DNA of 64,000 nucleotides, from positions 1-64,000 of the forward strand of contig JACIWA010000004.1 in assembly GCA_014361195.1 (NCBI GenBank), in the 5' to 3' direction. Below, piece by piece: positions 1 to 64,000 of the stretch. The translations under genes were made by a program, and so were the position numbers. A model generated the notes under the pieces. That model did no database searches and was not told the DNA's origin. It saw nothing but the letters and a program-made list of their open reading frames with translations. How positions within the stretch are numbered: the first letter of the stretch is position 1; every line of letters begins with the position of its first letter. This stretch comes from Thermoplasmatales archaeon (GTDB lineage: Archaea; Thermoplasmatota; E2; UBA202; JdFR-43).

Positions 1-923
1 AATCTTATGACCCGAAACCATATGGAAATTTAACAAGCATTCATGTCTGGGTTGAAAATGAAAATGGAAGCGTTGTTTTTGAGGACTGGAGAAATAATAC
101 AGAGATGTATTATGAAGGAGAATGGGTTACTGGAGAAAAGATTTTGAACGGGAGAGGAGGAGCATTGTATTATATGCCTAAAGATTTTGAAAGAGAAATT
201 TTATGGACATCAAATGGAAAATTTAGGAGTATGGAAGACGTTATAAATGGAATCGGTCAGGGATGCGGTTTTGCGTTTTTATCTGGGCATGGAAGTCCTG
301 GGTTCTGGGGCGATCATCTGCCTGGCATACCTGGAAATAGGAGAAACTCCCAGCTAGCGGGGCTTGTTGTGTCGCAAGTGAGGCCTTATTTCCCGTTTTT
401 CGAGCTCCCGTTTTTCCCGATGGAAAAGTTATCGAATAATAATAAGCTTCCTGTTGTTGTTGTTGGGGGATGTCACAATAGCATGTTCAATGTTTCCTCA
501 ATTCCAACTGTTTTTGATATTTTCCTGCTCCTCTTATTTGGTAAAAATATATGGATGCATACATATGGCCAACTTGTTCCGGAGTGCTGGAGCTGGTATA
601 TAGTAAAATTGCCTGAGAGAGGAGCTATAGCAAGCATTGGAAATACTGGCTATGGATGGGGTTGGGAAGGAGAATTTTGTACGGTTGGAGCGGGTGATGG
701 TTGGATAACATCTGAATTCTTCAGGCAATATGGAGAAAAAAGATACGAAATCCTGGGAGCAAATTATGTTCAAACCCTAAATAGCTATATAAGCCACTTT
801 AAGGAATTTACCCTTCCAGAATGCTGGTGGAGCCCTGATGCTGGGTGGGACTGGATAGATGAGAAAACTGTTCAACAATGGGTTTTGCTGGGTGATCCAA
901 GCTTAAAGCTGGGAGGATATTAG
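1..923 (+). CDS. Gingipain-like (peptidase C25 family) secreted protein, 3' part
   Basis: The reading frame is open to the left edge of the window (first full codon at base 3), so only the C-terminal ~306 residues are present. A His-Gly in SGHGSPGFWG (codon near 288) and a Cys in VVGGCHNS (codon near 469) fit the His/Cys catalytic dyad of clan CD cysteine proteases of the C25 type, and the end VLLGDPSLKLGGY matches the usual GDP-containing C-terminus of the catalytic domain. The protein is probably exported and degrades or processes surface proteins. The larger protein at 1345-3870 on the other strand has the same catalytic layout. Family assignment rests on motifs only. Confidence 0.7.
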   Translation, partial: SYDPKPYGNLTSIHVWVENENGSVVFEDWRNNTEMYYEGEWVTGEKILNGRGGALYYMPKDFEREILWTSNGKFRSMEDVINGIGQGCGFAFLSGHGSPGFWGDHLPGIPGNRRNSQLAGLVVSQVRPYFPFFELPFFPMEKLSNNNKLPVVVVGGCHNSMFNVSSIPTVFDIFLLLLFGKNIWMHTYGQLVPECWSWYIVKLPERGAIASIGNTGYGWGWEGEFCTVGAGDGWITSEFFRQYGEKRYEILGANYVQTLNSYISHFKEFTLPECWWSPDAGWDWIDEKTVQQWVLLGDPSLKLGGY

Positions 924-978
924 CGAATAAAGAGGAAACATTTAAATATAATAAATTCTATATAATTGAGGCTTTAAC

Positions 979-1232
979 ATGAAAAATAATAAGAGAGAAG
1001 CATCTTTATCTAATGTGTTTTTAAATTTCAACAGAATATGTTTTTTAGCTAAAAAAGGAGTAATACCTGAAAATAAACTAAATGAATCAATAGGTAAATA
1101 ATGGTAAATATATGGATTAATTGGTCAACAAGGGAAACATATGAGACACTCCGCGGTATGGATAATATAGCTCACTACAGAGAATTTGTTAAAAAATTTC
1201 TAATGTTAGAAAGAGCCGGCGAAGGGATTTGA
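979..1232 (+). pseudogene. Two short overlapping ORFs, likely one small gene split by a frameshift
   Basis: A 40-codon ORF (979-1101) ends in TAATG, overlapping the ATG of a 43-codon ORF (1101-1232) in another frame. Read together the two give one plausible alpha-helical protein of about 80 residues (VFLNFNRICFLAKKGVIPEN, then WSTRETYETLRGMDN), a pattern reminiscent of small DUF4760-like archaeal or phage proteins. A TATA-like tttaaatata lies about 30 bases before 979, suggesting a leaderless start. The second ORF runs into the 3' end of the opposite-strand tRNA-Thr, which argues for a broken gene. It could also be a translationally coupled pair or chance ORFs. Confidence 0.3.
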
Positions 1233-1309
1233 ACCCTTGACCTGCTGATCTCTTGAGAGCTTATCTCTCTTTACAAGTCAGCCGCTCTACCGCGCTAAGC
1301 TACGCCGGC
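1214..1309 (-). tRNA. tRNA-Thr (anticodon UGU) with a ~22-nt intron
   Basis: Read on the minus strand, a 7-bp acceptor stem (GCCGGCG with CGCCGGC), a D arm, a 5-bp anticodon stem (GCTGA with TCAGC) and a T arm with loop TTCAAAT are all present. The anticodon loop CTTGTAA gives anticodon TGT. About 22 extra bases follow the anticodon at the canonical archaeal 37/38 position and can form a small bulge-helix-bulge substrate for the splicing endonuclease. The discriminator base is T and no CCA is encoded. Confidence 0.9.
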
Positions 1310-1344
1310 TTCAAAAGGAATTAAAACCAGATTAAAAAATTTTT

Positions 1345-3870
1345 CTAACAAGGATTGAAAGCGGGGTCACCATATAAAGTGAATTCATAAAGGCAAACAT
1401 ATTTTTTATCAAGAGCATTTGTTTCTTTTGGTTGAAAATTCCATTTTATTTTTTCAAATGGGTCTCCTGAGAAGTATAAGGGTGGTGTCCATAGAAAAGT
1501 TGAGTTTGCATCTTTTGGAAGATATGCATTCTTTGCATTTCTCAGGGCAATTCCAACAGAAGTATTATTTTCTATTAAATTCAGTATAAAGTCTTCTGCA
1601 AGCAATGCTCCAAAATGTAAATCAGGATATTTTCCATTCATTTTAAGATTAATTGATGCATTTATGTATCCATAAATACCAAAACCTTTAAAAATTAATC
1701 CGGGTTCAAGATATCCGGGGTCAGCGGTGTAGCGAGTAGATGCAACAAATGAATTTACTCCAGCATGTATATACGCCTGACTCAAACAATTTTCCGGAAT
1801 AAGTCCTTCTATTTTTCCCACAAGACAGCTTTCTATGAAGGCAACACTTGGATTATATTCTGTATTTACAATATGCCTAACATCAAAACTTCCCTTACCA
1901 GATAATCCTGTTTTCAATCCAAGGCCAAATTGATCAAATTCCAGCATATCTCCCGCTTCATATAAATAATATGTTCCATGGTTAAATGCAAATATATAGT
2001 TGCTTTTTAGCTGATATTCTCCTCCCTTTCTTTTCAAAAATAAACCAACTCTTTGAGCATCAAGCCCTTTTGCTGAAAAAACATTAAATCCATTTCTTGA
2101 GAAATCGTTGCTTATCCTCGCATTTATGAAATTGCTCTCACCCGTTGGAAATTTTGTTGGCTCATTCCTTACTGGCCCAAAGCCTATAAAACTTTTTAGG
2201 ATATTCATCATAGGAGAAATTATTGGAATCATCTGAAACTCTATACCCGTACCAGTTTGAACAGTTGCATTATTCTTCCAATCCCCTAACTTATTTACTA
2301 TTTCATTGTAAAATATTGTTCTAGCAATGAGGGCGGAGCAATCCTGAGCATCATATCCAGTTATTCTCCCAACCGCATTTTCTTGGAAAGGATAATATGT
2401 AAATGAATCATTTTCTAAATCATTTGGATTCGGGTCAATATTTCCATATATAAAATCACTAGCGGTTCCCTGTCCAGATACATAATCACTATCTGGGTTG
2501 TAATAATAAAACATTGGAACCATTGTTGTATCTCCTATTATTGCAATATGAATTGGATTTTTTGCATAATATTTTTGCAATTCCTCCAAGTTTTTTACTC
2601 CAGATATATTTAGAAGCAATGAATTAATTCTTTCATGTATTTTTAAAACATGGTTATTGCAAGGCTCAACAAGTTTTTCATTTGATACGGGATAAATTAC
2701 TCCGCTTATATCAACGTTTTCTCCACCAACAAAAGAAAAATCATCCGCAAAAACAATTCCTTTATGATATGAAGCAACATACCCAGCAAGAGAAGACAGA
2801 CTTTTCATGAGAGGGAAGTTACCTCTGTCAACCCTTTCTACTTCTATTTTCATTTCATATTCTCCTTCCCTTTTAACTATCCATGTACCTATTACTTCCG
2901 CCTTGTATTCGCCAGGCGAGTTATAGACGCATGTTTGATAAGTTAATTTATCTAATGTTATTCTTCCATTTTCATCTATTTCTGGAATTCCTCCCGCAGT
3001 GGAAGCGTAGACGAAAGTTATATTGTCAGTCGCCGATAAATGGAGAAATAGCCTGTCGCCCCATTTCTCAACATCTTCACTATCTCTGTTTACTAATTCT
3101 ACTCTAATAATTGCAAAATCATTGTATGGGACTTTAAAAATATGGGTTGAAGAATAATTGAAGCCAGATTTTAAAATATTAAATCCATGTAAAGTGCTTC
3201 CTGAGTTTATCTTTCCCGAAAAATTGTATTCAATTTTCTCAATAACTTTTGCATTCCCTACATCAATTGGATTTGTAATTGCAATGTATTTTATTTCTCC
3301 AAATTTCTCCTTTAAAAATTTAATCATGAATTCATTTATCCCTTCTGTACTTTCAAATTTTATGAAATCTCCATAGCCATCTATGTCACCACATATATAG
3401 GTCCTTTTTACTCCTAACTCTTTCAATCTCTCCTTTATTTCCTCAATTTTATTTACGACAAAAATAGGAATGTTCTTATAGCTTCCCAGGCAAGTAATTG
3501 CAACCCCCAGCTTATATCCTTCGGAATCATTCTTTATTATTATTGCCTCCTCGCTTTTCTGCCACATTTTTGAAATATAAATGCTCGCATCCACAACATC
3601 CTTATTTGAAATTATTACAGCATTCTCTACCCCATATAACTTTTTGAATCTTTCAATTGCAGTAGAAGGATTAGAGAAGTTTTCAACTAGCAATGGCTTA
3701 ACATGAATATTTTTATCATAAAAAATTGCAATAGGTGTAGCAATTAATGCATAGAAAGGATTTTCATCACTTACTATTACAGTAAATGCCTCTCTGTTTT
3801 CAGTATGCCCGACACTAAAGTTGTTAGGAAAAATAATGAGGATTATTGCAAAAACAAGAATTTTTTTCAT
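1345..3870 (-). CDS. Secreted gingipain-like (peptidase C25 family) protease
   Basis: An 841-residue protein with an N-terminal signal peptide (MKKILVFAIILIIFPNNFSV). The C-terminal half holds the catalytic layout of clan CD cysteine proteases: a His-Gly near residue 630 (FAFNHGTYYL) and a Cys near residue 681 (AFIESCLVGK), followed by a GDPAFNPC terminus. The N-terminal half contains Rossmann-like and beta-rich stretches typical of C25 prodomains. Its ATG overlaps the stop of the small membrane protein at 3867-4058 in an ATGA junction, so the two are probably co-translated. It likely acts outside the cell on proteins. No TM anchor or PGF-CTERM tail is seen. Catalytic residues are inferred by motif. 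Confidence 0.75.
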   Translation of the reverse strand: MKKILVFAIILIIFPNNFSVGHTENREAFTVIVSDENPFYALIATPIAIFYDKNIHVKPLLVENFSNPSTAIERFKKLYGVENAVIISNKDVVDASIYISKMWQKSEEAIIIKNDSEGYKLGVAITCLGSYKNIPIFVVNKIEEIKERLKELGVKRTYICGDIDGYGDFIKFESTEGINEFMIKFLKEKFGEIKYIAITNPIDVGNAKVIEKIEYNFSGKINSGSTLHGFNILKSGFNYSSTHIFKVPYNDFAIIRVELVNRDSEDVEKWGDRLFLHLSATDNITFVYASTAGGIPEIDENGRITLDKLTYQTCVYNSPGEYKAEVIGTWIVKREGEYEMKIEVERVDRGNFPLMKSLSSLAGYVASYHKGIVFADDFSFVGGENVDISGVIYPVSNEKLVEPCNNHVLKIHERINSLLLNISGVKNLEELQKYYAKNPIHIAIIGDTTMVPMFYYYNPDSDYVSGQGTASDFIYGNIDPNPNDLENDSFTYYPFQENAVGRITGYDAQDCSALIARTIFYNEIVNKLGDWKNNATVQTGTGIEFQMIPIISPMMNILKSFIGFGPVRNEPTKFPTGESNFINARISNDFSRNGFNVFSAKGLDAQRVGLFLKRKGGEYQLKSNYIFAFNHGTYYLYEAGDMLEFDQFGLGLKTGLSGKGSFDVRHIVNTEYNPSVAFIESCLVGKIEGLIPENCLSQAYIHAGVNSFVASTRYTADPGYLEPGLIFKGFGIYGYINASINLKMNGKYPDLHFGALLAEDFILNLIENNTSVGIALRNAKNAYLPKDANSTFLWTPPLYFSGDPFEKIKWNFQPKETNALDKKYVCLYEFTLYGDPAFNPC

Positions 3871-4058
3871 GTTTTTTCTCTTTCTGTCTTAATAATGCTG
3901 TATAGCAAACCAAGAAATCCAAAGCCGATGAAGAAGACACTCACCGAATATATACCTATGTCACTCCATGCATTATATTTAAGATTCCATAGTATATAGT
4001 AAGCTACCCCTGCCAATATTACAAGCAAACAGAATATTATTCTCGCATTTATTTTCAT
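3867..4058 (-). CDS. Small two-TM membrane protein
   Basis: About 63 residues with two hydrophobic segments (IIFCLLVILAGVAYYILW and IGIYSVSVFFIGFGFLGLLY) and a charged C-terminus, so an integral membrane protein with a short loop between helices. I chose the ATG at 4058 over the GTG at 4067 because an AGAGTGAT ribosome-binding sequence sits at the right distance only for the ATG. The stop overlaps the start of the C25-like protease (ATGA). No family recognised. It lies just 5' of the protease and just 3' of tRNA-Trp on the same strand. Confidence 0.6.
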   Translation of the reverse strand: MKINARIIFCLLVILAGVAYYILWNLKYNAWSDIGIYSVSVFFIGFGFLGLLYSIIKTEREKT

Positions 4059-4075
4059 TTTTATCACTCTTAAAG

Positions 4076-4217
4076 TGGGAGCACTGGGATTTGAACCCAG
4101 GTCGGCGGGTCTCTTCTATGGGTCATCGCTCCAGTTATTCCTCACTTTTCGGATGACCCTCTTTAAATCATCCCCATAACTGGAGCCCGCAATGATCCCT
4201 GGCTACACCATGCTCCC
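4076..4217 (-). tRNA. tRNA-Trp (anticodon CCA) with a 69-nt intron
   Basis: Minus-strand reading gives acceptor stem GGGAGCA/TGCTCCC, anticodon stem GCGGG/CCCGC, anticodon loop with CCA (complement at 4181-4183) and a T arm with TTCAAAT. The exons are 4180-4217 and 4076-4110; the intron (4111-4179) sits at position 37/38 as in other euryarchaeal tRNA-Trp genes. Discriminator base A; CCA not encoded. It is transcribed toward the small membrane protein and protease at 1345-4058. Confidence 0.93.
4111..4179 (-). ncRNA. Box C/D 2'-O-methylation guide RNA inside the tRNA-Trp intron
   Basis: On the minus strand the intron has box C GATGATT (4172-4166), D' CCGA (4152-4149), C' GTGAGGA (4145-4139) and a D-like ATGA (4126-4123). 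The guide spacings are 13 and 12 nt and the D'-C' gap is 3 nt, as in archaeal C/D RNAs. The D guide (4138-4129) is perfectly complementary over 10 nt to the anticodon-loop/intron junction, and the fifth base upstream of box D faces C34. The D' guide pairs only over about 5 bp, placing its fifth base on C39. That tRNA-Trp introns guide their own methylation at C34 and position 39 is established in other archaea. The D box is non-canonical (ATGA rather than CTGA). Confidence 0.75.
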
Positions 4218-4315
4218 ACAATTCGTAGTATCACTTTGATATTTAAATTTTTTACGGAAATGAAATCAAAAATTGAAATCAAAAAAAAGATATATCCTTT
4301 TTTGATTATTTGGAT

Positions 4316-5944
4316 ATGCCAGTTATAACTATAAATTGCAATGATTTAATTGAACTTATTGGAGGGAAATTAGAGAGAGAAGAAGCATTGGAAAAAATTT
4401 CGGATATGGGATTAAATATAGAAAAAGTTGAAGGAGATGAAATTTCAATAGAGATTTTTCCAGATCGCCCAGATATGCTAAGTGTTGAAGGAATTGCAAG
4501 ATCTCTAAGAAGTTTTTTTGGGATAGAGAGGGGATTAAAAAAATATAGAATAGAAAAATCTGATATTGTTTTAAAAGTTGAAAAAAGTGTTAAAAATGTG
4601 CGCCCTTGCATAATGGGATGTTTAATAAAGAATATAAAATTCAATAGCGAATCAATAGCATCCTTGATGGAATTGCAGGAAAAACTTCATTTTTCTGTAG
4701 GGAAAAATAGAAAAAAAGTTGCTATAGGTGTGCATGATTTTGATAAAGTCCAGCCACCTTTTGTTTATAAAGGAGTTAAGCCAGATGAAATAAGATTTGT
4801 CCCTCTTGCAAGTGAGGAAGAAATGAATCTCAGGGAAATCCTCATGAAACATGAAAAAGGCATTGCCTATGCACATTTATTGGAAGGAAAAGAATTATAT
4901 CCAATAATAGTTGATAGATATGAGAATATCCTATCATTTCCACCTATTATAAATGGTCAGCTAACAGCGGTTACTGAAGAAACAAAAAACGTATTTATAG
5001 ATGTTACCGGAACTGAAGAAAAAGCGGTAAGAAATGCCCTAATAATAATATCTACTTCTCTTGCGGAAAGAGGAGGAAAAATTTATCAGATTAAAATAGA
5101 GGATGAGGTTGAAAAACACACTCCAGAATTTGAAAATTCAAAAAATGAAGTTGAGATTGAATATATAAAAAGATTGCTGGGTTTAGATGAAAAAGAAAGA
5201 ATTATTGAAGCATTAGAAAAAATGGGACATGAAGCATATTTTGAAGGAGATAAAATAGTTGTTTCCTCTCCTCCTTGGAGGATAGATATTCTGCACAAAA
5301 TTGATATAATTGAGGATATAGCCAAAGGTTATGGATATGAGAAATTCGTTGAAACATTGCCAAAGTCGCTTACATTTGGCTCTTCTTTTTCTAATGAAAA
5401 ACTGCATCTTACAATGATTGGTTTGGGTTTTAATGAAATTTTAACATTAAACCTCTCTGGCAAAGATAAAGAATTTAGAAAGATGGAAATTGATGGAAAT
5501 GCGGTTGAAATGGAAAATCCAATTTCAAGTGAGCATGAAATAGTTAGGCAGTCATTAATTCCTTCATTGCTTGACATTCTTTCAAAAAATAAACACCACG
5601 ATTTGCCACAGCAGATATACGAAGTAGGGGATGTTATTAAAATAAAGAATAAAAAAATAGAGCAAAAAACTCTATTGGCGGGAGTGAAAATAGACGCCAG
5701 AGCAAATTTCAGCGAGTGTAAATCAATTGTTGAAGCCATTTTGAGAAATTTTGGCAAGAATATGGAGCTAGAAGAAAAAAAGCATCCTTCTTTCATAGAC
5801 GGGAGATGCGCTTCCTTGCTTTGGGAAGGGAAGGAAGTTGGTTACTTTGGAGAAATAAAGCCATCTGTTATATGCAATTTTGAACTTTCTTACCCAATAA
5901 TTGCCTTCGAAATTGATGCCTCATTTCTTCTTTCTAAGAAATAG
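4316..5944 (+). CDS. pheT: Phenylalanyl-tRNA synthetase beta subunit
   Basis: A 542-residue protein of archaeal-type length for PheT. It has the N-terminal B3/B4 region (HDFDKVQPPFVYKG), the B5 domain and a C-terminal catalytic-like domain (FIDGRCASLLWEGKEVGYFG). It forms the alpha2-beta2 enzyme with PheS, which is not in this window. I prefer the ATG at 4316 to the in-frame TTG at 4310: a TATA-like gatatat at ~4289-4295 lies about 25 bases upstream, implying a nearly leaderless mRNA. The 3' end overlaps the convergent gene at 5921-6964 by 24 bases. Confidence 0.95.
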   Translation: MPVITINCNDLIELIGGKLEREEALEKISDMGLNIEKVEGDEISIEIFPDRPDMLSVEGIARSLRSFFGIERGLKKYRIEKSDIVLKVEKSVKNVRPCIMGCLIKNIKFNSESIASLMELQEKLHFSVGKNRKKVAIGVHDFDKVQPPFVYKGVKPDEIRFVPLASEEEMNLREILMKHEKGIAYAHLLEGKELYPIIVDRYENILSFPPIINGQLTAVTEETKNVFIDVTGTEEKAVRNALIIISTSLAERGGKIYQIKIEDEVEKHTPEFENSKNEVEIEYIKRLLGLDEKERIIEALEKMGHEAYFEGDKIVVSSPPWRIDILHKIDIIEDIAKGYGYEKFVETLPKSLTFGSSFSNEKLHLTMIGLGFNEILTLNLSGKDKEFRKMEIDGNAVEMENPISSEHEIVRQSLIPSLLDILSKNKHHDLPQQIYEVGDVIKIKNKKIEQKTLLAGVKIDARANFSECKSIVEAILRNFGKNMELEEKKHPSFIDGRCASLLWEGKEVGYFGEIKPSVICNFELSYPIIAFEIDASFLLSKK

Positions 5945-6964
5945 TGCAAAGGCGATTAACAATAAAGCAATTCCGAAGCCTGGCGTCCTGAGGGGCTCGG
6001 GGCGGGGCAAATCTGTTGGGATCGGTGATGCTTCTCTTCCTATTATTTCATCGTCTGTGGTTTGGAAGGAATATTTCCCGCCATATATTTTGTTTGAGCA
6101 AGGGGAGTTTATACCCGGGAAGTAATGAATTACTTCCACAAATACTTCAATGTCGGTTATTGAATTCTTCTTCCACCCTTCATATACAGGAGAAGTGGAA
6201 TAAATTAAATAATCACCCTTTTCTCCAGTTTTTGTTGCATTTATTTCCTTACCATTAATTTTGTAGAATACCCTAAAACCTTTTTTACTTATATTTTTAT
6301 AAACCATTATCTCGATTTCATCTGAAGAATTTAAAACCTCTTTGCCACTTAATTTTATTAAATCATTTTTATACCTAACTTTTCCTTCATATTTCCCTTC
6401 ATTATTGTTTTTATCTCTTGCAATGACTGTATAGTTCTCTACTGGGTAACTTATATTATATGAATAAATTGAATTGTTGCCTTTCTCCATTTCGTATTCT
6501 TTTCCGGACAGATTTATTATAACATCTTTTACATATAAATTATCTGTTACATGGGCAAAAATAGTTATTGTCCCATTTTCTTGTTGTAATTCTGGCAGTG
6601 CAATTATTTCTATTTTTGGAGGAGAAGCATCGTAGAATGGGGGATTTATAAAAAGTATAAAAAATGCTAACCAGGTTAGGAAATAATAAAAGATGGAAGA
6701 AATCCAGTCTTTTTTATTAAAATTTTTGATATCCAGTTTAACTATTTGAAATAATTTTGCTAGGAAACCGACTGAAGCGATCCCGAGTAAAAAACATAGA
6801 GGCCATCTTATGTTCATGGGTAAATTGATCCAGAAGAAGGTGCATAAAATTGCCATTATAATTCCAAATATAAAGGATACAAAATATATTTTTGCCTTTT
6901 TTCTTTCTTTTTCCTTGAATTTTTTCTCATCAAATTCCGTAAGTTTTATTTCCTCATTTTCCAT
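5921..6964 (-). CDS. Membrane protein with Ig-like ectodomain and PGF-CTERM tail
   Basis: A 347-residue protein. A charged cytoplasmic N-terminus is followed by three TM segments (about residues 25-47, 50-70, 88-108), then a beta-rich ectodomain with Ig-like strands, and a C-terminal TPGFGIALLLIAFALFLRKKK, matching the PGF-CTERM layout (PGF, hydrophobic helix, basic tail) recognised by archaeosortase in other euryarchaea. It is probably displayed at the cell surface. Function unknown. The ATG at 6964 is followed by a Lys/Glu-rich start. The upstream region holds a 33-bp repeat shared with the ftsZ leader. Confidence 0.6.
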   Translation of the reverse strand: MENEEIKLTEFDEKKFKEKERKKAKIYFVSFIFGIIMAILCTFFWINLPMNIRWPLCFLLGIASVGFLAKLFQIVKLDIKNFNKKDWISSIFYYFLTWLAFFILFINPPFYDASPPKIEIIALPELQQENGTITIFAHVTDNLYVKDVIINLSGKEYEMEKGNNSIYSYNISYPVENYTVIARDKNNNEGKYEGKVRYKNDLIKLSGKEVLNSSDEIEIMVYKNISKKGFRVFYKINGKEINATKTGEKGDYLIYSTSPVYEGWKKNSITDIEVFVEVIHYFPGINSPCSNKIYGGKYSFQTTDDEIIGREASPIPTDLPRPEPLRTPGFGIALLLIAFALFLRKKK

Positions 6965-7080
6965 ATTTGCTATATCAAATCAATTAAAAAAGTTTGCATT
7001 GATGATAAATGCTAACAATTGCCATGGAAAATAAAAAAACGAAATAAATATATATTGTTTTTTTCTATAATTTTGGAAGG

Positions 7081-7113
7081 ATAGGCTGGTTGCAAAGGCA
7101 TCCCATCCCCTCC
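7081..7113. repeat. 33-bp dispersed repeat, copy 1
   Basis: This stretch is identical over 33 bases to 28246-28278. Here it lies 117 bases upstream of the minus-strand gene starting at 6964. Read on the minus strand it begins with a purine-rich GGAGGGGATGGGATG that resembles a ribosome-binding site followed by a start codon. The surrounding 6965-7223 holds no convincing gene besides this repeat and the promoter of the gene at 7224. Confidence 0.85.
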
Positions 7114-7223
7114 CAAAAGATGCTTTTTTGGCCTGTCCTTCCATATATTTTATCAACTTATTTGGAAAAATTAAAACTAGCAAAAATTTTAATATAAATA
7201 ATTATTTACCAGTGGTGATAAAT

Positions 7224-7564
7224 ATGAAGAAGCTTGCAATATTTATAGTAGGAATGCTTGTTTTTTCTGGATTAGTAATTTCAAACAATCCACCAGAGAA
7301 ACCAACAGTGAATGGGCCAACAAGTGGTGAAGCGGGAAAAGAATATACTTTTACAGCGGTTGCAAATGACCCGGATGGAGATAGAATATTCTATTGCTTC
7401 AATTGGGGAGATGAAAATGAATTCTGCACACCATATGTAAATTCTGGTCAGCCATATGAAGCAAAGCATACATGGCAGGAAAAAGGTACATATGTAATCA
7501 CTGTGACAGCAACAGATGAGCATGGGGCAAAGAGTGAGCCAGCAACCTTGCAAGTAAGCATGCC
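7224..7564 (+). repeat. 341-bp perfect direct repeat, copy 1
   Basis: Bases 7224-7564 match 8638-8978 without a mismatch by direct reading, covering signal peptide and PKD domain. The copies diverge abruptly at the base after the shared MPK-coding stretch. The copy-to-copy distance is 1414 bp. Confidence 0.9.
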
Positions 7565-8633
7565 TAAGAGCCAGAGCATTGGATATAGTGGAAGATTGAG
7601 AATATATATTGTTGAACCAAAGTCGAGATGGAACGATTACAACAAAAATCCATACAATTTTGGTTTCCTTGAGTTTGCTTATGATGGAAATGTTAATGTT
7701 CCCTATATGGAAAAAACAAATATAGAAGTGGACTGGGTTCCATCTCAATCAAATTATCCGGATGTAAAGGAAGACAATATAATGGTAATAGCTGCTCTAT
7801 TCAACCCATCGCCTCACAAAGGATATGCATATCCTCCGAGCAGAAACCCATTTAATGCATATTATATTGATGCTTGCGCTGCCGCAACGCCCGGGGCGGA
7901 GGGGAGCAATATAAGAAATGATGAGACTACCCATACTGTTTTTATAGAGGTGGCGACCGCAACATATTGCCCATATTGCCCAGCGATGGGAGGAGCGTTG
8001 AAAAGCATTTTTGATAAGCATAAATATCCTCTCTACTATGTTTCAATGATAGGAGATGTTAATAGTGTTGCTTACAATAGGCTGAAAAATGATTATAATC
8101 TTTATGGATACCCAACCGCCTTCTTTGATGGAGGGAGAAAGGTAATCGTCGGGGGAATAAGCAATGAAGCAACATATGAAAATGCAATAAGCTATTGCAT
8201 GGGTCAAGATGTTCATGATTTAAATTTATGGCTTAAGGTTGATTGGCTTACTGGATGTGAGTGTGGTACTATTGTGAGAATAAATGTTACTATAGAAAAT
8301 CTTGAGATGGGAGATGTAACACCTCCACAAATAGTTGTTGAGAAACCAAAGAAAGGGTACCTCTATATATTTGATAGAGAAATAATATCACTGCCAATAG
8401 AAACCGCAATAGTTATTGGAAAAATAACTTTGAAAGCAAATGTTACGGATGACTCTGGAGTTAAAAATGTTATTTTCACAGTTTGTGGAGAAGTGTTGCT
8501 TGATGACTATGACCCACCCTATGAATGCTTATATGATGGAACTTTTGGAAGTCATACTCTCATAATAGGCGCATATGATGCAAATGGAAACTATGCGGAA
8601 GAGCAAATTTATCTATATGTAATAAATATATGA
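7224..8633 (+). CDS. Secreted PKD / thioredoxin-fold / Ig-like protein
   Basis: A 469-residue exported protein. Signal peptide (MKKLAIFIVGMLVFSGLVIS), PKD domain (~22-112), a beta-rich segment with IYIVEPKSRW (~118-225), a thioredoxin-like domain with CPYC at residues 249-252 and GYPTAFFDGG as the cis-Pro loop, and a C-terminal Ig-like module (~368-469). The CPYC suggests extracellular thiol-disulfide chemistry. I chose the ATG at 7224, preceded by GGTGATAAAT, over earlier in-frame codons because it starts the signal peptide. A TATA-like ttttaatataaat lies upstream near 7188-7200. Its first 341 bases are identical to those of the next gene, and its domain order differs from the paralogue at 9718. 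Confidence 0.75.
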   Translation: MKKLAIFIVGMLVFSGLVISNNPPEKPTVNGPTSGEAGKEYTFTAVANDPDGDRIFYCFNWGDENEFCTPYVNSGQPYEAKHTWQEKGTYVITVTATDEHGAKSEPATLQVSMPKSQSIGYSGRLRIYIVEPKSRWNDYNKNPYNFGFLEFAYDGNVNVPYMEKTNIEVDWVPSQSNYPDVKEDNIMVIAALFNPSPHKGYAYPPSRNPFNAYYIDACAAATPGAEGSNIRNDETTHTVFIEVATATYCPYCPAMGGALKSIFDKHKYPLYYVSMIGDVNSVAYNRLKNDYNLYGYPTAFFDGGRKVIVGGISNEATYENAISYCMGQDVHDLNLWLKVDWLTGCECGTIVRINVTIENLEMGDVTPPQIVVEKPKKGYLYIFDREIISLPIETAIVIGKITLKANVTDDSGVKNVIFTVCGEVLLDDYDPPYECLYDGTFGSHTLIIGAYDANGNYAEEQIYLYVINI

Positions 8634-8637
8634 GAGC

Positions 8638-8978
8638 ATGAAGAAGCTTGCAATATTTATAGTAGGAATGCTTGTTTTTTCTGGATTAGTAATTTCAAAC
8701 AATCCACCAGAGAAACCAACAGTGAATGGGCCAACAAGTGGTGAAGCGGGAAAAGAATATACTTTTACAGCGGTTGCAAATGACCCGGATGGAGATAGAA
8801 TATTCTATTGCTTCAATTGGGGAGATGAAAATGAATTCTGCACACCATATGTAAATTCTGGTCAGCCATATGAAGCAAAGCATACATGGCAGGAAAAAGG
8901 TACATATGTAATCACTGTGACAGCAACAGATGAGCATGGGGCAAAGAGTGAGCCAGCAACCTTGCAAGTAAGCATGCC
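8638..8978 (+). repeat. 341-bp perfect direct repeat, copy 2
   Basis: Identical to 7224-7564. Zero divergence, including synonymous positions, indicates a recent duplication or gene conversion. Confidence 0.9.
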
Positions 8979-9324
8979 AAAAACACTTTCATCTTGTAGA
9001 ATAACAAAGCCCAGGAATGGAATATATATCTTTGGAATAAAGGTGATTCCAGTAATAGGGCAAATTGTAATAGGGAAAATAAATGTAGAAGTATATGCGA
9101 CATCAGATATCCAGGTTGTTGATTTCCTGCTTCCAATGGCCTGCGGGTGCGGGTTGAAGGTGATGCACACTGATAAAGAGAGACCTTTTGAGTGGGGATG
9201 GAGTGAGGATTATGATAACAATGATGTTATAGATGAGAAATTTACCCAGATAATTGTCAAGGGATACACTTCTGCATGGGATGAATACAGGGATGAAATA
9301 GTGCTTTATAAGGTGAAAATATGA
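8638..9324 (+). CDS. Secreted PKD-domain protein with C-terminal Ig-like module
   Basis: A 228-residue exported protein: signal peptide, PKD domain (~22-112) and a C-terminal Ig-like module (~118-228) beginning ITKPRNGIYIFGIKVIP and containing VIGKINVEVYA. The N-terminal 341 bases are a perfect copy of the preceding gene. It starts 4 bases after that gene's stop and overlaps the next gene in an ATGA junction, so 7224-11646 looks like one secreted-protein operon. It lacks the thioredoxin domain of its neighbours. Role unknown; probably binds or presents partners at the surface. Confidence 0.7.
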   Translation: MKKLAIFIVGMLVFSGLVISNNPPEKPTVNGPTSGEAGKEYTFTAVANDPDGDRIFYCFNWGDENEFCTPYVNSGQPYEAKHTWQEKGTYVITVTATDEHGAKSEPATLQVSMPKTLSSCRITKPRNGIYIFGIKVIPVIGQIVIGKINVEVYATSDIQVVDFLLPMACGCGLKVMHTDKERPFEWGWSEDYDNNDVIDEKFTQIIVKGYTSAWDEYRDEIVLYKVKI

Positions 9325-9707
9325 AGAAAGCGATTCTTTTCCTCCTCCTTTTTTCTTCTTTTGCATCTGCAGTAAATGTTACCTGGGAGCCAGCAAATCC
9401 GGGAGTTGGAGATGTTGTAACAGTATATGCGGAAATAGAGAATGTAACAAGTACAAGTGTAGTAAAGCTTAAATATTGTCCAACTGAAGAGACATGCTTT
9501 TATGAAAACATGAAATATGAAAATGGGAAATGGGTTGCAAAATTCAATGCTACAAATGAAGGGGATTATGAAATTGCGGTAATTGTTGATGGAAATGTTG
9601 TTAAGGAAGCTTTTATAAAGGTAAAAAGTAAAAGTACTCCAGGGTTTGAAATTATTTTGTTCTCGATAGCTATTTTAATAATGGCAAAAATTAAAATTAG
9701 AAAATAA
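9321..9707 (+). CDS. Small secreted Ig-like protein with PGF-CTERM tail
   Basis: A 128-residue protein with signal peptide (MKKAILFLLLFSSFASAV), one Ig-like beta-sandwich (WEPANPGVGDVVTVYAEIEN...) with two Cys (KYCPTEETCF) that could form a disulfide, and a C-terminal STPGFEIILFSIAILIMAKI tail typical of PGF-CTERM sorting. Its ATG overlaps the stop of the preceding gene (ATGA). It may serve as the surface-anchored member of this operon. Confidence 0.65.
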   Translation: MKKAILFLLLFSSFASAVNVTWEPANPGVGDVVTVYAEIENVTSTSVVKLKYCPTEETCFYENMKYENGKWVAKFNATNEGDYEIAVIVDGNVVKEAFIKVKSKSTPGFEIILFSIAILIMAKIKIRK

Positions 9708-9717
9708 ATTCATTAGC

Positions 9718-11646
9718 ATGAAAAAATATCTGGCATTGCTTTGCTTGATTCCCTTAATTTTCATAGTCAGGGCAAATGCCTTTGTTTTTTGCGAGGAAGC
9801 AACTACAACAACCTGCACCGCCTGCCCTGATGTGAGTGAGATTATTTATGAAATTTATAATTCCCGCCAGTATCCCTTTTATTTTGTTTCGCTTGTAGCG
9901 GATAAAAACAGTGATGCAAATGAAAGGGTGAATGAATACAATGTTTATGGCTATCCGACCTTATTTTTTGATGGAGGTTATGAAGTTATTTTTGGTAAAA
10001 AGAGTAAATCAGATTATATAAATGCGATTGAGAAATCTATAGAAAGGAAAAGAGCAAATATAAAAATTTCAATGAGGGTTATATGGAGAGATAGCAGGCT
10101 AAATATCTCTCTCGAAATAGAAAATGGCGAAGATAGAATTTACGAAGGTTATCTAAAGGTTTATGTTGTTGAGCCATTATCGAGATGGAAAGATGCAAAA
10201 GGAAATCCATTTCATTTTGCCCTCCTTGGATATGCTTTCAAGGATAGGATTAGCATAGAAAAAAACGGAAGAATGAAAATAAATGCAAACTGGAATGAGC
10301 CAACAAGCAAAGAGAATGTGATGGCAATAGCGGTTGTTTTCAGCAATCAATCAGAAACAAGATATTCATACCCCCCAACTAACACACATCCCTTTTCTGC
10401 GCACTTCGTGGATGCATGTGTTGCCAGCCCGCCAGCGGAGGATGCGCCACCCGCCTTGTATTTTTTGAAAAAGCCAGAGGAAGTTTGGGGTTATAGAAAT
10501 GTGTCTTTTGAGTGGAGTGGGGAAGATGAGGGTGAAATTCTTTATTCTTATAAGTTAAATGACGGGGATTGGAGTGAGTGGAGCTATGTTAAAAGAGTTG
10601 AATATAATTTAAGCGATGGAGAATATGAATTTTTTTTGAGAGGGAAAGATAATATAGGGCAGATAAGCGAAATATCCTACAGGTTTTCAGTGGATACATC
10701 TCCTCCAAAAGTTGTTTATCATTATCCAGAAAATAAATCAGAAAATATTCCTGTTCATGCATCGATTACGATAAAATTTTCTCATGAAATGAATAAAAGC
10801 GTTGAAATAGAAATATTCCCAAATGCACCATATAGTATAGAATGGAAAAATGAAAAAGAGTTGATTTTAAAACCTTATTTGGAGCATGAAACTACTTATA
10901 CTATAAAAATAAAGAATGCATCCCGCACAAGTGGTCAAAAAATGGCTGAATTTTATTTTTCATTTAAAACATCTCCAGCGGATATTATTTCCCCAGAAAT
11001 TGTTTATGTTGAGCCATTTGATAGTGAGCTATATGAATTTATAAAAATTAAATTCTCGAAACAGATGAATACAATCCTTCATAATGCAATAAGGATAGAG
11101 CCATTTATTCCATTTACATATGAATGGAAAGAGAATGATTCTTTACTTCTCATTTATTTAAAATATTATGTGCCAGGAAAATACAATGTTAAAATAACAA
11201 AATATATGGAGGATAAAAATGGAAATACTTTGGACAGTGAATACTCTTTTTCTTTCTCAATAACAAACCCGAGCATATTATCAACAAATATTATTAATGG
11301 AGAAGAAAATGTTTCGATACATGAAATAGTTGAGATAAAGTTTTCCAATAAAATGAATGAGAGTTCTGTTGAAAAAAATCTGTTTGTTTATCCTCCTTCA
11401 AAAACTTTTTATGAATGGAATGGAAACAGGCTAATATTGAAAATTGAATTTGAAAAAGGTAAAAAATATTTTATAAATATTTCAAAAAATGCAGAAGATG
11501 CAAGAGGGCTAAATTTAATCGAAGATTTCTCTCTTTCCTTCACAACTGAAAAAGAAATAGAAAGAAAGAATGAAGCACCTTCCTTTTCTTTTACTCTTAT
11601 CTTAATTTCTTTTCTTATTTTCTATTTGGTAAGAAAGAGGAAATAA
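9718..11646 (+). CDS. Secreted thioredoxin-fold protein with three SbsA-type Ig-like (Big_5) repeats
   Basis: A 642-residue protein: signal peptide, thioredoxin-like domain with CTAC at residues 33-36 and GYPTLFFDGG, a beta segment containing YVVEPLSRWKD (~118-235), an Ig/FN3-like domain, three Big_5-like repeats (each with a KFSxxMN signature; ~328-420, 422-515, 518-610) and a C-terminal TM segment followed by RKRK (~619-642). The tail resembles a sorting signal but has PSF in place of PGF. Homologous to 7224-8633 in the thioredoxin and YxVEPxSRW segments, but in another order. Probably an anchored extracellular redox protein. Confidence 0.7.
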   Translation: MKKYLALLCLIPLIFIVRANAFVFCEEATTTTCTACPDVSEIIYEIYNSRQYPFYFVSLVADKNSDANERVNEYNVYGYPTLFFDGGYEVIFGKKSKSDYINAIEKSIERKRANIKISMRVIWRDSRLNISLEIENGEDRIYEGYLKVYVVEPLSRWKDAKGNPFHFALLGYAFKDRISIEKNGRMKINANWNEPTSKENVMAIAVVFSNQSETRYSYPPTNTHPFSAHFVDACVASPPAEDAPPALYFLKKPEEVWGYRNVSFEWSGEDEGEILYSYKLNDGDWSEWSYVKRVEYNLSDGEYEFFLRGKDNIGQISEISYRFSVDTSPPKVVYHYPENKSENIPVHASITIKFSHEMNKSVEIEIFPNAPYSIEWKNEKELILKPYLEHETTYTIKIKNASRTSGQKMAEFYFSFKTSPADIISPEIVYVEPFDSELYEFIKIKFSKQMNTILHNAIRIEPFIPFTYEWKENDSLLLIYLKYYVPGKYNVKITKYMEDKNGNTLDSEYSFSFSITNPSILSTNIINGEENVSIHEIVEIKFSNKMNESSVEKNLFVYPPSKTFYEWNGNRLILKIEFEKGKKYFINISKNAEDARGLNLIEDFSLSFTTEKEIERKNEAPSFSFTLILISFLIFYLVRKRK

Positions 11647-11714
11647 GGGTCAATTAAAATAATAACAAACTATTCTGGTTTAGCTATTCTTCACACTTCT
11701 TTTTAATTCTTATC

Positions 11715-12146
11715 CTAAAAAATAATTTTCTCCATGATATATGCAGGGGAGCCATCTGTATAAAAATCTTCAATTATATCTTTTATCGCAAATCCATTTT
11801 TTTGATAAAATTTTATCGCTCCTTCATTATCTACTCTCACTTCAAGAAAAATTCTTCTTACTTCTGGAAATCTTATAGCAAGCTCTCTTAAAAGGGATTT
11901 TCCTATGCTCTGTCTCCTGTACTTTTTGCTTACCGCGAGCATTAAAACTCTTAAATCAGTTTTTGAAACCTTCACGCTTATGATAAAGCCCACAACTTCA
12001 TTATTTTTTTCCGCAACCAAAAAGCCATCTGGATATGATGTCCACAAATAAATTAAAAAATCCGATGAATATTTTTCTGGAAATGACTCATTCGCAATTT
12101 TTAATACCGCATCCAAATCCCTGTATTCAAATTTTCTTATTGCCAT
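11715..12146 (-). CDS. GNAT-family N-acetyltransferase, RimI-like
   Basis: A 143-residue single-domain GNAT protein. The acetyl-CoA binding loop (SKKYRRQSIGKSLL) and the following VRVDNEGAIKFYQKNGF helix-strand match RimI/Ard1-type N-terminal acetyltransferases. The substrate cannot be told from sequence. Its ATG at 12146 lies inside the end of the upstream polyferredoxin gene (10-base overlap), so it is the last gene of the nadX-thioredoxin-polyferredoxin operon. Confidence 0.75.
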   Translation of the reverse strand: MAIRKFEYRDLDAVLKIANESFPEKYSSDFLIYLWTSYPDGFLVAEKNNEVVGFIISVKVSKTDLRVLMLAVSKKYRRQSIGKSLLRELAIRFPEVRRIFLEVRVDNEGAIKFYQKNGFAIKDIIEDFYTDGSPAYIMEKIIF

Positions 12147-12991
12147 TTAAATTCAAGAGCATTTTTCGGGCAAGAAGTAATGCATTTTCCGCATCTTATG
12201 CATTCATTGCTCTTATTCTCATAAGGCATTTCTATCTGCATCGGGCACACTTGAGAGCACTTAAAGCATTTTATACATTTTTCCTCATCATATTTAATCT
12301 GCAAAAAGCTTATTTTATTGAAGCAAGCCATCATTGCTCCAACAGGGCAGAGATATCTACACCATCCTCTCGATATGATAACTATCAGAATTAAAAAGGA
12401 TGCAACAAAAATCATTTTTGGATAGAAGAAAATAGTGAATGTATAACCTGTTGGATTAATTAATAGATATGGCAATGTGCCTGTTAAACCACCTATCGGG
12501 CAGATATCAGTATAAGCCAGTTTTCCTGTAAAAAAGCATGCAAATGGAATTGCAAGAAGAATTAAATATTTAGCATATCTAAATTTCTTATCCTTCCTTT
12601 CCACCCTTTTTCCCTTAACCAGATCCTGCAAAAACCCAATTGGACACGCCCATCCACATGCACCCCTTCCAAAAACAATGCTGACAGTAAAAATCACTCC
12701 AAAAAGATATATCAAAAGATAAAAAGCCCTGTCCGCAAATGCATGCTCAAGCACCCCGATCGGGCAGGCGGCAAGCGCAAAAGGGCTTTCCCAGCAATAA
12801 AAATATGAATAAATCAGGCCAGTCGCTCCAAAAATGAAGGAAAGGTTGCTTATCAGGAGGAATGAAATTTGAGAGGCGAATCTTTTTTTCTGCAAGCCAG
12901 AGGATTTTTTTAAGGCAAAAAATGAGGCGATTGCGAGAGGAATGCATATATAAGCAAATGGACAGGAATGGCAATTTAAATTGCAGACCAT
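12137..12991 (-). CDS. NapH/NosR-type membrane polyferredoxin
   Basis: A 284-residue integral membrane protein with about five TM helices. Two membrane-facing CxxxCP motifs (GRGACGWACPIG and RGWCRYLCPVG) are typical of the NapH/PceC family, and two C-terminal [4Fe-4S] ferredoxin motifs (CIKCFKCSQVCP, CIRCGKCITSCP) are present. Such proteins pass electrons across or along the membrane. It overlaps the thioredoxin-like gene by 16 bases, suggesting the two form one electron-transfer route to extracytoplasmic thiols. The partner dehydrogenase or reductase is not visible here. Confidence 0.8.
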   Translation of the reverse strand: MVCNLNCHSCPFAYICIPLAIASFFALKKSSGLQKKRFASQISFLLISNLSFIFGATGLIYSYFYCWESPFALAACPIGVLEHAFADRAFYLLIYLFGVIFTVSIVFGRGACGWACPIGFLQDLVKGKRVERKDKKFRYAKYLILLAIPFACFFTGKLAYTDICPIGGLTGTLPYLLINPTGYTFTIFFYPKMIFVASFLILIVIISRGWCRYLCPVGAMMACFNKISFLQIKYDEEKCIKCFKCSQVCPMQIEMPYENKSNECIRCGKCITSCPKNALEFKWQ

Positions 12992-13551
12992 TTTTCATCC
13001 CTTGCTCTTTCCAGTATATTTTTTAGTTCCTCTATTGAGGGTCTTCCTCCTTTTCCGTCAGGTGGGCCGGAAAAGGAATACCAGTAGATTTTATCATTTT
13101 TTTCGAACATTATTACTGTTGTTGGAACCGATCTTTTTGAATTATAAACTATTATTGTGTCTTCTCTGTCATCAGATATGTCTATTGTGAAAAGAATGGC
13201 ATAACTAAAATTTTCGCTGAATTTTCCATCTTTTTCATTTCCTTCCACCATGCCCGCTTTCTTCATTTCTTCCCATTGCTGGTTGCACGGCTCACAAGCG
13301 GGGCCATAGAAGAAAATCATCAAAACTTTATCTTTTGAATAATTTAAAGCCCATTGGGGATGGGATGGTATGCCACTCATTCCATAGCCATGAGGATATT
13401 CAATCCAAAATTCCTCAAATTTTTGAGATTTTGAAATTATTGCAATGCATCCCTGACAGACCATTTCATTCAGCTCCTTTGTTTTTTTATATCTTGTATA
13501 TGCTCCTGAAATAAGAAGAATAATTGATATTGCTAGAAATATTTTTTTCAT
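12976..13551 (-). CDS. Membrane-anchored thioredoxin-like protein
   Basis: A 191-residue protein with an N-terminal hydrophobic anchor or signal (IFLAISIILLISGAYT) and a thioredoxin fold with active-site CEPC (FYGPACEPCNQQW) and cis-Pro SVPTTVIMF. A second pair, CQGC, lies at about residue 32. It probably acts on the outer face of the membrane. Overlaps with nadX (4 bases) and the polyferredoxin (16 bases) indicate an operon. The association with a polyferredoxin resembles a CcdA-like reductant-delivery pair, which is an inference. Confidence 0.75.
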   Translation of the reverse strand: MKKIFLAISIILLISGAYTRYKKTKELNEMVCQGCIAIISKSQKFEEFWIEYPHGYGMSGIPSHPQWALNYSKDKVLMIFFYGPACEPCNQQWEEMKKAGMVEGNEKDGKFSENFSYAILFTIDISDDREDTIIVYNSKRSVPTTVIMFEKNDKIYWYSFSGPPDGKGGRPSIEELKNILERARDEKWSAI

Positions 13552-14315
13552 ATTCCTATCTGCAATGGATTTACAATTTTCTTTAGCACCGCAATTGCGG
13601 AAAGTGAAGCGAGATAACTTGTGCTGGGATTTTTCGGGTTTGGCAGATTTTCCACTTCCGCTCTCAGTCTTCCAAATTTCCCATGTGCAAGTATCTTGTG
13701 GCTGTTGTATTTTATAACTGGATCCGCTACAATTTTAACTTTTGTATTATCAAATCCAATGCCCGCTAAAGAGAGGCAAGCTGCAACATTTATATTCTTC
13801 GGAAAATGCTTCACCGCTTCTCTTGCATTTCCTTCATAAATAACCGTCCTTCTGTCAAAATGCATTCCAAAAGCTTCTGGTGCTTTTGTCGTTACAAGAG
13901 TAACTTCATCAAGCCCTCCTATGCTCGCCGCCTTTATTGCATCTAAGCCAGCAACCGCCCCAGATGGAAGATATATTTTAGCTTTTCCTTCTTTTGCCTT
14001 CCTGATCAATCTCTCTCTGAATTCATCATCAAAGAGTGCTCCTATTGTCATTATTACCAAATCTTTTCCTTTGCTCACTATTTTTTCCGCATATTCATAA
14101 ACCGCCTTTTGCGAGGCAGCTTCAAAAACAAAATCTACCTTATCAAGAAATTTTTCCACTTTTTCAAATTTTGCTTTTCTAAGCTCTTCCGCAAGATTTT
14201 TTGCTTTTTCCTCTATTATATCATAAAGATAAATCTCTTCAATTTCCTCAATTTCATCCGCAGCTCTTGCAACATCGGTTCCTATTGCTCCACAACCTAT
14301 TATGCCCAGTTTCAT
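13548..14315 (-). CDS. nadX: L-aspartate dehydrogenase
   Basis: A 255-residue enzyme of the NadX family, which oxidises aspartate to iminoaspartate as the first step of NAD synthesis. It shows the Rossmann motif GCGAIG at residues 7-12, the LPSGAVAGLDAIKAA segment and the C-terminal KYNSHKILAHGKFG region characteristic of archaeal and Thermotoga NadX. The next step is catalysed by NadA, encoded divergently at 14678. The ATG overlaps nothing upstream; its 3' end overlaps the thioredoxin-like gene by 4 bases. Confidence 0.9.
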   Translation of the reverse strand: MKLGIIGCGAIGTDVARAADEIEEIEEIYLYDIIEEKAKNLAEELRKAKFEKVEKFLDKVDFVFEAASQKAVYEYAEKIVSKGKDLVIMTIGALFDDEFRERLIRKAKEGKAKIYLPSGAVAGLDAIKAASIGGLDEVTLVTTKAPEAFGMHFDRRTVIYEGNAREAVKHFPKNINVAACLSLAGIGFDNTKVKIVADPVIKYNSHKILAHGKFGRLRAEVENLPNPKNPSTSYLASLSAIAVLKKIVNPLQIGI

Positions 14316-14356
14316 CTAAGCAAATAGTATTTTGTTATATAAATAACTATCCCTGT

Positions 14357-14584
14357 TTATTCTTTTATTTTTGCTGCAGACCTTGCTATCATTATTGTTG
14401 CTATAACCGCTATAATCGTAACTATTATTGCATATGCAAGCATCGCGGGTATTGATTCCTGCCCACCAAATACCGCTTTGAATATTGCAAGAATTGCCCC
14501 ATTCCAGGCAAGGGCGGCAACAAGTCCAAAGGCAGCTGTTATAAGAGAGGTCATTGCCTTAATTACCTCTCCCTTTAAGCTCAT
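14357..14584 (-). CDS. DUF5654-type small two-TM membrane protein
   Basis: A 75-residue protein with two hydrophobic helices (ALVAALAWNGAILAIF-like and MLAYAIIVTIIAVIATIMIA). The start MSLKGEVIKAMTSLITAAFG and the W-N between the helices match the archaeal DUF5654 family as I know it. Function unknown. It lies alone between nadX and nadA on the nadX strand. Confidence 0.65.
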   Translation of the reverse strand: MSLKGEVIKAMTSLITAAFGLVAALAWNGAILAIFKAVFGGQESIPAMLAYAIIVTIIAVIATIMIARSAAKIKE

Positions 14585-14677
14585 AATAGAAATTATCTTA
14601 ATAATATTTAAATATTTTGCAATTTTTGTTTTTTTTTACAAAAACGCATTTTATTTATACCATTTTTATATAATATC

Positions 14678-15571
14678 GTGGAAAAATTAGAAAAATTGAA
14701 AGAAAAAAGGAATGCAATTATACTTGCTCACAACTATCAACTTCCCGAAATACAGGATATAGCAGATTTTATTGGTGACTCCCTTGCCCTTGCAATGAAA
14801 GCAAAAGAAACAGATGCGAATGTAATAATTTTTTGTGGAGTTGATTTCATGGCAGAAACCGCAAAAATATTAAATCCAGAAAAAGTTGTCATTCATCCTG
14901 AAAAGCAAGCAATGTGTCCGATGGCAAAAATGGTTGATGTTGAATCTTTATTGAAGAAAAAAGAAGAGTGTGGATATGAGATTGTTTCATATGTGAATAC
15001 TTCAGCGGATGTAAAAGCAATCAGTGATGTTTGTTGCACTTCTTCAAATGCGGTAAAAGTTGTAAGCAAAATGAAAAATGGGGTAATATTTACTCCAGAT
15101 GAAAATTTAGGGAAATATGTTAAAAGATTTGTTAAAGATAAAGATATTTATCTCTGGCCAGGCTTCTGCCCGACGCATGTAAATATTGAGAAGGAGGATA
15201 TATTAAAAATAAAAAAAGAGCATCCTTTTGCGGAAATAATTGTTCATCCTGAATGCAAAGAAGATGTTATTGATATTGCGAATAAAGTTGCTTCCACTGA
15301 AGGAATGATAAAATATGCAAGGGAATCTAAATCAAAGGAATTTATAGTTGGAACAGAAAAGGAATTATGTTATAGAATGAAAAAAGAAATGCCTGAAAAG
15401 AATTTTTATTGTTTGGAAAAAGCTATTTGCTCTAATATGAAAAAAATAACTCTTGAAAAAGTTTTAAGAAGTATGGAAAAAATGGAACCTGAAATAAAAT
15501 TGAGCGATGATATAATTGAAAATGCAAGGAAGCCACTTCAAAGAATGATAGAAATAGGGAGAGGAGATTAA
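14678..15571 (+). CDS. nadA: Quinolinate synthase
   Basis: A 297-residue NadA, condensing iminoaspartate with dihydroxyacetone phosphate to quinolinate with a [4Fe-4S] cluster. The three ligand cysteines of the family are present at C80 (QAMCPMA), C164 (WPGFCPTH) and C251 (AICSNMK), and the substrate motif LAHNYQ is at 17-22. The start is GTG, with a TATA-like ttatttata about 25 bases upstream, consistent with leaderless transcription. Partner of NadX at 13548-14315; nadC is not in the window. Confidence 0.95.
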   Translation: MEKLEKLKEKRNAIILAHNYQLPEIQDIADFIGDSLALAMKAKETDANVIIFCGVDFMAETAKILNPEKVVIHPEKQAMCPMAKMVDVESLLKKKEECGYEIVSYVNTSADVKAISDVCCTSSNAVKVVSKMKNGVIFTPDENLGKYVKRFVKDKDIYLWPGFCPTHVNIEKEDILKIKKEHPFAEIIVHPECKEDVIDIANKVASTEGMIKYARESKSKEFIVGTEKELCYRMKKEMPEKNFYCLEKAICSNMKKITLEKVLRSMEKMEPEIKLSDDIIENARKPLQRMIEIGRGD

Positions 15572-15611
15572 AAAGTAAAAGATAAAATATTAAAAATATT
15601 ACAATCGGAAT

Positions 15612-16781
15612 ATGAAAATTAAAGGGTTGATATTATCAAGGATTTTAGAAGCAATAATATTTGCTATAGGTATTTTCAGCATATATAAAGGTTATTTTGC
15701 TCAATCTCTTGCATGCTTTGTTGGTCTATTTTTATCTCTTATGCCAACAATTATAAAGAGGAATTTGAAAATATCTCTTCCATGGTTATTTGAGTTCCTT
15801 ATTGTTTTTTCTGTATCATTGCATATATGGGGTGGGGCGCTTGGCCTTTATTCCCTGCCTTTCTATGATAAATTTGCGCACTTTATTGTGTCCGCTATTA
15901 TTTCTTTTTTTGCTCTTATGGTTGTTTATATTTTGACTGTTTTTTCTCCCCGCCTTTATATGGATTCCTTGACAATGATGTTTTTTATTATAATTTTCAG
16001 TCTTGCAATAGGGGGGCTATGGGAAATTGCTGAATTTTTTTATGATAAGTTTTTCTTTGGTTATTCCGCATCCCAAATAAGCTTGGATAATACAATGGGT
16101 GATTTAATTGCTGATCTCTTAGCGGGGATAATTATAGCTATATTTGGAACAATTGCAATAAGAAGAGGGGAATTTAAGGATATATTGCACATGGCTCATA
16201 AACATAGAGATAAATTTATTTATACAAGAGGGAGGGCAATAAAAGCTCTGGAAGAGGCAATTGAAAAAGAAAAAGTGGATGAGAAAGTTTTACCAATAGT
16301 GGAGAAGATAAATAAGAAAGAGGATTTTTTTACAACAAGCAGTTGTGCGGGAAGGATAGTAATTATAGAAGTACCTCATTTTGGAATGAAAAGAAATGCT
16401 CGCTTCCTAGGGAAATGGCATGATAAAATTGATGAAAAAGATTTAAGAAATGCAATTAAAAAAGCAAAAAAGGGAGAGATATGGTTTTTGGTTCAATCCC
16501 CGATTTTCCATATTTCGACAATTTCGATAGAGAATGCAAAAAAAATTTTGAGCATAGCAAATAATAGCGGGTTTAAATATTCCTCAATAAAAAATTTCAA
16601 TGGAAGATTTATTGTTGAAATTTTGAGCAGTGAAAGAATAGATGTTCCAATTGGGAAAGATGGGAGGATATTTGTAAGTGATGAATATCTGGAAATATTG
16701 AGGGATATAGCCAATCATATGATTGAAGTTATTGATGGAAAGTTGAAAAGGCTTGAAAAAAATATTGAAAATATGATGTAA
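15612..16781 (+). CDS. DUF2238/YjdF-like membrane domain fused to Taw3 (TYW3-type wyosine methyltransferase)
   Basis: A 389-residue continuous ORF. Residues ~1-178 form five or six TM helices with DUF2238-like signatures (YDKFAHFIVS; GGLWEIAEFFYD; NTMGDLIADLLAG). Residues ~205-385 match archaeal Taw3: TTSSCAGRI near 237-245, HFGMKRNARFLGKWH, LVQSPIFHIS, SGFKYSSIK and DVPIGKDGRIFV. Taw3 N-methylates the wyosine intermediate at position 37 of tRNA-Phe and is normally soluble and about 200 residues. An internal ATG (16192, MAHKHRDKF) could give a separate soluble Taw3. No frameshift is needed for the fusion. Confidence 0.8.
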   Translation: MKIKGLILSRILEAIIFAIGIFSIYKGYFAQSLACFVGLFLSLMPTIIKRNLKISLPWLFEFLIVFSVSLHIWGGALGLYSLPFYDKFAHFIVSAIISFFALMVVYILTVFSPRLYMDSLTMMFFIIIFSLAIGGLWEIAEFFYDKFFFGYSASQISLDNTMGDLIADLLAGIIIAIFGTIAIRRGEFKDILHMAHKHRDKFIYTRGRAIKALEEAIEKEKVDEKVLPIVEKINKKEDFFTTSSCAGRIVIIEVPHFGMKRNARFLGKWHDKIDEKDLRNAIKKAKKGEIWFLVQSPIFHISTISIENAKKILSIANNSGFKYSSIKNFNGRFIVEILSSERIDVPIGKDGRIFVSDEYLEILRDIANHMIEVIDGKLKRLEKNIENMM

Positions 16782-16816
16782 ATGAAAATTATTTAAAAAG
16801 ATTTTAAATTATACTC

Positions 16817-18103
16817 ATGCGCGCGATTATGCGATGCCTGATAGCTCAATGCTTAATAATTTCCATGCTTTTCATAATCCTCGCTAATGGCGATGAAGAA
16901 AATGAAATAAATGTTGCAATATATTTTTCAGGAGTTAAAAGATATGCGGAAGAAATAAAAGATGCAATTGAATATAGCTGGATTCACAGTGGAGAAAAAT
17001 ATAAAATTTCATCTGAAATAATAACTAGGAAGGATGTAATAAACGGGAAATTATCGCAATATGATGTTCTTGTTATTCCAGGCATCGCCCGCCCCTATCT
17101 GGATGCGATTGATGCGAGATGGAGGAATGAAGTGAGGAAATTTGTTGAAAATGGTGGAGGGTATATTGGAATATGTGGAGGGGCAAATCTTGCAAGTGTT
17201 GGATTTGATGGCATGGATATAAATATTGTTCTTAATCCTTTCTTGCTCAAGATAGCAAATGTTTATGTAAATGATGAGCAATATGAAGAATGGCAGTATT
17301 TATGGCGCTCCAACTGGAGATATGGAGGTGTGCCTTTAAAGATTTACATAAATTTCAGTGAAAATCCAATATTCAGCGGATTTTATGGTGAGGAGAGAAG
17401 TATAAGATACTGGGGAGGGCCAGGAATGTATGAAGCAAATCTAAAAGATGAGAAATTTGGAAAAATAGTTCCTCTCGCTACATATATAGAAGAGCCGATG
17501 GAAGTGGCACCATTGCATTACTGGAGATGGGCGGGAGGATGGATTCCTTATAAAAATATCACCACTGATATAAAGGGACAGTATGCGGTAATTTCAACTA
17601 CCTATGGCAAGGGGAAAGTTGTTCTATTTGGCCCTCATCCAGAGAGAGAAACATTTTTTGATGGATATGTTGAAGAATTTCCTGTTCATGAAAAACTTTC
17701 TCCTTTTACCTGGTTTATTTATAACTGGGTGAGCAATAATTCAAGTGAGATAAGCTACAACTGGTGGATTTTGAGAAGAGCGGTTGCATGGGCTGGAAAT
17801 TTTGAAATTTCTCCCGCAAGCAATACATGCATTATTATAGAAGAGCCAAGATATGGGATTTATTTAAATGGAAGAAAAATAGTTTATAGCCAGAATACAA
17901 TTGTAATTGGCGCTTCAAATATATTCTGCAAGGCAATAAATACCTCTGAGAATATTCTCTATTTAGATGATGAAATTATCTATAAAGGCATAGGAGACAT
18001 TCGTCTCACCATCAATTTTCCTCAAGGGATTCATATTTTAAAAGCAATAGGAAAAAATGAAAAAGAAGAAGTAAAAAATGAAGTAATAGTTTTGGGAGGA
18101 TAA
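16817..18103 (+). CDS. Secreted class I glutamine amidotransferase-like (BPL-N type) protein with C-terminal Ig-like module
   Basis: A 428-residue protein with a signal peptide (LIAQCLIISMLFIILANG). Residues ~30-300 form a flavodoxin-like GATase-1 fold of the kind seen in the N-terminal domain of some biotin-protein ligases: VLVIPGIARPYLD, a nucleophile-elbow Cys in GYIGICGGANLAS, and GKVVLFGPHPER with a His. The last ~100 residues, beginning EEPRYGIYLNGRKIV, resemble the Ig-like module of other secreted proteins here. Substrate unknown. The start could be at 16817 or the in-frame ATG 16829. Confidence 0.6.
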   Translation: MRAIMRCLIAQCLIISMLFIILANGDEENEINVAIYFSGVKRYAEEIKDAIEYSWIHSGEKYKISSEIITRKDVINGKLSQYDVLVIPGIARPYLDAIDARWRNEVRKFVENGGGYIGICGGANLASVGFDGMDINIVLNPFLLKIANVYVNDEQYEEWQYLWRSNWRYGGVPLKIYINFSENPIFSGFYGEERSIRYWGGPGMYEANLKDEKFGKIVPLATYIEEPMEVAPLHYWRWAGGWIPYKNITTDIKGQYAVISTTYGKGKVVLFGPHPERETFFDGYVEEFPVHEKLSPFTWFIYNWVSNNSSEISYNWWILRRAVAWAGNFEISPASNTCIIIEEPRYGIYLNGRKIVYSQNTIVIGASNIFCKAINTSENILYLDDEIIYKGIGDIRLTINFPQGIHILKAIGKNEKEEVKNEVIVLGG

Positions 18104-18113
18104 AGAAAGTTAG

Positions 18114-19555
<1,442 letters not shown>

Positions 19556-19570
<15 letters not shown>

Positions 19571-20398
19571 TTCCTCGATTTTATTCCATATTTTTTTCAT
19601 GAGTTTTTTAAAATTTTCATCATATTCAACAATACTTTTTCCTTCAACCATTGCTTCAATGAATTTTTTATCAAAAGGTATTTTACCAACTACTTTAATT
19701 CCATTGTCTATGCAATATTCCTCGATTTTTTTAGTCAATTCTTCATTTATATCATATTTGTTTATGATCACAACAAATTTTACTTTAAAATATTCTGCTA
19801 CTTCTATTATGCGATGCATATCATGTATGGATGCTAAAGTTGGTTCCACCACAATAACAACTAAATCTGTATTTACAATGGATGCTATTACCGGACAACC
19901 TATTCCAGCAGAAGAGTCAATTAAAACAGGCTTTTTCCCTTTTTCTGAAATTTCGTTAGCTTTTTGCCTGATCTGATTGATTAATTTCCCACTTCCTTCC
20001 CCGGATGAAAGCAAACCATATACCAATTTTCCAAATCTTGTTTCCCCAACATAAATTTTTCCTGTGATTCTTTTCTTCAATTCAATAGCCTCATAGGGAC
20101 AAACAATTTTGCACACCCCGCATCCCTCACATTTTTCACTTATAATTTTAAAATTCTTTATTGCTTTAAATCTGCATTCTTTTTCACATTTCCCACATTT
20201 TATGCATTTTTCATTTATTTCCGCTACTTTCATCCCTTCAAAAGAAATTTCCTCCTCTATTTTTGGATTAAAAATAAGATGGAGGTTTGGTGCGTCTACA
20301 TCACAATCCGCAATAACCGCATTATTAAAGCTTGCAAAAGATGCAACGACGCTTGTTTTTCCTGTTCCTCCTTTTCCACTTGCTACCGCAACAATCAT
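19556..20398 (-). CDS. MinD-family ATPase with inserted ferredoxin domain
   Basis: A 280-residue P-loop ATPase: deviant Walker [10 protein letters not shown] at residues 8-16, then a two-cluster ferredoxin insert ([13 protein letters not shown] and [15 protein letters not shown], ~65-108), then the rest of the MinD fold with [12 protein letters not shown] as the switch. It is paralogous to 21169-21984. The family accompanies NifX-like and Mrp proteins in anaerobes ('orange protein' clusters) and is thought to handle metal clusters. It is the last gene of the minus-strand cluster 19556-22777. Confidence 0.85.
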
Positions 20399-20429
20399 TT
20401 TACTCCCATTTTTTCCAAAATGTTGGAAA

Positions 20430-21164
20430 CTATCTCCACGAATATATTTTTGTCCCTCCCTCCTCTTTTACAAAAGGTATGCCCGCATCACTCCCCATCA
20501 CAATTTTTCTATCTATGGGTATTCTTCCCAGAAAATTTATGCCCAGCTCTTTAGCAACCTCCTCTCCTCCCCCGATCTTAAATAAATCTATATTTTCACC
20601 GCAATAAGGGCATTTGAACCCGCCCATATTTTCTATAATTCCAATAACATTCATCCCGAGATAGCGAGCGAAATTTACCGCTTTTCTGCTGTCAAGCAAT
20701 GCAACATCCTGAGGAGTTGTAACTATCACCGCATTGCAACCTTTTATGGTTTGTGCTATACTCAAAGCCTCATCTCCCGTCCCCGGGGGCAGGTCAATTA
20801 CAAGAAAATCCAAGTTATCCCACACCACATCCCCAATAAGCTGTTTTATTGCGCTCATTTTAAGAGGGCCACGCCATATAACAGGCATATCTTTTTCAAG
20901 AAGGAGAGCAATGGTAATCGCTTTGAGATGAGGGAAAACTTTTACAGGATTTATCCCTTTTTCATTTTCTATTCCAAGCATTTTTGCAACATTTGGTCCA
21001 TGAATATCCGCGTCAAGCAATCCGGTTTCATATTGCTTCAATGCCAGAGCATATGCTAAATTTACCGCAACAGTTGTTTTACCAACCCCACCCTTTCCAC
21101 TGATTATAGCTACCTTATACCTAACATTCTTCATATTTTCTTCTATTTTTTCATCCAATTCCAT
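20430..21164 (-). CDS. Mrp/Nbp35-family Fe-S cluster carrier ATPase
   Basis: A 244-residue protein with Walker [10 protein letters not shown] near residue 20, [14 protein letters not shown], the [12 protein letters not shown] switch and the C-terminal CPYCGE pair (CxxC) that binds a bridging [4Fe-4S] in the ApbC/Mrp family. It probably assembles or delivers Fe-S clusters. It sits between two MinD-ferredoxin paralogues, 4 bases after the gene at 21169. Confidence 0.9.
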
Positions 21165-21168
21165 TCTC

Positions 21169-21984
21169 TCACCTTTTTATCATTTCATAAAGCTCTCTGA
21201 ATTTCTTCTCCCATTCTTTTTCTTTTACAAGTATCATTCCTCTGGAATATTTTTCCGCTATTTCCCTATTATAAGGAATTTTCATTAAAATATCTATTCC
21301 TTTGCTACTACAGAATTTTTCCAATTCCTCTTCTCCTAAACCATATTTATTTATTATAACACCAAAAGGAATGCCAAAATTTTCAACCTTTTCAATTGCT
21401 ATTTTTAAGTCATGTAATCCGAAAGGTGTTGGCTCGGTAACAAGGATTACAAAATCTGAGCCCTCAATTGTTTCTATGGTGGGGCATGCATTTCCAGGAG
21501 GGGCATCCAGCACCGACAACCCCTCACTTCTGACATATTCTTTAACCTTTCTTATTATAGGGGTGGATCTTGCTTCTCCGATATTAAGTATCCCCTGATA
21601 TATTTCTATCTCATTTTTGCCTCTATAAATTTCTCCTATTTTTCTTCTATCTTCCTTAATCGCATCATAGGGACAAACAATTTTACAGCCATTGCATCCG
21701 GAGCATAATTCTTTAAAAAATAGAATATCGGATTGCAAAACCGCAATTGCATTATATTCACAAAACTCCGCACATTTTTTACAGAATTTGCATTTTTTTA
21801 AATCAAAATCCGGGTTCATTAAAAAAACATCATCTATTTTTTCCAATTTTGCTTTGACAAAAATATTTGCATTTGGTTCTTCAACATCGCAGTCGTATAT
21901 TGTGCCATCATTTGCTATAGCAAAATTTACCGCAACTGTTGTTTTCCCTGTTCCTCCTTTTCCACTTGCTACCGCAACAATCAT
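21169..21984 (-). CDS. MinD-family ATPase with inserted ferredoxin domain
   Basis: A 271-residue paralogue of 19556-20398, with GKGGTGKTT at residues 8-16, two ferredoxin motifs ([28 protein letters not shown]) and [11 protein letters not shown]. Its ATG overlaps the stop of the NifX-like gene 21981-22358 (ATGA), so synthesis is probably coupled. Paired ATPases of this type occur in the bacterial ORP complex, where they may form a heterodimer. Confidence 0.87.
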
Positions 21985-22358
21985 TTTTGATGATGTCCAA
22001 AAAGATGCCTGTCACATGCTTCACTTCCTGAAATTTTCTTCAGAAGCCCTTTCTTGAAAGCATAAATTGCATCTCTGACAGTAGTAGCTTCTCCCGCGCT
22101 ATAAACTTCTATCCCACTTCTTTCAAAAATTTCAATCGCTTTTCTTCCAAGTCCCTTACATATTATTGCTTTAACTTTTTCTGCTAAAAGTATTTCTGGG
22201 GGAGAAAGCATTCCACCCATATGGTGGCTTATATTTTGAATAATTTTTATTTTATCGCTCTCTAAATCAAAAATAGTGTAGGTTGGCACTCTCCCAAAAT
22301 GCTCCCCAATTTGCTCATCTATTCCTTTATTTCCAAGAGTTGGAAAAGCTATTTTCAT
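21981..22358 (-). CDS. NifX/NafY-like (dinitrogenase Fe-Mo cofactor biosynthesis domain) protein
   Basis: A 125-residue protein with the NifX-like fold: MKIAFPTLG, EHFGRVPTYTIFD, GLGRKAIEIFERSGIEVY and AIYAFKKG. The C-terminus adds a His/Cys-rich tail (CDRHLFGHH) that could bind metal. In anaerobes without nitrogenase this family includes the Mo-Cu orange protein. Overlaps both neighbours by 4 bases. Confidence 0.87.
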   Translation of the reverse strand: MKIAFPTLGNKGIDEQIGEHFGRVPTYTIFDLESDKIKIIQNISHHMGGMLSPPEILLAEKVKAIICKGLGRKAIEIFERSGIEVYSAGEATTVRDAIYAFKKGLLKKISGSEACDRHLFGHHQK

Positions 22359-22777
22359 TTTTTGCTCTCTATATCCTCTATTTTCCTTTTAATTTCCTGC
22401 AGCATATCCTCTATCCTTCTTATTTCTTCTTCGAGCATTTTAATATCATCTCTCCCCTCTTTTTCAATATATCTCTCTATCGCATCTTTTACTTTTCCCT
22501 GCAAAATTAACATTTCAATTCCTGCTTTTTGAAGTATTTGTGCCGCATTTGGCCCAAAATTGCCCGCAACCACAACATTTACTCCTTTATCTATTGCGAA
22601 CTGCCCCGCCCTTATGCCTGCGCCTCTGAAGGAATCCGCAAACGGATTTGGCAAAACTTCAACATTTTTTATTTTATTTCCCTCTATTTCAACCAATGTG
22701 TAGGTAGGGCTTCTTCCGAATACAGAAGATATGCTATCCTCTAAACCACCAGATGTTGTTGCTATTAATATTCTCAT
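22355..22777 (-). CDS. NifX/NafY-like protein with C-terminal coiled coil
   Basis: A 140-residue paralogue of the previous gene: SVFGRSPTYTLVEIEG, NPFADSFRGAGIRAGQFAI and AAQILQKAGIEML are typical of the family. Residues ~110-140 form a charged helix (IKMLEEEIRRIEDMLQEIKR) likely to be a coiled coil, as does the small protein encoded next (22791-23075), which may let them pair. No metal-binding tail is seen. Confidence 0.85.
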   Translation of the reverse strand: MRILIATTSGGLEDSISSVFGRSPTYTLVEIEGNKIKNVEVLPNPFADSFRGAGIRAGQFAIDKGVNVVVAGNFGPNAAQILQKAGIEMLILQGKVKDAIERYIEKEGRDDIKMLEEEIRRIEDMLQEIKRKIEDIESKK

Positions 22778-22790
22778 TTTATCCCCTGAT

Positions 22791-23075
22791 TTATTTGCTT
22801 TCTATTTCACTCAATCTATTTTTTATCCTTTCTAATTCCTGCTCAATTAACTCTATTTCTTTCTTAAGTATTTCTTTTTCCCACTCTTTTGTTGGTGCAA
22901 AAGAAGTAGTCGGGGTTGGAAAAGAAGCGGTTGGTAGCCAAGGAGTGGCAAAATATGGGTTGAATAGCCACCAGCATGCTCCTCTCCCAAATAGCCATCC
23001 AGGTCTTTGCCAAGGTGGTAAGTAGCTGAAAGGTCCTCTTCCAGGCCATCTATATATTCCATACCATCCGAACAT
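22791..23075 (-). CDS. DUF5320-like Gly/Trp/Pro-rich small protein
   Basis: A 94-residue protein: an aromatic, Gly/Pro-rich N-terminal half (MFGWYGIYRWPGRGPFSYLP) and a C-terminal coiled-coil helix (WEKEILKKEIELIEQELERI). This composition and position match DUF5320-type proteins found with Mrp/NifX clusters. I chose the ATG at 23075 because GGTGATGAA precedes it, rather than the longer frame from 23123. It is probably the first gene of the minus-strand operon, with a promoter in the divergent interval 23076-23152. Confidence 0.65.
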   Translation of the reverse strand: MFGWYGIYRWPGRGPFSYLPPWQRPGWLFGRGACWWLFNPYFATPWLPTASFPTPTTSFAPTKEWEKEILKKEIELIEQELERIKNRLSEIESK

Positions 23076-23152
23076 TTCATCACCATGGAATATATAGCAT
23101 TTAATATATAAATTTTTCCACAAAATTTTTATATAAAAGTTACATACAAATT

Positions 23153-23440
23153 ATGCCAGGTAGGGGAAGATGCAGAAGATGGGTAAGCATGTTACCAAAT
23201 GCAAACTACTTTATTCCTAACATGCCATATAGGGAAACAGTTATTATTCTTATAGAGGAATTTGAGGCATTTCGTTTAGTTGATTATCTTGGTTTGACAC
23301 AGCATGAAGCAGCTATAAGAATGGGCGTTTCTCAAAAAACACTTTGGAACGATTTGAAAAATGCTCGTTTTAAAATAGCGGATGCAATTATAAATGGAAA
23401 GGGAATAAAAATAGAGGGTGGAAGCTATGTTTTGAGGTAA
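23153..23440 (+). CDS. DUF134 / UPF0251 helix-turn-helix regulator
   Basis: A 95-residue protein beginning MPGRGRCRRWV, then ILIEEFEAFRLVDYLGLTQ and an HTH (HEAAIRMGVSQKTLWNDLKN) characteristic of DUF134. It is divergent from the DUF5320/NifX/Mrp cluster and probably controls it. A TATA-like ttttatataaaag lies ~25 bases before the ATG, and no SD is needed. The 3' end overlaps the convergent gene at 23425. Confidence 0.85.
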   Translation: MPGRGRCRRWVSMLPNANYFIPNMPYRETVIILIEEFEAFRLVDYLGLTQHEAAIRMGVSQKTLWNDLKNARFKIADAIINGKGIKIEGGSYVLR

Positions 23441-24534
23441 CCCGCAAGTATCAATATTATATCAACAAGGAAGAAAATTACAATCAAAAGCTCCAATATC
23501 AGCAACTTCTTATTTGCATTTTCTTGATTCAATATTAAGTAGAGAGAATTTAATATTTCCATCTTGCTATTTACTCTTTCTTCCCATTGAGAAAGATAAA
23601 ATCTTTCACTAGTCATCCCATATATTTTTGCTAAATACCAGTCACCAAAAAATTTTGATATATTTGATATATAATCAGTAACTTTTGTTAAATCAATTTT
23701 TGTTTTTGAAAGCTCTTCTATTATTTTTCTTGGAGATTTAAAAATATTTTTCTGATAAAGGAATTTTTCAACATCATCATAAGCTTTTGCCAAAATTGTA
23801 TCAAAATATTTATCATAAGTTCTCAATTCAAGAAGTTGAAGATTTGCAAGCTCAATTGTAAATAAAATATCATTATATTTTCCACTTGGCTCAACAATTA
23901 TTGCGGAATCCCAGTCTATTACTATTAAATCCTCATCATAGTAGGAATAACTATACTTTGTTCTATCCTTTATTATATCATCACTCAATTTTCTTATTTC
24001 TTCATCATTCGCAAGCAATGATGCCAAATTTCTGGCGTGCAATTTTTTATATTCCATTTCGTTTATTCTTTTTATACAGAATACTGTATGTGTTTCTGGC
24101 TCTATTTCAATTCCATATGGCTCTATTATATTCTCTTTTACCGCTTGAAGAACTTCCTTATGAATTTTCTCCACATATTTTTCCAGTGATATTTCTTCGT
24201 TATCCTCAATTATCTTTATGGTATAGTAGGAAAAGAGGGATTCAAATTTTTTATTTGAAAATTCTATTCTTATTTCATATGAAATTACTCCGATCGGGAA
24301 AAGTTTTATATTTGTCCTTAAATGAACCCTTCCTCTATTTGTTAAAACATCTCTCTCTTCAAATTTAAAGCAAAGATATTTAGGGAACTTAACATATTTT
24401 GGAGCGGATTTTTTAATTTCAATCAAGCTCATATCAAGTTTTTCTATGAGCAGAGTATCAAGCTTTTTTACATTCTCTATATCAAGCAATGCTCCTATAT
24501 CATAAAGGAAATAATAAACTACTTCTCCATCCAT
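23425..24534 (-). CDS. DUF155/RMND1-like membrane-anchored protein
   Basis: About 369 residues. The N-terminal half is an alpha/beta domain; the C-terminal half carries VIDWDSAIIVEP, an acidic helix ELANLQLLELRTYDKYFDTI and a long helix before a C-terminal TM (LLILELLIVIFFLVDIILIL), the arrangement of DUF155 (RMND1/Rmd1) proteins of mitochondria and bacteria. The biochemical role is unknown. The ATG at 24534 is preferred over 24549 because a TATA-like element near 24560-24570 would place the mRNA 5' end close to it. Assignment by pattern, moderate confidence. Confidence 0.5.
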   Translation of the reverse strand: MDGEVVYYFLYDIGALLDIENVKKLDTLLIEKLDMSLIEIKKSAPKYVKFPKYLCFKFEERDVLTNRGRVHLRTNIKLFPIGVISYEIRIEFSNKKFESLFSYYTIKIIEDNEEISLEKYVEKIHKEVLQAVKENIIEPYGIEIEPETHTVFCIKRINEMEYKKLHARNLASLLANDEEIRKLSDDIIKDRTKYSYSYYDEDLIVIDWDSAIIVEPSGKYNDILFTIELANLQLLELRTYDKYFDTILAKAYDDVEKFLYQKNIFKSPRKIIEELSKTKIDLTKVTDYISNISKFFGDWYLAKIYGMTSERFYLSQWEERVNSKMEILNSLYLILNQENANKKLLILELLIVIFFLVDIILILAGYLKT

Positions 24535-24580
24535 GCTTATATAACACAAACTAATATAAAAGATATATTTTTAACTGTAA

Positions 24581-25411
24581 ATGTTATCCATGAACAGAAA
24601 AATTCTGGTATATGCAACAATCTCCTCCTTGATCTGGGGGGCATCATTTCCAATAACAAAAATTGCCCTGAATGGAGCTTCTCCCATAATGCTCGCTTTT
24701 CTGAGATATGGAATTGCAAGCTCAATTCTAATTCCATTTCTTTTCCCTTTTAAAATAAAAATAAAGGATTTTGTTCTCTTGGGACTTTTCAGCGTAACAT
24801 TTCCCACAATTCTTCAAAATGTTGGACTAAAATATACCCATGCCTATATCTCTGGATTTATTCAGAGCACCGGCCCCCTATATACCTTAATCCTTGCTTA
24901 TCTCATGCTAAAAGAAAAAATAACAAAACAAAAAATAGCGGGCTTAATCATAGCCATTTCCGCCACCTACTTTGTTGTTTCTCCGCAGGGCGGCGGTAAT
25001 GTGGCGGGCAACTTGCTTGTTTTATTTTCTGCAATAAGCTATTCTGCGGGGGGAATAATTGCGAAAAATTTGTTGAACAGGGGGTATAAGGCAATTCAAT
25101 TGCTATCTTTTTCTTCATTTTCTGGGGCAATTTTTCTTATTCCATGCTTGTTTTTAGAGGAAATAAAAATTGTTTATGAAGGGATTGCTCTTGCGGTTTT
25201 TCTTGCAATAGTTACAACCTTATTTGCATATATCCTATGGTATTCAGCGATGGAAAAAATTGAGGTATCGAGATTATCCTTCTTTACTTTCATGATGCCT
25301 CTTTTTTCAGTGATTTTTTCAGGACTTTTTTTAAATGAAAAAATAAAAATACTTACTATTGTTTCAGGATTTATAGCAATATTTGGCATATTGATTGCAC
25401 AGCAACAATAA
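24581..25411 (+). CDS. EamA-family (drug/metabolite) transporter
   Basis: A 276-residue protein with about ten TM helices in two EamA repeats; repeat starts show SSLIWGASFPITKIALNG and SAISYSAGGIIAKNLLN, and conserved PLYTLILAYLMLKEKI and PLFSVIFSGLFLNEKI near the repeat ends. It probably exports a small metabolite. Start at 24581 is one of several (TTG/ATG); the in-frame ATG at 24590 (MNRKI) is equally plausible. Confidence 0.85.
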   Translation: MLSMNRKILVYATISSLIWGASFPITKIALNGASPIMLAFLRYGIASSILIPFLFPFKIKIKDFVLLGLFSVTFPTILQNVGLKYTHAYISGFIQSTGPLYTLILAYLMLKEKITKQKIAGLIIAISATYFVVSPQGGGNVAGNLLVLFSAISYSAGGIIAKNLLNRGYKAIQLLSFSSFSGAIFLIPCLFLEEIKIVYEGIALAVFLAIVTTLFAYILWYSAMEKIEVSRLSFFTFMMPLFSVIFSGLFLNEKIKILTIVSGFIAIFGILIAQQQ

Positions 25412-25439
25412 AAATTTATTCTAAATCCGCATTATATTT

Positions 25440-25934
25440 ATGATGCAAGCAAAATTAATTAATGATATTACAGATTTAGCATGGCTTTCAAGAGCATTCG
25501 ATACAGAAGTAAAGAGAAGTGTATTCAATGAAATTTTTCAAGGATGGAAAACAATGGAAGAAATAGAGGAAAAGTATGGTAAGGAAGGAAAAGAAGCATT
25601 AAAATTTTTTGAAAAAGTTAAAATGGTGGAGACAAGATGGATAATGCCAGAAGATGGAAAGGCAAGAAAGGAATATCATGCCTTTTATAATTCATTCCAT
25701 ATAAATGTTATGACATCCATAGAAAACATAAAAGATACATTTTCAATAGTTCTCATGGATGATAAAAAGTTTAGAGAAATTGAGAAAAAGATTTATGAAA
25801 GAGTTAAGGAAAAAGGAGAGTTAAGCAGAGAAATAGAAAAGGAGATAGGGTTATCTCCTGTTCAGATGAGATGCGTTGTGAAGAGGTCAAAAATTCTTGA
25901 ATATAAAGGAATGAAAATAGAAAAAGTGGAATAA
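25440..25934 (+). CDS. Predicted winged-helix (ArsR-like) DNA-binding protein
   Basis: A 164-residue archaeal protein. The N-terminal region (~5-60) looks like a winged helix (SVFNEIFQGWKTMEEIEEKY); the middle HAFYNSFHINVMTSIENI is conserved in archaeal homologues as I recall them; the C-terminus (~115-164) forms a second HTH-like unit (KGELSREIEKEIGLSPVQMR). It precedes the beta-CASP nuclease by 2 bases, so they are likely co-transcribed. Specific function unknown. Confidence 0.5.
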   Translation: MMQAKLINDITDLAWLSRAFDTEVKRSVFNEIFQGWKTMEEIEEKYGKEGKEALKFFEKVKMVETRWIMPEDGKARKEYHAFYNSFHINVMTSIENIKDTFSIVLMDDKKFREIEKKIYERVKEKGELSREIEKEIGLSPVQMRCVVKRSKILEYKGMKIEKVE

Positions 25935-25936
25935 AG

Positions 25937-27154
25937 ATGATTGCTACATTTCTTGGAGGAGGAAGAGAAGTAGGAAGAGTTGGCATATTTCTGGAGATAG
26001 AAAATAAAAAAATTTTGATTGATTATGGCATATCTCCTCAAAATCCTCCAGTTTATCCAATTGAATCTCCTCCAGTAAAAGATGTTATTTTATCCCATGC
26101 TCATCTTGACCATTCTGGCATGATTCCCTGGATATGCAGAAGATATAACACAAGGGTTTTTTCCACAAAATTGACTAGGGAGATTTCACAAATTCTCTTT
26201 TATGACACGTTAAAGATAGCGGATGCAAGCGGTTATCCTTTTCCATACGATATGAATGATATAGAGATAGCAAATCAGAATTTTTTTGATGTTGAAAAGA
26301 AAATTTTCATAGACGATGATATTGAAATAAATTTATATCCAGCGGGTCATATTCCTGGATCAACAATGATAAAAATAAATGATTCTCTTTTTGCATGTGA
26401 TATAAATACAATAGAAACAAGATTGCTTCATGGAGTAAAGCCTGTTAAATGCAGAAATCTCTTCATTGAGGGAACATATGCGGGCGTTGATCATCCTGAT
26501 AGAATAGAGTTAGAAAAGAAATTCATAGATGATGTGGAGGATGTTGTAAATAATGGGGGAAAGGCAATAATTCCCGCATTTGCGTTAGGGAGAACCCAAG
26601 AAATTGCAATGATTCTTGCGGAAAGAGAAAAAGAAGTATGGGTTGATGGAATGGGTTATCAAATTTCTGAAATATTCCTGGAGAATGGAAAATATATAAA
26701 ATCTCCTCAAAAATTAAAAAAAGCAATTGAAAAAATCAATTTTGTTTATTCAAATCAAGGGAAAAAACTCGCATTGAAGGCGGGAATTGTAATTACAACA
26801 AGTGGAATGATGAATGGTGGCCCGGTTTTGTGGTATATAGATAAAATAAAGGATGACCCAAAATCAGCGGTATTTATCAGTGGCTACCAGGTAGAGGGAA
26901 CAAATGGAAGGAGATTGCTCGATAATAAAGAAATAGATTTATATGGAGTTGTCAGGAAAGTAAATTGCCAGGTAAAATTTTACGATTTCTCCGCCCACGC
27001 AGGCCACAGCCAGCTTGTTAAATTTATAAATGAATGCTCTCCAGAAAATATTATAATATTTCATTCAGAAAAGCCCGAACTGCTAGCGGAAGAAATAGAA
27101 GCAAATACATATATTCCAAAAAATGGGGAGAAAATAGAGATAGGGGGAGATTAG
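25937..27154 (+). CDS. Metallo-beta-lactamase/beta-CASP nuclease, aCPSF2-like
   Basis: A 405-residue protein with the MBL motif HAHLDHSG (two-metal site), PAGHIPGS, SLFACDINT, the beta-CASP region (PAFALGRTQEIAMIL), and C-terminal FSAHAGHSQ and IFHSEKPE His motifs. This is the layout of archaeal CPSF-like RNA endo/exonucleases without KH domains. It acts in cytoplasmic RNA 3'-end maturation or turnover. Starts 2 bases after the upstream regulator-like gene; ends overlapping ftsZ by 4 bases, convergently. Confidence 0.87.
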   Translation: MIATFLGGGREVGRVGIFLEIENKKILIDYGISPQNPPVYPIESPPVKDVILSHAHLDHSGMIPWICRRYNTRVFSTKLTREISQILFYDTLKIADASGYPFPYDMNDIEIANQNFFDVEKKIFIDDDIEINLYPAGHIPGSTMIKINDSLFACDINTIETRLLHGVKPVKCRNLFIEGTYAGVDHPDRIELEKKFIDDVEDVVNNGGKAIIPAFALGRTQEIAMILAEREKEVWVDGMGYQISEIFLENGKYIKSPQKLKKAIEKINFVYSNQGKKLALKAGIVITTSGMMNGGPVLWYIDKIKDDPKSAVFISGYQVEGTNGRRLLDNKEIDLYGVVRKVNCQVKFYDFSAHAGHSQLVKFINECSPENIIIFHSEKPELLAEEIEANTYIPKNGEKIEIGGD

Positions 27155-28221
27155 GCTATTATATCAACGCCCAATCTTTTTCCACTATCCCATCTTGCAA
27201 GTCTTACTTCATCCGTTTTTGGAGATAGAATATAAGGTGAGGTTACTCCTGTCATTATTGCCATAACCCTGCATCTCCCGTTGTAATCTGGATTTACTCT
27301 AGCTCCAAGTATAACATTTGCATATGGGTCTATTTCATTTGTCATATATTCCGCTATTTTCTCAGCAAATTCAAGGCTCATATCTTGTCCGCCAGTTATA
27401 TGAATCAAGCAACCTCTTGCTCCAGCAGTATCTACTTCTAGCAATGGATGGTGCAATGCTTCATGTGCTAGTGCTTCAGGACCATCCCTTATTGTTCCCT
27501 CTCCCCAGAACATCGCTGCCACATCTCCACCGCTTACAATTGTTTTTACATCCGCATAATCAAGATTTATCAGAGATGGCTGGGTAATTGTTTCAGATAT
27601 TCCCTTAACTGTTTCAGATATAAGCTGGTCCATTACTCCAAATGCCTTGTCTATTGGCAGATGAGGTACAAATTCAAGCAATTTCTGATTGTCAAGCACT
27701 ATCACCGAGTCGCACTCTCTCCTGAGCTCCTCGAGTCCTTGCTCCGCTCTTACTATTCTTCCTCTCTCAACCTTGAATGGAATAGATACCATGCCAACCA
27801 CAATCGCTCCGTTCCTCTTTGCAATCTTTGCCACCAATGGGCTTGCGCCTGTGCCTGTGCCACCGCCCATGCCAGCGGTTATGAAAACCAGGTCCGGTTC
27901 GCCTATTATCTGGGCAATTTCATCCTTGCTCTCCTCTGCTGCTCTTCTTGCAATATCTGGATACCCACCCGCTCCAAGGCCGCGAGTTATGTTTCTCCCT
28001 ATGACAAGTTTTTTGTCCGCTTCAACTACGTCCAATGCCTGCTTATCTGTATTTATTGCTATTATCTCCGCCCCTTTTACTCCTATCTTGTGTAATCTGT
28101 TAACTGTGTTTCCTCCCGCTCCCCCTACCCCTATGACCACAATCTTTGGTATTCCAAATCCATCATCTATTTCCTTTTTTTCCGTCCCAAACTTTAGCGC
28201 ATCTTCTACTAAACTTTTCAT
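27151..28221 (-). CDS. ftsZ: Cell division GTPase FtsZ
   Basis: A 356-residue tubulin-like GTPase that builds the division ring. The GTP motif GMGGGTGTG (~109-117), the N-terminal VGVGGAGGNTVNRL, the T7 loop region NLDYADVKTI and a short archaeal C-terminal peptide (KRLGVDIIA) are present. GGAGGGGATG 4-13 bases before the ATG is a strong SD. A 14-codon in-frame micro-ORF (MPLQPAY...) starting in the 33-bp repeat ends in TAA directly before this ATG. The upstream same-strand neighbour is a ribbon-helix-helix protein, as in haloarchaeal cdrS-ftsZ2. Confidence 0.95.
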   Translation of the reverse strand: MKSLVEDALKFGTEKKEIDDGFGIPKIVVIGVGGAGGNTVNRLHKIGVKGAEIIAINTDKQALDVVEADKKLVIGRNITRGLGAGGYPDIARRAAEESKDEIAQIIGEPDLVFITAGMGGGTGTGASPLVAKIAKRNGAIVVGMVSIPFKVERGRIVRAEQGLEELRRECDSVIVLDNQKLLEFVPHLPIDKAFGVMDQLISETVKGISETITQPSLINLDYADVKTIVSGGDVAAMFWGEGTIRDGPEALAHEALHHPLLEVDTAGARGCLIHITGGQDMSLEFAEKIAEYMTNEIDPYANVILGARVNPDYNGRCRVMAIMTGVTSPYILSPKTDEVRLARWDSGKRLGVDIIA

Positions 28222-28245
28222 TTACATCCCCTCCTTTTTCTTTAT

Positions 28246-28278
28246 ATAGGCTGGTTGCAAAGGCATCCCATCCCCTCC
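28246..28278. repeat. 33-bp dispersed repeat, copy 2, in the ftsZ leader
   Basis: Identical to 7081-7113. Lies between the RHH gene stop (28280) and ftsZ (28221). On the minus strand it provides a second GGAGGGGATG, duplicated from the ftsZ ribosome-binding site, and a start codon for a 14-codon ORF that terminates at ftsZ. Confidence 0.85.
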
Positions 28279-28279
28279 T

Positions 28280-28507
28280 TTATTTTTTATCATATTTTTT
28301 CACCTCTTCTACATACGCTTGCAACTCTCTGAAAGTATCCCATGTCTTCTTTCTTTCCTCTACTTCTTTGCCGATGTCTCTGAGCAATAAGTTTACCGCC
28401 CTTTTTATTGCCTCGGATCTTGAGCTGAACTCACCGAGGGTAATCAAGGTATCTATCCATGCAATTTGGTGTTTTGGTAGCCTTACTGTGACTTTTTCTG
28501 TTTCCAT
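28280..28507 (-). CDS. cdrS: Ribbon-helix-helix regulator, CdrS-like
   Basis: A 75-residue protein with an N-terminal RHH domain (METEKVTVRLPKHQIAWIDT and EFSSRSEAIKRAVNLLL) and a charged C-terminal helix. I take the ATG at 28507, which follows GGGGGAGAAA, rather than the longer frame from 28540 that would read through the operator-like palindromes. The place directly upstream of ftsZ on the same strand matches CdrS, an RHH regulator of division genes in haloarchaea. Autoregulation is suggested by the palindromes at 28518-28560. Confidence 0.7.
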   Translation of the reverse strand: METEKVTVRLPKHQIAWIDTLITLGEFSSRSEAIKRAVNLLLRDIGKEVEERKKTWDTFRELQAYVEEVKKYDKK

Positions 28508-28517
28508 TTTCTCCCCC

Positions 28518-28560
28518 AAATGACGGACTTTGTAGGACATTGTCCATCATTTGTCAGACA
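28518..28560. promoter_or_regulatory. Operator-like nested palindromes upstream of the RHH gene
   Basis: Within 43 bases there are an 11-bp inverted repeat with one mismatch (28518-28528 with 28542-28552, 13-bp spacer), a perfect inner palindrome ggacattgtcc (28535-28545) and tgtcagaca (28552-28560). A TATA-like tttaaataag lies just upstream on the minus strand (28565-28575), so the palindromes cover the expected transcription start and leader. This is a typical place for a repressor of the RHH class. Confidence 0.6.
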
Positions 28561-29124
28561 ATAATATCTAACTTATTTAAAAATTTTTCTATTTTTGCAT
28601 TTCCACTGGAAAAATAAATTCAATGCTATAGATGAAAATTATTTAAATTAAAAATTTTTCTATTTTTCAATCTTGAAAAAATCCTTGCCTTATATCTCAA
28701 TTATATTCTCAAATGATGTTTGCTATGCGAGACTTTTAAGATATAACTTCAAGATATAATTTTTCTTCTCTATAATGAATACCAAGGAATAGAACATATA
28801 TCTTTACCGAATAGAAGAGCATTGCTCTATTTCCTTCTTCCAGATTAATCTTTACATACCCCTGCTATTGAAAAAATACCTCTGATAGCATCGGGAAATT
28901 TTCTTTCCATACTGTACATTGCTTCAAATGCAATTCCATCCTTCTAGAGCTTAAGAAGGTTAAAACCATTTAAGAAGATTAAAACCATTCTTCTATTGCA
29001 ACATTTTATTATTCTCGTCTGAATTCAGCAAAAATTGTTTTCTTCTTTCTCGCATTGCCTCTAAAAAGGGTAAAATTTTTAAATAGATAATATATTCCAA
29101 CTCACGAATTTTAAAAGGGATACT
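28561..29124. other. 564-bp gene-free interval between cdrS and rpoK
   Basis: No ORF with coding character was recognised on either strand. A fragment on the minus strand (28860-28940) translates to GIAFEAMYSMERKFPDAIRG and then hits stops, so this may be a decayed gene of unknown family. A 19-bp tandem repeat with one mismatch is at 28951-28969/28970-28988. The right end holds the rpoK promoter, with a TATA-like tttttaaatag near 29076-29086. Confidence 0.45.
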
Positions 29125-29322
29125 GTGAAGTATACGAGATTCGAAAAAGCGAGAATAATAGGAGCGAGAGCATTGCAGATAGCGATGGGTGCTCCCCTAC
29201 TTATAAAAATAACGGATGATATTGTAGATCCTATTAAGCTTGCTCTCATGGAATTTGAAAAAGGGGTTATCCCTATAACTGTGAGGAGGAGAGGAAAAAT
29301 TATAAAAGGGCCTGTAGTATAA
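29125..29322 (+). CDS. rpoK: RNA polymerase subunit K (omega/Rpb6 homologue)
   Basis: A 65-residue subunit with the family core [20 protein letters not shown] and the C-terminal [12 protein letters not shown], needed for polymerase assembly. The start is GTG at 29125; no better in-frame start exists and this gives the usual archaeal N-terminus. It is followed 9 bases later by rps2 in the common archaeal rpoK-rps2 order. Confidence 0.95.
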
Positions 29323-29331
29323 GGTGACATC

Positions 29332-29934
29332 ATGGAAGAAAAAAAGTTTATGGTTCCAGAAGAAACATATATTTCCTGTGGTGTGGAAATAGGCACACAG
29401 CAGAAAACAGAGCATATGAGACCATTTATTGCAAGAGTAAGAAATGATGGACTTTATCTTATAAATATAGAGGAGACAGATAAAAGAATAAGACATGCTG
29501 CAAAATTACTTGCAAGATATGAGCCAGAGAAGGTTGCGGTTGTTGCGGTCAGGCTATACGCTCAAAAACCGATAAAAATGCTTTCTGAGATATGTGGTTT
29601 TAATGCAATGCCAGGAAGATTTCTGCCTGGCACATTCACAAATCCAAATTCTGAGAATTATAAAGAAGTGGATATTCTCCTTATAAATGATCCAATAGGT
29701 GATAAGCAGGCAATGAATGAGGCAATAAAAGTGGGATTGCCAGTCATAGCCCTTTGTGATACAAATAATGAGACAGGTTTTGTTGATCTTATCATTCCAG
29801 TTAATAATAAGGGAAGGAAATCTCTTGCATTAACCTACTGGCTTTTAGCAAGGGAAATATTGAAGGCGAGAGGGGATATAAAGAGCGATGACGAATTCCA
29901 ATATAGAATAGAAGATTTTGAAGCGGAGCTTTAG
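29332..29934 (+). CDS. rps2: 30S ribosomal protein S2
   Basis: A 200-residue archaeal S2 of normal size, with VPEETYISCGVEIGTQQKT, FNAMPGRFLPGTFTNP and the IPVNNKGRKSLALTYWLLAREIL C-terminal region. GGTGACATC precedes the ATG as an SD. It belongs to the rpoK-rps2-rpl40e group. Confidence 0.96.
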   Translation: MEEKKFMVPEETYISCGVEIGTQQKTEHMRPFIARVRNDGLYLINIEETDKRIRHAAKLLARYEPEKVAVVAVRLYAQKPIKMLSEICGFNAMPGRFLPGTFTNPNSENYKEVDILLINDPIGDKQAMNEAIKVGLPVIALCDTNNETGFVDLIIPVNNKGRKSLALTYWLLAREILKARGDIKSDDEFQYRIEDFEAEL

Positions 29935-29974
29935 CAAAACAGGCAAACTTTTATAAATGCTTTTGTTTATTCTC

Positions 29975-30127
29975 ATGGCAAATTTCCCTGAAGCAGAAGC
30001 AAGATTACTCAACAAGCTTATATGCATGAAATGCAATGCAAGGAATCCATCAAAAGCGGAAAGATGCAGGAAATGCGGTTCAACTCGCTTGAGGCCAAAA
30101 TCCCGCCAGCGCGGTAAAGGCGGTTGA
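29975..30127 (+). CDS. rpl40e: 50S ribosomal protein L40e
   Basis: A 50-residue protein with a zinc ribbon CMKC...CRKC and a basic tail ([16 protein letters not shown]), typical of archaeal L40e. It begins at the ATG 29975 following rps2 by 40 bases; a TATA-like ttataaatg near 29951 may give it its own leaderless transcript. Its 3' end is unusually GC-rich for the region. Confidence 0.93.
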
Positions 30128-30191
30128 GCGGGCGGTGGAAAGGCTTAGCGGGATAGAGCAACAAATTTAATATATCTCGTTTTTATCCTTT

Positions 30192-31400
30192 ATGGAAGTT
30201 CTGCTTCCTTACGGGAAAGGAAAGATTGGATTAGATATTCCTGACAGGAATATTCTTAAAATAATTGGGGCAAAGGAGATAATAGCGGAAAATGAGGAGG
30301 AGATTATAGAAAGAGGTATTAACAGAGAAGCATTGAGAAAGTTCAGGGGAAAAATAGCGATAGTTGTTGATGATAAAACACGCCCTTGCCCTACCAAAAA
30401 AATTATTCCTTATCTATTGGATGAATTAAAAGGGGAAATAAAAATAATTTTTGCAACTGGAACACATGAAGCGGTGAATGAAAAAGAAGCTCAAGAGCTT
30501 CTTGGGGATATAGCATATCAATATGAATGGATCAGTCATAGTCAGAGTAGCGAGTTTGTTGAGCTAGGAAAAACAAAGTTTGGCACTCCATTGCTCCTTA
30601 ATGCGGAATTCATGAAAGCGGATGTTAAAATTTTGCTCGGAGATATAGAATATCATTATTTTGCGGGTTATGGAGGGGGAAGAAAAAGTGTTTTGCCAGG
30701 TGTTGCATCTGAAAAAACAATTGAAATAAATCATCAGAGAATGTTTCATGAAAATTCAAGATTTGGTGTTCTCGATGGAAATCCAGTAAGCGATGACATG
30801 GAAAATGCAGCAGATATTGCAGGCATTGATTTCTGTTTCAATGTTGTAATTAACAGCAAGCATGAAATAGTTGGAGCATTCTCCGGAGGGCATAGAGAAG
30901 TTTTGAGGGAAGGCGCAAAAATGGTTGACAAAATGTATAAAGTTGAAGTGGGCCACAAAGCGGACTGCGCCATAATTGCATCAGATGGCTATCCTCATGA
31001 CATAAATCTTTATCAGGCGATGAAGGCAATTCAAACTGTTGTTGATGTTGTAAAGGAGGGAGGGAGTATATTTTTGGTAGCGGAGTGTAGTGAAGGGCAT
31101 GGAAGCAAGAAATTTTATGATGAAATTGGAAAATACAAAAACAGCCAGGAAGTTAAAGAAGATTTGCTAAAAAAATTCATAATGGGAAAGCACAAGGTTT
31201 ATTATATGCTGAAGGCATGTGAGAAATTCAAAATTTATATGGTAACAAAAATGAGCGAGGAAATGGTTTCTCATTTCAGAATGAAAAAAATAGAAGAAAA
31301 TGAAATTCTTGACCATATTTACAAAAATCATGGGAAGGATGCAAAAATTGTTGTTTCTCCAAATGCATCAACAACCCTTGCAACCTTAAAATCGCAATAA
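30192..31400 (+). CDS. larA: LarA-like nickel-dependent lactate racemase (DUF2088)
   Basis: A 402-residue member of the LarA family with [42 protein letters not shown] and [16 protein letters not shown]. LarA enzymes interconvert 2-hydroxyacid stereoisomers using a pyridinium-dithiodicarboxylate nickel pincer made by LarB, C and E, which are not in this window. Archaeal homologues may have other substrates. Transcribed just ahead of the adenosine-specific kinase gene. Confidence 0.8.
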
Positions 31401-31426
31401 TTAAATTTTGCTTTTTATTTAAATTC

Positions 31427-31912
31427 ATGATTGAAGTTGAAATAGAAAAGCCAGAAAATGTAAACTTCATTTTGGGGCAGACCCATTTCATAAAAAGCAT
31501 TGAAGATTTATATGAAGCAATGATGCATGTTCCAAATGCAAAGTTTGGAATAGCATTCTGTGAGGCATCTGGAAAATGCTTGATAAGATATGAAGGAAAT
31601 GATGAAGAAATGATTTCTCTTGCAATAAAAAATGCGGAGAAAATTTCGGCGGGGCATACCTTTATCATATTCATGAAAGATTGCTATCCAATAAATGTGC
31701 TTAATCCAATAAAAAATGTGCCAGAAGTATGCAGGATATACTGTGCAACCGCAAATCCAACAAAAGTTTTGATTCATGAAACAGAAATTGGCAAGGAGAA
31801 AGGGAGGGCAATAATTGGAGTTGTTGATGGATTCAAGAGCAAGGGAATAGAAAAAGAGGAAGATAAGAAGGAAAGAATTGAATTTTTAAGGAAGATAGGG
31901 TATAAGAAATGA
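31427..31912 (+). CDS. Adenosine-specific kinase family (COG1839)
   Basis: A 161-residue single-domain protein with the family signature stretches [52 protein letters not shown] and [15 protein letters not shown], typical of the archaeal/thermophile family whose structures bind adenosine. Physiological reaction not well established. Begins 26 bases after larA and overlaps the convergent response regulator by 27 bases. Confidence 0.85.
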
Positions 31913-32323
31913 TTTTCTTTCCTGCAAAAATCTCTCCACCATTTTCGAAAATTCTTTGAATGGAGTGGTTCTCCCAAATATTATTTTTGCTCCTACTCTC
32001 CTAAGCTCTTCCGCCCATTTTGTCCCAAACCATGCGGTATAGCCCCATATAATTGCATCAGGATCAATTTTAAGTATTCTTTGAGTTGCTCTTATTCCAT
32101 CCATCTTAATTTCATCGAGCTCAATTTCATTTTTTCCTGATAAATTTAAATCCATTATTACAAGAGATGGTTTTTCTCCTTTTCTGAACAATTCTTCATA
32201 TATTTTTACTCCTTCTTCCCCAGAAAATGCACTTATAATTTCTACATCCTTTATTCTTTCTAAATAGATTTTCAATAGTTCATGTATATCTGGCTCATCA
32301 TCAACAATCAATATTTTATTCAA
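31886..32323 (-). CDS. Response regulator receiver protein with atypical C-terminal half
   Basis: A 145-residue stand-alone receiver with [15 protein letters not shown] (acidic pocket) and phosphoacceptor Asp in LVIMDLNLS. The second half, [20 protein letters not shown] followed by IIFGRTTPF, replaces the usual T-A-x/K-P region: the conserved Lys position reads Arg. A paralogue with the same motif is at 45761-46165. It overlaps the giant sensor gene by 8 bases and is likely its partner. No output domain. Confidence 0.82.
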
Positions 32324-35300
32324 CTATCTCACCTCTCTGTGTTACATTTTTAATAACCTTTTCTATTCTTTCAATGGCTTTAATTGCTTTTTCTATTTTA
32401 TCCTTTCCATCTTCTTTTTTTGCAAGCTCAAGATAACCTTTTGCTATTACAAGAGGATTGAAGAAGTAATGAGCGGTTTTGCTCTTGAAATCCATCTCTC
32501 TTTCAAGTGCTTCTCTTACTTTTTCTATTGCCTTTATTTTTACTATACCCGCTGCAAGCTCTTCACTTATTGCTTCCAATAGCCTTATCTTACTTTCTGT
32601 TAATGGCTCTTCTTCGCTTCCCATAACCTGCAATATTCCATGAATTTCATTTTTTGATATTAGAGGAAGGGTTAGCAATTCTTTCATCTTGTATTTTTTA
32701 TATAAATCAAAATTATAGGAAAGTGGCTTGTAATTTTGAAGATTTTTTATATAACTTTTCTTTTCGCTTAAAAAAACTTTTACCGCCTCCCTTCTTTTAT
32801 CATCAATGCTATATTCAACTATGTTTCTTTTTACAAATTCTTCTGGATAGTTGACAAATGCAACAGGAACCAATGAATTTTTCTCCCTTTCATATATAAA
32901 TATATTCCCGTAGTCAATTTCAATTATCTTTATCAGAGATTCAAGGAAACTGTTGCATAGCTCCTTTAAATTTTCACTTTCATTAACATATTTTCCTATA
33001 TAATAGTGTAAATCAGATAATTTCTTTATTTCCTCCTCCGCTTCCCTTCTTTCAGTAACATCTCTTAAAATTCCCATAACTTTTGCCTCTCCTTTCTCAC
33101 CTATTTCAACGGTTTTTGCTTCCAAAAATCTTATTTTCCCATCTTTTCTAACGATTCTGAATTCATATCTGCCCGGTATTTCCTTTCCCTTTATTCTTTC
33201 CTTTTTCCTTTTTTCAATCAATTTTCTGTCTTCTTCATATATCAAATTCATGAAATTGAAATCCTTGCTCAGCAACTCTTCCTTGCTATAACCAGTAATC
33301 CTCTCAAATTCTGGATTAACATATTCAAATCCTCGAGGTGTAACAATATAAATTGCATCATTTGCACTCTCCACCAAACTTCTAAACTTCTTCTCACTTT
33401 CTTTAAGAGCCCTGTATGCTCTTTTCTCTAAGGTTAAATCTCTTACCATTCCAACTACCGCATACTCTCCCTCATATATAATCGGGCTAACGCTGAACTC
33501 AGCCTCTCTAACATCTCCATCCTTCCTCAAAATTTTTGCAAAATAAATAGTTGGCACCTTTTCTCCTCTTGCTCTTTTTGCTCCATATTCTCTTACCTTA
33601 TCTCTATCATCTGGATGAATTAATTGATATATATCCTCCATACTGTATAACTCCTCCTTAGTATAACCAGTTAATTCGCAAACTCTATCATTTACAAACA
33701 AAAATTTGTTCCCTCTGTAAATATAGATTGCATCATGGCTTCCCTCTACAATTGCCCTGTATTTTCTTTCACTTTCTACAAGCGCCCTGCTCATTTCCTT
33801 TATCTTCGTTATTTCCTTTGCAATATGAATAATTTTCTCAATTTTTCCTTCTCTAAGCACTGGAGAAACTGTAACTATAAACTCGCCCCGAACCGCACTC
33901 ATTTCCATTGTTTTTAATTCTGGTTTTGATGATAAAAGTAAATCAACCAATGGACATTTATCCGCTGGTTTAGTGCTTAAATGGAAAATTTCATAGCATT
34001 TTTTACCAACAACATCTTCTTTTTTAACTTTGAGCAATTCTAAAGCGGAAGCATTTAAATCAAGAATTGTGTGGTCTGGAGACAAAATTATTGAAGGATC
34101 AATTATTGAATTGAAAATGTTTTCCCAATCCTCTTTTGCCTTCTGTAATTCTTTCTCTTTTTCAATTAACTCAGTTATATCCTCCACAATTCCCTCATAA
34201 TAAAGAGTTTTTCCATGCTCATCTCTTATTGCAATTGCACTTTCTCTTACCCAAACAGTTTTTCCATCTCTTCTTTTCCAAGCAGAAATTCCCCTAAAAT
34301 ATCCCTTCTTCCCTATCTCTTCGGTAAATTTCTTTCTCTCATAACCAGGCTCGTAATATCTTTCATCCTTTAAATCTCTTTTAAGTAATTCCTCAACATT
34401 CTCATAGCCCAGCATTTTTGCAAGGAAAGGATTTACAAAAAGTATTTTCCCATCTGGAGTAGTTCTATATATTCCAACATTTGCATTCTCAAAAATTTTC
34501 CTAAACTTCTTCTCACTTTCTTTAAGCGCAATTTTTGCTTTCATTTCATCAGTTATATCTATCTGGAAGCCCCATGCCCCATAAATTTTATTTTCCTTAA
34601 TAATTCCAACAAATGAATTTGAAAAATATTTTTCCTCCCCTTTCTTGTTTATTTCATGAGAAATTCCTCCATAAATTTTGAAACCATTCCTTATTGCCTG
34701 CCTCAGATATTCCCTATTTTCTTCAGTATCAGGCATGAAATCAGAAAGTCTTGCTCCAATAATTTCCTCTCTCTCCGCTCCAAGCATTCTTGCATATGAG
34801 CTATTGCATTCAACACATTTTGTTTTAAATGCCTCTTCTATTATCTTATCCTCGGGAGTAGAAATATCTAAGGGCTCATCTAGCATGAAGCAATATACCC
34901 CAATTTCCACATTGTTTAAAAAATATGAAAGCCTTTCATCTCTTTCCTTCATCTCTTCCTCCATTTTTTTCTTTTCTGTTATATCTCTTATAATTCCTTC
35001 ATATCCAATTAAATTCCCTTTTTCATCTCTCAATTCATAGCTTGTTTCAAGAACAATCAGCTTTTTTCCATCCTTTCTTTTTATCTCTACTTCATAATCT
35101 TTAATATGTCCTTTCTTTGAAATTTCCTTCATAATTTTCTCTCTTTCATTGGGGTTATAATAAAAATCTTTTGCAATATCTATTTTGAAAAGCTCTTCCT
35201 TGCTTTCATAGCCGAGCAGTTTTAGGGCGGAATCATTTGCATCAATAAATTTCCCTTCAACCGTGCTTATCAGTATTGCATCTTTCGATTTCTCAAAAAG

Positions 35301-36554
35301 TTCCTTATATCTTTCCTCCGCCCTCCTTGTTTTTGTTATATCAGTTATTACCCCAATAAATGCGGGTTTTCCCTCAATCTCAATTACTCTTCCACTTCCA
35401 ACCGCCCATTGAATGAATCCGTCTTTGCTTACATACCTGAATTCTGGCACAATAGCTGTTTTCCCTTCAATTATTTCTTTTATTGCATCCTCGACTTTCT
35501 TCCTGTCCTCTTCATATACTACAGATAAATAGCCCATTTTATTCAATTCATCTATGGTATGGCCCAATGCATCTATAAGGGAGCGGTTTGCAAACTTTAT
35601 CTCTCCTTCTTGCATAATAAATATTCCACTTCCCGAGCTCTCGCAGATTGCCCTGTAAAGCTCTTCCTTCTCCTTTATTTTTTCCTCCGCCTTTTTTCTT
35701 TCAAAAGATTCAATTAAATTCACCACAAACTCCGCTATTGAAATAGCGAAATTTTTTTCCTCAATGCTCCATTCTCTAAAAGAATTGTGCTCATAGCATA
35801 TTACACCAATCAGTTTTCCATTTTTTCTCAATGAAACATCCATCATTGATACAATTCCATATTTCCTCAAATAATCCGCATATTCACTTGTCCTCTCATC
35901 TTTCATTGCATCACTTGCATCTATCAATATGCTTTTTTCAAATGCCTGAAAATATCTCGGATAGCTATCCGCTTTTAAAATGAGCTCTTTTTCATGAGAA
36001 TTTTTACTCAGAGTATATAAATCATGGCAAGAAAGCTCTCTTTTTTGCTCATCATAAAACCACAAACTAACTCTTTCAACATTCATTGTTTTTGAAACAG
36101 TTTCATTTATCTTTCTTATTGCGGAATCAAAATCTTTAAAGGATGTTTTAAATAGCTCAAGAAGTGCTTTCTTGTATTCCATATCCCTTTTTATCCTATT
36201 AACTCTTTCAATAGCAATTTTTATTGCAAATGGCAATCTTCCTATGCTATCCTTGATAACATAATCATCCAATCCATGCTTCATTGCTTCAATTACTACT
36301 TCTTCAAAAACAGGCGAGAGAACCATTATTACAGGAACAAATTCCTTTCTCTTCTTAACTTCAATCAAAACTCTAATTCCATTTCCCCAGGGAATTTCAT
36401 AATCAGTCAATACTAAATCATAATCTCCATCAACAATTTCATAAAATCCTACTTCATTGTATATTTCAATAAATTCATCATCTGGAAAATATTTTCTCAA
36501 ATAATAAACCAAATTTTTCATCCCTTCCCTCTCCGCTACAACAACAAATCTCAT
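32316..36554 (-). CDS. REC-GAF-(PAS)7-GAF sensor with a histidine-box end but no ATPase domain
   Basis: A 1412-residue cytoplasmic protein without TM segments. Order: receiver-like domain (~1-115, Asp in LVLTDYEIPWGNG), GAF (~130-290), seven PAS modules with intervening ITDITK/IRDITEKK linkers (~295-1165), GAF (~1175-1345), then a helical segment with TAHYFFNPLVIAKGYLELA resembling an H-box. It ends about 45 residues later, leaving no room for a HATPase domain. The TATA-proximal ATG at 36554 is clear. It may be a signal-gathering scaffold or phosphotransfer partner for the response regulator at 31886, which overlaps its end. Confidence 0.85.
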   Translation of the reverse strand: MRFVVVAEREGMKNLVYYLRKYFPDDEFIEIYNEVGFYEIVDGDYDLVLTDYEIPWGNGIRVLIEVKKRKEFVPVIMVLSPVFEEVVIEAMKHGLDDYVIKDSIGRLPFAIKIAIERVNRIKRDMEYKKALLELFKTSFKDFDSAIRKINETVSKTMNVERVSLWFYDEQKRELSCHDLYTLSKNSHEKELILKADSYPRYFQAFEKSILIDASDAMKDERTSEYADYLRKYGIVSMMDVSLRKNGKLIGVICYEHNSFREWSIEEKNFAISIAEFVVNLIESFERKKAEEKIKEKEELYRAICESSGSGIFIMQEGEIKFANRSLIDALGHTIDELNKMGYLSVVYEEDRKKVEDAIKEIIEGKTAIVPEFRYVSKDGFIQWAVGSGRVIEIEGKPAFIGVITDITKTRRAEERYKELFEKSKDAILISTVEGKFIDANDSALKLLGYESKEELFKIDIAKDFYYNPNEREKIMKEISKKGHIKDYEVEIKRKDGKKLIVLETSYELRDEKGNLIGYEGIIRDITEKKKMEEEMKERDERLSYFLNNVEIGVYCFMLDEPLDISTPEDKIIEEAFKTKCVECNSSYARMLGAEREEIIGARLSDFMPDTEENREYLRQAIRNGFKIYGGISHEINKKGEEKYFSNSFVGIIKENKIYGAWGFQIDITDEMKAKIALKESEKKFRKIFENANVGIYRTTPDGKILFVNPFLAKMLGYENVEELLKRDLKDERYYEPGYERKKFTEEIGKKGYFRGISAWKRRDGKTVWVRESAIAIRDEHGKTLYYEGIVEDITELIEKEKELQKAKEDWENIFNSIIDPSIILSPDHTILDLNASALELLKVKKEDVVGKKCYEIFHLSTKPADKCPLVDLLLSSKPELKTMEMSAVRGEFIVTVSPVLREGKIEKIIHIAKEITKIKEMSRALVESERKYRAIVEGSHDAIYIYRGNKFLFVNDRVCELTGYTKEELYSMEDIYQLIHPDDRDKVREYGAKRARGEKVPTIYFAKILRKDGDVREAEFSVSPIIYEGEYAVVGMVRDLTLEKRAYRALKESEKKFRSLVESANDAIYIVTPRGFEYVNPEFERITGYSKEELLSKDFNFMNLIYEEDRKLIEKRKKERIKGKEIPGRYEFRIVRKDGKIRFLEAKTVEIGEKGEAKVMGILRDVTERREAEEEIKKLSDLHYYIGKYVNESENLKELCNSFLESLIKIIEIDYGNIFIYEREKNSLVPVAFVNYPEEFVKRNIVEYSIDDKRREAVKVFLSEKKSYIKNLQNYKPLSYNFDLYKKYKMKELLTLPLISKNEIHGILQVMGSEEEPLTESKIRLLEAISEELAAGIVKIKAIEKVREALEREMDFKSKTAHYFFNPLVIAKGYLELAKKEDGKDKIEKAIKAIERIEKVIKNVTQRGEIVE

Positions 36555-36657
36555 TAGAAAAAAGTATTTTTAGGTATTTAAATATAACTGTTTTGCTTTT
36601 CCCCAATTGCGATTTTCGTATAAGAAATCCTTATATATAAACTTATTTTTACAAATA

Positions 36658-38308
36658 ATGAAATTTAAAGGAATTTTGGTGATTATATGCGCTTTTTTGA
36701 TGATACCATTTGCAAAAGCAATAGACAGCGATAATGATGGAATAAATGATGAGGATGAAATTTCTCTTGCAAATGAATTTTCCCCATTTCTTTATTTTGA
36801 GAAAGGCGAAGAAGTTTATCCGGTGAGCGTGGATTATCATATAAAAAATTCCAATTTAAATAAGAGCGTTGATGGCGAAAACATTTTAATAGATTCAAAC
36901 CCTTCCGCAGAAATTCTTTCAAAATATAAAAATCCTGGCGAAAATTACTATCTCGATAACAGAAAAGGAAGCATAGAGGATAGGGGAATAATAGAAGATT
37001 ACAGGAATGAAATGGAAAATCTGGGTTATACTGTTTATGCAAGAGTTACCACTTCTGGAAGTAATATAGTAGTCCAATACTGGTTCTTCTACGCCTTCAA
37101 TAAAGGCCCACTCAACACTCATGAAGGAGACTGGGAAATGGTGCAGATTTTGCTAAACCCCTCGCGCCAGCCCCTGGCGGTGATGTACAGCCAGCACATC
37201 AGCGGGCAGAAGGCGGGCTGGGAAGATGTTGAAAAAGAAGGAAATCATATAAAGGTATATGTTGCGAGGGGGGAGCCATGCAAATTATTTCAGGTATTGT
37301 CAGGGAAAGATGGGGCTTGCAAATGATAGGGTGGGGAAAAATGGTAAAATACTTTCGCCTGAAGATTACCGCATAGTAGTGATGGCGGAGAAAGGAGGAT
37401 GGATTGATTTTGCGGGTAGATGGGGAGAATTTGGAAGTGCGGAAGAAGAGCTGAGAGGAAAGAGAGGGCCATATGGTCCAGCTTACAGAGAAGATGGAGA
37501 AATGTGGAAGAATCCTGTTGGATGGGGAGAAAGCCTGCCATCACTTAATCCTTTAATTCTTAAAATTGAATGGTTTTTCTACAATTTTGTTTTAATATTT
37601 TTGATACTAACCCTTCTGTCACTTTCCATCATTTTATTCTCAATATATCTCAGATACAAAAAGACAGGAAAAAAATCCTTATTCCTAGCTTCTATAGATG
37701 GAATTAATGCAAAAAGCATTGGAAATATTCTCTGCATAATTGGAATAGTTATTGCCTTCCTTTCTCTTTTATTCCCATGGTATAATGCTTTTGTGGATGT
37801 TCAAACTGGCTCATATAAAACTCCAGGTATGGTGAAAATAATTTCAATAGATGGAATTGATGGAATAAAGGTAAATTTAATGGAGAAAAATAGCGGATTA
37901 ATTCAACTGTTTTCCTTTCCTATACCATTTTCATATGTAATTGGAATAGGAATAATTCTCTTCATTTTATCATGTATTGGAATAATTGAAAGCGGAAAAG
38001 CGGGCAAAAAATATATTTCAAGGGGAATAAAGTTAATAATTCCTTTCGTGCTAATATTAATTGTTGCAATTCTTATTTCAAAGTTTGCATCAAATCAAAG
38101 CATGGAATTAAAATATGGTGTAAAAGAAATTATGGCTGAAATATCCTCCTCGCCTCTGGGAGGAGATGAAACTCTTTTACTCCCAGAATATGGTAGTTTG
38201 CATCTGAAATGGGGGATTGATATCGGGGCAATAATGCTTCTTATTTCAGGCATAATATTAATTATTGCGGGAATAATTGAAATAATGGCAAAAGAAGAGC
38301 TAAAATAG
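36658..38308 (+). pseudogene. Vps62-domain membrane protein interrupted by a one-base frameshift in a G6 run
   Basis: The first frame (36658-37326) encodes a signal peptide (FKGILVIICAFLMIPFAKA), a Ca-binding-like DSDNDGINDEDE and a Vps62-like domain (VQYWFFYAFNKGPLNTHEGDWEMV). The second frame (to 38308) carries on with SHANYFRYCQGKMGLAND, MWKNPVGWGESLP and about five TM helices. The join is at gagggggga (37267-37273): five Gs instead of six would read A-R-G-S-H-A-N. The break could be a sequencing error, phase variation or a real mutation. TATA-like ttatatataa at 36631-36640 indicates a leaderless start at the ATG 36658. Function unknown. Confidence 0.75.
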
Positions 38309-38743
38309 CTTTAATTTCTCAATCTCTTCAAAAAGCTCATCAACACTATCAAAATTTTTTATTCCAACATCCCAGGTTTTAAGTCCATATACTCTTTTCC
38401 CTAGTTGCATTGCAATTGCAATTTCTGAAAGAGTTCCATATCTTCCATCTATTGCAATAACAATATCTCCATTCATAACAACGAGGACATTTCTTGCATA
38501 TCCCATGCCAGTCAAAATAACATAATCAAGATATCTGTTTGCCTCACTCTTATCTTTTCCAGGAAGAATTCCTATTGTAACTCCTCCCTTTTCCTTCGCC
38601 CCTCTACAAACCGCCTCCATAATCCCTCCTCTTCCTCCAGTAACAATTACCGCTCCATTTTCCGCAAGCCTTCTTCCCACTTCCCTTGCCATCTCATATA
38701 TTTCTTCTTCGCAATTCTCTCCTCCTACAACGCTCACATACAT
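38300..38743 (-). CDS. LOG-like Rossmann protein (TIGR00725 family)
   Basis: A 147-residue protein with VSVVGGENC, VTGGRGGIMEAVCRGAKEKGG, YARNVLVVMNGDIVIAIDG and the GRYGTLSEIAIA nucleotide-binding loop, the pattern of the TIGR00725/LOG-like family (related to cytokinin-activating LOG enzymes). Likely a nucleotide-binding or phosphoribohydrolase-like enzyme. The ATG at 38743 is chosen because it starts directly before the first strand; the longer frame from 38848 overlaps the divergent por gene. Ends overlapping 36658-38308 by 9 bases. Confidence 0.75.
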   Translation of the reverse strand: MYVSVVGGENCEEEIYEMAREVGRRLAENGAVIVTGGRGGIMEAVCRGAKEKGGVTIGILPGKDKSEANRYLDYVILTGMGYARNVLVVMNGDIVIAIDGRYGTLSEIAIAMQLGKRVYGLKTWDVGIKNFDSVDELFEEIEKLKLF

Positions 38744-38812
38744 GCTTATAAAAATATCCAGAAAGATAAACTTTACTCGCAAGATTAATAAATCCCCTTC
38801 CATTACCCCTTC

Positions 38813-39709
38813 ATGTATGAAATTCGCTTCCATGGAAGAGGTGGCCAAGGCGCAAGGATGGCGGCGGAGGCATTTGCGCTCGCTGCCTTCTTAGAAGGAA
38901 AGTATGCGGTGAGCTTCCCATTTTTCGGGGCGGAAAGGAGGGGGGCGCCAGTGAGGGCATTTACGAGAGTTGATGAAAATAAGATAAGGATAAAGACACA
39001 GGTCTATGAGCCGGATTATGTAGTGGTGCTTGATGAGACGCTTGTTGAAACAGAAGATGTGCTTGAAGGGCTTAAAAAAGATGGAATGGTTATAATAAAT
39101 ACTTCAAGGAAGCCTGAAGAAGTTAAGCTATCAAGGGAGGTGAAATGTGCAACTGTTGATGCTACGAGCATTGCCCTTGAAATTCTTGGAAGACCAATAA
39201 CTAATACTTCCATTCTTGGAGCCATAGCAAAAGCAACAGGTAAAGTAAGCATTGAATCAATAGAAAAGGCAATTATTGAGAAATTTGGAGGCAAGCTTGG
39301 AGAAGAGGCTGGCAAAAGAAATGCGGAGGCTGCAAGGGTTGCATATGAAAAAACACTTATTGGAAAATCTAAGGCGGGCAAGGAATTCATACCTCGTAGG
39401 AAATGGTTGCCAGGAGTTGATGAAATGCCTGTTGGAGGGGCAACCTCCTCTCTTGTTACAGAAGCGGGACTTGTTGGAATTGGCTCATTTGTGGAAAATA
39501 AGACAGGTGACTGGAGAACATTTATGCCAGTTATAGATGAGGAGAAATGCATTGGTTGCCAATTCTGCTGGTTTTATTGTCCTGAGGGATGCATAAAAAT
39601 GGAGAATAAAAAAGCAAAAGTTGATTATGAATATTGCAAGGGATGCGGGATATGTGCAAATGAATGCCCTGCTAAAGCAATTTCAATGCAAAGGGAGGTG
39701 AGAGCATGA
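38813..39709 (+). CDS. porG: 2-oxoacid:ferredoxin oxidoreductase, fused gamma-delta subunit
   Basis: A 298-residue fusion. Residues ~1-180 are the gamma subunit ([36 protein letters not shown]); ~235-298 are the delta subunit with two [4Fe-4S] motifs ([30 protein letters not shown]). The enzyme oxidises pyruvate or a branched-chain 2-oxoacid to acyl-CoA with ferredoxin reduction. The gene begins a four-gene group with 4-base ATGA overlaps. The delta CxxC spacing is intact. Which 2-oxoacid is used cannot be decided here. Confidence 0.9.
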
Positions 39710-40887
39710 TTCAAAAGCTTGAAAGAAAGAAGATGGTTGTAACAGGTGATTATGCAACTGCTTATGGCGCCTTGCTGTGCGATGTGGATGTTGTCGCTGC
39801 ATATCCCATAACCCCTCAAACACTTATAGTTGAGGAATTCTCAAATTTTGTTAATGATGGAATAACTGATGCGGAGCTTATTATGGTTGAATCAGAGCAT
39901 TCCGCAATGAGTGCTTGTATTGCATCGCAGGCATGTGGAGTAAGAACTTTTACCGCTACTTCTTCGCAGGGACTTGCACTTATGCATGAAATGCTTTTCA
40001 TTGCATCCGCTTTAAGGCTTCCAATTGTCATGCCAGTTGTGAATAGAACTCTTGCAGCTCCTATTGGGATATGGTGTGAGCACAATGACAGCATGCCAGA
40101 AAGAGATGCGGGCTGGATCCAGATGAGTTGCGAGGATAATCAAGAAGTGCTTGATATGATAATAATGTCTTATAAAATAGGGGAAAGAAAAGATGTTTTG
40201 TTGCCTGTAATGCCATGCCTTGATGCATTCATTTTGAGCCATACTGTTGAGCCAGTTGATGCACCTTCAAGTGATGAAGTTGCGGAATTCCTTCCAAAAT
40301 ATCAGCCCCATGCAGAGCTTAATCCTGACAAACCTATGGCAATAGGAACATTTACTCCTCCAGAATATATACAGGAGCTGAGATATCAGCAACATATTGC
40401 AATGGAAAGAGCAAAAAAGGCTATAAAAGAAGTTACAAAAGAATTTTATGAGAAATTTGGAAGAAATTATCACGGGCTAGTTGAGGAATATAGATGCGAT
40501 GATGCGGACTATATTTTGGTAACAATTGGTACTGTAACTGGCACCGCAAGAGATGTTGTTGATGAAATGAGGAGCAATGGGGAAAAAATAGGGCTCCTGA
40601 AGCTTCGCTTTTACCGCCCGTTCCCAAAAGAAGAACTCCGCAAGGTTGCTGAAAATGCTTCCGCAATTGGAATATACGACAGAGCAATTTCATATGGTGT
40701 AGGTGGGCCAATATATATTGAAGCAAGAAATGCTTTATATGGCTATAACTTGCCGGTTTATAATTTCCTTGCTGGCTTGGGAGGAAGAGATGTAACAAAA
40801 AAGGATGTTGAAAAAATGTTTGAAATAATGATAGAAAAGAAAAAAGAAGATATATACTGGCTTAACACAAGGGGGGTGAAAATATGA
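39706..40887 (+). CDS. porA: 2-oxoacid:ferredoxin oxidoreductase, alpha subunit
   Basis: A 393-residue alpha subunit with [56 protein letters not shown] and the C-terminal [16 protein letters not shown]. Part of the gamma/delta-alpha-beta operon; both ends overlap neighbours by 4 bases. It likely catalyses pyruvate or 2-oxoisovalerate oxidation together with PorB. Confidence 0.92.
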
Positions 40888-41771
40888 ATATAAAAGATTT
40901 GCCAGAAGAAAGCTTATTCACGCCAGGCCACACCGCCTGCGCGGGTTGCGCCGCGCCCGCCATAGTGAGGAACATGATGAAAGTTTTCGGGAAAGATACG
41001 ATAGTATATACACCCGCAAATTGCCTGCTTGTTTTCAGTGGAACATATCCTTATTTAACCTGGAAGGTGCCCTATCTACATGAGGCATTTGAAAATACCG
41101 CAGCTTGCTTATCTGGAATTGCAAGGGCTTATAAGAAGAAAGGGAAAAAAGTGATTGCGGTGGGTTTTGCGGGAGATGGAGGAACTTATGATATTGGAAT
41201 ACAGGCTTTATCTGGAGCTGCTGAAAGGAATGAGGATGTCATATATGTTTGCTATGATAATGAGGCATACATGAATACTGGAATACAGAGGAGTGGAGCT
41301 ACACCCTATGGAGCGGATACAACAACCACCCCTGCGGGAAGAAAAATTCTTGGAAAGCTCGAGCATAAGAAGGACATGGCGGAAATAATGAGGGCGCATG
41401 AAATACCTTATGTTGCAACAATGAGCATATCCCATCCAAAGGATCTTCTTGAAAAGACAAAGAAAGCAAAAGAAATGAGTGGCTTCCGGTATTTGCATGT
41501 TCTTTCTCCCTGTCCAACTGGATGGAGATTTGATCCATCAAAAAGTGTTGAAATAGCAAGAAAAGCGGTGGATAGCGGGATGTGGACATTATATGAAGCG
41601 GAATATGGGGAAATAACAAATATTTACAAGCCAAAGAAGAAAATACCAGTTGAAGAATATATAAAGGGACAGGGTAGATTCCGCCATCTTACTCCAGAAA
41701 TGATTCAGGAATTGCAGAAATGGGTTGATAGAAAATGGAAAAAGCTTTACGGAGAGTTACCGCAGGAATAG
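40884..41771 (+). CDS. porB: 2-oxoacid:ferredoxin oxidoreductase, beta subunit
   Basis: A 295-residue beta subunit with the [4Fe-4S] ligands and TPP site: PGHTACAGCAAPAIVRNM, FAGDGGTYDIGIQALSGAAER and DNEAYMNTGIQRSGATPYG. It binds thiamine pyrophosphate and completes the enzyme. Its 3' end overlaps the start of the M28 peptidase gene by 37 bases, implying read-through. Confidence 0.92.
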   Translation: MNIKDLPEESLFTPGHTACAGCAAPAIVRNMMKVFGKDTIVYTPANCLLVFSGTYPYLTWKVPYLHEAFENTAACLSGIARAYKKKGKKVIAVGFAGDGGTYDIGIQALSGAAERNEDVIYVCYDNEAYMNTGIQRSGATPYGADTTTTPAGRKILGKLEHKKDMAEIMRAHEIPYVATMSISHPKDLLEKTKKAKEMSGFRYLHVLSPCPTGWRFDPSKSVEIARKAVDSGMWTLYEAEYGEITNIYKPKKKIPVEEYIKGQGRFRHLTPEMIQELQKWVDRKWKKLYGELPQE

Positions 41772-42967
41772 CAATTCTCCTGCTTTTTCCTTCTTTTTGC
41801 TATAATAATTATGATAAATATGGTAGTTATGATAACTATGATAAAAATAGGATAGAAGAAATTTTATCTCTTCTGAATGAAGAAATGCTCTTCAATTACA
41901 CTCAAGCAATAGTTTCTTTTGGGCCAAGAGTTACTGGAAGTGACGCATGCTATAATTGTGCGAAATATATCCATGAAAAATTTTTATCCTTCGGGCTTGA
42001 TTCAACTATTTATAACTGGAGTGTTTCATCTGGCTTAAGAAAATATAACGGGCAGAATGTTGAAGGAGTTTTGCCAGGAGATGAAAAGATAATTATTTTC
42101 AATGCACACTTTGATAGTGTTGAAAATACTGTTGGGGCGGATGATAATGCAGCGGGAGTGGCGAGTTTAATTGCGGTTGCGGAGGTGATGAGCAAATTCA
42201 GATTCAATCATACAGTAAAATTTGTTGCTTTTTCTGGCGAGGAAAATGGTTTATTGGGAAGCAATGAATATGCAAGAAATTCATATGAAAAAGATGATTT
42301 TATAATTGTTGAAATGAATGCGGATATGATTGCTCATGCAAATGGTGAAAATGGCTCCAAATTCAGGATTTATGCAACTGAAGATGCGGACTGGATAGTG
42401 GAGAAAATAAAGGAAATCAACAAAAATTTTTTGAGTTTTGAGCTTATAATAGGCAACATAAATAGAAAATTTGGAGGAAGCGACTATCTGTCCTTTGCAA
42501 AATATGGTTTTGAATCAATAGCATTCTTTGAATATGAATGGAACCCATATATGCATCAGCCAGAAGATGACCTAAGCAATGTTAATTTCAGCTATCTATT
42601 AAAAACAACCCGTCTTATAGCGGGCGCAATCGCTTGCACCGCGGATGCAGAAATTGAAAAACCATATTTCTCTATTATCTCCCCAAGAAGAGGAGGAATT
42701 TATTTTAACGGGGAAAAAGTATACGAGCTAAGGAATGAAAAATTATTTGCTCTTGGAAAAATTTTCCTGAGTTTATCATTGAAAAATGAAGCGGAAAAAA
42801 TAAAGGTTTATCTTGACAATAAAATCATTCATGTGTTTAATTTCCCACCTTATGAAATGGAAATAAGTTTTCCTTCTTTTGGCAAGCATGAATTAAAATT
42901 GATTGCATATAACAAAAATAAATTCTCAACGGATTGGATTGAATTTTACTGGTTAAATTTATTTTAG
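41735..42967 (+). CDS. Secreted M28-family aminopeptidase with C-terminal Ig-like module
   Basis: A 410-residue exported peptidase. Signal peptide (RRVTAGIAILLLFPSFCYNN), then an M28 catalytic domain with zinc ligands and catalytic residues in NAHFDSV, GADDNAAGVA, FSGEENGLLGS, VEMNADMIA and PYMHQPEDD. The last ~90 residues, starting SPRRGGIYFNGEKV, resemble the Ig-like module of other secreted proteins here. The start lies inside porB, with no closer ATG that would keep the signal peptide. It probably releases amino acids from extracellular peptides. Confidence 0.82.
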   Translation: MEKALRRVTAGIAILLLFPSFCYNNYDKYGSYDNYDKNRIEEILSLLNEEMLFNYTQAIVSFGPRVTGSDACYNCAKYIHEKFLSFGLDSTIYNWSVSSGLRKYNGQNVEGVLPGDEKIIIFNAHFDSVENTVGADDNAAGVASLIAVAEVMSKFRFNHTVKFVAFSGEENGLLGSNEYARNSYEKDDFIIVEMNADMIAHANGENGSKFRIYATEDADWIVEKIKEINKNFLSFELIIGNINRKFGGSDYLSFAKYGFESIAFFEYEWNPYMHQPEDDLSNVNFSYLLKTTRLIAGAIACTADAEIEKPYFSIISPRRGGIYFNGEKVYELRNEKLFALGKIFLSLSLKNEAEKIKVYLDNKIIHVFNFPPYEMEISFPSFGKHELKLIAYNKNKFSTDWIEFYWLNLF

Positions 42968-43386
42968 GTTTTCTTTATTTTCCCTTCAATTGGATGGATT
43001 GCTCCACATGCTTCACATTTTAGCATTAAAACTCTATTCCTTTTAGTCATTTTTGTATCTGGTCTACCGCATTCCCTGCATAGAACATATTTTGTTACAA
43101 ATCTCTTTATGCATTCTTGGATTTTTGCCTCAGGTATTTTCCCCTGCAAAACAACCCTGTCATTCATTTCTCCAGCAGTTCCTACTTCCTTCAAAATATA
43201 TGTGAATATTTGTTTTTTGTCCCTATTTACCTTATCACTTATTTCCCCGAGATTTTTTAATATAGTTGTGTTTCCTTCATAATAAATAACTCCAACAGGC
43301 ATTTGAAACCTATCTTTTGCTATAATTTCCTTTGGCAAACCCTTTATTGCCCTATCAAGAAGTTTTTCATAGTTGTATTTATCCAT
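42964..43386 (-). CDS. eif2b: Translation initiation factor aIF2 beta subunit
   Basis: A 140-residue protein with the aIF2-beta core (YEKLLDRAIKGLP; NLGEISDKVNRDKKQIFTYILKEVGTAGEM) and C-terminal zinc ribbon (CREC...CEAC). It binds aIF2 gamma for initiator tRNA delivery. The ATG at 43386 is chosen because the preceding codons to 43431 have no conserved start. It follows the hxlB gene on the same strand; the ends of the M28 gene and this gene overlap by 4 bases convergently. Confidence 0.93.
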   Translation of the reverse strand: MDKYNYEKLLDRAIKGLPKEIIAKDRFQMPVGVIYYEGNTTILKNLGEISDKVNRDKKQIFTYILKEVGTAGEMNDRVVLQGKIPEAKIQECIKRFVTKYVLCRECGRPDTKMTKRNRVLMLKCEACGAIHPIEGKIKKT

Positions 43387-43414
43387 GTTGTGAAGTATTT
43401 TTAAATATATAACT

Positions 43415-43954
43415 TTATTCAAGAGTTGCATGCCTTCTTTTCATGCTTTCTTCATCTTCTCCTTTTCTTGCCATAATCTCCGCCACGAGGGCATCGAGAA
43501 AAATCCATGCGGAAGCCTCAAAAATTGTTCCTAATGGAGCAAGTTCCTTATTCTTCTCTTTTTCTTTAAGCACAACTACAATGTCTCCAAATCTGGCAAT
43601 ATGCGATTCAGGATTTGCGGTTATGGAAATTATTTTCGCCCCCAATCTGCGAGCAATTTCTGCGGTCATTGCAACAGGAATTGTTTCTCCAGAACCAGAA
43701 ATCAGAACAACCAGATCCCCTTTTTTCACAGGCACGGTTATAGTTTCTCCTATCACAAAAGTTGGAAATCCAAGATGAACCAGCCTTATCGCAAATGCCT
43801 TGCCCACCAGCCCGCTCCTGCCCGCTCCGTAAACAAAAATGTTTTTTGCATCAAAAAAATATTTTATCATCTTTTCTATTTTTTCATCATCAACCTCTTC
43901 AACTATTCTCTTTGCCTCATTACTTATATAAGAAATCGCCTCCCTGAACCTCAT
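43415..43954 (-). CDS. hxlB: 6-phospho-3-hexuloisomerase (SIS domain)
   Basis: A 179-residue SIS-domain protein of HxlB size: NIFVYGAGRSGLVGKAFAIRLVHLG, DLVVLISGSGETIPV and KKxRHATLE-like C-terminus (SMKRRHATLE). In archaea the enzyme interconverts hexulose-6-P and fructose-6-P in the reverse RuMP route to ribulose-5-P. HxlA is not in the window. ATG overlaps the endonuclease IV-like gene (ATGA). Confidence 0.85.
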   Translation of the reverse strand: MRFREAISYISNEAKRIVEEVDDEKIEKMIKYFFDAKNIFVYGAGRSGLVGKAFAIRLVHLGFPTFVIGETITVPVKKGDLVVLISGSGETIPVAMTAEIARRLGAKIISITANPESHIARFGDIVVVLKEKEKNKELAPLGTIFEASAWIFLDALVAEIMARKGEDEESMKRRHATLE

Positions 43955-44796
43955 CTTAGCATCTCCATTGTTCTTTGTAATAATATTTGAGTATACATTG
44001 CATCATGTTCAACTAATGGTGACTCTGAAATAATTGTTACATCATAATCATTCTCAATTATGCATTTCATCAGCTCAACAATTTGCAGGTCTCCTTTCTT
44101 TATCGGTGTGTGATATTTTTCCCCTTCCATATCATATTTTACCCCTGTAACATGTAAGAGGTAATGATCAAGTTTCAAATCTTTGAGGGCATCGAAAATT
44201 TTTTGCATGTCTTCCTTGCTTTTTAAGCATCCATTTCCTCTTGCATGAATATGGGCTATATCTATAACAGGCACAACTCCTTTAACTCGCTTGCAGACCT
44301 CTACAATTTCGCCTAAACTCCCAAAAACCTCTTTCTTTCCCATGGTTTCTATTCCTATTTCAACCTCTATACCATCCATCTTCGCTTTATCTCTTATCTC
44401 TCTTAAATTTTTTACAATTCTCCTCATTGTTTCTTTCTTTGATAGTCCTCCATAAAAACCAAGATGAGTTGTCATTATTCTTGCTCCAAGAAAATGAGAA
44501 AGATAAAGAGATTTCTCTATTTTTTCCTTACTCAAATTTACAATTCTTTCATCTCCTGCAAGGTTTATATAATATGGGGCATGAACATTTATTTCAATAT
44601 CACATTTTTTTGCAACTCTCTTTATTATCTTTGCCTCTTCCTTAGTTAAAAAAGCTCTTGAAAATCTTATCTCAATTGCGGATAAACCAAGACAACGAGT
44701 ATAAATTATTCCATCTTTATATGTCCTTTCCTTACAGGAAAGAGGAATGCCCGCGGGTCCAATTCTTATCACAGAATTTATGAAATACTTTTGCAT
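43951..44796 (-). CDS. Endonuclease IV-like AP endonuclease (TIM barrel)
   Basis: A 281-residue xylose isomerase-like TIM-barrel protein resembling archaeal endonuclease IV proteins. Metal-binding patterns include INVHAPYYINLAG, TTHLGFYGG, IGIETMGK, VIDIAHIHARGNG, LLHVTG and IISESPLVEHDA. Such enzymes cut DNA at abasic sites; a few archaeal homologues may instead be sugar isomerases. It lies in the aIF2 beta/hxlB operon. Confidence 0.78.
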   Translation of the reverse strand: MQKYFINSVIRIGPAGIPLSCKERTYKDGIIYTRCLGLSAIEIRFSRAFLTKEEAKIIKRVAKKCDIEINVHAPYYINLAGDERIVNLSKEKIEKSLYLSHFLGARIMTTHLGFYGGLSKKETMRRIVKNLREIRDKAKMDGIEVEIGIETMGKKEVFGSLGEIVEVCKRVKGVVPVIDIAHIHARGNGCLKSKEDMQKIFDALKDLKLDHYLLHVTGVKYDMEGEKYHTPIKKGDLQIVELMKCIIENDYDVTIISESPLVEHDAMYTQILLQRTMEMLR

Positions 44797-44885
44797 TAAT
44801 AAAAATTTCGATTAATTCAGCTGGAATATCAAGAAATTTATTCGATTTTTTTCAAAAAATTAATTACTTCATAATTTATATTTCT

Positions 44886-45743
44886 GTGGAAGAAAAGAAG
44901 ATAAAAATATTGCTAATTATTTCAATTATTTCAATATCTTTTTCTTCCATTCTAACAAAAATGAGTGATTCATTTCCTCTTGTTATTGCATTTTATAGAA
45001 TGGCATTATCCTCTCTTTTAATTCTCCCCTTTCTGTTAGTATATAAAATTAAAATGAATAAAAAAGAGATTTTATTATCTTCTCTTATCGGCATAATTCT
45101 CGCCCTTCATTTTATAACATGGATTACATCTCTTTCTTACACTTCAATTGCAAGTTCAGTAATTCTTGTAACCTCTCACCCTTTCTTTGTGTCGATAGTT
45201 TCATTTCTCCTTTTTAAAGAGAAATTAAGCAAAAGAAGTATATATGGTATAATTCTCTCGTTTTCTGGCATAATAGTTCTTTTTTCATCAGATTATTTTT
45301 CTCTTCCAAAAACATTTAAGGGTGATTTACTAGCTTTTTTAGGGGGAATTTTCGCTGGATTATATATAATTGGAGGAAGAAAAGTGAGACAGAGCGCGAA
45401 TATTTTTGAATACAGCTTCACTGTTTATGGAGTTGCATCATTTTTCCTTCTTTTATTATGCCTTATTTTCAAAATAAATTTGAAAATCTCATCTAAGGAG
45501 TTATCAATTTTCCTACTTATGGCAATCTTTCCAACATTGCTCGGTCATTTTCTTTTCAATTTCTGCATAAAATATGTTAAAGCATCGGTTATTTCAGTTT
45601 CTTTCCTTGGTGAGCCAATTGGTTCATCCTTATTAGCAACGCTTTTCTTCAGAGAAATTCCTAGTTTATGGAGCATAGCGGGAGGAGTAATTACCTTGTT
45701 TGGTATATATCTTGTTGTATCATCGGAAATTAAAAATATTTAA
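44886..45743 (+). CDS. EamA-family (drug/metabolite) transporter
   Basis: A 285-residue protein with about ten TM helices in two EamA repeats (SISFSSILTKMSDSFPLVIAF; LGGIFAGLYIIGGRKV), conserved HPFFVSIVSFLLFKEKLSK and PTLLGHFLFNFCIKYVKAS. The start is GTG at 44886; TATA-like ttataatttatat lies close upstream. A second EamA paralogue is at 24581-25411. Substrate unknown. Confidence 0.87.
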   Translation: MEEKKIKILLIISIISISFSSILTKMSDSFPLVIAFYRMALSSLLILPFLLVYKIKMNKKEILLSSLIGIILALHFITWITSLSYTSIASSVILVTSHPFFVSIVSFLLFKEKLSKRSIYGIILSFSGIIVLFSSDYFSLPKTFKGDLLAFLGGIFAGLYIIGGRKVRQSANIFEYSFTVYGVASFFLLLLCLIFKINLKISSKELSIFLLMAIFPTLLGHFLFNFCIKYVKASVISVSFLGEPIGSSLLATLFFREIPSLWSIAGGVITLFGIYLVVSSEIKNI

Positions 45744-45760
45744 TTCCTTTTCACTATAGC

Positions 45761-46165
45761 ATGGAGAAAAAAATAGTTCTTGCAATAGATGATGAAGAAA
45801 CAATGATTGATCTAATAAAGAGAAATCTTGAAAAGATAAGCATACCAGTAATAGTTTATGGAGCAACAAGTGGCGAAGAGGGGCTGGAAAAATACAAAAA
45901 ATTGGCAGAGCAAGGGAAAAAACCCCATCTTGTCTTAATGGATTTAAATCTTACTCAATGGGGAAAGGGAAAGATGGATGGAGTTGAAACCACCAAAAAA
46001 ATCCTGGAATTTGACCCAAATGCAAATATCTATGGCTACACCGCCTGGTTCGCCACCGCCTGGGCGAAAAAACTGGAGGAGGCGGGCGCAAAAAAAATTA
46101 TAGAGAGAACAATTCTGCCATCTGATTTCAGAAAATTAATTGAGGATATATTGAAAGAAATTTAA
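45761..46165 (+). CDS. Response regulator receiver protein, paralogue of 31886
   Basis: A 134-residue receiver with VLAIDDEETMIDLI and phosphoacceptor Asp in LVLMDLNLTQ. The C-terminal half has YGYTAWFATAWAKKLEEAGA and IIERTILP, the same unusual motif as the receiver at 31886. It is 17 bases downstream of the transporter and convergent with the KaiC-like gene (4-base overlap). Its sensor could be the PAS protein at 32316 or one outside the window. Confidence 0.82.
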   Translation: MEKKIVLAIDDEETMIDLIKRNLEKISIPVIVYGATSGEEGLEKYKKLAEQGKKPHLVLMDLNLTQWGKGKMDGVETTKKILEFDPNANIYGYTAWFATAWAKKLEEAGAKKIIERTILPSDFRKLIEDILKEI

Positions 46166-46887
46166 GCAACTCTTCCCATCCTGAAGGCTCCTGTTATTCT
46201 TATTTCATCTTCTTCCAGACTATAGTCTATCCAGTGGCGCGATATAACTTCTCCACAACCCTGGACCCTTAACTGCATTTTTGCTCCTTCCTCTCTAAGC
46301 TCTATAACTCCATCCATAAGATGTTTCATTGTCTGAACTTCAATTTCATCATGCATTCCTCTTGTCATCGAAAACATTGATGTGAGTCCCATTCTACTGC
46401 ATATCCCGCTTAGAACTTGTAAAAATCTGAAAACCGCTTTTGCATCTGAATAAACAATTAAAGTTGATAAGGAATCAAAAACCATTCTTGATAATCCAGC
46501 ATTTTCTCTATGAATTTGAACTATAGATGAAGCAATTTTCTCCCTATTAACAGGACTATCAATAAATATTACTCTCTCATCCTTTTCTTTTAATTCAACG
46601 CTCTGAGAATAAACATCTATATATCTTACCATTCCCTTATTTTCATATTCCCTATAGGAAGGATCTAATTTAACCATTTCATCTCTAATTTCTGAAAATG
46701 AACAATCTGTTAAAACAAAAATAACACCCTCATTATTCTTCAGACCAGATAAAGCAAATCTCCTGAGAATTATTTCCTTTCCTATAAATGGAGGGGCATA
46801 AATAAGAACATTTGTTTTTAATGGTATTCCTCCTTTCAAAAGCTCATCAAGTCTGTCTATGCCAGTGCTAGCAAGCATTCTGAGCAT
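46162..46887 (-). CDS. KaiC-like RecA-superfamily ATPase
   Basis: A 241-residue single KaiC-like domain: STGIDRLDELLKGGIPL, a P-loop-like APPFIGKEIIL, RYIDVYSQ and SRMVFDSLSTLIVY (Walker B region). The P-loop departs from the strict GxxxxGKT (no first Gly, Glu instead of Thr), as in many archaeal KaiC-like signalling ATPases. It is the last gene of the pilus/Roadblock/GTPase operon and overlaps the upstream gene by 20 bases. An alternative start is M4 at 46878. Comparable ArlH, also KaiC-like, sits in archaellum operons. Confidence 0.75.
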   Translation of the reverse strand: MLRMLASTGIDRLDELLKGGIPLKTNVLIYAPPFIGKEIILRRFALSGLKNNEGVIFVLTDCSFSEIRDEMVKLDPSYREYENKGMVRYIDVYSQSVELKEKDERVIFIDSPVNREKIASSIVQIHRENAGLSRMVFDSLSTLIVYSDAKAVFRFLQVLSGICSRMGLTSMFSMTRGMHDEIEVQTMKHLMDGVIELREEGAKMQLRVQGCGEVISRHWIDYSLEEDEIRITGAFRMGRVA

Positions 46888-48025
46888 CCTCCAAAATTTC
46901 TAGCATTTTATCAATTACTTCATAAACATTCTTTCCATCTTTTGCGGAAATTTCTATAATAGGAATATCCTCACTTAATTCCATCCTATTCCTTATTTCT
47001 TCCTTACTCATTGCTCCTTGTATATCTTGCTTATTTGCTAAAATAATGAATGGAATATTAATTTTTGATATAATCTCCTTAGCATAAAAAATATCCTCCT
47101 CTTTTGTAGAGTCAACAACAATAAATATGATGTTTGATGAGCCAATCATTTTATCTGCTATGGGCGAGAATCTTTCGAGACCAGGTAATCCAAAAATATC
47201 AATTCTGTAGCCCTTATAATCCACAGAGCCATACTCAATTCCAACAGTTGCTCCTTTTCTTTCTACAGGTGTAAATTCTTTTGAGACAGATTTTATAAAA
47301 GTTGTTTTTCCAGATTGATGCGGTCCTATAACAGAAACTTTTGGTATATATACTCTTAATCCCTCCGGCTTGAATATTTTGAAATATATTTCTTTATCCT
47401 TGCAGTCATTCCAATCGACTTTTCTTATGCACATTTTTTGTCTTGTAACTATATCCTCAACAAGATTTACTTCTATTATCGCATTAAAAATTCTTTTCAA
47501 TCTGTAAATTATAGATTCTTTGTAAGGCCATGAAATAAAATTATAAAATGAAACAACTTCTTTTTTGCCTAATTCCTTATTCAATTTTTCTATTCCATCT
47601 AAGGTATCTTTTTCCCCACACAAATCCATTATATTTGAAAGGGAATCAAAAATAACAACTCCTCTATCTATTTTTTCTATAATATCTAATAAGACACCTT
47701 CATAGTTTTCTATATCATGTGCTTCATATATTCTATATTTCTCTTCAGAAGGTGCTCCTATTAAAGAAGAGTATGCATCCACAACAATCATTTTGTCGTA
47801 ATTTTCTCTACTCCAGTTAAATTCTCTAAAAACTTTTTCAACATTTTTTGGTGAGGACTCTGAAACAACATATACACCATACAACCCTTTTTCAAGATTG
47901 TGATGAAGGACATGAATTCCTATATTGCTTTCCTCCACTACAGGATCAATATAAAATAAAACAGATTTTCCATAAGGTATGCCATTTAGAAATCTATCAA
48001 GTTTTGATATGCCTGTATCAATCAT
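46868..48025 (-). CDS. KaiC-like domain fused to a COG2229/MglA-type small GTPase
   Basis: A 385-residue protein. The N-terminal ~210 residues are KaiC-like (TGISKLDRFLNGIPYGKSVLF, VVIFDSLSNIMDLCG) but the P-loop is lost (IDPVVEES). The C-terminal ~165 residues form a Ras-like GTPase with G1 GPHQSGKTT (~235-243), GATVGIEYGSV, G3 DIFGLPG, G4 NKQD and G5 SAK, closest to COG2229/MglA GTPases. The start is set at the ATG 48025, which overlaps the Roadblock stop by 8 bases; the annotated ATG could be 48046. The neighbouring Roadblock protein is the likely regulator. Confidence 0.8.
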   Translation of the reverse strand: MIDTGISKLDRFLNGIPYGKSVLFYIDPVVEESNIGIHVLHHNLEKGLYGVYVVSESSPKNVEKVFREFNWSRENYDKMIVVDAYSSLIGAPSEEKYRIYEAHDIENYEGVLLDIIEKIDRGVVIFDSLSNIMDLCGEKDTLDGIEKLNKELGKKEVVSFYNFISWPYKESIIYRLKRIFNAIIEVNLVEDIVTRQKMCIRKVDWNDCKDKEIYFKIFKPEGLRVYIPKVSVIGPHQSGKTTFIKSVSKEFTPVERKGATVGIEYGSVDYKGYRIDIFGLPGLERFSPIADKMIGSSNIIFIVVDSTKEEDIFYAKEIISKINIPFIILANKQDIQGAMSKEEIRNRMELSEDIPIIEISAKDGKNVYEVIDKMLEILEDAQNAC

Positions 48026-48371
48026 TTTTTCCCAGCTCTTTCCCAATCTTCTGCATTAAATCCAAAAATTCTACGTCAGGAGATGTTACAACCGCAATCA
48101 AATAATCTGGCCCTGCGCCTCCTACAACTATCTTCCTGTTCTTTCCCTCAATAACAACAAATTTTGGCACACCTCCTTTTATTTCATCAATTGCTATTTC
48201 TGCGGAGCTTAATATTGTAGCTACCATTGCAGAGAAAACTTCTACATGGAAATTTTCTATATTTGTATATACTGGAAGACCATCTCTGGAAACGATAAAT
48301 ACTCCTTCCACTCCTTTCTCCATTTCAAGCTCCCTTAGTATCTCCTTATAGTTTTTTGTCATACTTTTCAT
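48018..48371 (-). CDS. Roadblock/LC7-domain protein (MglB-like)
   Basis: A 117-residue single-domain protein: KGVEGVFIVSRDGLPVYTNI, VEVFSAMVATILSSAEIAID, FVVIEGKNRKIVVGGAGPDY and LIAVVTSPDVEF fit the Roadblock/LC7 fold. In bacteria MglB is a Roadblock dimer that stimulates GTP hydrolysis by MglA and so sets pilus polarity. It lies 27 bases after the TadC-like gene and directly before the GTPase fusion, which suggests it serves as its GAP or adaptor. Confidence 0.8.
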   Translation of the reverse strand: MKSMTKNYKEILRELEMEKGVEGVFIVSRDGLPVYTNIENFHVEVFSAMVATILSSAEIAIDEIKGGVPKFVVIEGKNRKIVVGGAGPDYLIAVVTSPDVEFLDLMQKIGKELGKND

Positions 48372-48398
48372 ATAACCAGAAAATGGTAATAAAATTTT

Positions 48399-50108
48399 CT
48401 AAATTAATTTGAAGATTAGATAGGTAATGATTATCATTATTGTTGCATGTCTCAAGCCCGCAATAGCTTTTCCCTCAGTTATTGATCCCGCAACAACACC
48501 ACTTCCTATTGCCTGAGCAAGCGCAGTGCATATATAAATAAATTCATATTCTTTCAATGAAATTGATGGGCCCGAGAAGCCCGGTAAGCTTACCGCTTTT
48601 GAAATAAGATTTGATAGGAAAAATTTTGATAATGCTACTATTACCGCAAGAAATACAAAAAATGAAATGTAAATAATCATAAGATAAAGACTCATTTCTG
48701 TCTTTCTTTCATTTTGCAAAATTTTTATTTCCCTCGCATTTGTTGCAGCAGCTTCTATCACATCTGCAGTTTTCCCTCCCGCCTCTGAAGCTTTTATGAC
48801 CATTGTTGTTGTTCTCTGGATGAGAGGTGTTTTTATTCTTTCCCCAAATCTTCTTAGAGCTTCTGTAAAAGGAATACCCCAGGAAATCTGAATTGCCATT
48901 TTTTTAATTTCTGGTGTGAGATGTCCATAGTCGCCTCTTGCCGCCATTTCCACCGCTCTTGCCTCGGTCATTCCCGCCTTTCTTGATTCAGCAAGATCTC
49001 TTAAAAATTCTGGAAATCTTTCTTCCATTGAATTTATTTTCCTATAGTGGAAATATTCATAAAATCCGAAGGGGCCAATAGAAACAAGTATTGCGTATAT
49101 CGCAAAGTCTATTGAATATTCTCTGGAAAGGGATAGTGCTCCTATTGAACTTATTTTTCCAACTTGAAGTAAAATTGCAATTGCAATAAATATTGCAGCG
49201 AAAACCGCTGATATAGACAAAATCACTATTTTTTTAACTGTTTCTACATCATATTTTTCCTTGAGAACACCGCTTTTTTCAGGTAATATAAACAATATGT
49301 ATAAAACTAAGAAAAATAAGAGAAAGATACTCAATCCAATTAATACATATACCCATTTTATTTCTGCTAGAAAAATTCTTGGCTTCGGGAGAACCGCTAT
49401 TATATTGATAGCAATGAAACCGACTATAAGGAAAATTATTCCAAAATACAATATCCTTCTCCTTAAAACAACTTCTTCCTTTACAGTTTTACCACTTTCA
49501 TAAATACCTACTATTGAGTCAATTGGAGAAGGCATTTCTCCTCCTATCATAAGGGACATCATCCAGGAAATCATTGCAAAATTTAAAAGGAAAAGAGGGT
49601 CTGCCATGTTAATGATTATGCGAGGAACATTTCTCGGCAAATGGTAGAGATCTGTCTGGGAGGCAATAACAACAAGAGAGAAAATTATTGAAAATATGAA
49701 GAAAATAAGGTAAGCGGGAGTTCTTTCAACATATGGGATAGAGAGCACTGTATAAAGCATAAGCAACAATACCGCTCCAAGCAATATATTTATTAAAACT
49801 CTTGAGATATTGATGGCAAAAAAAACAATGAATATATTTAGAATTGTCGCAAAAAGTAAAATTATGAATGAAAACAGGGAGGTGAAATAATATTTCCATT
49901 CTCTTTCCTTATATTCATCCGGTATAAATGGCAACATATCTTCCTTTATTTTTCTCTGAACATATGAGAAGAATAAAAATAATATTATCGCGGTAGCGAA
50001 AAGTATGTTTGAAAGAGCATAATATTCAAAAAATCTGGCAATTGTTGATGCAAGTATTATGGAAAAGGAAACAATTAAAGCAAAAATTGTTATTTTCCTC
50101 GCGATCAT
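48399..50108 (-). CDS. TadC/PilC-type pilus platform protein
   Basis: A 569-residue membrane protein. About nine to eleven TM helices; the C-terminal half carries a T2SSF/TadC domain (FPEFLRDLAESRKAGMTEARAVE, RTTTMVIKASEAGGKTADVIEAAA). The N-terminal half is an added TM region. It overlaps no neighbour but begins 2 bases after the 291-residue TadC-type gene. It is one of the two membrane platform subunits for the ATPase at 50954 in a type IV pilus/archaellum-like machine. Confidence 0.85.
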   Translation of the reverse strand: MIARKITIFALIVSFSIILASTIARFFEYYALSNILFATAIILFLFFSYVQRKIKEDMLPFIPDEYKEREWKYYFTSLFSFIILLFATILNIFIVFFAINISRVLINILLGAVLLLMLYTVLSIPYVERTPAYLIFFIFSIIFSLVVIASQTDLYHLPRNVPRIIINMADPLFLLNFAMISWMMSLMIGGEMPSPIDSIVGIYESGKTVKEEVVLRRRILYFGIIFLIVGFIAINIIAVLPKPRIFLAEIKWVYVLIGLSIFLLFFLVLYILFILPEKSGVLKEKYDVETVKKIVILSISAVFAAIFIAIAILLQVGKISSIGALSLSREYSIDFAIYAILVSIGPFGFYEYFHYRKINSMEERFPEFLRDLAESRKAGMTEARAVEMAARGDYGHLTPEIKKMAIQISWGIPFTEALRRFGERIKTPLIQRTTTMVIKASEAGGKTADVIEAAATNAREIKILQNERKTEMSLYLMIIYISFFVFLAVIVALSKFFLSNLISKAVSLPGFSGPSISLKEYEFIYICTALAQAIGSGVVAGSITEGKAIAGLRHATIMIIITYLIFKLI

Positions 50109-50109
50109 T

Positions 50110-50985
50110 TTAAACCTCCGGTGTCATGGAACTTATTGCAAGAGCAAATCCTAAATGGGATATAGGAAGCATTACAAAGGCAATTAAGTAAAGGATTATT
50201 GGGGAGGTAGGTGCGCCCCCGCTAAATGAAATCATAACCGAAAACATTATTATCAGGAAAAGAGGGGCAGCAACCACCACTGTTACATAACTTTCAGCAA
50301 GAATTCCCAAAGTATTTAAAAATTCTTTTTGAATCCTCCTGTTTTCCCTCATATATTCTTCTGCTTTCGCCAGAAAATATCTCTTTAAATCTCCTCCAGA
50401 AGTTATCGTTGTTATTGCTCCCTGCAAAAATTCCTGAAATTTTATTGAAGGTGTTCTATTGGCAGCATTTCTCAATGCGGTTATTATATCTATGTTAAAC
50501 ATATAAATATCCCTGTAAATCCAAGCTGCTTCTTTATGTATTTCTCCATATATCGGTTGCTCCGCAAGGTTTCTGAATATTTCCGCAGGGGTGATGCCCG
50601 CTGTGGCCATTGCTGCTATGAAATTCAAGGCATATGGCAATTTTGCATCTATATCCTTTTTTCTTTTATTTGCTCTGTTTTCAGGAATTGTCAAGGTTAT
50701 GAAATATGTGAGTGCTGCAAGAAGAATTGGAAGAGGAATTATTATTGAGAGAAGTTTCTTGGGCAAGTTCAGGACTGGAGAAAGAAACATAATGTAAATA
50801 AATACAAAAATCAACCCTGCAAGAGAAGAAATCAATGCATTCATCCATGCAAACGCTATATATGCATCCGCTCTTATTTCAAAGAATCCTCTTTCAAGTG
50901 CCCTTTTTATGTATTCGATTTGAGGAGATTTTGATGCCTTTCTTCCAAATATTTTATATGCTAAATTCTGATATTTTGTCAGCAT
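50110..50985 (-). CDS. TadC/PilC-type pilus platform protein, second copy
   Basis: A 291-residue TM protein with a T2SSF-like domain (KDIDAKLPYALNFIAAMATAGITPAEIF, FQEFLQGAITTITSGGDLKRYFLAKAEEYM) and about five TM helices. It and the 569-residue protein correspond to the two halves seen in archaeal PilC/TadB-TadC pairs. The 5' end overlaps the ATPase gene by 32 bases. No prepilin, prepilin peptidase or ArlF/G lies nearby. Confidence 0.83.
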   Translation of the reverse strand: MLTKYQNLAYKIFGRKASKSPQIEYIKRALERGFFEIRADAYIAFAWMNALISSLAGLIFVFIYIMFLSPVLNLPKKLLSIIIPLPILLAALTYFITLTIPENRANKRKKDIDAKLPYALNFIAAMATAGITPAEIFRNLAEQPIYGEIHKEAAWIYRDIYMFNIDIITALRNAANRTPSIKFQEFLQGAITTITSGGDLKRYFLAKAEEYMRENRRIQKEFLNTLGILAESYVTVVVAAPLFLIIMFSVMISFSGGAPTSPIILYLIAFVMLPISHLGFALAISSMTPEV

Positions 50986-52702
50986 TTTTATTCACTTTTT
51001 CCATAACTTTATCAGGACTTTTATAATATGCAGATACTATGCTCCCAAAATCGATATAATTCTTTATTCCTCTTTCAACCATCCATTTTATAACTTCCAC
51101 CCTCCTGTTAAATTCTTCATTTAACTCTCTATCACTCCAATTTCTCTGCTCCGCAATTCTATCCATCACATGACCTTTTCCATAATAATCAAAGCTATCT
51201 TTCCTAGGATTCCATCTGAAAACATCATTTGTTAATAAATCATCTGTAGTGGGATCAATACCAACTACTTCAACAACTTCTTTAATTCTCCTAACCCTCT
51301 TTTTTCCTATCCTCATTAATCCCTGAATTGCTACTATATCTAATGCTTGAAGTTGTATTCGAGGTATGCTTATTGGCTCACCTTCAAGCCTATGAACAAC
51401 AGAAAATATTGAATCCGCATGCATTGTGGAATAAACAGTATGTCCAGTAGCCATCGCTTGGAAAAGAACAACCGCCTCCTGCCCTCTTATCTCTCCTACT
51501 AAGATGTACTCCGGTCGCTGGCGGAGTGCTGCTTTGAGTAAATCAAACATTCCAATTCTTGTATCTTCTTCTCCTGTTACTGTTTCCCTTGTCACGGATG
51601 CAATCCAGTTTGGATGAGGCAAGTTTATTTCCCTCGTATCCTCTATTGAAACTATTTTCATTTGAGGTGGTATAAAGAGGCCAAGGGCATTTAATGTTGT
51701 TGTTTTCCCAGAAGCGGTTCCACCCGCAACTATGGCGGATGCGCCGTGCTCTATCGCAAGCCAGAAATAAGCAGCTAACTCTGCAGAAATTGTGTTGAAT
51801 TCTACAAGATGAGTTGGGGTAAATGGCTCTTCTCTAAATCTTCTTACTGTAAAATTTGAACCCATTGAAGAAACCTCTCGCGCGAGGCATGCTTGTAATC
51901 TCGAACCATCTGGCATTGTTGCATCAAGCAATGGATGGGATATGGAAATATGTCTTCCGCATTTCTGGGCAAGTTGAATTACAAAAGAATCAAGTTCATC
52001 ATCTGTCTGAAAATATACATTCGTTTTAAGTGATTCATAATTTCTGTGATATATGAAAATTGGAACGCCTGCTGAATCGCATGATATATCTTCAATCATT
52101 GGATCGGTCATTAAAACATCTATCTTTCCATAACCAAGAAAATCTCTTATCACATAATACATTATCTTTTCTCTTGTTATATCATCTATCTTTATTGAAT
52201 AATCTCTTATCACTCTATCAACATTTTTTTTCAAATATTCTTTCGCCTCTTCTTCCTTAAATTCAGTCAGCTCTATATCCATTGTTTTAATCAATGTTTC
52301 TTTTATAAAATCTAAAATTTTTCTTTCTTCTAGGGAAAGAGGCGGTTCAATTACTTCATAAATATATTCGTGATTCTTATTGTCGTATAGTATTCTTATG
52401 TAAGAATATGGTTTTTTTATTGGATGAACTTCAACAACCTCTATATAATCTTCTCTGGGTGGAAGAATCTGCACAACTTCTTTTTTTACACCAAAAAGTT
52501 TTTCTATGTCCTCTCCTCTTTTAATCAACCTCAAACTTTCTCTGGCTTTAAAAACTTCTTCATTTTGCTGAATATTTTTTAACTCTTCTATAATTTTCTT
52601 ATTTTTTGATATAATTTCATCAACCTTATATTTACTAAGTAAAAACATTGCTTTTTTCCTTTCTTCTTTTTCTTCCTCTTTAAGCAAATTTTTATTTTTC
52701 AT
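50954..52702 (-). CDS. Type IV pilus/archaellum-type secretion ATPase (TadA/GspE family)
   Basis: A 582-residue ATPase powering pilus or archaellum assembly. A charged N-terminal helical region (~1-100) precedes an N1-like domain and the RecA-like core: Walker A GGTASGKTT (~330), the Asp box EDTREINLPH, Walker B YILVGEIRGQE and ATGHTVYSTMHADS as the His box. The last ~60 residues contain WNPRKDSFDYY and a C-terminal helical tail. It is the first gene of the minus-strand operon, with a promoter interval at 52703-52849. Confidence 0.93.
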   Translation of the reverse strand: MKNKNLLKEEEKEERKKAMFLLSKYKVDEIISKNKKIIEELKNIQQNEEVFKARESLRLIKRGEDIEKLFGVKKEVVQILPPREDYIEVVEVHPIKKPYSYIRILYDNKNHEYIYEVIEPPLSLEERKILDFIKETLIKTMDIELTEFKEEEAKEYLKKNVDRVIRDYSIKIDDITREKIMYYVIRDFLGYGKIDVLMTDPMIEDISCDSAGVPIFIYHRNYESLKTNVYFQTDDELDSFVIQLAQKCGRHISISHPLLDATMPDGSRLQACLAREVSSMGSNFTVRRFREEPFTPTHLVEFNTISAELAAYFWLAIEHGASAIVAGGTASGKTTTLNALGLFIPPQMKIVSIEDTREINLPHPNWIASVTRETVTGEEDTRIGMFDLLKAALRQRPEYILVGEIRGQEAVVLFQAMATGHTVYSTMHADSIFSVVHRLEGEPISIPRIQLQALDIVAIQGLMRIGKKRVRRIKEVVEVVGIDPTTDDLLTNDVFRWNPRKDSFDYYGKGHVMDRIAEQRNWSDRELNEEFNRRVEVIKWMVERGIKNYIDFGSIVSAYYKSPDKVMEKVNKNADKISEFSI

Positions 52703-52849
52703 CTAAATCCTACATTTTTTTTGATATATATAGATTTATATTTATTCAGCATATATTGATAGCAAAATGCTAACAATTATTTAAGTTTTTCTGTTTTTAT
52801 TTTGAAATTCAAATAATAAAATTTATGTTTAAGTTTTCTTTACATATTC

Positions 52850-54973
52850 ATGAAAAAATTTGTGATTATGGTAGCGATTGCCTTTCTTTGCTTCATGTTG
52901 CTGAATTATAACAAAGCTAGCGATTTCAGTGTCGTGTATGTTAACGATGATTTTGATGAAAATACTGGTGGATGGAATATAACATGCTTCAATAGCATTC
53001 AGGGAGCAATTAACAAGGTTGCGGAAAATGGAACAGTTTTTGTTTATAATGGAAATTATTCTGAAAATTTGAGTGTAAATAAAAATTTAAAAATTTTTGG
53101 AGAAAATAGAGAGAAAACATTTGTTAATGGAAAAATAAGTATCTATGGGCAAGTAGAAGTTAGGAATATCTCCTCAAAAGGAATTGAAATATTTTCTTCT
53201 TTCAACAAAATAATTGATTGCAATATTTTTGGAGGAAATGGAATATATATTTCAAATTCAACAAATAACACAATTTACAGATGTATTATTTCAAACAATA
53301 ATTTTGGAGTTTACATCAATTCAAGCTATTCAAATAGCATAAGGAGAAATAATATAATAAATAACTCGCAGAATGCCTTTGATAATGGCGATAACATATG
53401 GGAGGAAAATTACTGGAGCGATTTAACAGATGAAACTTATGCTATTCCAGGAGGAGACAATAAGGATTTAAATCCGTCATTGGAGCCATGGGATTTAACC
53501 CTTCCTTCTTTAATTTATACAATTTCCGGAGAATCTGGAAAGAATGGGTGGTATAAGAGCAATGTCACTATAAGCATAGAGGCATTTGATAATGATGAGA
53601 TATCTAAAATAAATTATAGCATAAATGGATTGAGAAATACAACAACAAATTCATCATTTAATATAACATTGGGAGAAGGAATCCATAATATAGAAGTTTA
53701 TGTGTTTGATAAAAATGAAAATTTTATTAAGGAAGAATTTGAAATTAAGGTTGATACCTCGTCCCCTTCCATTGGATATATAATTGATCCCTCACTCCCT
53801 AACGGCAAAAATGGATGGTATAGAAATGTATCAATATCAATAAGTGCGAATGATAGTGTAAGTGGAATGATGGATGGAAGCATTGATTATAATATAAATG
53901 AAGAAGGATGGCAAGAATATAAAGGATTCTTTGCTGTCAGGGAAGAAGGTTATCTAAATATATCGATAAGAGCGATTGATTCTGCTGGAAATGAAAATAT
54001 TACAAGTTTTGAACTAAAAAAAGATTCAACACCTCCCACAATAACCATAGGCAATCTATCAGGTTTATTTATAAAAGATATGTATGAGCTATTTTGGAAT
54101 GCAACTGATAACATAGACACAGATTTAAATGGAAGCATCTCTCTATATTATTCTCCAGATAATGGCACAACATGGGAAATAATAGAGGAAAATATCCAAA
54201 ACAGCGGGAGATATGCATGGAATACTCGATTATTTAATGATTCAAGAAATGGCCTTTTAAAAATTTCAGCGGAAGATGATGCGGGAAATGTTGGATATGC
54301 AATTTCTCAAAATTTTGTTTTAGATAATACACCTCCAGTCGTTGCAATAACTTCTCCAAAGGGAGAGGCATATGGAAAAGATGAATATGGAAATATAATA
54401 ATTGAAATAATATGGAGTGCATTTGATGCCATAGATGATGACTTAAATGGAAGCATAAATATTTCTCTTTATAATGGGACATGGTTTGATATAGAAAAAA
54501 ACTATAACAATAACTTCAGATATACAATAACAAATGCAAGTGATTGGGGAGATGGACAATATACTATAAGAATTTCTGCAAGTGATGATGCGGGAAATAC
54601 AGGATTTGCTTATTCAAATTTCACAATTGACAAACAACCCCCTCAATTAAGAATAATAAAACCTAGCAAAGGGTATTTGTATATAAATATCTTCGGGAAG
54701 GACATAATACCGCCCCTCCAACTGTTTGGATTTTTATATGATGCGATTATAATAGGAAAAATAAAAATCGAGATTTATGCATATGATACTCATTCTGGAC
54801 TGCAAGATGTTAGGATAAAAATAGATGAAGATGAGCCATTCCCTGTCGAATGGCCTTATCAATATTTCTGGGATCCTCCTACAGGAGTGCACAATATAAA
54901 GGTAATTGCAAGAGATAATGCAAAAAATATAGAGGAAGAAGAAATAAGCAGAATATTATGTCTTAACTTTTAG
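52850..54973 (+). CDS. Secreted beta-helix / Ig-like repeat protein
   Basis: A 707-residue protein: signal peptide (KKFVIMVAIAFLCFMLL), right-handed beta-helix of NosD type (~30-190; SIQGAINKVAENGTVFVYNG, NGIYISNSTNNTIYRCIISN), an EENYWSDL linker, four Ig-like repeats (~215-600) and the C-terminal Ig-like module (SKGYLYINIFGKDI, IIGKIKIEIYAYD, WPYQYFWDPPTGVHNIKVI). No TM anchor or PGF-CTERM tail. Likely a surface carbohydrate- or polymer-binding protein. It is divergent from the pilus operon. Confidence 0.75.
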   Translation: MKKFVIMVAIAFLCFMLLNYNKASDFSVVYVNDDFDENTGGWNITCFNSIQGAINKVAENGTVFVYNGNYSENLSVNKNLKIFGENREKTFVNGKISIYGQVEVRNISSKGIEIFSSFNKIIDCNIFGGNGIYISNSTNNTIYRCIISNNNFGVYINSSYSNSIRRNNIINNSQNAFDNGDNIWEENYWSDLTDETYAIPGGDNKDLNPSLEPWDLTLPSLIYTISGESGKNGWYKSNVTISIEAFDNDEISKINYSINGLRNTTTNSSFNITLGEGIHNIEVYVFDKNENFIKEEFEIKVDTSSPSIGYIIDPSLPNGKNGWYRNVSISISANDSVSGMMDGSIDYNINEEGWQEYKGFFAVREEGYLNISIRAIDSAGNENITSFELKKDSTPPTITIGNLSGLFIKDMYELFWNATDNIDTDLNGSISLYYSPDNGTTWEIIEENIQNSGRYAWNTRLFNDSRNGLLKISAEDDAGNVGYAISQNFVLDNTPPVVAITSPKGEAYGKDEYGNIIIEIIWSAFDAIDDDLNGSINISLYNGTWFDIEKNYNNNFRYTITNASDWGDGQYTIRISASDDAGNTGFAYSNFTIDKQPPQLRIIKPSKGYLYINIFGKDIIPPLQLFGFLYDAIIIGKIKIEIYAYDTHSGLQDVRIKIDEDEPFPVEWPYQYFWDPPTGVHNIKVIARDNAKNIEEEEISRILCLNF

Positions 54974-56307
54974 CAAGGAGGAAGTTTTTCAGCGTCATTT
55001 CCCTTTATAAATTCCTGCCAGTAATATCTTCTCATTGCAATATTTATTGTAGGAAGAGCTAAAGAATATGGAGCGAATTTTGTCATTTTTATTGATCTAT
55101 AAACTCTTTTTATGGTTTCTTTCATTGAATAAAATCCTCTTATTACATGTTTCATTCCTTCAAGAAGTTCTTCAGGCGACATATTCTTTGGTTGATATAC
55201 GACATGTGCTTGCGTATATTTACTCCAATCTTTAGTTAGAATTCTTCCCTCTTTTTCCAGTCTCTCATATAGTGGTGTTCCAGGATATGGAGTTAGAATA
55301 TTGAATTCAGCAGCATCTATTTCCCATTGAAGAATTGCTTCGAGAGTTGTATCAAATATTTCTGGTGTGTCTGCATCAAAACCAAATATAAATCCACCTA
55401 TTACCCCCATCCTATATTCTCTAACTTTTCTTATTGCTTTATCATATTCCTCCGCTTTATTTGAAACTTTATGTGCTTCTTTTAGGCTTGCGGGATTTAT
55501 TGATTCAAACCCAACAAACCAGGCTATGCACCCAGCTTCTTTTGCATATTTCAAAAATTTTTCATCTCTGCCAAGAAGATTTATATTTCCGTTTGCAATC
55601 CATTTTTTCTTCAGAGGTTTTATTGCCTTGAAAAGCTCTATGCTGTAATTTGGGTTTATTGTAAGAGATGGGTCTCTAAAGATTATTACTTTATTTTTTA
55701 TTTCCTTCATTTCTTTAACAACCGCATCAATTGGCCTGCTTCTCAACTTTCTTCCAAGGAAAACAGAAGTAGCGCAGAAATCGCATGCATTTGGACAACC
55801 CCTGCTTGTCTGAACCCCTTCTGCAAGAGGTTTATTTTTCATCAAATCTCTCCTTGGAAATGGAATTTCTCCCGCATCAACATGTGGGCCATAGTAAAAT
55901 GGCTTTAGTTCCCCTGCTTCCAAATCTTTCAGCAGTTCATTCCATATTCCTTCCGCCTCTCCTATAACGACCGCATCCGCATGCTCCTTTGCTTCCTCTG
56001 GCATGGCGCTTGGATGATACCCACCCAGCACAACTTTCACGCCTTTTTTCCTGAATTTGTCTGCAATCTCATAGGCCCGAAAAGCGGTCATTGTAAGAGA
56101 ATTTATTCCAACAATGTCCCATTTTGCATCGAAATTTATTTCTTCAAAATTTTCATCAACTATTGTTACTTCATGCCCGTCAGAGCAAGCAGCAACCTGA
56201 GCAAGGCTTAAAGAAGGGTTTCCAAAGAGTTTTACAAAAGGAGTTCTTCTATCCCTGTAAGTTGTAACTCCATGCTCAAGCTTAGGGAATACAAGCAAAA
56301 TTTTCAT
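54970..56307 (-). CDS. B12-binding radical SAM protein
   Basis: A 445-residue enzyme: N-terminal cobalamin-binding Rossmann domain (MKILLVFPKLEHG, VVLGGYHPSAMPEEAKEH, DAVVIGEAEGIW), a radical SAM motif CPNACDFCATS and a TIM-barrel core (NGNINLLGRDEKFLKYAKEAG, GFIFGFDADTPEIFDTTLE). It resembles the class B methyltransferase and hopanoid/tetraether-modifying enzymes; the substrate cannot be told. It converges with the beta-helix gene, overlapping by 4 bases. Confidence 0.83.
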   Translation of the reverse strand: MKILLVFPKLEHGVTTYRDRRTPFVKLFGNPSLSLAQVAACSDGHEVTIVDENFEEINFDAKWDIVGINSLTMTAFRAYEIADKFRKKGVKVVLGGYHPSAMPEEAKEHADAVVIGEAEGIWNELLKDLEAGELKPFYYGPHVDAGEIPFPRRDLMKNKPLAEGVQTSRGCPNACDFCATSVFLGRKLRSRPIDAVVKEMKEIKNKVIIFRDPSLTINPNYSIELFKAIKPLKKKWIANGNINLLGRDEKFLKYAKEAGCIAWFVGFESINPASLKEAHKVSNKAEEYDKAIRKVREYRMGVIGGFIFGFDADTPEIFDTTLEAILQWEIDAAEFNILTPYPGTPLYERLEKEGRILTKDWSKYTQAHVVYQPKNMSPEELLEGMKHVIRGFYSMKETIKRVYRSIKMTKFAPYSLALPTINIAMRRYYWQEFIKGNDAEKLPPC

Positions 56308-56398
56308 GAGCTTAAAATAATAGTAGATATATAATTTTTGTTTATAGGCTTTTGATTTTATTTCATAAATATTTTAAATAGAAAATTGTTATAGGGTT

Positions 56399-56923
56399 GT
56401 GAATGCAAGAATAGATAGTATAGACAGGAAGATAATTTCCCTGCTCCAAAAAAATCCAAATATCTCTCAGAACGAGATTGCAAAAGAAGTGGAGTTATCT
56501 CAGCCTTCTGTAAGTGCAAGAATTAAAAGAATGCGCGAAAGTGGAGTTCTTGCATTGATGTTTGGAATAGATATTAAAAAAGTAGGGCTCCATGTTGCAA
56601 AAATAGAATTAAATAAAAATTATAAAAAGGAATTTATTAAGGAATGTCCTTACATTCTTTCCATAATTGAAACAGTTGATAAAAATGTTTTATATCTTGT
56701 AAGCGAGGATTTCTCAAGCCTTGAAGCAATAGCAAAGAAACACTTTAACATGGATGATTTTGAAGTTGTAATATCTTCCTATCCAAATTTAGTTCTTCCA
56801 ATAAAAATTCCAGAGCCAAACAATGGATGCGGGAGTTGCGATTGCAAGAATTGTGATTTCTATATAAAGGGAAAATGCATTGGCTGTCCTTCTTCTCCAT
56901 ATTACAAAGGAATGCTATGGTAA
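56399..56923 (+). CDS. Lrp/AsnC-type regulator with C-terminal cysteine cluster
   Basis: A 174-residue protein. N-terminal Lrp HTH (IDRKIISLLQKNPNISQNEI; QPSVSARIKRMRESGVL), an effector-binding-like middle, and a Cys-rich end CGSCDCKNCDF...GKCIGCP that resembles a metal-sensing site. The start is GTG at 56399. Its TAA overlaps the hel308 ATG (ATGGTAA), so the two genes are coupled. It may respond to a metal or redox signal; the target is unknown. Confidence 0.75.
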   Translation: MNARIDSIDRKIISLLQKNPNISQNEIAKEVELSQPSVSARIKRMRESGVLALMFGIDIKKVGLHVAKIELNKNYKKEFIKECPYILSIIETVDKNVLYLVSEDFSSLEAIAKKHFNMDDFEVVISSYPNLVLPIKIPEPNNGCGSCDCKNCDFYIKGKCIGCPSSPYYKGMLW

Positions 56924-58998
56924 AGATTGATGAACTGCAAATTGAACAAAGCATAAAGGAAATTTTAAAGGAGCAGGGAATAAATGAGCTATACCCGCCG
57001 CAGGAAAAGGCAATACCTTATGTTTTAGAAGGGAAAAATGTTGTTGTTTCCACTCCAACTGCTTCTGGAAAAAGCTTGATTGCATATTTAGCTTCGCTTA
57101 AAACTGCTTTAAATAAAGGAAAAAGTATTTATATTGTTCCTTTAAGAACTCTTGCAAGAGAAAAATATGAGGATTTAAAAAAGTTTGAAAAAATTGGAAT
57201 AAAAGTTGGTATTTCAACCGGCGACTTATATGATAAAGGCGAAAAACTTGGCAGATATGATATAATTGTATGCACAAGCGAGAAAGCGGATTCTTTGTTA
57301 AGGCATAATTCAGAATGGATATATGAGATCAGGAATGTTATCATTGATGAGATTCATATGATAAATGATGCATCTCGTGGTCCAACTCTTGAAGTTATTA
57401 TTTCAAGATTCATGCATATGATGCCTGTTCAAATAGTTGCTCTATCCGCAACAATAAAAAATGCTTATGAGATTGCGGAATGGCTTAATGCAGAGCTTAT
57501 TGAATCTGACTGGAGGCCTGTTCCTTTGAAGCAGGGGGTGCTTTTTGGGAGGAAAATATATTTTGATGATGAGAGTTTTAAGGAAATAGAAAATCCGAAG
57601 CTTGAAGGAATAGTTGAAGATACCCTTCGTGATGGGCAAATCCTTATTTTTGTTAATACACGCTTATCATCTCAAATCCTTGCTGAAAAGCTAAAGGAAA
57701 TAACCTGCAGATTTTGTGATGAGGGGCTTGAGGAAATAGCGAACAGAATTTTGCATGAGGAGGAGGTGACAAGCATATCTAAAAAACTCGCTGAATGCAT
57801 TAAAAAAGGATGCGCTTTTCATCATGCAGGCCTTACATCCAATCAGAGAAAAATAATTGAAGATAATTTCAAGAAGGGAAAAATAAAATGTGTTGTTGCA
57901 ACTCCAACAATGGCGATGGGAATAAACATGCCAGCAAGAAGGGTTATAATAAAAAATCTCTGGAGATACTGCGAGCCTGAAGGAGGCATGAGGCCCCTGC
58001 CAGTTATGGAAGTGAAGCAAATGATGGGAAGAGCGGGGAGGCCAGGATATGATGAAGAAGGAGAAGCGATATTAATTGCGAGGAATAGAATGGAGAAAGA
58101 GAGATTATGGGAAGAATATATAAAGTCGGATATTGAGCCAATTTACTCAAAACTTTCTTCTGAGCCACTGCTAAGGATGCATATTCTTGCATTGATAGCA
58201 ACAAATTTTGCAATTACATGGGAAGAAATAATAGATTTTTTCAAAAAAACTTTTTATGTTCATCAGCTAGGAATGCTTCCAGAAGATAAAATATGGGAAT
58301 GCCTTGATTTTTTGGAAAGAAATGAATTTATCAGGAGTGATGGAGAAAAATGGAGAGCAACTCCTTTTGGGGAGAAGACATCAAGCCTTTATCTAGATCC
58401 TCTGAGCGCATTAAAAATGAGAATTGCTCTTGAAAATAAAATTGGAAATAGCTTTGCCTATCTTCATGCAATATGTGCAACACCTGATATGAGATGTATC
58501 TCTGTTAGTAGAAAAGATGAATGGCTCGAGGAAAAAATAAATGAGGAGAATTTTCTTATTCCAGTTCCATCAATATATGATGAAGAATATGATTTTTTCC
58601 TTTCAGAGGTTAAAACCGCCTGCATGCTTGAAGATTGGATAAATGAAAAAAAAGAAGATGAGATAATTTCAAAATATCAGATTGGCTCTGGAGATATTCA
58701 TGCAAGAGCAGAAACCGCTGAATGGCTTCTTTATTCAATGTCGGAAATTGCAAGGCTATTTAATTTTGAGGCAATTCCTGTATTGAAAAAGCTTGAAGTG
58801 AGAGTTAAATATGGATGTAAAGAAGAGCTTCTTAATCTGGTTAAGCTTCGAGGCATAGGAAGGATTAGGGCAAGGATTTTATATGAAAATGGCCTGAAAA
58901 ATATTGAAATGCTTGGAAAAGCAAGCATCTCCATGCTCAAGGAATTGCCAGGTATAGGAGAAGGAGTTGCTAAATTGATAAAGGAGCAGGTGGAGTGA
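56917..58998 (+). CDS. hel308: Hel308 DNA helicase
   Basis: A 693-residue SF2 Ski2-like helicase: Q-motif YPPQEKAIP, Walker A TPTASGKS, motif Ia LRTLAREKYEDL, DEIH box IIDEIHMI, motif III ALSATIKN, motif VI QMMGRAGRPGYDEEGEAIL, a winged-helix/ratchet region and a C-terminal helix-hairpin-helix (LVKLRGIGRIRARILYENG, LKELPGIGEGVA). It unwinds forked DNA in replication restart. I chose the ATG at 56917 (overlapping the regulator's stop); the longer frame starts at 56875. Confidence 0.93.
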   Translation: MVKIDELQIEQSIKEILKEQGINELYPPQEKAIPYVLEGKNVVVSTPTASGKSLIAYLASLKTALNKGKSIYIVPLRTLAREKYEDLKKFEKIGIKVGISTGDLYDKGEKLGRYDIIVCTSEKADSLLRHNSEWIYEIRNVIIDEIHMINDASRGPTLEVIISRFMHMMPVQIVALSATIKNAYEIAEWLNAELIESDWRPVPLKQGVLFGRKIYFDDESFKEIENPKLEGIVEDTLRDGQILIFVNTRLSSQILAEKLKEITCRFCDEGLEEIANRILHEEEVTSISKKLAECIKKGCAFHHAGLTSNQRKIIEDNFKKGKIKCVVATPTMAMGINMPARRVIIKNLWRYCEPEGGMRPLPVMEVKQMMGRAGRPGYDEEGEAILIARNRMEKERLWEEYIKSDIEPIYSKLSSEPLLRMHILALIATNFAITWEEIIDFFKKTFYVHQLGMLPEDKIWECLDFLERNEFIRSDGEKWRATPFGEKTSSLYLDPLSALKMRIALENKIGNSFAYLHAICATPDMRCISVSRKDEWLEEKINEENFLIPVPSIYDEEYDFFLSEVKTACMLEDWINEKKEDEIISKYQIGSGDIHARAETAEWLLYSMSEIARLFNFEAIPVLKKLEVRVKYGCKEELLNLVKLRGIGRIRARILYENGLKNIEMLGKASISMLKELPGIGEGVAKLIKEQVE

Positions 58999-59495
58999 TG
59001 GTTATGATAGTTATAGGAGCAAAAGGAAAAATGGATGTAGATTCTGCAATAAAAAAATTAAATGATTTCTGCAAGAAGAATTCTTTAATTGGGCAGATCT
59101 TTGATGCGGATTTAGTTTTTGGGGAAGAGCATTTAATTGTTGCATATGAGCGTGCAAAAAGAGCTTTTGAAGAAGGAAGAAATATTTGCAAGAGCATTGA
59201 AATGGAAATGCTTCTTTATGCTTCTGGAAAAAGGCAGATAAATGAAGCAATTTCATTAATTGGAGCAAAAAAGGAGGGAAATTATGCCTTCTTTTTTTGC
59301 GGAGAAATTGAAATAGAAAAATTGATAGATTTTATTTGCAAATTAAACCTTGAAATAGATAGGAATGTTATTGATTTCAAGAAAGAAAAATTGAAAAAAT
59401 TTGGAATAAGTGAAAATGAAATTATTGCTACTGATGAAAAATTTCATAAAGATTTAATCTTTGAAAAAATTGCATTGCTCGATGCAATAAAATAG
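58998..59495 (+). CDS. cgi121: KEOPS complex subunit Cgi121
   Basis: A 165-residue Cgi121-like protein (CGI-121/TPRKB fold: ADLVFGEEHLIVAYERAKRAFEEGR, EMLLYASGKRQINEAISLIG). In the KEOPS complex it recruits tRNA for t6A37 synthesis. Candidate starts are GTG 58995, ATG 58998 and ATG 59004; 58998 gives a TGATG junction with hel308. Its stop TAG ends on the first base of tRNA-Arg. Confidence 0.85.
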   Translation: MVMIVIGAKGKMDVDSAIKKLNDFCKKNSLIGQIFDADLVFGEEHLIVAYERAKRAFEEGRNICKSIEMEMLLYASGKRQINEAISLIGAKKEGNYAFFFCGEIEIEKLIDFICKLNLEIDRNVIDFKKEKLKKFGISENEIIATDEKFHKDLIFEKIALLDAIK

Positions 59496-59568
59496 CCCGG
59501 ATAGGGTAGTCAGGATATCCTTGGAGGCTGCGGACCTCCAGACCCGGGTTCGAATCCCGGTCCGGGCA
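59495..59568 (+). tRNA. tRNA-Arg (anticodon GCG)
   Basis: A 74-base intron-less tRNA: acceptor GCCCGGA/TCCGGGC, D arm, anticodon stem GGAGG/CCTCC with loop CTGCGGA (anticodon GCG), variable loop, T arm CGGGT/CCGGT-like with TTCGAATC, discriminator A. It lies between cgi121 and the cas genes. Confidence 0.95.
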
Positions 59569-59616
59569 TTTATTAGAAATAAGAAAACTCATAAACTCCT
59601 TTTTGATTTATAATAA

Positions 59617-60381
59617 ATGAGGTTAATTCTAAAGCTTGAGGATGAAAAAACCCAGGCCATAGAAAATACCTATCACAAGCTCCAGGGATTTGTTTATAAA
59701 TTGATAAGAAATGATTTTTCATCAATTCATGATAAAAAGGGATACAAGTTCTTCTGCTTTTCAAATATATTTCCTTCAAAAAGAGAAAGCAAAATCAGAA
59801 ATTTTATAATTTCTTCTCCAAGCGTGGAAATTATAAACTCCATAAAGGATTCATTGGAAATAGGAAAGGTTGTAAATATAGGAGAAATGCAATTTCGCAT
59901 TAAGGATTTTTCAACCTTTAATTTGAGAATCCCAAAAAGAAATTTACGAATTTATTCTTCAACTCCAATAATAATAAGAATTCCTGAAGCAAAATATGAG
60001 CATTATAATATTCCTCAAGAAGAAAGAAAGGCAAGATATGTTTATTGGCGTCCCAAATATAGCTTTGAGGCATTTGTTAAACAGCTAACAGAGAATTTAA
60101 TAAAAAAATTCAATGATTTTTATGGAACAGAAATTTCAAGATATGATTTATTTGAACAATTCGTTTTTAAAAAATCTGTTGCAAATGAAATAATAATAAA
60201 TGGAAAGGCATATCCAGTTGTTGGAAGTATCTGGGAATTTTTATGGAGCAATATGGATGCGATGCAAAGAAAAATTATTGAATTTGGCATAGATACTGGT
60301 CTCGGCGAAAGAAATAGCATGGGCTTTGGGTTTGTAAATATAGCAGGGTATGCTTCTGTATCATCAAAAAGTTACTTATAA
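59617..60381 (+). CDS. cas6: CRISPR-associated endoribonuclease Cas6
   Basis: A 254-residue two-RAMP-domain protein: MRLILKLEDEKTQ, His in YHKLQGFVYKLI (candidate catalytic), and the C-terminal glycine-rich loop GIDTGLGERNSMGFGFVNI. It cuts pre-crRNA repeats in type I systems. It is the only cas gene on the plus strand, 48 bases after tRNA-Arg, and its 3' end overlaps cas3 by 6 bases. Confidence 0.9.
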   Translation: MRLILKLEDEKTQAIENTYHKLQGFVYKLIRNDFSSIHDKKGYKFFCFSNIFPSKRESKIRNFIISSPSVEIINSIKDSLEIGKVVNIGEMQFRIKDFSTFNLRIPKRNLRIYSSTPIIIRIPEAKYEHYNIPQEERKARYVYWRPKYSFEAFVKQLTENLIKKFNDFYGTEISRYDLFEQFVFKKSVANEIIINGKAYPVVGSIWEFLWSNMDAMQRKIIEFGIDTGLGERNSMGFGFVNIAGYASVSSKSYL

Positions 60382-62865
60382 TGTCCTAAATTCAATATCG
60401 CTTTTTCCAGGTACCTGAAATCCTATATCTGATTTGTACCAATCTCTTATGTTTTTAAAGGGTATATATTTAAAGTCTCCCATGTCGCCTAATTGAGGTA
60501 GATTTAGATATTCTTCTTTAGGAAGTTTTATTGAAAGAATGTATTTGTTGAATTCTTTTTTAATTTTCAAAAGATTTTCCCATTTTTCTAATTTGTTTTT
60601 TGATAATAATATACTTTCAACTTTTTCTCTTATATCTTTTGCTTTTTCGTCAATTTCAACAAATATAGAAAGAGATATTAACTCCTCAATCAATTTAAAC
60701 TCTTTTATCTCGCTAAAATTTAATCTTTTTAAGTGATTTAAAATTTGCTCAGAATCATCATGTTTTTTTCTTTCGTTTATCAATTTATAGTAATTTTCCT
60801 GTGCAGAAAGAACAAATTCTTTCTCACTTACCAAATTACCAAATTTTTTAATTACTTCTTCTGTAGCTCCTACAAGAGTATTGTCGTAAATATACTGCCA
60901 ATACTTTTTGCTGGTTTTATCATCCTTTAACACAATGACATGAACTGTCCCACAATTTTGATTATTTCTGTTACATCTTCCTGCGCTTTGTATTATACAA
61001 TCTAACGGGGCCATATCTCGATAAATGATATCAACACTGATATCCACCCCCGCTTCGACCAATTGTGTAGTTATAATGATTTTTCTTTTGCGATCTTTTT
61101 TAATTCTTTTAATTCTTTCCAACCTAGAAGCTGGTAAAATGTGAGTTGATAGATTTATAAGCTCTAGGTCACTAAGAACACAAATTCCATCATTATCAAT
61201 AATACTTTCCGATGAGTCAATCCTATAGTAATTCAGCAAGTTGTTTTTTATGTGTTCATACATCTTTTTGCAAGCATCGATAGTATTTAATATCACCATT
61301 ATGTTCTTGTCTTTTTCTTTTAAAATTTCATTATAAATTTCTTCGGAGAAACAATACAAGCCTTTCTCAGCAACGTTAAAATCAAGTACAAATCTATTAA
61401 ACATACTAAAGTATTCTTCTCTGTTTTTTATTAAACTCTTTGTTTCTTTCTCCTTTTCGAAAATAAGTGGCTCTGTAGCTGTCATTAATATTACCCAACA
61501 GTTGAACTTTTTACTTAAGTAATCCAACACCTTGTTGATTAGAAGCCAGTATTTCGTAGGGATCGATTGAATTTCATCCAGAATTATTATTGAGTTAATG
61601 ATATTATGAAACTTTCTAGCAGAGCGATTTCTATTTGTAATCAAACTATGAAATAGCTGAACGAAAGTTGTTATTATTATTTCGGAATACCAACCCTCAG
61701 TTAGCAATAGAGATTTATTGATGTTTTTGATAGGATTTAATTCGTTATTCTTCTCTTCCTTGTATTCAATATCTGCTAAGTGATGGTGCTTTAAAAATAA
61801 ATTTGAAGGCACTTCCTTATACTCTTTTACGATTTTAAATGCATCTTCTATTACTTTAGCGTTTTGATCTATTATGCCCAAGAAAGGCAAAGAGTAGATT
61901 ATTCTTGGGATAAATCCAAACTCCTCTTCTATTTTTTCTCTAAGTTTTAATGCAAAAGATAAACCAGTTAGCGTTTTACCAAATCCTGTCGGGAGGTTTA
62001 TGGATAAAATTCTCTCCTTTTTGATATCTAAGCTATTTATTGAATCTTGTACTTCTCTGTATGCTTTCTCTCTAACTCTGTTAATATCATTATCCTCAGT
62101 TCCACTAAATTCTATTTTCTTATAGTCGTCTATCAAATTCTTCGTGATTTTTATCCTATGTGGAATATTCGTATCCGAGGCATCTAACTTATCAGCATCT
62201 AAAAGAATAGAATAAAGGAACAGGATATCAAAATAGTATTTTATATCTTCCTCCCTTGAAAGTTTAATAAGATCATGGCGTATTTCCTTTGCGAATTTTT
62301 TTGCGTCATTTAAATTGTTGAAAATCTTAAAAAAATCTTGAAATAAATCTTCAATTTTAAATTCTTTTATTAGTTCTGAGTAAATCGCGACAATTTCTTT
62401 TAAACTATTTTCCCTTATATCTTCCATTTGTTTAAGACAAACTTCCATTTGACGATCGTCCTCTAATTTAGAGATTTCCCCACTAGCTTCTCCTACATTT
62501 TTAATATCACCGTGATGTTTATTAATAACAATCCATGCTATTAGAGGTATATGCCACAATTCTTCTAATCTTTTTATTTTTTGAAGATGGTTTTTAGTTA
62601 GGTAATATCCAAACAATGAAGATAAAAAGCCATGGTTAGCATATATGGTTTCTTCGCCACCATTTAACATTTTCTGAAAGAATGTGGTCGCTTTTCCGAA
62701 ATCATGAGAAATTCCGATCAAATAAGCTATTTTGGAAAAAATCTCTTTATCTTCTATATATTTTGAGTTTACAATATCAGTTGATAATTTTGCAACATTT
62801 TCGAGATGATTTTTGAGTAGTTTATTAGGGTGGGATTTTAATTTAAATGAAAACAACATTTTCAT
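60376..62865 (-). CDS. cas3: Cas3 helicase-nuclease (HD + DExH)
   Basis: An 829-residue fusion. HD nuclease domain: His near 20, SHDFGK with HD at 54-55, NHGFLSS, HHGDI. Helicase: Walker A INLPTGFGKTLTG (~297), DEIQ box ILDEIQSIP, motif III MTATEP, motif V/VI QLVEAGVDISVD and IIQSAGRCNRN. It degrades target DNA once recruited by Cascade. It overlaps cas5 by 23 bases, so the two are co-translated. Confidence 0.95.
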   Translation of the reverse strand: MKMLFSFKLKSHPNKLLKNHLENVAKLSTDIVNSKYIEDKEIFSKIAYLIGISHDFGKATTFFQKMLNGGEETIYANHGFLSSLFGYYLTKNHLQKIKRLEELWHIPLIAWIVINKHHGDIKNVGEASGEISKLEDDRQMEVCLKQMEDIRENSLKEIVAIYSELIKEFKIEDLFQDFFKIFNNLNDAKKFAKEIRHDLIKLSREEDIKYYFDILFLYSILLDADKLDASDTNIPHRIKITKNLIDDYKKIEFSGTEDNDINRVREKAYREVQDSINSLDIKKERILSINLPTGFGKTLTGLSFALKLREKIEEEFGFIPRIIYSLPFLGIIDQNAKVIEDAFKIVKEYKEVPSNLFLKHHHLADIEYKEEKNNELNPIKNINKSLLLTEGWYSEIIITTFVQLFHSLITNRNRSARKFHNIINSIIILDEIQSIPTKYWLLINKVLDYLSKKFNCWVILMTATEPLIFEKEKETKSLIKNREEYFSMFNRFVLDFNVAEKGLYCFSEEIYNEILKEKDKNIMVILNTIDACKKMYEHIKNNLLNYYRIDSSESIIDNDGICVLSDLELINLSTHILPASRLERIKRIKKDRKRKIIITTQLVEAGVDISVDIIYRDMAPLDCIIQSAGRCNRNNQNCGTVHVIVLKDDKTSKKYWQYIYDNTLVGATEEVIKKFGNLVSEKEFVLSAQENYYKLINERKKHDDSEQILNHLKRLNFSEIKEFKLIEELISLSIFVEIDEKAKDIREKVESILLSKNKLEKWENLLKIKKEFNKYILSIKLPKEEYLNLPQLGDMGDFKYIPFKNIRDWYKSDIGFQVPGKSDIEFRTL

Positions 62866-63571
62866 TTCCTATTCTATAGATAGAGGTATCTTTGACTTTT
62901 AATGGCTTGGCATTTGCTTCAAAAAATACATCCACATATTCTCGAACCACTCTGTTACTATCCATAAATAGCGGAATTCTCTCCTTAACGATGTGTAGTC
63001 CTTCTTCATCTACAATAAGCGTGGATCTATCTTTTCTTATTACTGTATGTACCTCTTCCTTGTTTTTTGATTTTAATTCAATCACGTTATCAAATTCACC
63101 GACGAAATTAAAATTTGCTATTAACTCGCTTATGCCTAAGTAGGGCGTATAGAAACTCTGATGGTTTTGAAGATATTTTTTTAATTTATTTTGTAACTCT
63201 TTATCTTTTAGCCAAATATAAATTCGGTATTTTGGTTCCTTTAAAAACTCAAAAGGGGTAGGAGAACGTGGTTGTTCTTTACCTTGAATAATATCCCAAA
63301 GGTAAAATCCCAATTTAGTATTAATTAAATTTATGTTTATCCTGATTTTTTTCAATGGATGGAGCACCCTTACAGCCCACCTAACGTTTTCGGGATGGAA
63401 CACATTATAGTAAGAATCTCTTTCTTGTCCAAGAATAGCTGATACAATGCCCGACAGCGCTGTTCCAGTTGGGATAGAATATGTTAAGGGGGATGTTGTA
63501 GTTTCTATCCTCCTAAAATGCGCAAAGTCACCCCAAATATCAAATACCAATACTTTATCTATCTGTTGCAT
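62843..63571 (-). CDS. cas5: Cas5 (type I-B) Cascade subunit
   Basis: A 242-residue RAMP protein: VLVFDIWGDFAHFRRIETTTS, SIPTGTALSGIVSAILG, and NKLGF-like TKLGFYLWDIIQG. It caps the 5' handle of the crRNA in Cascade. The start at ATG 63571 is chosen over 63583 because it gives the usual short N-terminus (MQQIDKVLVF). Confidence 0.9.
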   Translation of the reverse strand: MQQIDKVLVFDIWGDFAHFRRIETTTSPLTYSIPTGTALSGIVSAILGQERDSYYNVFHPENVRWAVRVLHPLKKIRININLINTKLGFYLWDIIQGKEQPRSPTPFEFLKEPKYRIYIWLKDKELQNKLKKYLQNHQSFYTPYLGISELIANFNFVGEFDNVIELKSKNKEEVHTVIRKDRSTLIVDEEGLHIVKERIPLFMDSNRVVREYVDVFFEANAKPLKVKDTSIYRIGNENVVFI

Positions 63572-63591
63572 GATTACCATCAATTTGTATT

Positions 63592-64000
63592 CTATTTTTC
63601 TTTTGGTTTCACCGTTTCTAATCCCAGTCGTTCGACTGGAATTCCATCTATTTTCAGCTTATCCTCTATTTGAGCACCTTTTACATCCTCACCGTTAACT
63701 AGGAATACCACATCACTGTTTACTTCGTACTCTATTTTTTCGATTCTGTCTTTATTTTCTTTAAGCGTGTTTATCATTTCCCTAACATCCAACTTTATCT
63801 CTGAAATATCTCTTATCGCTTTGTCATCTTTGCTGCTATCTAATTTTACCAATTTTATTTTCTTTTCTAAATCCCCAATGTGGTAATTTTTCTCTTTGTA
63901 AACTACTCTCAATAAGAATCTCGGTATCTGCCCTACTTTAGACCTTGTTATAAGGTTTTTTGTGCCATTCCATATTCCATCCAAGAGCAAATCAATATCT
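63592..64000 (-). CDS. cas7: Cas7 (Csh2-like, type I-B) Cascade backbone, 3' part
   Basis: Only the C-terminal ~136 residues are present; the frame is open beyond the window edge (reads ...DIDLLLDGIWNGTKNLITRS). Contains SKVGQIPRFLLRVVYKEKNY, typical of Cas7/Csh2. It ends about 20 bases before the cas5 start, same strand. cas8b, cas1, cas2 and cas4 are expected outside the window to the right. Confidence 0.88.
   Translation of the reverse strand, partial: DIDLLLDGIWNGTKNLITRSKVGQIPRFLLRVVYKEKNYHIGDLEKKIKLVKLDSSKDDKAIRDISEIKLDVREMINTLKENKDRIEKIEYEVNSDVVFLVNGEDVKGAQIEDKLKIDGIPVERLGLETVKPKEK

Follow-up and report, generated by a model that had tools for sequence, protein, structure and literature searches.

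The window, i.e. the whole stretch of 64,000 nucleotides that was analysed, carries on its forward strand a gene in which a predicted membrane domain is followed by a complete Taw3, a tRNA methyltransferase of wyosine synthesis. The features are the following:

15612..16781, + strand: lipocone-Taw3 fusion gene (389 aa, starting with ATG, coordinates including the stop codon, no internal stop)
15612..16163, + strand: membrane half, residues 1-184, two N-terminal helices and a four-helix core, Wok/DUF2238-like lipocone
15867..16115, + strand: interval covering the predicted active-site residues of the lipocone, D86, K87 and H90 (H2), E138, E141 and D145 (H3), D164 and D168 (H4)
16164..16205, + strand: juxtamembrane linker, residues 185-198, basic and poorly conserved
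16191..16193, + strand: internal ATG (codon 194), proposed as a second start in the preliminary description
16206..16778, + strand: complete Taw3/TYW3 half (residues 199-389), which includes TTSSCxGR (241-248) and further residues invariant in the family

The preliminary description had placed a membrane domain and Taw3 in one uninterrupted frame and had suggested a search for other DUF2238-Taw3 fusions. The single frame was confirmed, and the same frame is open in 17 genomes besides that of the window. When 59 genomes, i.e. that of the window and those of 58 relatives, were searched in six frames, the uninterrupted fusion was recovered in 18, including the window. Fourteen of these belong to one family (f1) and four to another (f2) of a single Thermoplasmatota order of uncultured archaea, a distribution far beyond chance. 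In the public contig set, at least 15 named metagenome assemblies carry the fusion; they stem from several projects and bear the labels Thermoplasmata, Thermoplasmatales, Thermoplasmatota or just archaeon. Halves lying as adjacent separate genes, an arrangement that had been associated with an assembly artefact, were found in none of the genomes examined. Both halves are under strong purifying selection: in close pairs, dN/dS is about 0.05-0.09 over the membrane half and 0.03-0.12 over Taw3.

As the genomes are metagenome assemblies, an assembly error or a frameshift could have joined two genes. However, 18 assemblies stemming from several projects share the junction, its flanks are syntenic and both halves evolve under purifying selection, and we give this explanation practically no credence. 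Indeed, because the same frame is open in 18 genomes of two families, the frame 15612-16781 is a genuine clade-wide fusion of the membrane half and Taw3 and not an assembly error.

Among 292 sampled genomes of the phylum, the frames that carry a Taw3 never exceed 258 codons outside f1 and f2. Likewise, no hydrophobic N-terminal extension was seen at the 62 scorable loci among 64 further archaeal Taw3 loci, the sampling beyond the phylum corresponding to the best 80 of 445 matches. As no extended Taw3 was found outside f1 and f2, the fusion is known here only from one order.

The two halves of the fusion protein

The assignment of the C-terminal half to Taw3 is confirmed by curated-score matches, fold and retained residues. 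Residues 208-385 score 214.6 bits against the NCBIfam Taw3 model NF047731 (curated cut-off 200), and this half scores 161.5 bits against Pfam TYW3 PF02676 (cut-off 27). The nearest solved structure is Pyrococcus horikoshii PH1069 (184 bits, E 3.9e-53), and the model of the Taw3 half matches 2it3 in Foldseek with an E of 6.3e-17 and a TM-score of 0.90 of the target, i.e. the known Taw3 fold. By comparison with 37 stand-alone archaeal Taw3, all 18 fusions keep D223, N234, T241, S243, S244, C245, G247, R248, G258, K260, H300, GFK (320-322), E336 and E341. The exceptions among the residues invariant in stand-alone proteins are H270, replaced in the four f2 fusions, and K377, replaced in three others. 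The former is the histidine of the GKWH motif (position 270 in the numbering of the window protein), which is invariant in the 37 stand-alone archaeal Taw3 and in the f1 fusions, whereas each of the four f2 fusions (L015-L018) has an Asp or a Glu instead.

The N-terminal half had been described as a DUF2238-like domain with five or six transmembrane helices. The models settle the number at six, located at residues 2-25, 29-52, 58-76, 85-111, 119-148 and 158-184. The AlphaFold2 model of the membrane half alone (34 sequences) has a pLDDT of 92.8 and a pTM of 0.87. That of the whole fusion (18 fusions) displays six membrane helices and a folded Taw3 with a mean pLDDT of 81.6 and a pTM of 0.51, and because of this latter value the relative placement of the two halves is uncertain. 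The likeness to DUF2238 (PF09997) stands, as this family was matched in 16 of 17 members, but the Pfam cut-off of 26.4 bits is not reached, either by the membrane half of the window protein (15.8-18.1 bits) or by the best relative among the matches listed (23.9 bits).

The membrane half fits the description of a Wok-like lipocone, its predicted active site being intact, better than that of a plain anchor. Part of the Wok family, which belongs to the lipocone superfamily, falls under DUF2238 (PMC12419801, 2025). Wok proteins combine two extra N-terminal helices, a four-helix core and a variable cytoplasmic C-terminal tail, and their pocket is inferred to have ancestrally carried a His in H2, a Glu in H3 and an Asp in H4 (PMC12419801). 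The model of the membrane half includes the two N-terminal helices ahead of a four-helix core. In the alignment of the 18 fusions, D86, K87, H90, E138, E141, D145, D164 and D168 are invariant, so that the Wok pattern is matched by H90, by E138 and E141, and by D164 and D168. Helix count, residues and tail thus suggest a Wok-like protein rather than a proven member of the family. This cautious label is used because the DUF2238 cut-off is not reached and because the 'handle' between H3 and H4 is unclear, the stretch 149-157 being short and unstructured in the model of the membrane half. A profile search of the PDB with the membrane half retrieved no solved relative. Foldseek and VIA-align searches with its model gave generic helical matches only (no E below 0.001 and no Z of 8 or more), a result that does not by itself exclude known folds.

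Stand-alone lipocones are also present in the phylum, and some of the paralogues found in related genomes have lost active-site positions. Two or three tandem paralogues, some of them devoid of the catalytic motif, occur at each of three loci (L161:4674-6658, L162:3068-4430 and L163:7293-9324), where they adjoin genes resembling CorA, CBS-domain and MscS-type transporters. More generally, as read by eye from sequence, the neighbours of stand-alone lipocones are a mixture of CorA-, CBS-domain-, MscS-, Lhr- and TruD-like genes. Ten other long lipocone frames of the phylum were scanned; none includes Taw3 and only one includes a second Pfam domain, SLFN_AlbA_2. This frame (L152:961-2076, G035:C24), which joins a lipocone-like membrane domain to SLFN_AlbA_2, is another candidate fusion to a nucleic-acid-related domain. 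Another frame (L154:1007-2221, G024:C5) encodes two lipocone domains.

Orientation in the membrane, linker and internal start

The basic residues are unevenly distributed along the protein. Loop 2 and the segment following helix 6 carry 2.4 and 6.1 Lys+Arg per sequence, versus 0.06 and 0.33 for loops 3 and 5. With six helices, the positive-inside rule would put both the N- and C-termini inside; Taw3 would accordingly be cytoplasmic, the lipocone pocket would be on the outer face, and the invariant polar residues would then occupy those ends of helices 4, 5 and 6 that face outward. The membrane tethering of Taw3 put forward in the preliminary description is therefore the natural reading of the helices and charges, but it keeps the status of a prediction. 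As the two predicted active sites would lie on opposite faces of the membrane, a shared substrate or a direct passing of substrate between them is unlikely.

The linker is less conserved than either half and varies in length and sequence. It is basic (6.1 Lys+Arg per sequence over 184-200), only two of its 17 positions are invariant over 185-201, and residues 193-198 have the lowest confidence of the whole-fusion AlphaFold2 model.

It has been proposed that the gene yields two products, the full fusion and a soluble Taw3 initiated within the linker. The internal ATG does exist, although at 16191-16193, i.e. one base earlier than the position initially given (16192), and it is preceded by AAGGAT about 10 bases upstream. 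However, ATG is absent from the linker of 14 of the 17 other fusions, and seven of the 18 have no ATG, GTG or TTG in the examined linker region, candidate codons being scattered in the remainder. Even the closest relative (G001) has only a GTG, located at the codon following the position of the window's ATG. As the internal ATG is not conserved, a conserved second soluble product is unlikely; the soluble Taw3 initially envisaged is not supported, and the production of two proteins appears very improbable.

Single origin, losses and gene neighbourhood

The fused lipocones form a single clade relative to 18 stand-alone lipocones (support 98/98), and therefore a single fusion event is likely. The tree of the Taw3 half does not group the fusions cleanly, although it does not reject a single clade either (p-AU 0.17). 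In two f1 genomes, G004 and G007, Taw3 has been kept at the same locus and the lipocone half has been lost. Indeed, their Taw3 gene adjoins the same two genes (read as ThrRS and as a secreted protein) as the fusion does in many other f1 genomes, and the rest of each genome yielded no homologue of the membrane half. In G004, an IRKG stretch can still be aligned with the fusions where their last helix ends and the junction lies, and it is likely a scar of the lost membrane half. Most likely, the fusion was gained once and the membrane half was lost at least twice, bearing in mind that the genomes are incomplete drafts in which absence is less certain than presence. A stand-alone Taw3 (L047), which forms a long branch inside the fusions in the Taw3 tree, was considered as a further loss and rejected, its neighbours being different. 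This gene (L047:5253-6573) overlaps a phosphoesterase-like gene downstream of an Lhr-like helicase gene, and the stand-alone lipocones of L159 and L160 are also close to Lhr-like/phosphoesterase-like genes.

These data bear on whether the fusion matters to the cell. It may be essentially neutral, two unrelated genes having been joined by chance in an ancestor, with halves that work independently and a placement of Taw3 that is without consequence. The losses in G004 and G007 are consistent with this, since a membrane half lost while Taw3 is kept implies that the tether is dispensable there. So are the location of the predicted sites on opposite membrane faces, which leaves little room for a shared substrate, and the genome G018 of the third family of the order (f3), in which Taw3 and the lipocone are separate genes on different contigs with unrelated neighbours. 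However, the fusion is kept in 18 of the 20 f1 and f2 genomes in which Taw3 was found, and a split into two working genes was never seen. We therefore regard neutrality as rather unlikely, though it deserves serious consideration.

The neighbourhood of the fusion varies between genomes (some gene names being read from sequence): much of f1 has ThrRS and a secreted-looking protein, f2 has Alba, pyrB and pyrI, and the window has nadA and pyrB/pyrI nearby. Operon logic was considered as a clue to function and rejected, as neighbours that differ between genomes give no functional hint. In the window, positions 16817-18103 encode a secreted-looking protein with a BPL_N/glutamine-amidotransferase-like domain, and three of the compared genomes have this protein downstream of the fusion.

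Possible role and known systems

Archaeal wyosine synthesis is usually pictured as soluble. The genome of the window encodes Taw1 (413 bits, cut-off 318) and two proteins under the strict equivalog cut-offs, which come closest to Trm5b and Taw2, respectively; the fusion is the only Taw3 copy found. Its tRNA-Phe has the anticodon GAA and a G37. According to the archaeal scheme of PMC7761594, the expected product would be 7-aminocarboxypropylwyosine (yW-72). The window also carries, on the reverse strand (1213-1309), a tRNA-Tyr gene of 97 bases that probably includes an intron.

We consider it fairly probable that the gene encodes one bifunctional membrane protein, in which an intact Taw3 forms the cytoplasmic C-terminus of a six-helix Wok-like lipocone and is thereby held at the membrane. 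At the inner face, Taw3 would methylate the tricyclic wyosine base at G37 of tRNA-Phe, this last methylation being SAM-dependent. The membrane half would be an enzyme acting on lipid or polyisoprenoid head groups, its pocket turned toward the outer leaflet. Indeed, Wok proteins are predicted to catalyse reactions on phospholipid or polyisoprenoid head groups, and the outer leaflet is where integral lipocones are expected to work (PMC12419801). The two activities would pass no substrate to each other but would share location, copy number and perhaps regulation. The likely role of the membrane half would be to tether wyosine synthesis to the membrane, the benefit of tethering, the topology and the catalysis by each half being inferred.

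Two other roles can be envisaged for the membrane half. It could sense the state of lipids or head groups and regulate Taw3, thus coupling membrane condition to the decoding of Phe codons. The full conservation of the lipocone active-site residues in all fusions agrees with this, as does the occurrence of some other lipocones in sensor positions (PMC12419801), but a linker variable in both length and sequence does not suggest a rigid signal path, and sensing seems improbable. We accord equally little probability to the broader proposal that an outer-leaflet lipid-head-group enzyme controls or localises the cytoplasmic Taw3, so that lipid state would set wyosine methylation and the fidelity of the reading frame at Phe codons. 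Alternatively, the membrane half could be a mere anchor deprived of any catalytic role, an idea compatible with the lack of any solved or tested relative among those found and with the inactive appearance of some related stand-alone paralogues. However, the predicted catalytic positions are invariant in the 18 fusions and the constraint on this half equals that on Taw3, which makes a mere anchor improbable.

Under the preferred reading, i.e. a bifunctional protein that holds Taw3 at the membrane, the clade-wide fusion of Taw3, the last enzyme of wyosine synthesis, to an integral membrane protein whose own predicted active site is intact suggests that this step is done at the membrane, as for yeast Tyw1 on the endoplasmic reticulum. 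Furthermore, the poorly understood Wok/DUF2238-like proteins gain an unexpected cytoplasmic partner, and relatives with a fused, separate or membrane-free Taw3 provide a natural comparison set.

No earlier report of a TYW3-domain fusion was found in the literature searched, and the fusion constitutes a new architecture for two known families. With Taw3/TYW3 proteins (COG1590; PF02676; NF047731) such as PH1069 (2it3, 2drv), it has in common the full-length domain, TTSSCxGR, GFK and the paired Glu. However, the described Taw3 proteins are soluble and about 200 aa long, whereas the fusion adds a hydrophobic N-terminal domain that is absent from the Taw3 examined outside f1 and f2. With the Wok lipocones (partly PF09997), it shares the N-terminal helix pair, the four-helix core, the His/Glu/Asp pattern and a cytoplasmic tail; it differs by its scores below the DUF2238 cut-off and by a tail that is a whole tRNA methyltransferase, an arrangement absent from the main text of PMC12419801. 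Yeast Tyw1, which has an ER-anchoring region, likewise belongs to wyosine synthesis and is attached to a membrane on its cytosolic side (PMC8153317), but it is another enzyme of the pathway and uses its own anchoring region, without any attached lipid enzyme. Human CDKAL1, a tail-anchored ER tRNA methylthiotransferase according to Brambillasca 2012 as cited in PMC7545696, is also a membrane-anchored tRNA-modifying enzyme, but it is unrelated and held by a single C-terminal anchor.

Follow-up and report, generated by a model that had tools for sequence, protein, structure and literature searches.

The stretch of archaeal DNA analysed here (the window, 64,000 nt) carries six open reading frames on its minus strand that form one tight operon (46162-52702), in which neighbouring genes overlap or are separated by gaps of at most 27 bp, as the first-pass annotation had described it. 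Their order is TadA, TadC1, TadC2, Roadblock, KaiC::GTPase fusion and KaiC (Table 1); all Pfam assignments for the six frames score above the curated cut-offs. The mechanical reading frame of the fusion opens at TTG 48046; the ATG at 48025, which overlaps the Roadblock stop by 8 nt, is the better start, because the homologues begin with MIETGIP. The response regulator that faces the last gene of the operon is a possible input, its membership in the system being uncertain; seven loci of family f1 have this convergent neighbour too.

Table 1. Genes and domains at the locus, with positions in the window
Feature	Position	Strand	Evidence
tadA, type IV pilus assembly ATPase, 582 aa	50954..52702	-	Pfam T2SSE 125.5 bits, PilB3_C 31 bits
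tadC1, T2SSF-type platform protein, 291 aa	50110..50985	-	Pfam T2SSF 61.9 bits; 32 nt overlap with tadA
tadC2, T2SSF-type platform protein, 569 aa	48399..50108	-	Pfam T2SSF 71.5 bits; tadC1 1 nt away
Roadblock/LC7 protein, 117 aa, R-D-G motif	48018..48371	-	Pfam Robl_LC7 62.2 bits
KaiC::GTPase fusion, 385 aa from ATG 48025	46868..48025	-	Pfam KaiC 57.4 bits, then Arf/Ras-type G domain 52.5 bits
KaiC-fold domain of the fusion, N-terminal, without P-loop	47348..48025	-	P-loop alignment position; Foldseek
MglA-type GTPase domain of the fusion, C-terminal	46871..47347	-	G1 GPHQSGKTT, G3 GLPGLERF (catalytic Gln replaced by Leu), G4 ANKQD
Second KaiC-fold protein, 241 aa (238 aa from ATG 46878)	46162..46887	-	Pfam KaiC 88.8 bits; modified Walker A APPFIGKE
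Response regulator, receiver domain only	45761..46165	+	Pfam Response_reg 50.4 bits; convergent with the KaiC gene

The motor genes are those of an archaeal type IV pilus, with TadA and TadC in the window and Pilin_N and prepilin peptidase genes in the genome. It is true, as noted earlier, that no prepilins lie near the operon; a family search of the genome for pilins, archaellin and prepilin peptidase found two Pilin_N genes on one contig (C1) and one Peptidase_A24 gene on another (C7), and no Arch_flagellin match. The system does not qualify as an archaellum, considering that archaellin is missing and that TadA scores 441 bits against the NCBIfam archaellum ATPase model NF058587, below its cut-off of 550.

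KaiC folds, GTPase domain and Roadblock protein

The fused fold belongs to the family of KaiC, a protein that forms hexamers, and was said to have lost its P-loop; this is borne out in every homologue, GK[S/T] being missing at the P-loop position in all 103 distinct KaiC::GTPase fusions that we collected. The fold is confidently modelled (AF2 model of the fusion, pLDDT 90), and the top Foldseek match of the domain is PH0284 (2dr3, TM 0.84 on target). A plain search for the GK[S/T] pattern gives 62 matches in the fused KaiC domains, which we discarded, since the alignment columns place them in a GGIPxGKS loop before the first strand and not at the P-loop. The second protein has the KaiC fold, as its Pfam score indicates, but its designation as an ATPase is doubtful because its Walker A is modified: Glu replaces Ser/Thr, and in the partner family 76 of the 88 located Walker A motifs read GK[E/D] or GRE. 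The canonical Walker A GK[S/T] of active KaiC-family ATPases is found in neither of the two folds.

The second protein is not ArlH either (32 bits against the NCBIfam model, cut-off 215). ArlH is a KaiC-like protein that binds ATP without hydrolysing it and, as a hexamer, attaches to ArlI, the ATPase of the archaellum (PMC8978795). The likeness is that a KaiC-fold protein shares its locus with an ATPase of the TadA type and a platform protein of the TadC type; the window differs in having two KaiC folds, one of them fused to a GTPase, with altered P-loops. Archaeal KaiC-like signalling hubs are known in which an inactivated KaiC domain is joined to other signalling domains (cited in PMC5847659), and the window fusion likewise links an inactivated KaiC domain with a signalling domain.

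The GTPase domain had been credited with intact G1-G5 motifs, and this can be accepted only in part. G1, G4 and the Thr of G2 are kept, for which reason GTP binding is probably retained in the window protein. G3, on the other hand, has Gly at the Asp position of DxxG (GxPG) in 103/103 fusions; the window reads GLPGL, with Leu (codon 47179-47177) at the equivalent of Ras Gln61, and Ala precedes the G2 Thr at a position where most homologues have Thr. Gln is present in 95 of the 103 fusions; the 8 homologues without it, which have L, H, R or Y instead, all come from the window's family.

By its motifs, the domain fits an MglA-family-like GTPase: G3 without the DxxG Asp is the GTPGQ type of MglA groups 2-5, and a Roadblock gene lies next to it. 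The name can be given to the G domain only, because the protein is 385 aa long and includes an N-terminal KaiC domain, whereas members of the MglA family are single-domain proteins of 150-240 aa; the survey of the family left out proteins longer than 240 aa (PMC4316618). Groups 2-5, which include the archaeal group 4 and the actinobacterial CvnD/CvnB, share with the window protein GxPG without Asp, the lack of an Arg finger and of the bacterial G1-G2 insertion, and a neighbouring Roadblock gene with a D-G pair (PMC4316618). The window protein differs from them in its fusion to KaiC, in its second KaiC gene as a partner, and in the loss of the catalytic Gln.

The Roadblock protein is the sole Robl_LC7 match in the genome. 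Its AF2 model (pLDDT 88) is confident and matches Asgard Roadblock3 and MglB (3t1r, E 2.7e-8); the protein has the Roadblock fold and the Asp-Gly pair of MglB-type proteins, and the R-D-G motif is found in nearly all homologues. The top sequence and fold matches are Asgard Roadblock proteins (PDB 9jue, 7f8m, 7yh1; PMC10933270), with identity below 30%; PMC10933270 reports no connection of those proteins with KaiC or with pili. Judging from the sequences, it is doubtful that a Roadblock-GAP cycle operates in this species, because the GTPase has neither the catalytic Gln nor an Arg beside the G2 Thr and MglB contributes no active-site residue (PMC11016934).

Conservation of the three-gene unit

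The number of distinct homologues means that the KaiC::GTPase fusion is not a chance reading frame; they originate from Thermoplasmatota, Methanosarcinales/ANME-2/Methanoperedens, Archaeoglobaceae, Alkanophagales and Hydrothermarchaeota. The KaiC-like partner and the Roadblock gene both directly adjoin the fusion in 88/103 (median gap -1 nt), and a Roadblock/MglB gene lies at most four genes away in 95/103 loci, being directly adjacent in the window. What is conserved, in many distantly related archaea, is the end of the operon, a unit of three neighbouring genes: Roadblock, KaiC::GTPase and KaiC. A contig search of genomes with a single window protein as the query gave no matches; with an alignment (A1), 203 loci were matched, of which 80 were retained.

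The papers compared here do not describe the trio as a unit; the fusion may already be listed in the 2017 mBio paper on KaiC hubs. Even if the link to pili is disregarded, this is a widespread archaeal gene trio.

Relation to the pilus motor

The adjacency to TadA/TadC is confirmed for nine Thermoplasmatota genomes from six families and two clades, with different gene orders; it is nevertheless patchy and absent from most relatives. Archaeal pilin genes stand between the triad and TadA in two loci (L041 and L072), and one lies within a locus of genome G001 (L087). In the window's own family the triad is beside TadA in 3/17 genomes and clearly separated from it in at least ten, while outside Thermoplasmatota no TadA was seen near the triad in the DNA examined around 68 loci; we therefore do not retain the description of the switch as "built-in". 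The tree requires at least five changes of the TadA-linkage state; it places the window's order close to the loci from outside Thermoplasmatota, among which no link to pili was seen, and this counts against a role in gating the motor. In a rough binomial estimate, with windows of 20 genes and three TadA assumed for each genome, six linked families out of 12-13 would arise by chance with a probability of about 1e-6. No complete Thermoplasmatota genome has the fusion without also having TadA (P 0.002 assuming independent genomes, which they are not). In family f4 of the same class none of the 45 genomes has the fusion, yet 43 of them have a close TadA, and therefore pili do not need it; the majority of TadA-bearing genomes are without the module.

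Roadblock (arCOG02603) and KaiC-family genes near archaeal type IV pilus genes were reported in 2016 (PMC4858521), and the window is similar in this respect; in the main text of that paper the only GTPase is of the FtsZ family, and there is neither a KaiC::GTPase fusion nor a three-gene unit.

The position of the trio in a pilus-motor operon suggests control of the motor by the trio. We presume, at what we consider even chances, that in this lineage it is a KaiC-scaffolded switch of the MglA/Roadblock type that gates the motor. A substantial though lesser probability belongs to a general archaeal signalling triad with a target other than the pilus, the proximity of TadA then reflecting operon drift or co-expression without contact. 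The triad does stand alone beside housekeeping genes in Methanosarcinales, Archaeoglobaceae and others, and within the window's family it is mostly found away from TadA. A 0.99 Mb chromosome with the triad and no intact TadA (CP061209.1) would agree with this; we set it aside as proof of a trio without pili, because its TadC1 is truncated and comes straight after a MinD-like frame, so that either a deletion has left a scar there or the assembly is at fault. Drift, however, poorly explains why a TadA link should turn up in two clades, in different gene orders and twice with pilins, and TadA is found somewhere in 24 of the 25 non-Thermoplasmatota genomes tested, so that action in trans is possible there.

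Proposed mode of action

To our knowledge, little is known about the on/off control of archaeal pili. In the gating switch that we propose, the functional unit would be the Roadblock protein, the MglA-family GTPase tethered to a KaiC fold without a P-loop, and the second KaiC with its modified Walker A. The two KaiC folds may assemble together into a scaffold carrying the GTPase, with the KaiC and ArlH hexamers as the model; the Roadblock protein would bind the GTPase and set or read its nucleotide state; and the scaffold would dock on TadA and permit or block pilus assembly, a step for which the ArlH hexamer binding ArlI is the precedent (PMC8978795). A signal for this perhaps comes from a response regulator. 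Since the catalytic Gln is missing, the GTPase of this genome would switch slowly or stay locked with GTP, and exchange or binding, not hydrolysis, would set its state.

The loss of Gln within the window's family and the alteration of both KaiC sites would also agree with a non-cycling scaffold, with degradation of all three nucleotide sites, the proteins serving only as structural parts of the pilus base in this species; we consider it improbable, as the motifs kept by the GTPase point to retained GTP binding and Rup group 1 GTPases are likewise without Gln, yet are thought to be regulated (PMC4316618). The polarity role proposed at first, in which GTPase and Roadblock choose the pilus-bearing cell pole as MglA/MglB do in Myxococcus, could appeal to the MglA-family motif with its Roadblock partner (PMC4316618) and to the response regulator adjoining some loci, loosely RomR-like, but we find no support for it and regard it as the most improbable of these readings: Myxococcus MglA belongs to group 1 with TVPGQ and an Arg finger (PMC4316618), neither of which the window protein has, a spatial cycle driven by hydrolysis is unlikely here without Gln, and neither the conserved fusion to KaiC nor the loci in which the module stands alone suggest polarity.

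If the trio controls TadA, it is a concrete, testable three-protein set that combines the archaeal KaiC and the GTPase/Roadblock themes. It is tempting to go further, though we think it rather unlikely, and to propose an ancient archaeal switch made of an MglA-family GTPase and its Roadblock partner seated on a pseudo-KaiC ring docked on TadA; as a GTP-controlled counterpart of ArlH, it would bring KaiC-type signalling and Ras-like/Roadblock signalling together in a single complex. The GTPase/Roadblock theme is found in bacterial motility and in actinobacterial conservons, and Roadblock folds occur also in the eukaryotic Ragulator.

A conserved trio of genes

A Roadblock protein and an MglA-like GTPase, together with two KaiC domains whose sites are altered, make up a conserved trio (a Roadblock gene, a KaiC::GTPase fusion gene and a second KaiC gene), which sometimes stands in a pilus-motor operon. 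Of the 293 genomes of the phylum searched, 34 encode the fusion at full or nearly full length; most of the remaining matches are to KaiC or G domains of other kinds. When GTDB genomes were scanned with alignment A1, 203 loci were found, of which 80 were kept, in Methanoperedens, ANME-2, Methanosarcinales, Archaeoglobaceae, Alkanophagales, Hydrothermarchaeota and Thermoplasmatota. Among the 103 distinct fusions left after duplicate removal, a KaiC-like gene lies at most 150 bp away in 96, a Roadblock gene is present in 95, and both partners in 88; many of the other loci lie close to the end of a contig or have one partner a little farther off. Neighbouring genes are separated by a median of -1 nt. 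Most Thermoplasmatota have the order Roadblock-fusion-KaiC; elsewhere it is KaiC-fusion-Roadblock.

Roadblock and KaiC genes at archaeal type IV pilus loci were reported in 2016 (PMC4858521), and KaiC domains that have been inactivated are a known element of archaeal signalling (PMC5847659, which cites a 2017 paper). The 2014 survey of MglA/Roadblock pairs excluded proteins longer than 240 aa and leaves KaiC unmentioned (PMC4316618). Our literature search, incomplete in coverage, found no prior description of the fusion or the trio. We believe that the trio is of interest as a widespread, testable unit, although this interest is limited since its function and contacts are wholly inferred.

On the fusion tree, the fusions of families f1 (the window's own) and f2, which belong to the window's taxonomic order, cluster with moderate support with the fusions of Methanosarcinales and related lineages and not with those of the other Thermoplasmatota, a hint of lateral transfer. 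Stand-alone relatives of the fused G domain (about 160-170 aa) occur in family f27 genomes with or without the fusion (L045 70-852, L046 7131-7942 and L047 7656-8165; a small Roadblock gene adjoins the first two); the fused GTPase may derive from such proteins. Three loci (L068, L069, L070) are arranged differently: several KaiC-family genes, of which one has an intact P-loop and another a long extension, stand in series with the fusion, Roadblock and a small membrane protein, without pilus genes.

Altered sites of the GTPase and KaiC domains

The first-pass annotation described the fused KaiC fold as having lost its P-loop, and this proves correct: the position typically reads xxPGVExxxxG, and none of the 103 homologues has GK[S/T] there. 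AlphaFold2 gives a confident two-domain model of the fusion (pLDDT 90), in which the N-terminal part matches PH0284, a KaiC-like protein from an archaeon (TM 0.84 on target). The G1-G5 motifs, described as intact, are so only in part. In the window GTPase, G1 and G4 are preserved, as is the Thr of G2; the G3 Asp of DxxG is Gly in all 103 fusions, the same pattern as in MglA groups 2-5, which have GTPGQ (PMC4316618). The catalytic Gln is present in 95 of the 103; the eight exceptions, the window among them, all belong to the window's family and have L, H, R or Y.

The model of the Roadblock protein (pLDDT 88) is structurally closest to Asgard Roadblock3, followed by MglB structures. Considering that the Gln is lost in the window and that MglB-type GAPs contribute no active-site residue (PMC11016934), the Roadblock protein could hardly rescue GTP hydrolysis in this species.

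The motif was located in 88 partner KaiC proteins, 76 of which read GK or GR and then E or D (the window has APPFIGKE); the Archaeoglobaceae keep GKS. As the residue normally holding Mg-ATP is acidic, the motif does not warrant the earlier designation of this protein as an ATPase.

Linkage to the pilus motor

The triad stands beside or near TadA/TadC in nine genomes, all of Thermoplasmatota. The order TadA-TadC1-TadC2-Roadblock-fusion-KaiC is found in the window genome (G000), G002 and G077 (all f1) and G056 (f2); Roadblock-fusion-KaiC is followed by TadA-TadC in G126 (f8), G211 (f9) and G013 (f23); the two blocks are convergent in G043 (f23), and in G001 (f12) they share a strand at a distance of about 9 kb. 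In G013 and G211 the triad is separated from TadA by Pilin_N/DUF7289 genes, and in G001 a Pilin_N gene lies between the two.

The adjacency is conserved in part in related genomes. Of the 17 genomes of f1, only 3 show the link, and in at least ten others TadA and the triad stand apart, each among other neighbours; contig ends leave G081 (f2) and G140, G231 and G261 (f1) undecided. No TadA was found in the available DNA around the triad at the 68 loci outside Thermoplasmatota; for 50 of them this DNA extends 7 kb or more to one side or the other. Family f4, of the same class, has the fusion in none of 45 genomes and a close TadA in 43. On the fusion tree no fewer than five changes of the linked state are required on well-supported branches, and the linked fusions fall into two clades. 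The link is recurrent yet optional. Since 24 of the 25 triad-bearing genomes outside Thermoplasmatota have a TadA homologue elsewhere, the triad may act on TadA in trans; TadA is so common that this count is weak evidence.

At L176 7900-9455 (CP061209.1) a MinD-like frame of about 98 codons is directly followed by a 5'-truncated TadC1 and TadC2, TadA being missing; this is a deletion scar or an assembly fault.

The window operon and a possible mode of action

The tight minus-strand operon seen initially is confirmed as six consecutive ORFs in this genome of Thermoplasmatota (1.25 Mb, 39 contigs, 96% complete).

ORFs of the minus-strand operon, 52702 to 46162; all Pfam matches exceed the curated cut-offs
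Order	Product	Length (aa)	Start	Spacing to next ORF (nt)
1	TadA	582		-32
2	TadC1	291		1
3	TadC2	569		27
4	Roadblock	117		-8
5	KaiC::GTPase	385	ATG 48025 (mechanical ORF start TTG 48046)	-20
6	KaiC	241		

By NCBIfam, TadA scores below the archaellum-ATPase cut-off (441 bits vs 550) and KaiC far below that of ArlH (32 vs 215). A family search found no archaellin in the genome, while contig C1 encodes two Pilin_N proteins (one PilA-like of 161 aa, one of 1709 aa) and the genome one Peptidase_A24; therefore TadA and TadC form the motor for a type IV pilus with pilins encoded elsewhere in the genome. Archaeal pilin genes commonly stand alone (PMC4858521).

Several other genes deserve mention. The 1709 aa protein (C1, L088 3667-8796), with the Pilin_N signal at its start, adjoins other giant secreted proteins. 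Near the PilA-like gene, two near-identical two-gene units (128 aa + 68 aa; C1, L089 8864-9447 and 11798-12381), about 3 kb apart, look toxin-antitoxin-like. Contig C3 (L043 8821-12745) encodes a second, divergent TadA-like ATPase (698 aa), then a protein of 612 aa that matches TadC1 weakly. The gene divergent from tadA (52850-54973, plus strand) encodes a secreted protein of 707 aa that has Ig-like and beta-helix domains; similar Ig-like repeat proteins are encoded close to the triad at several f1 loci.

We presume that the two KaiC folds pair or form a ring and that the Roadblock protein binds the GTPase; the complex might gate TadA by analogy with ArlH and ArlI. ArlH hexamers bind ArlI; ArlH also binds ATP, but does not hydrolyse it (PMC8978795). 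The input could come from a histidine kinase or response regulator encoded nearby: at seven f1 loci a response regulator gene converges on the KaiC gene, and genes of either kind adjoin or lie near the triad at L038, L040, L041 and L042.
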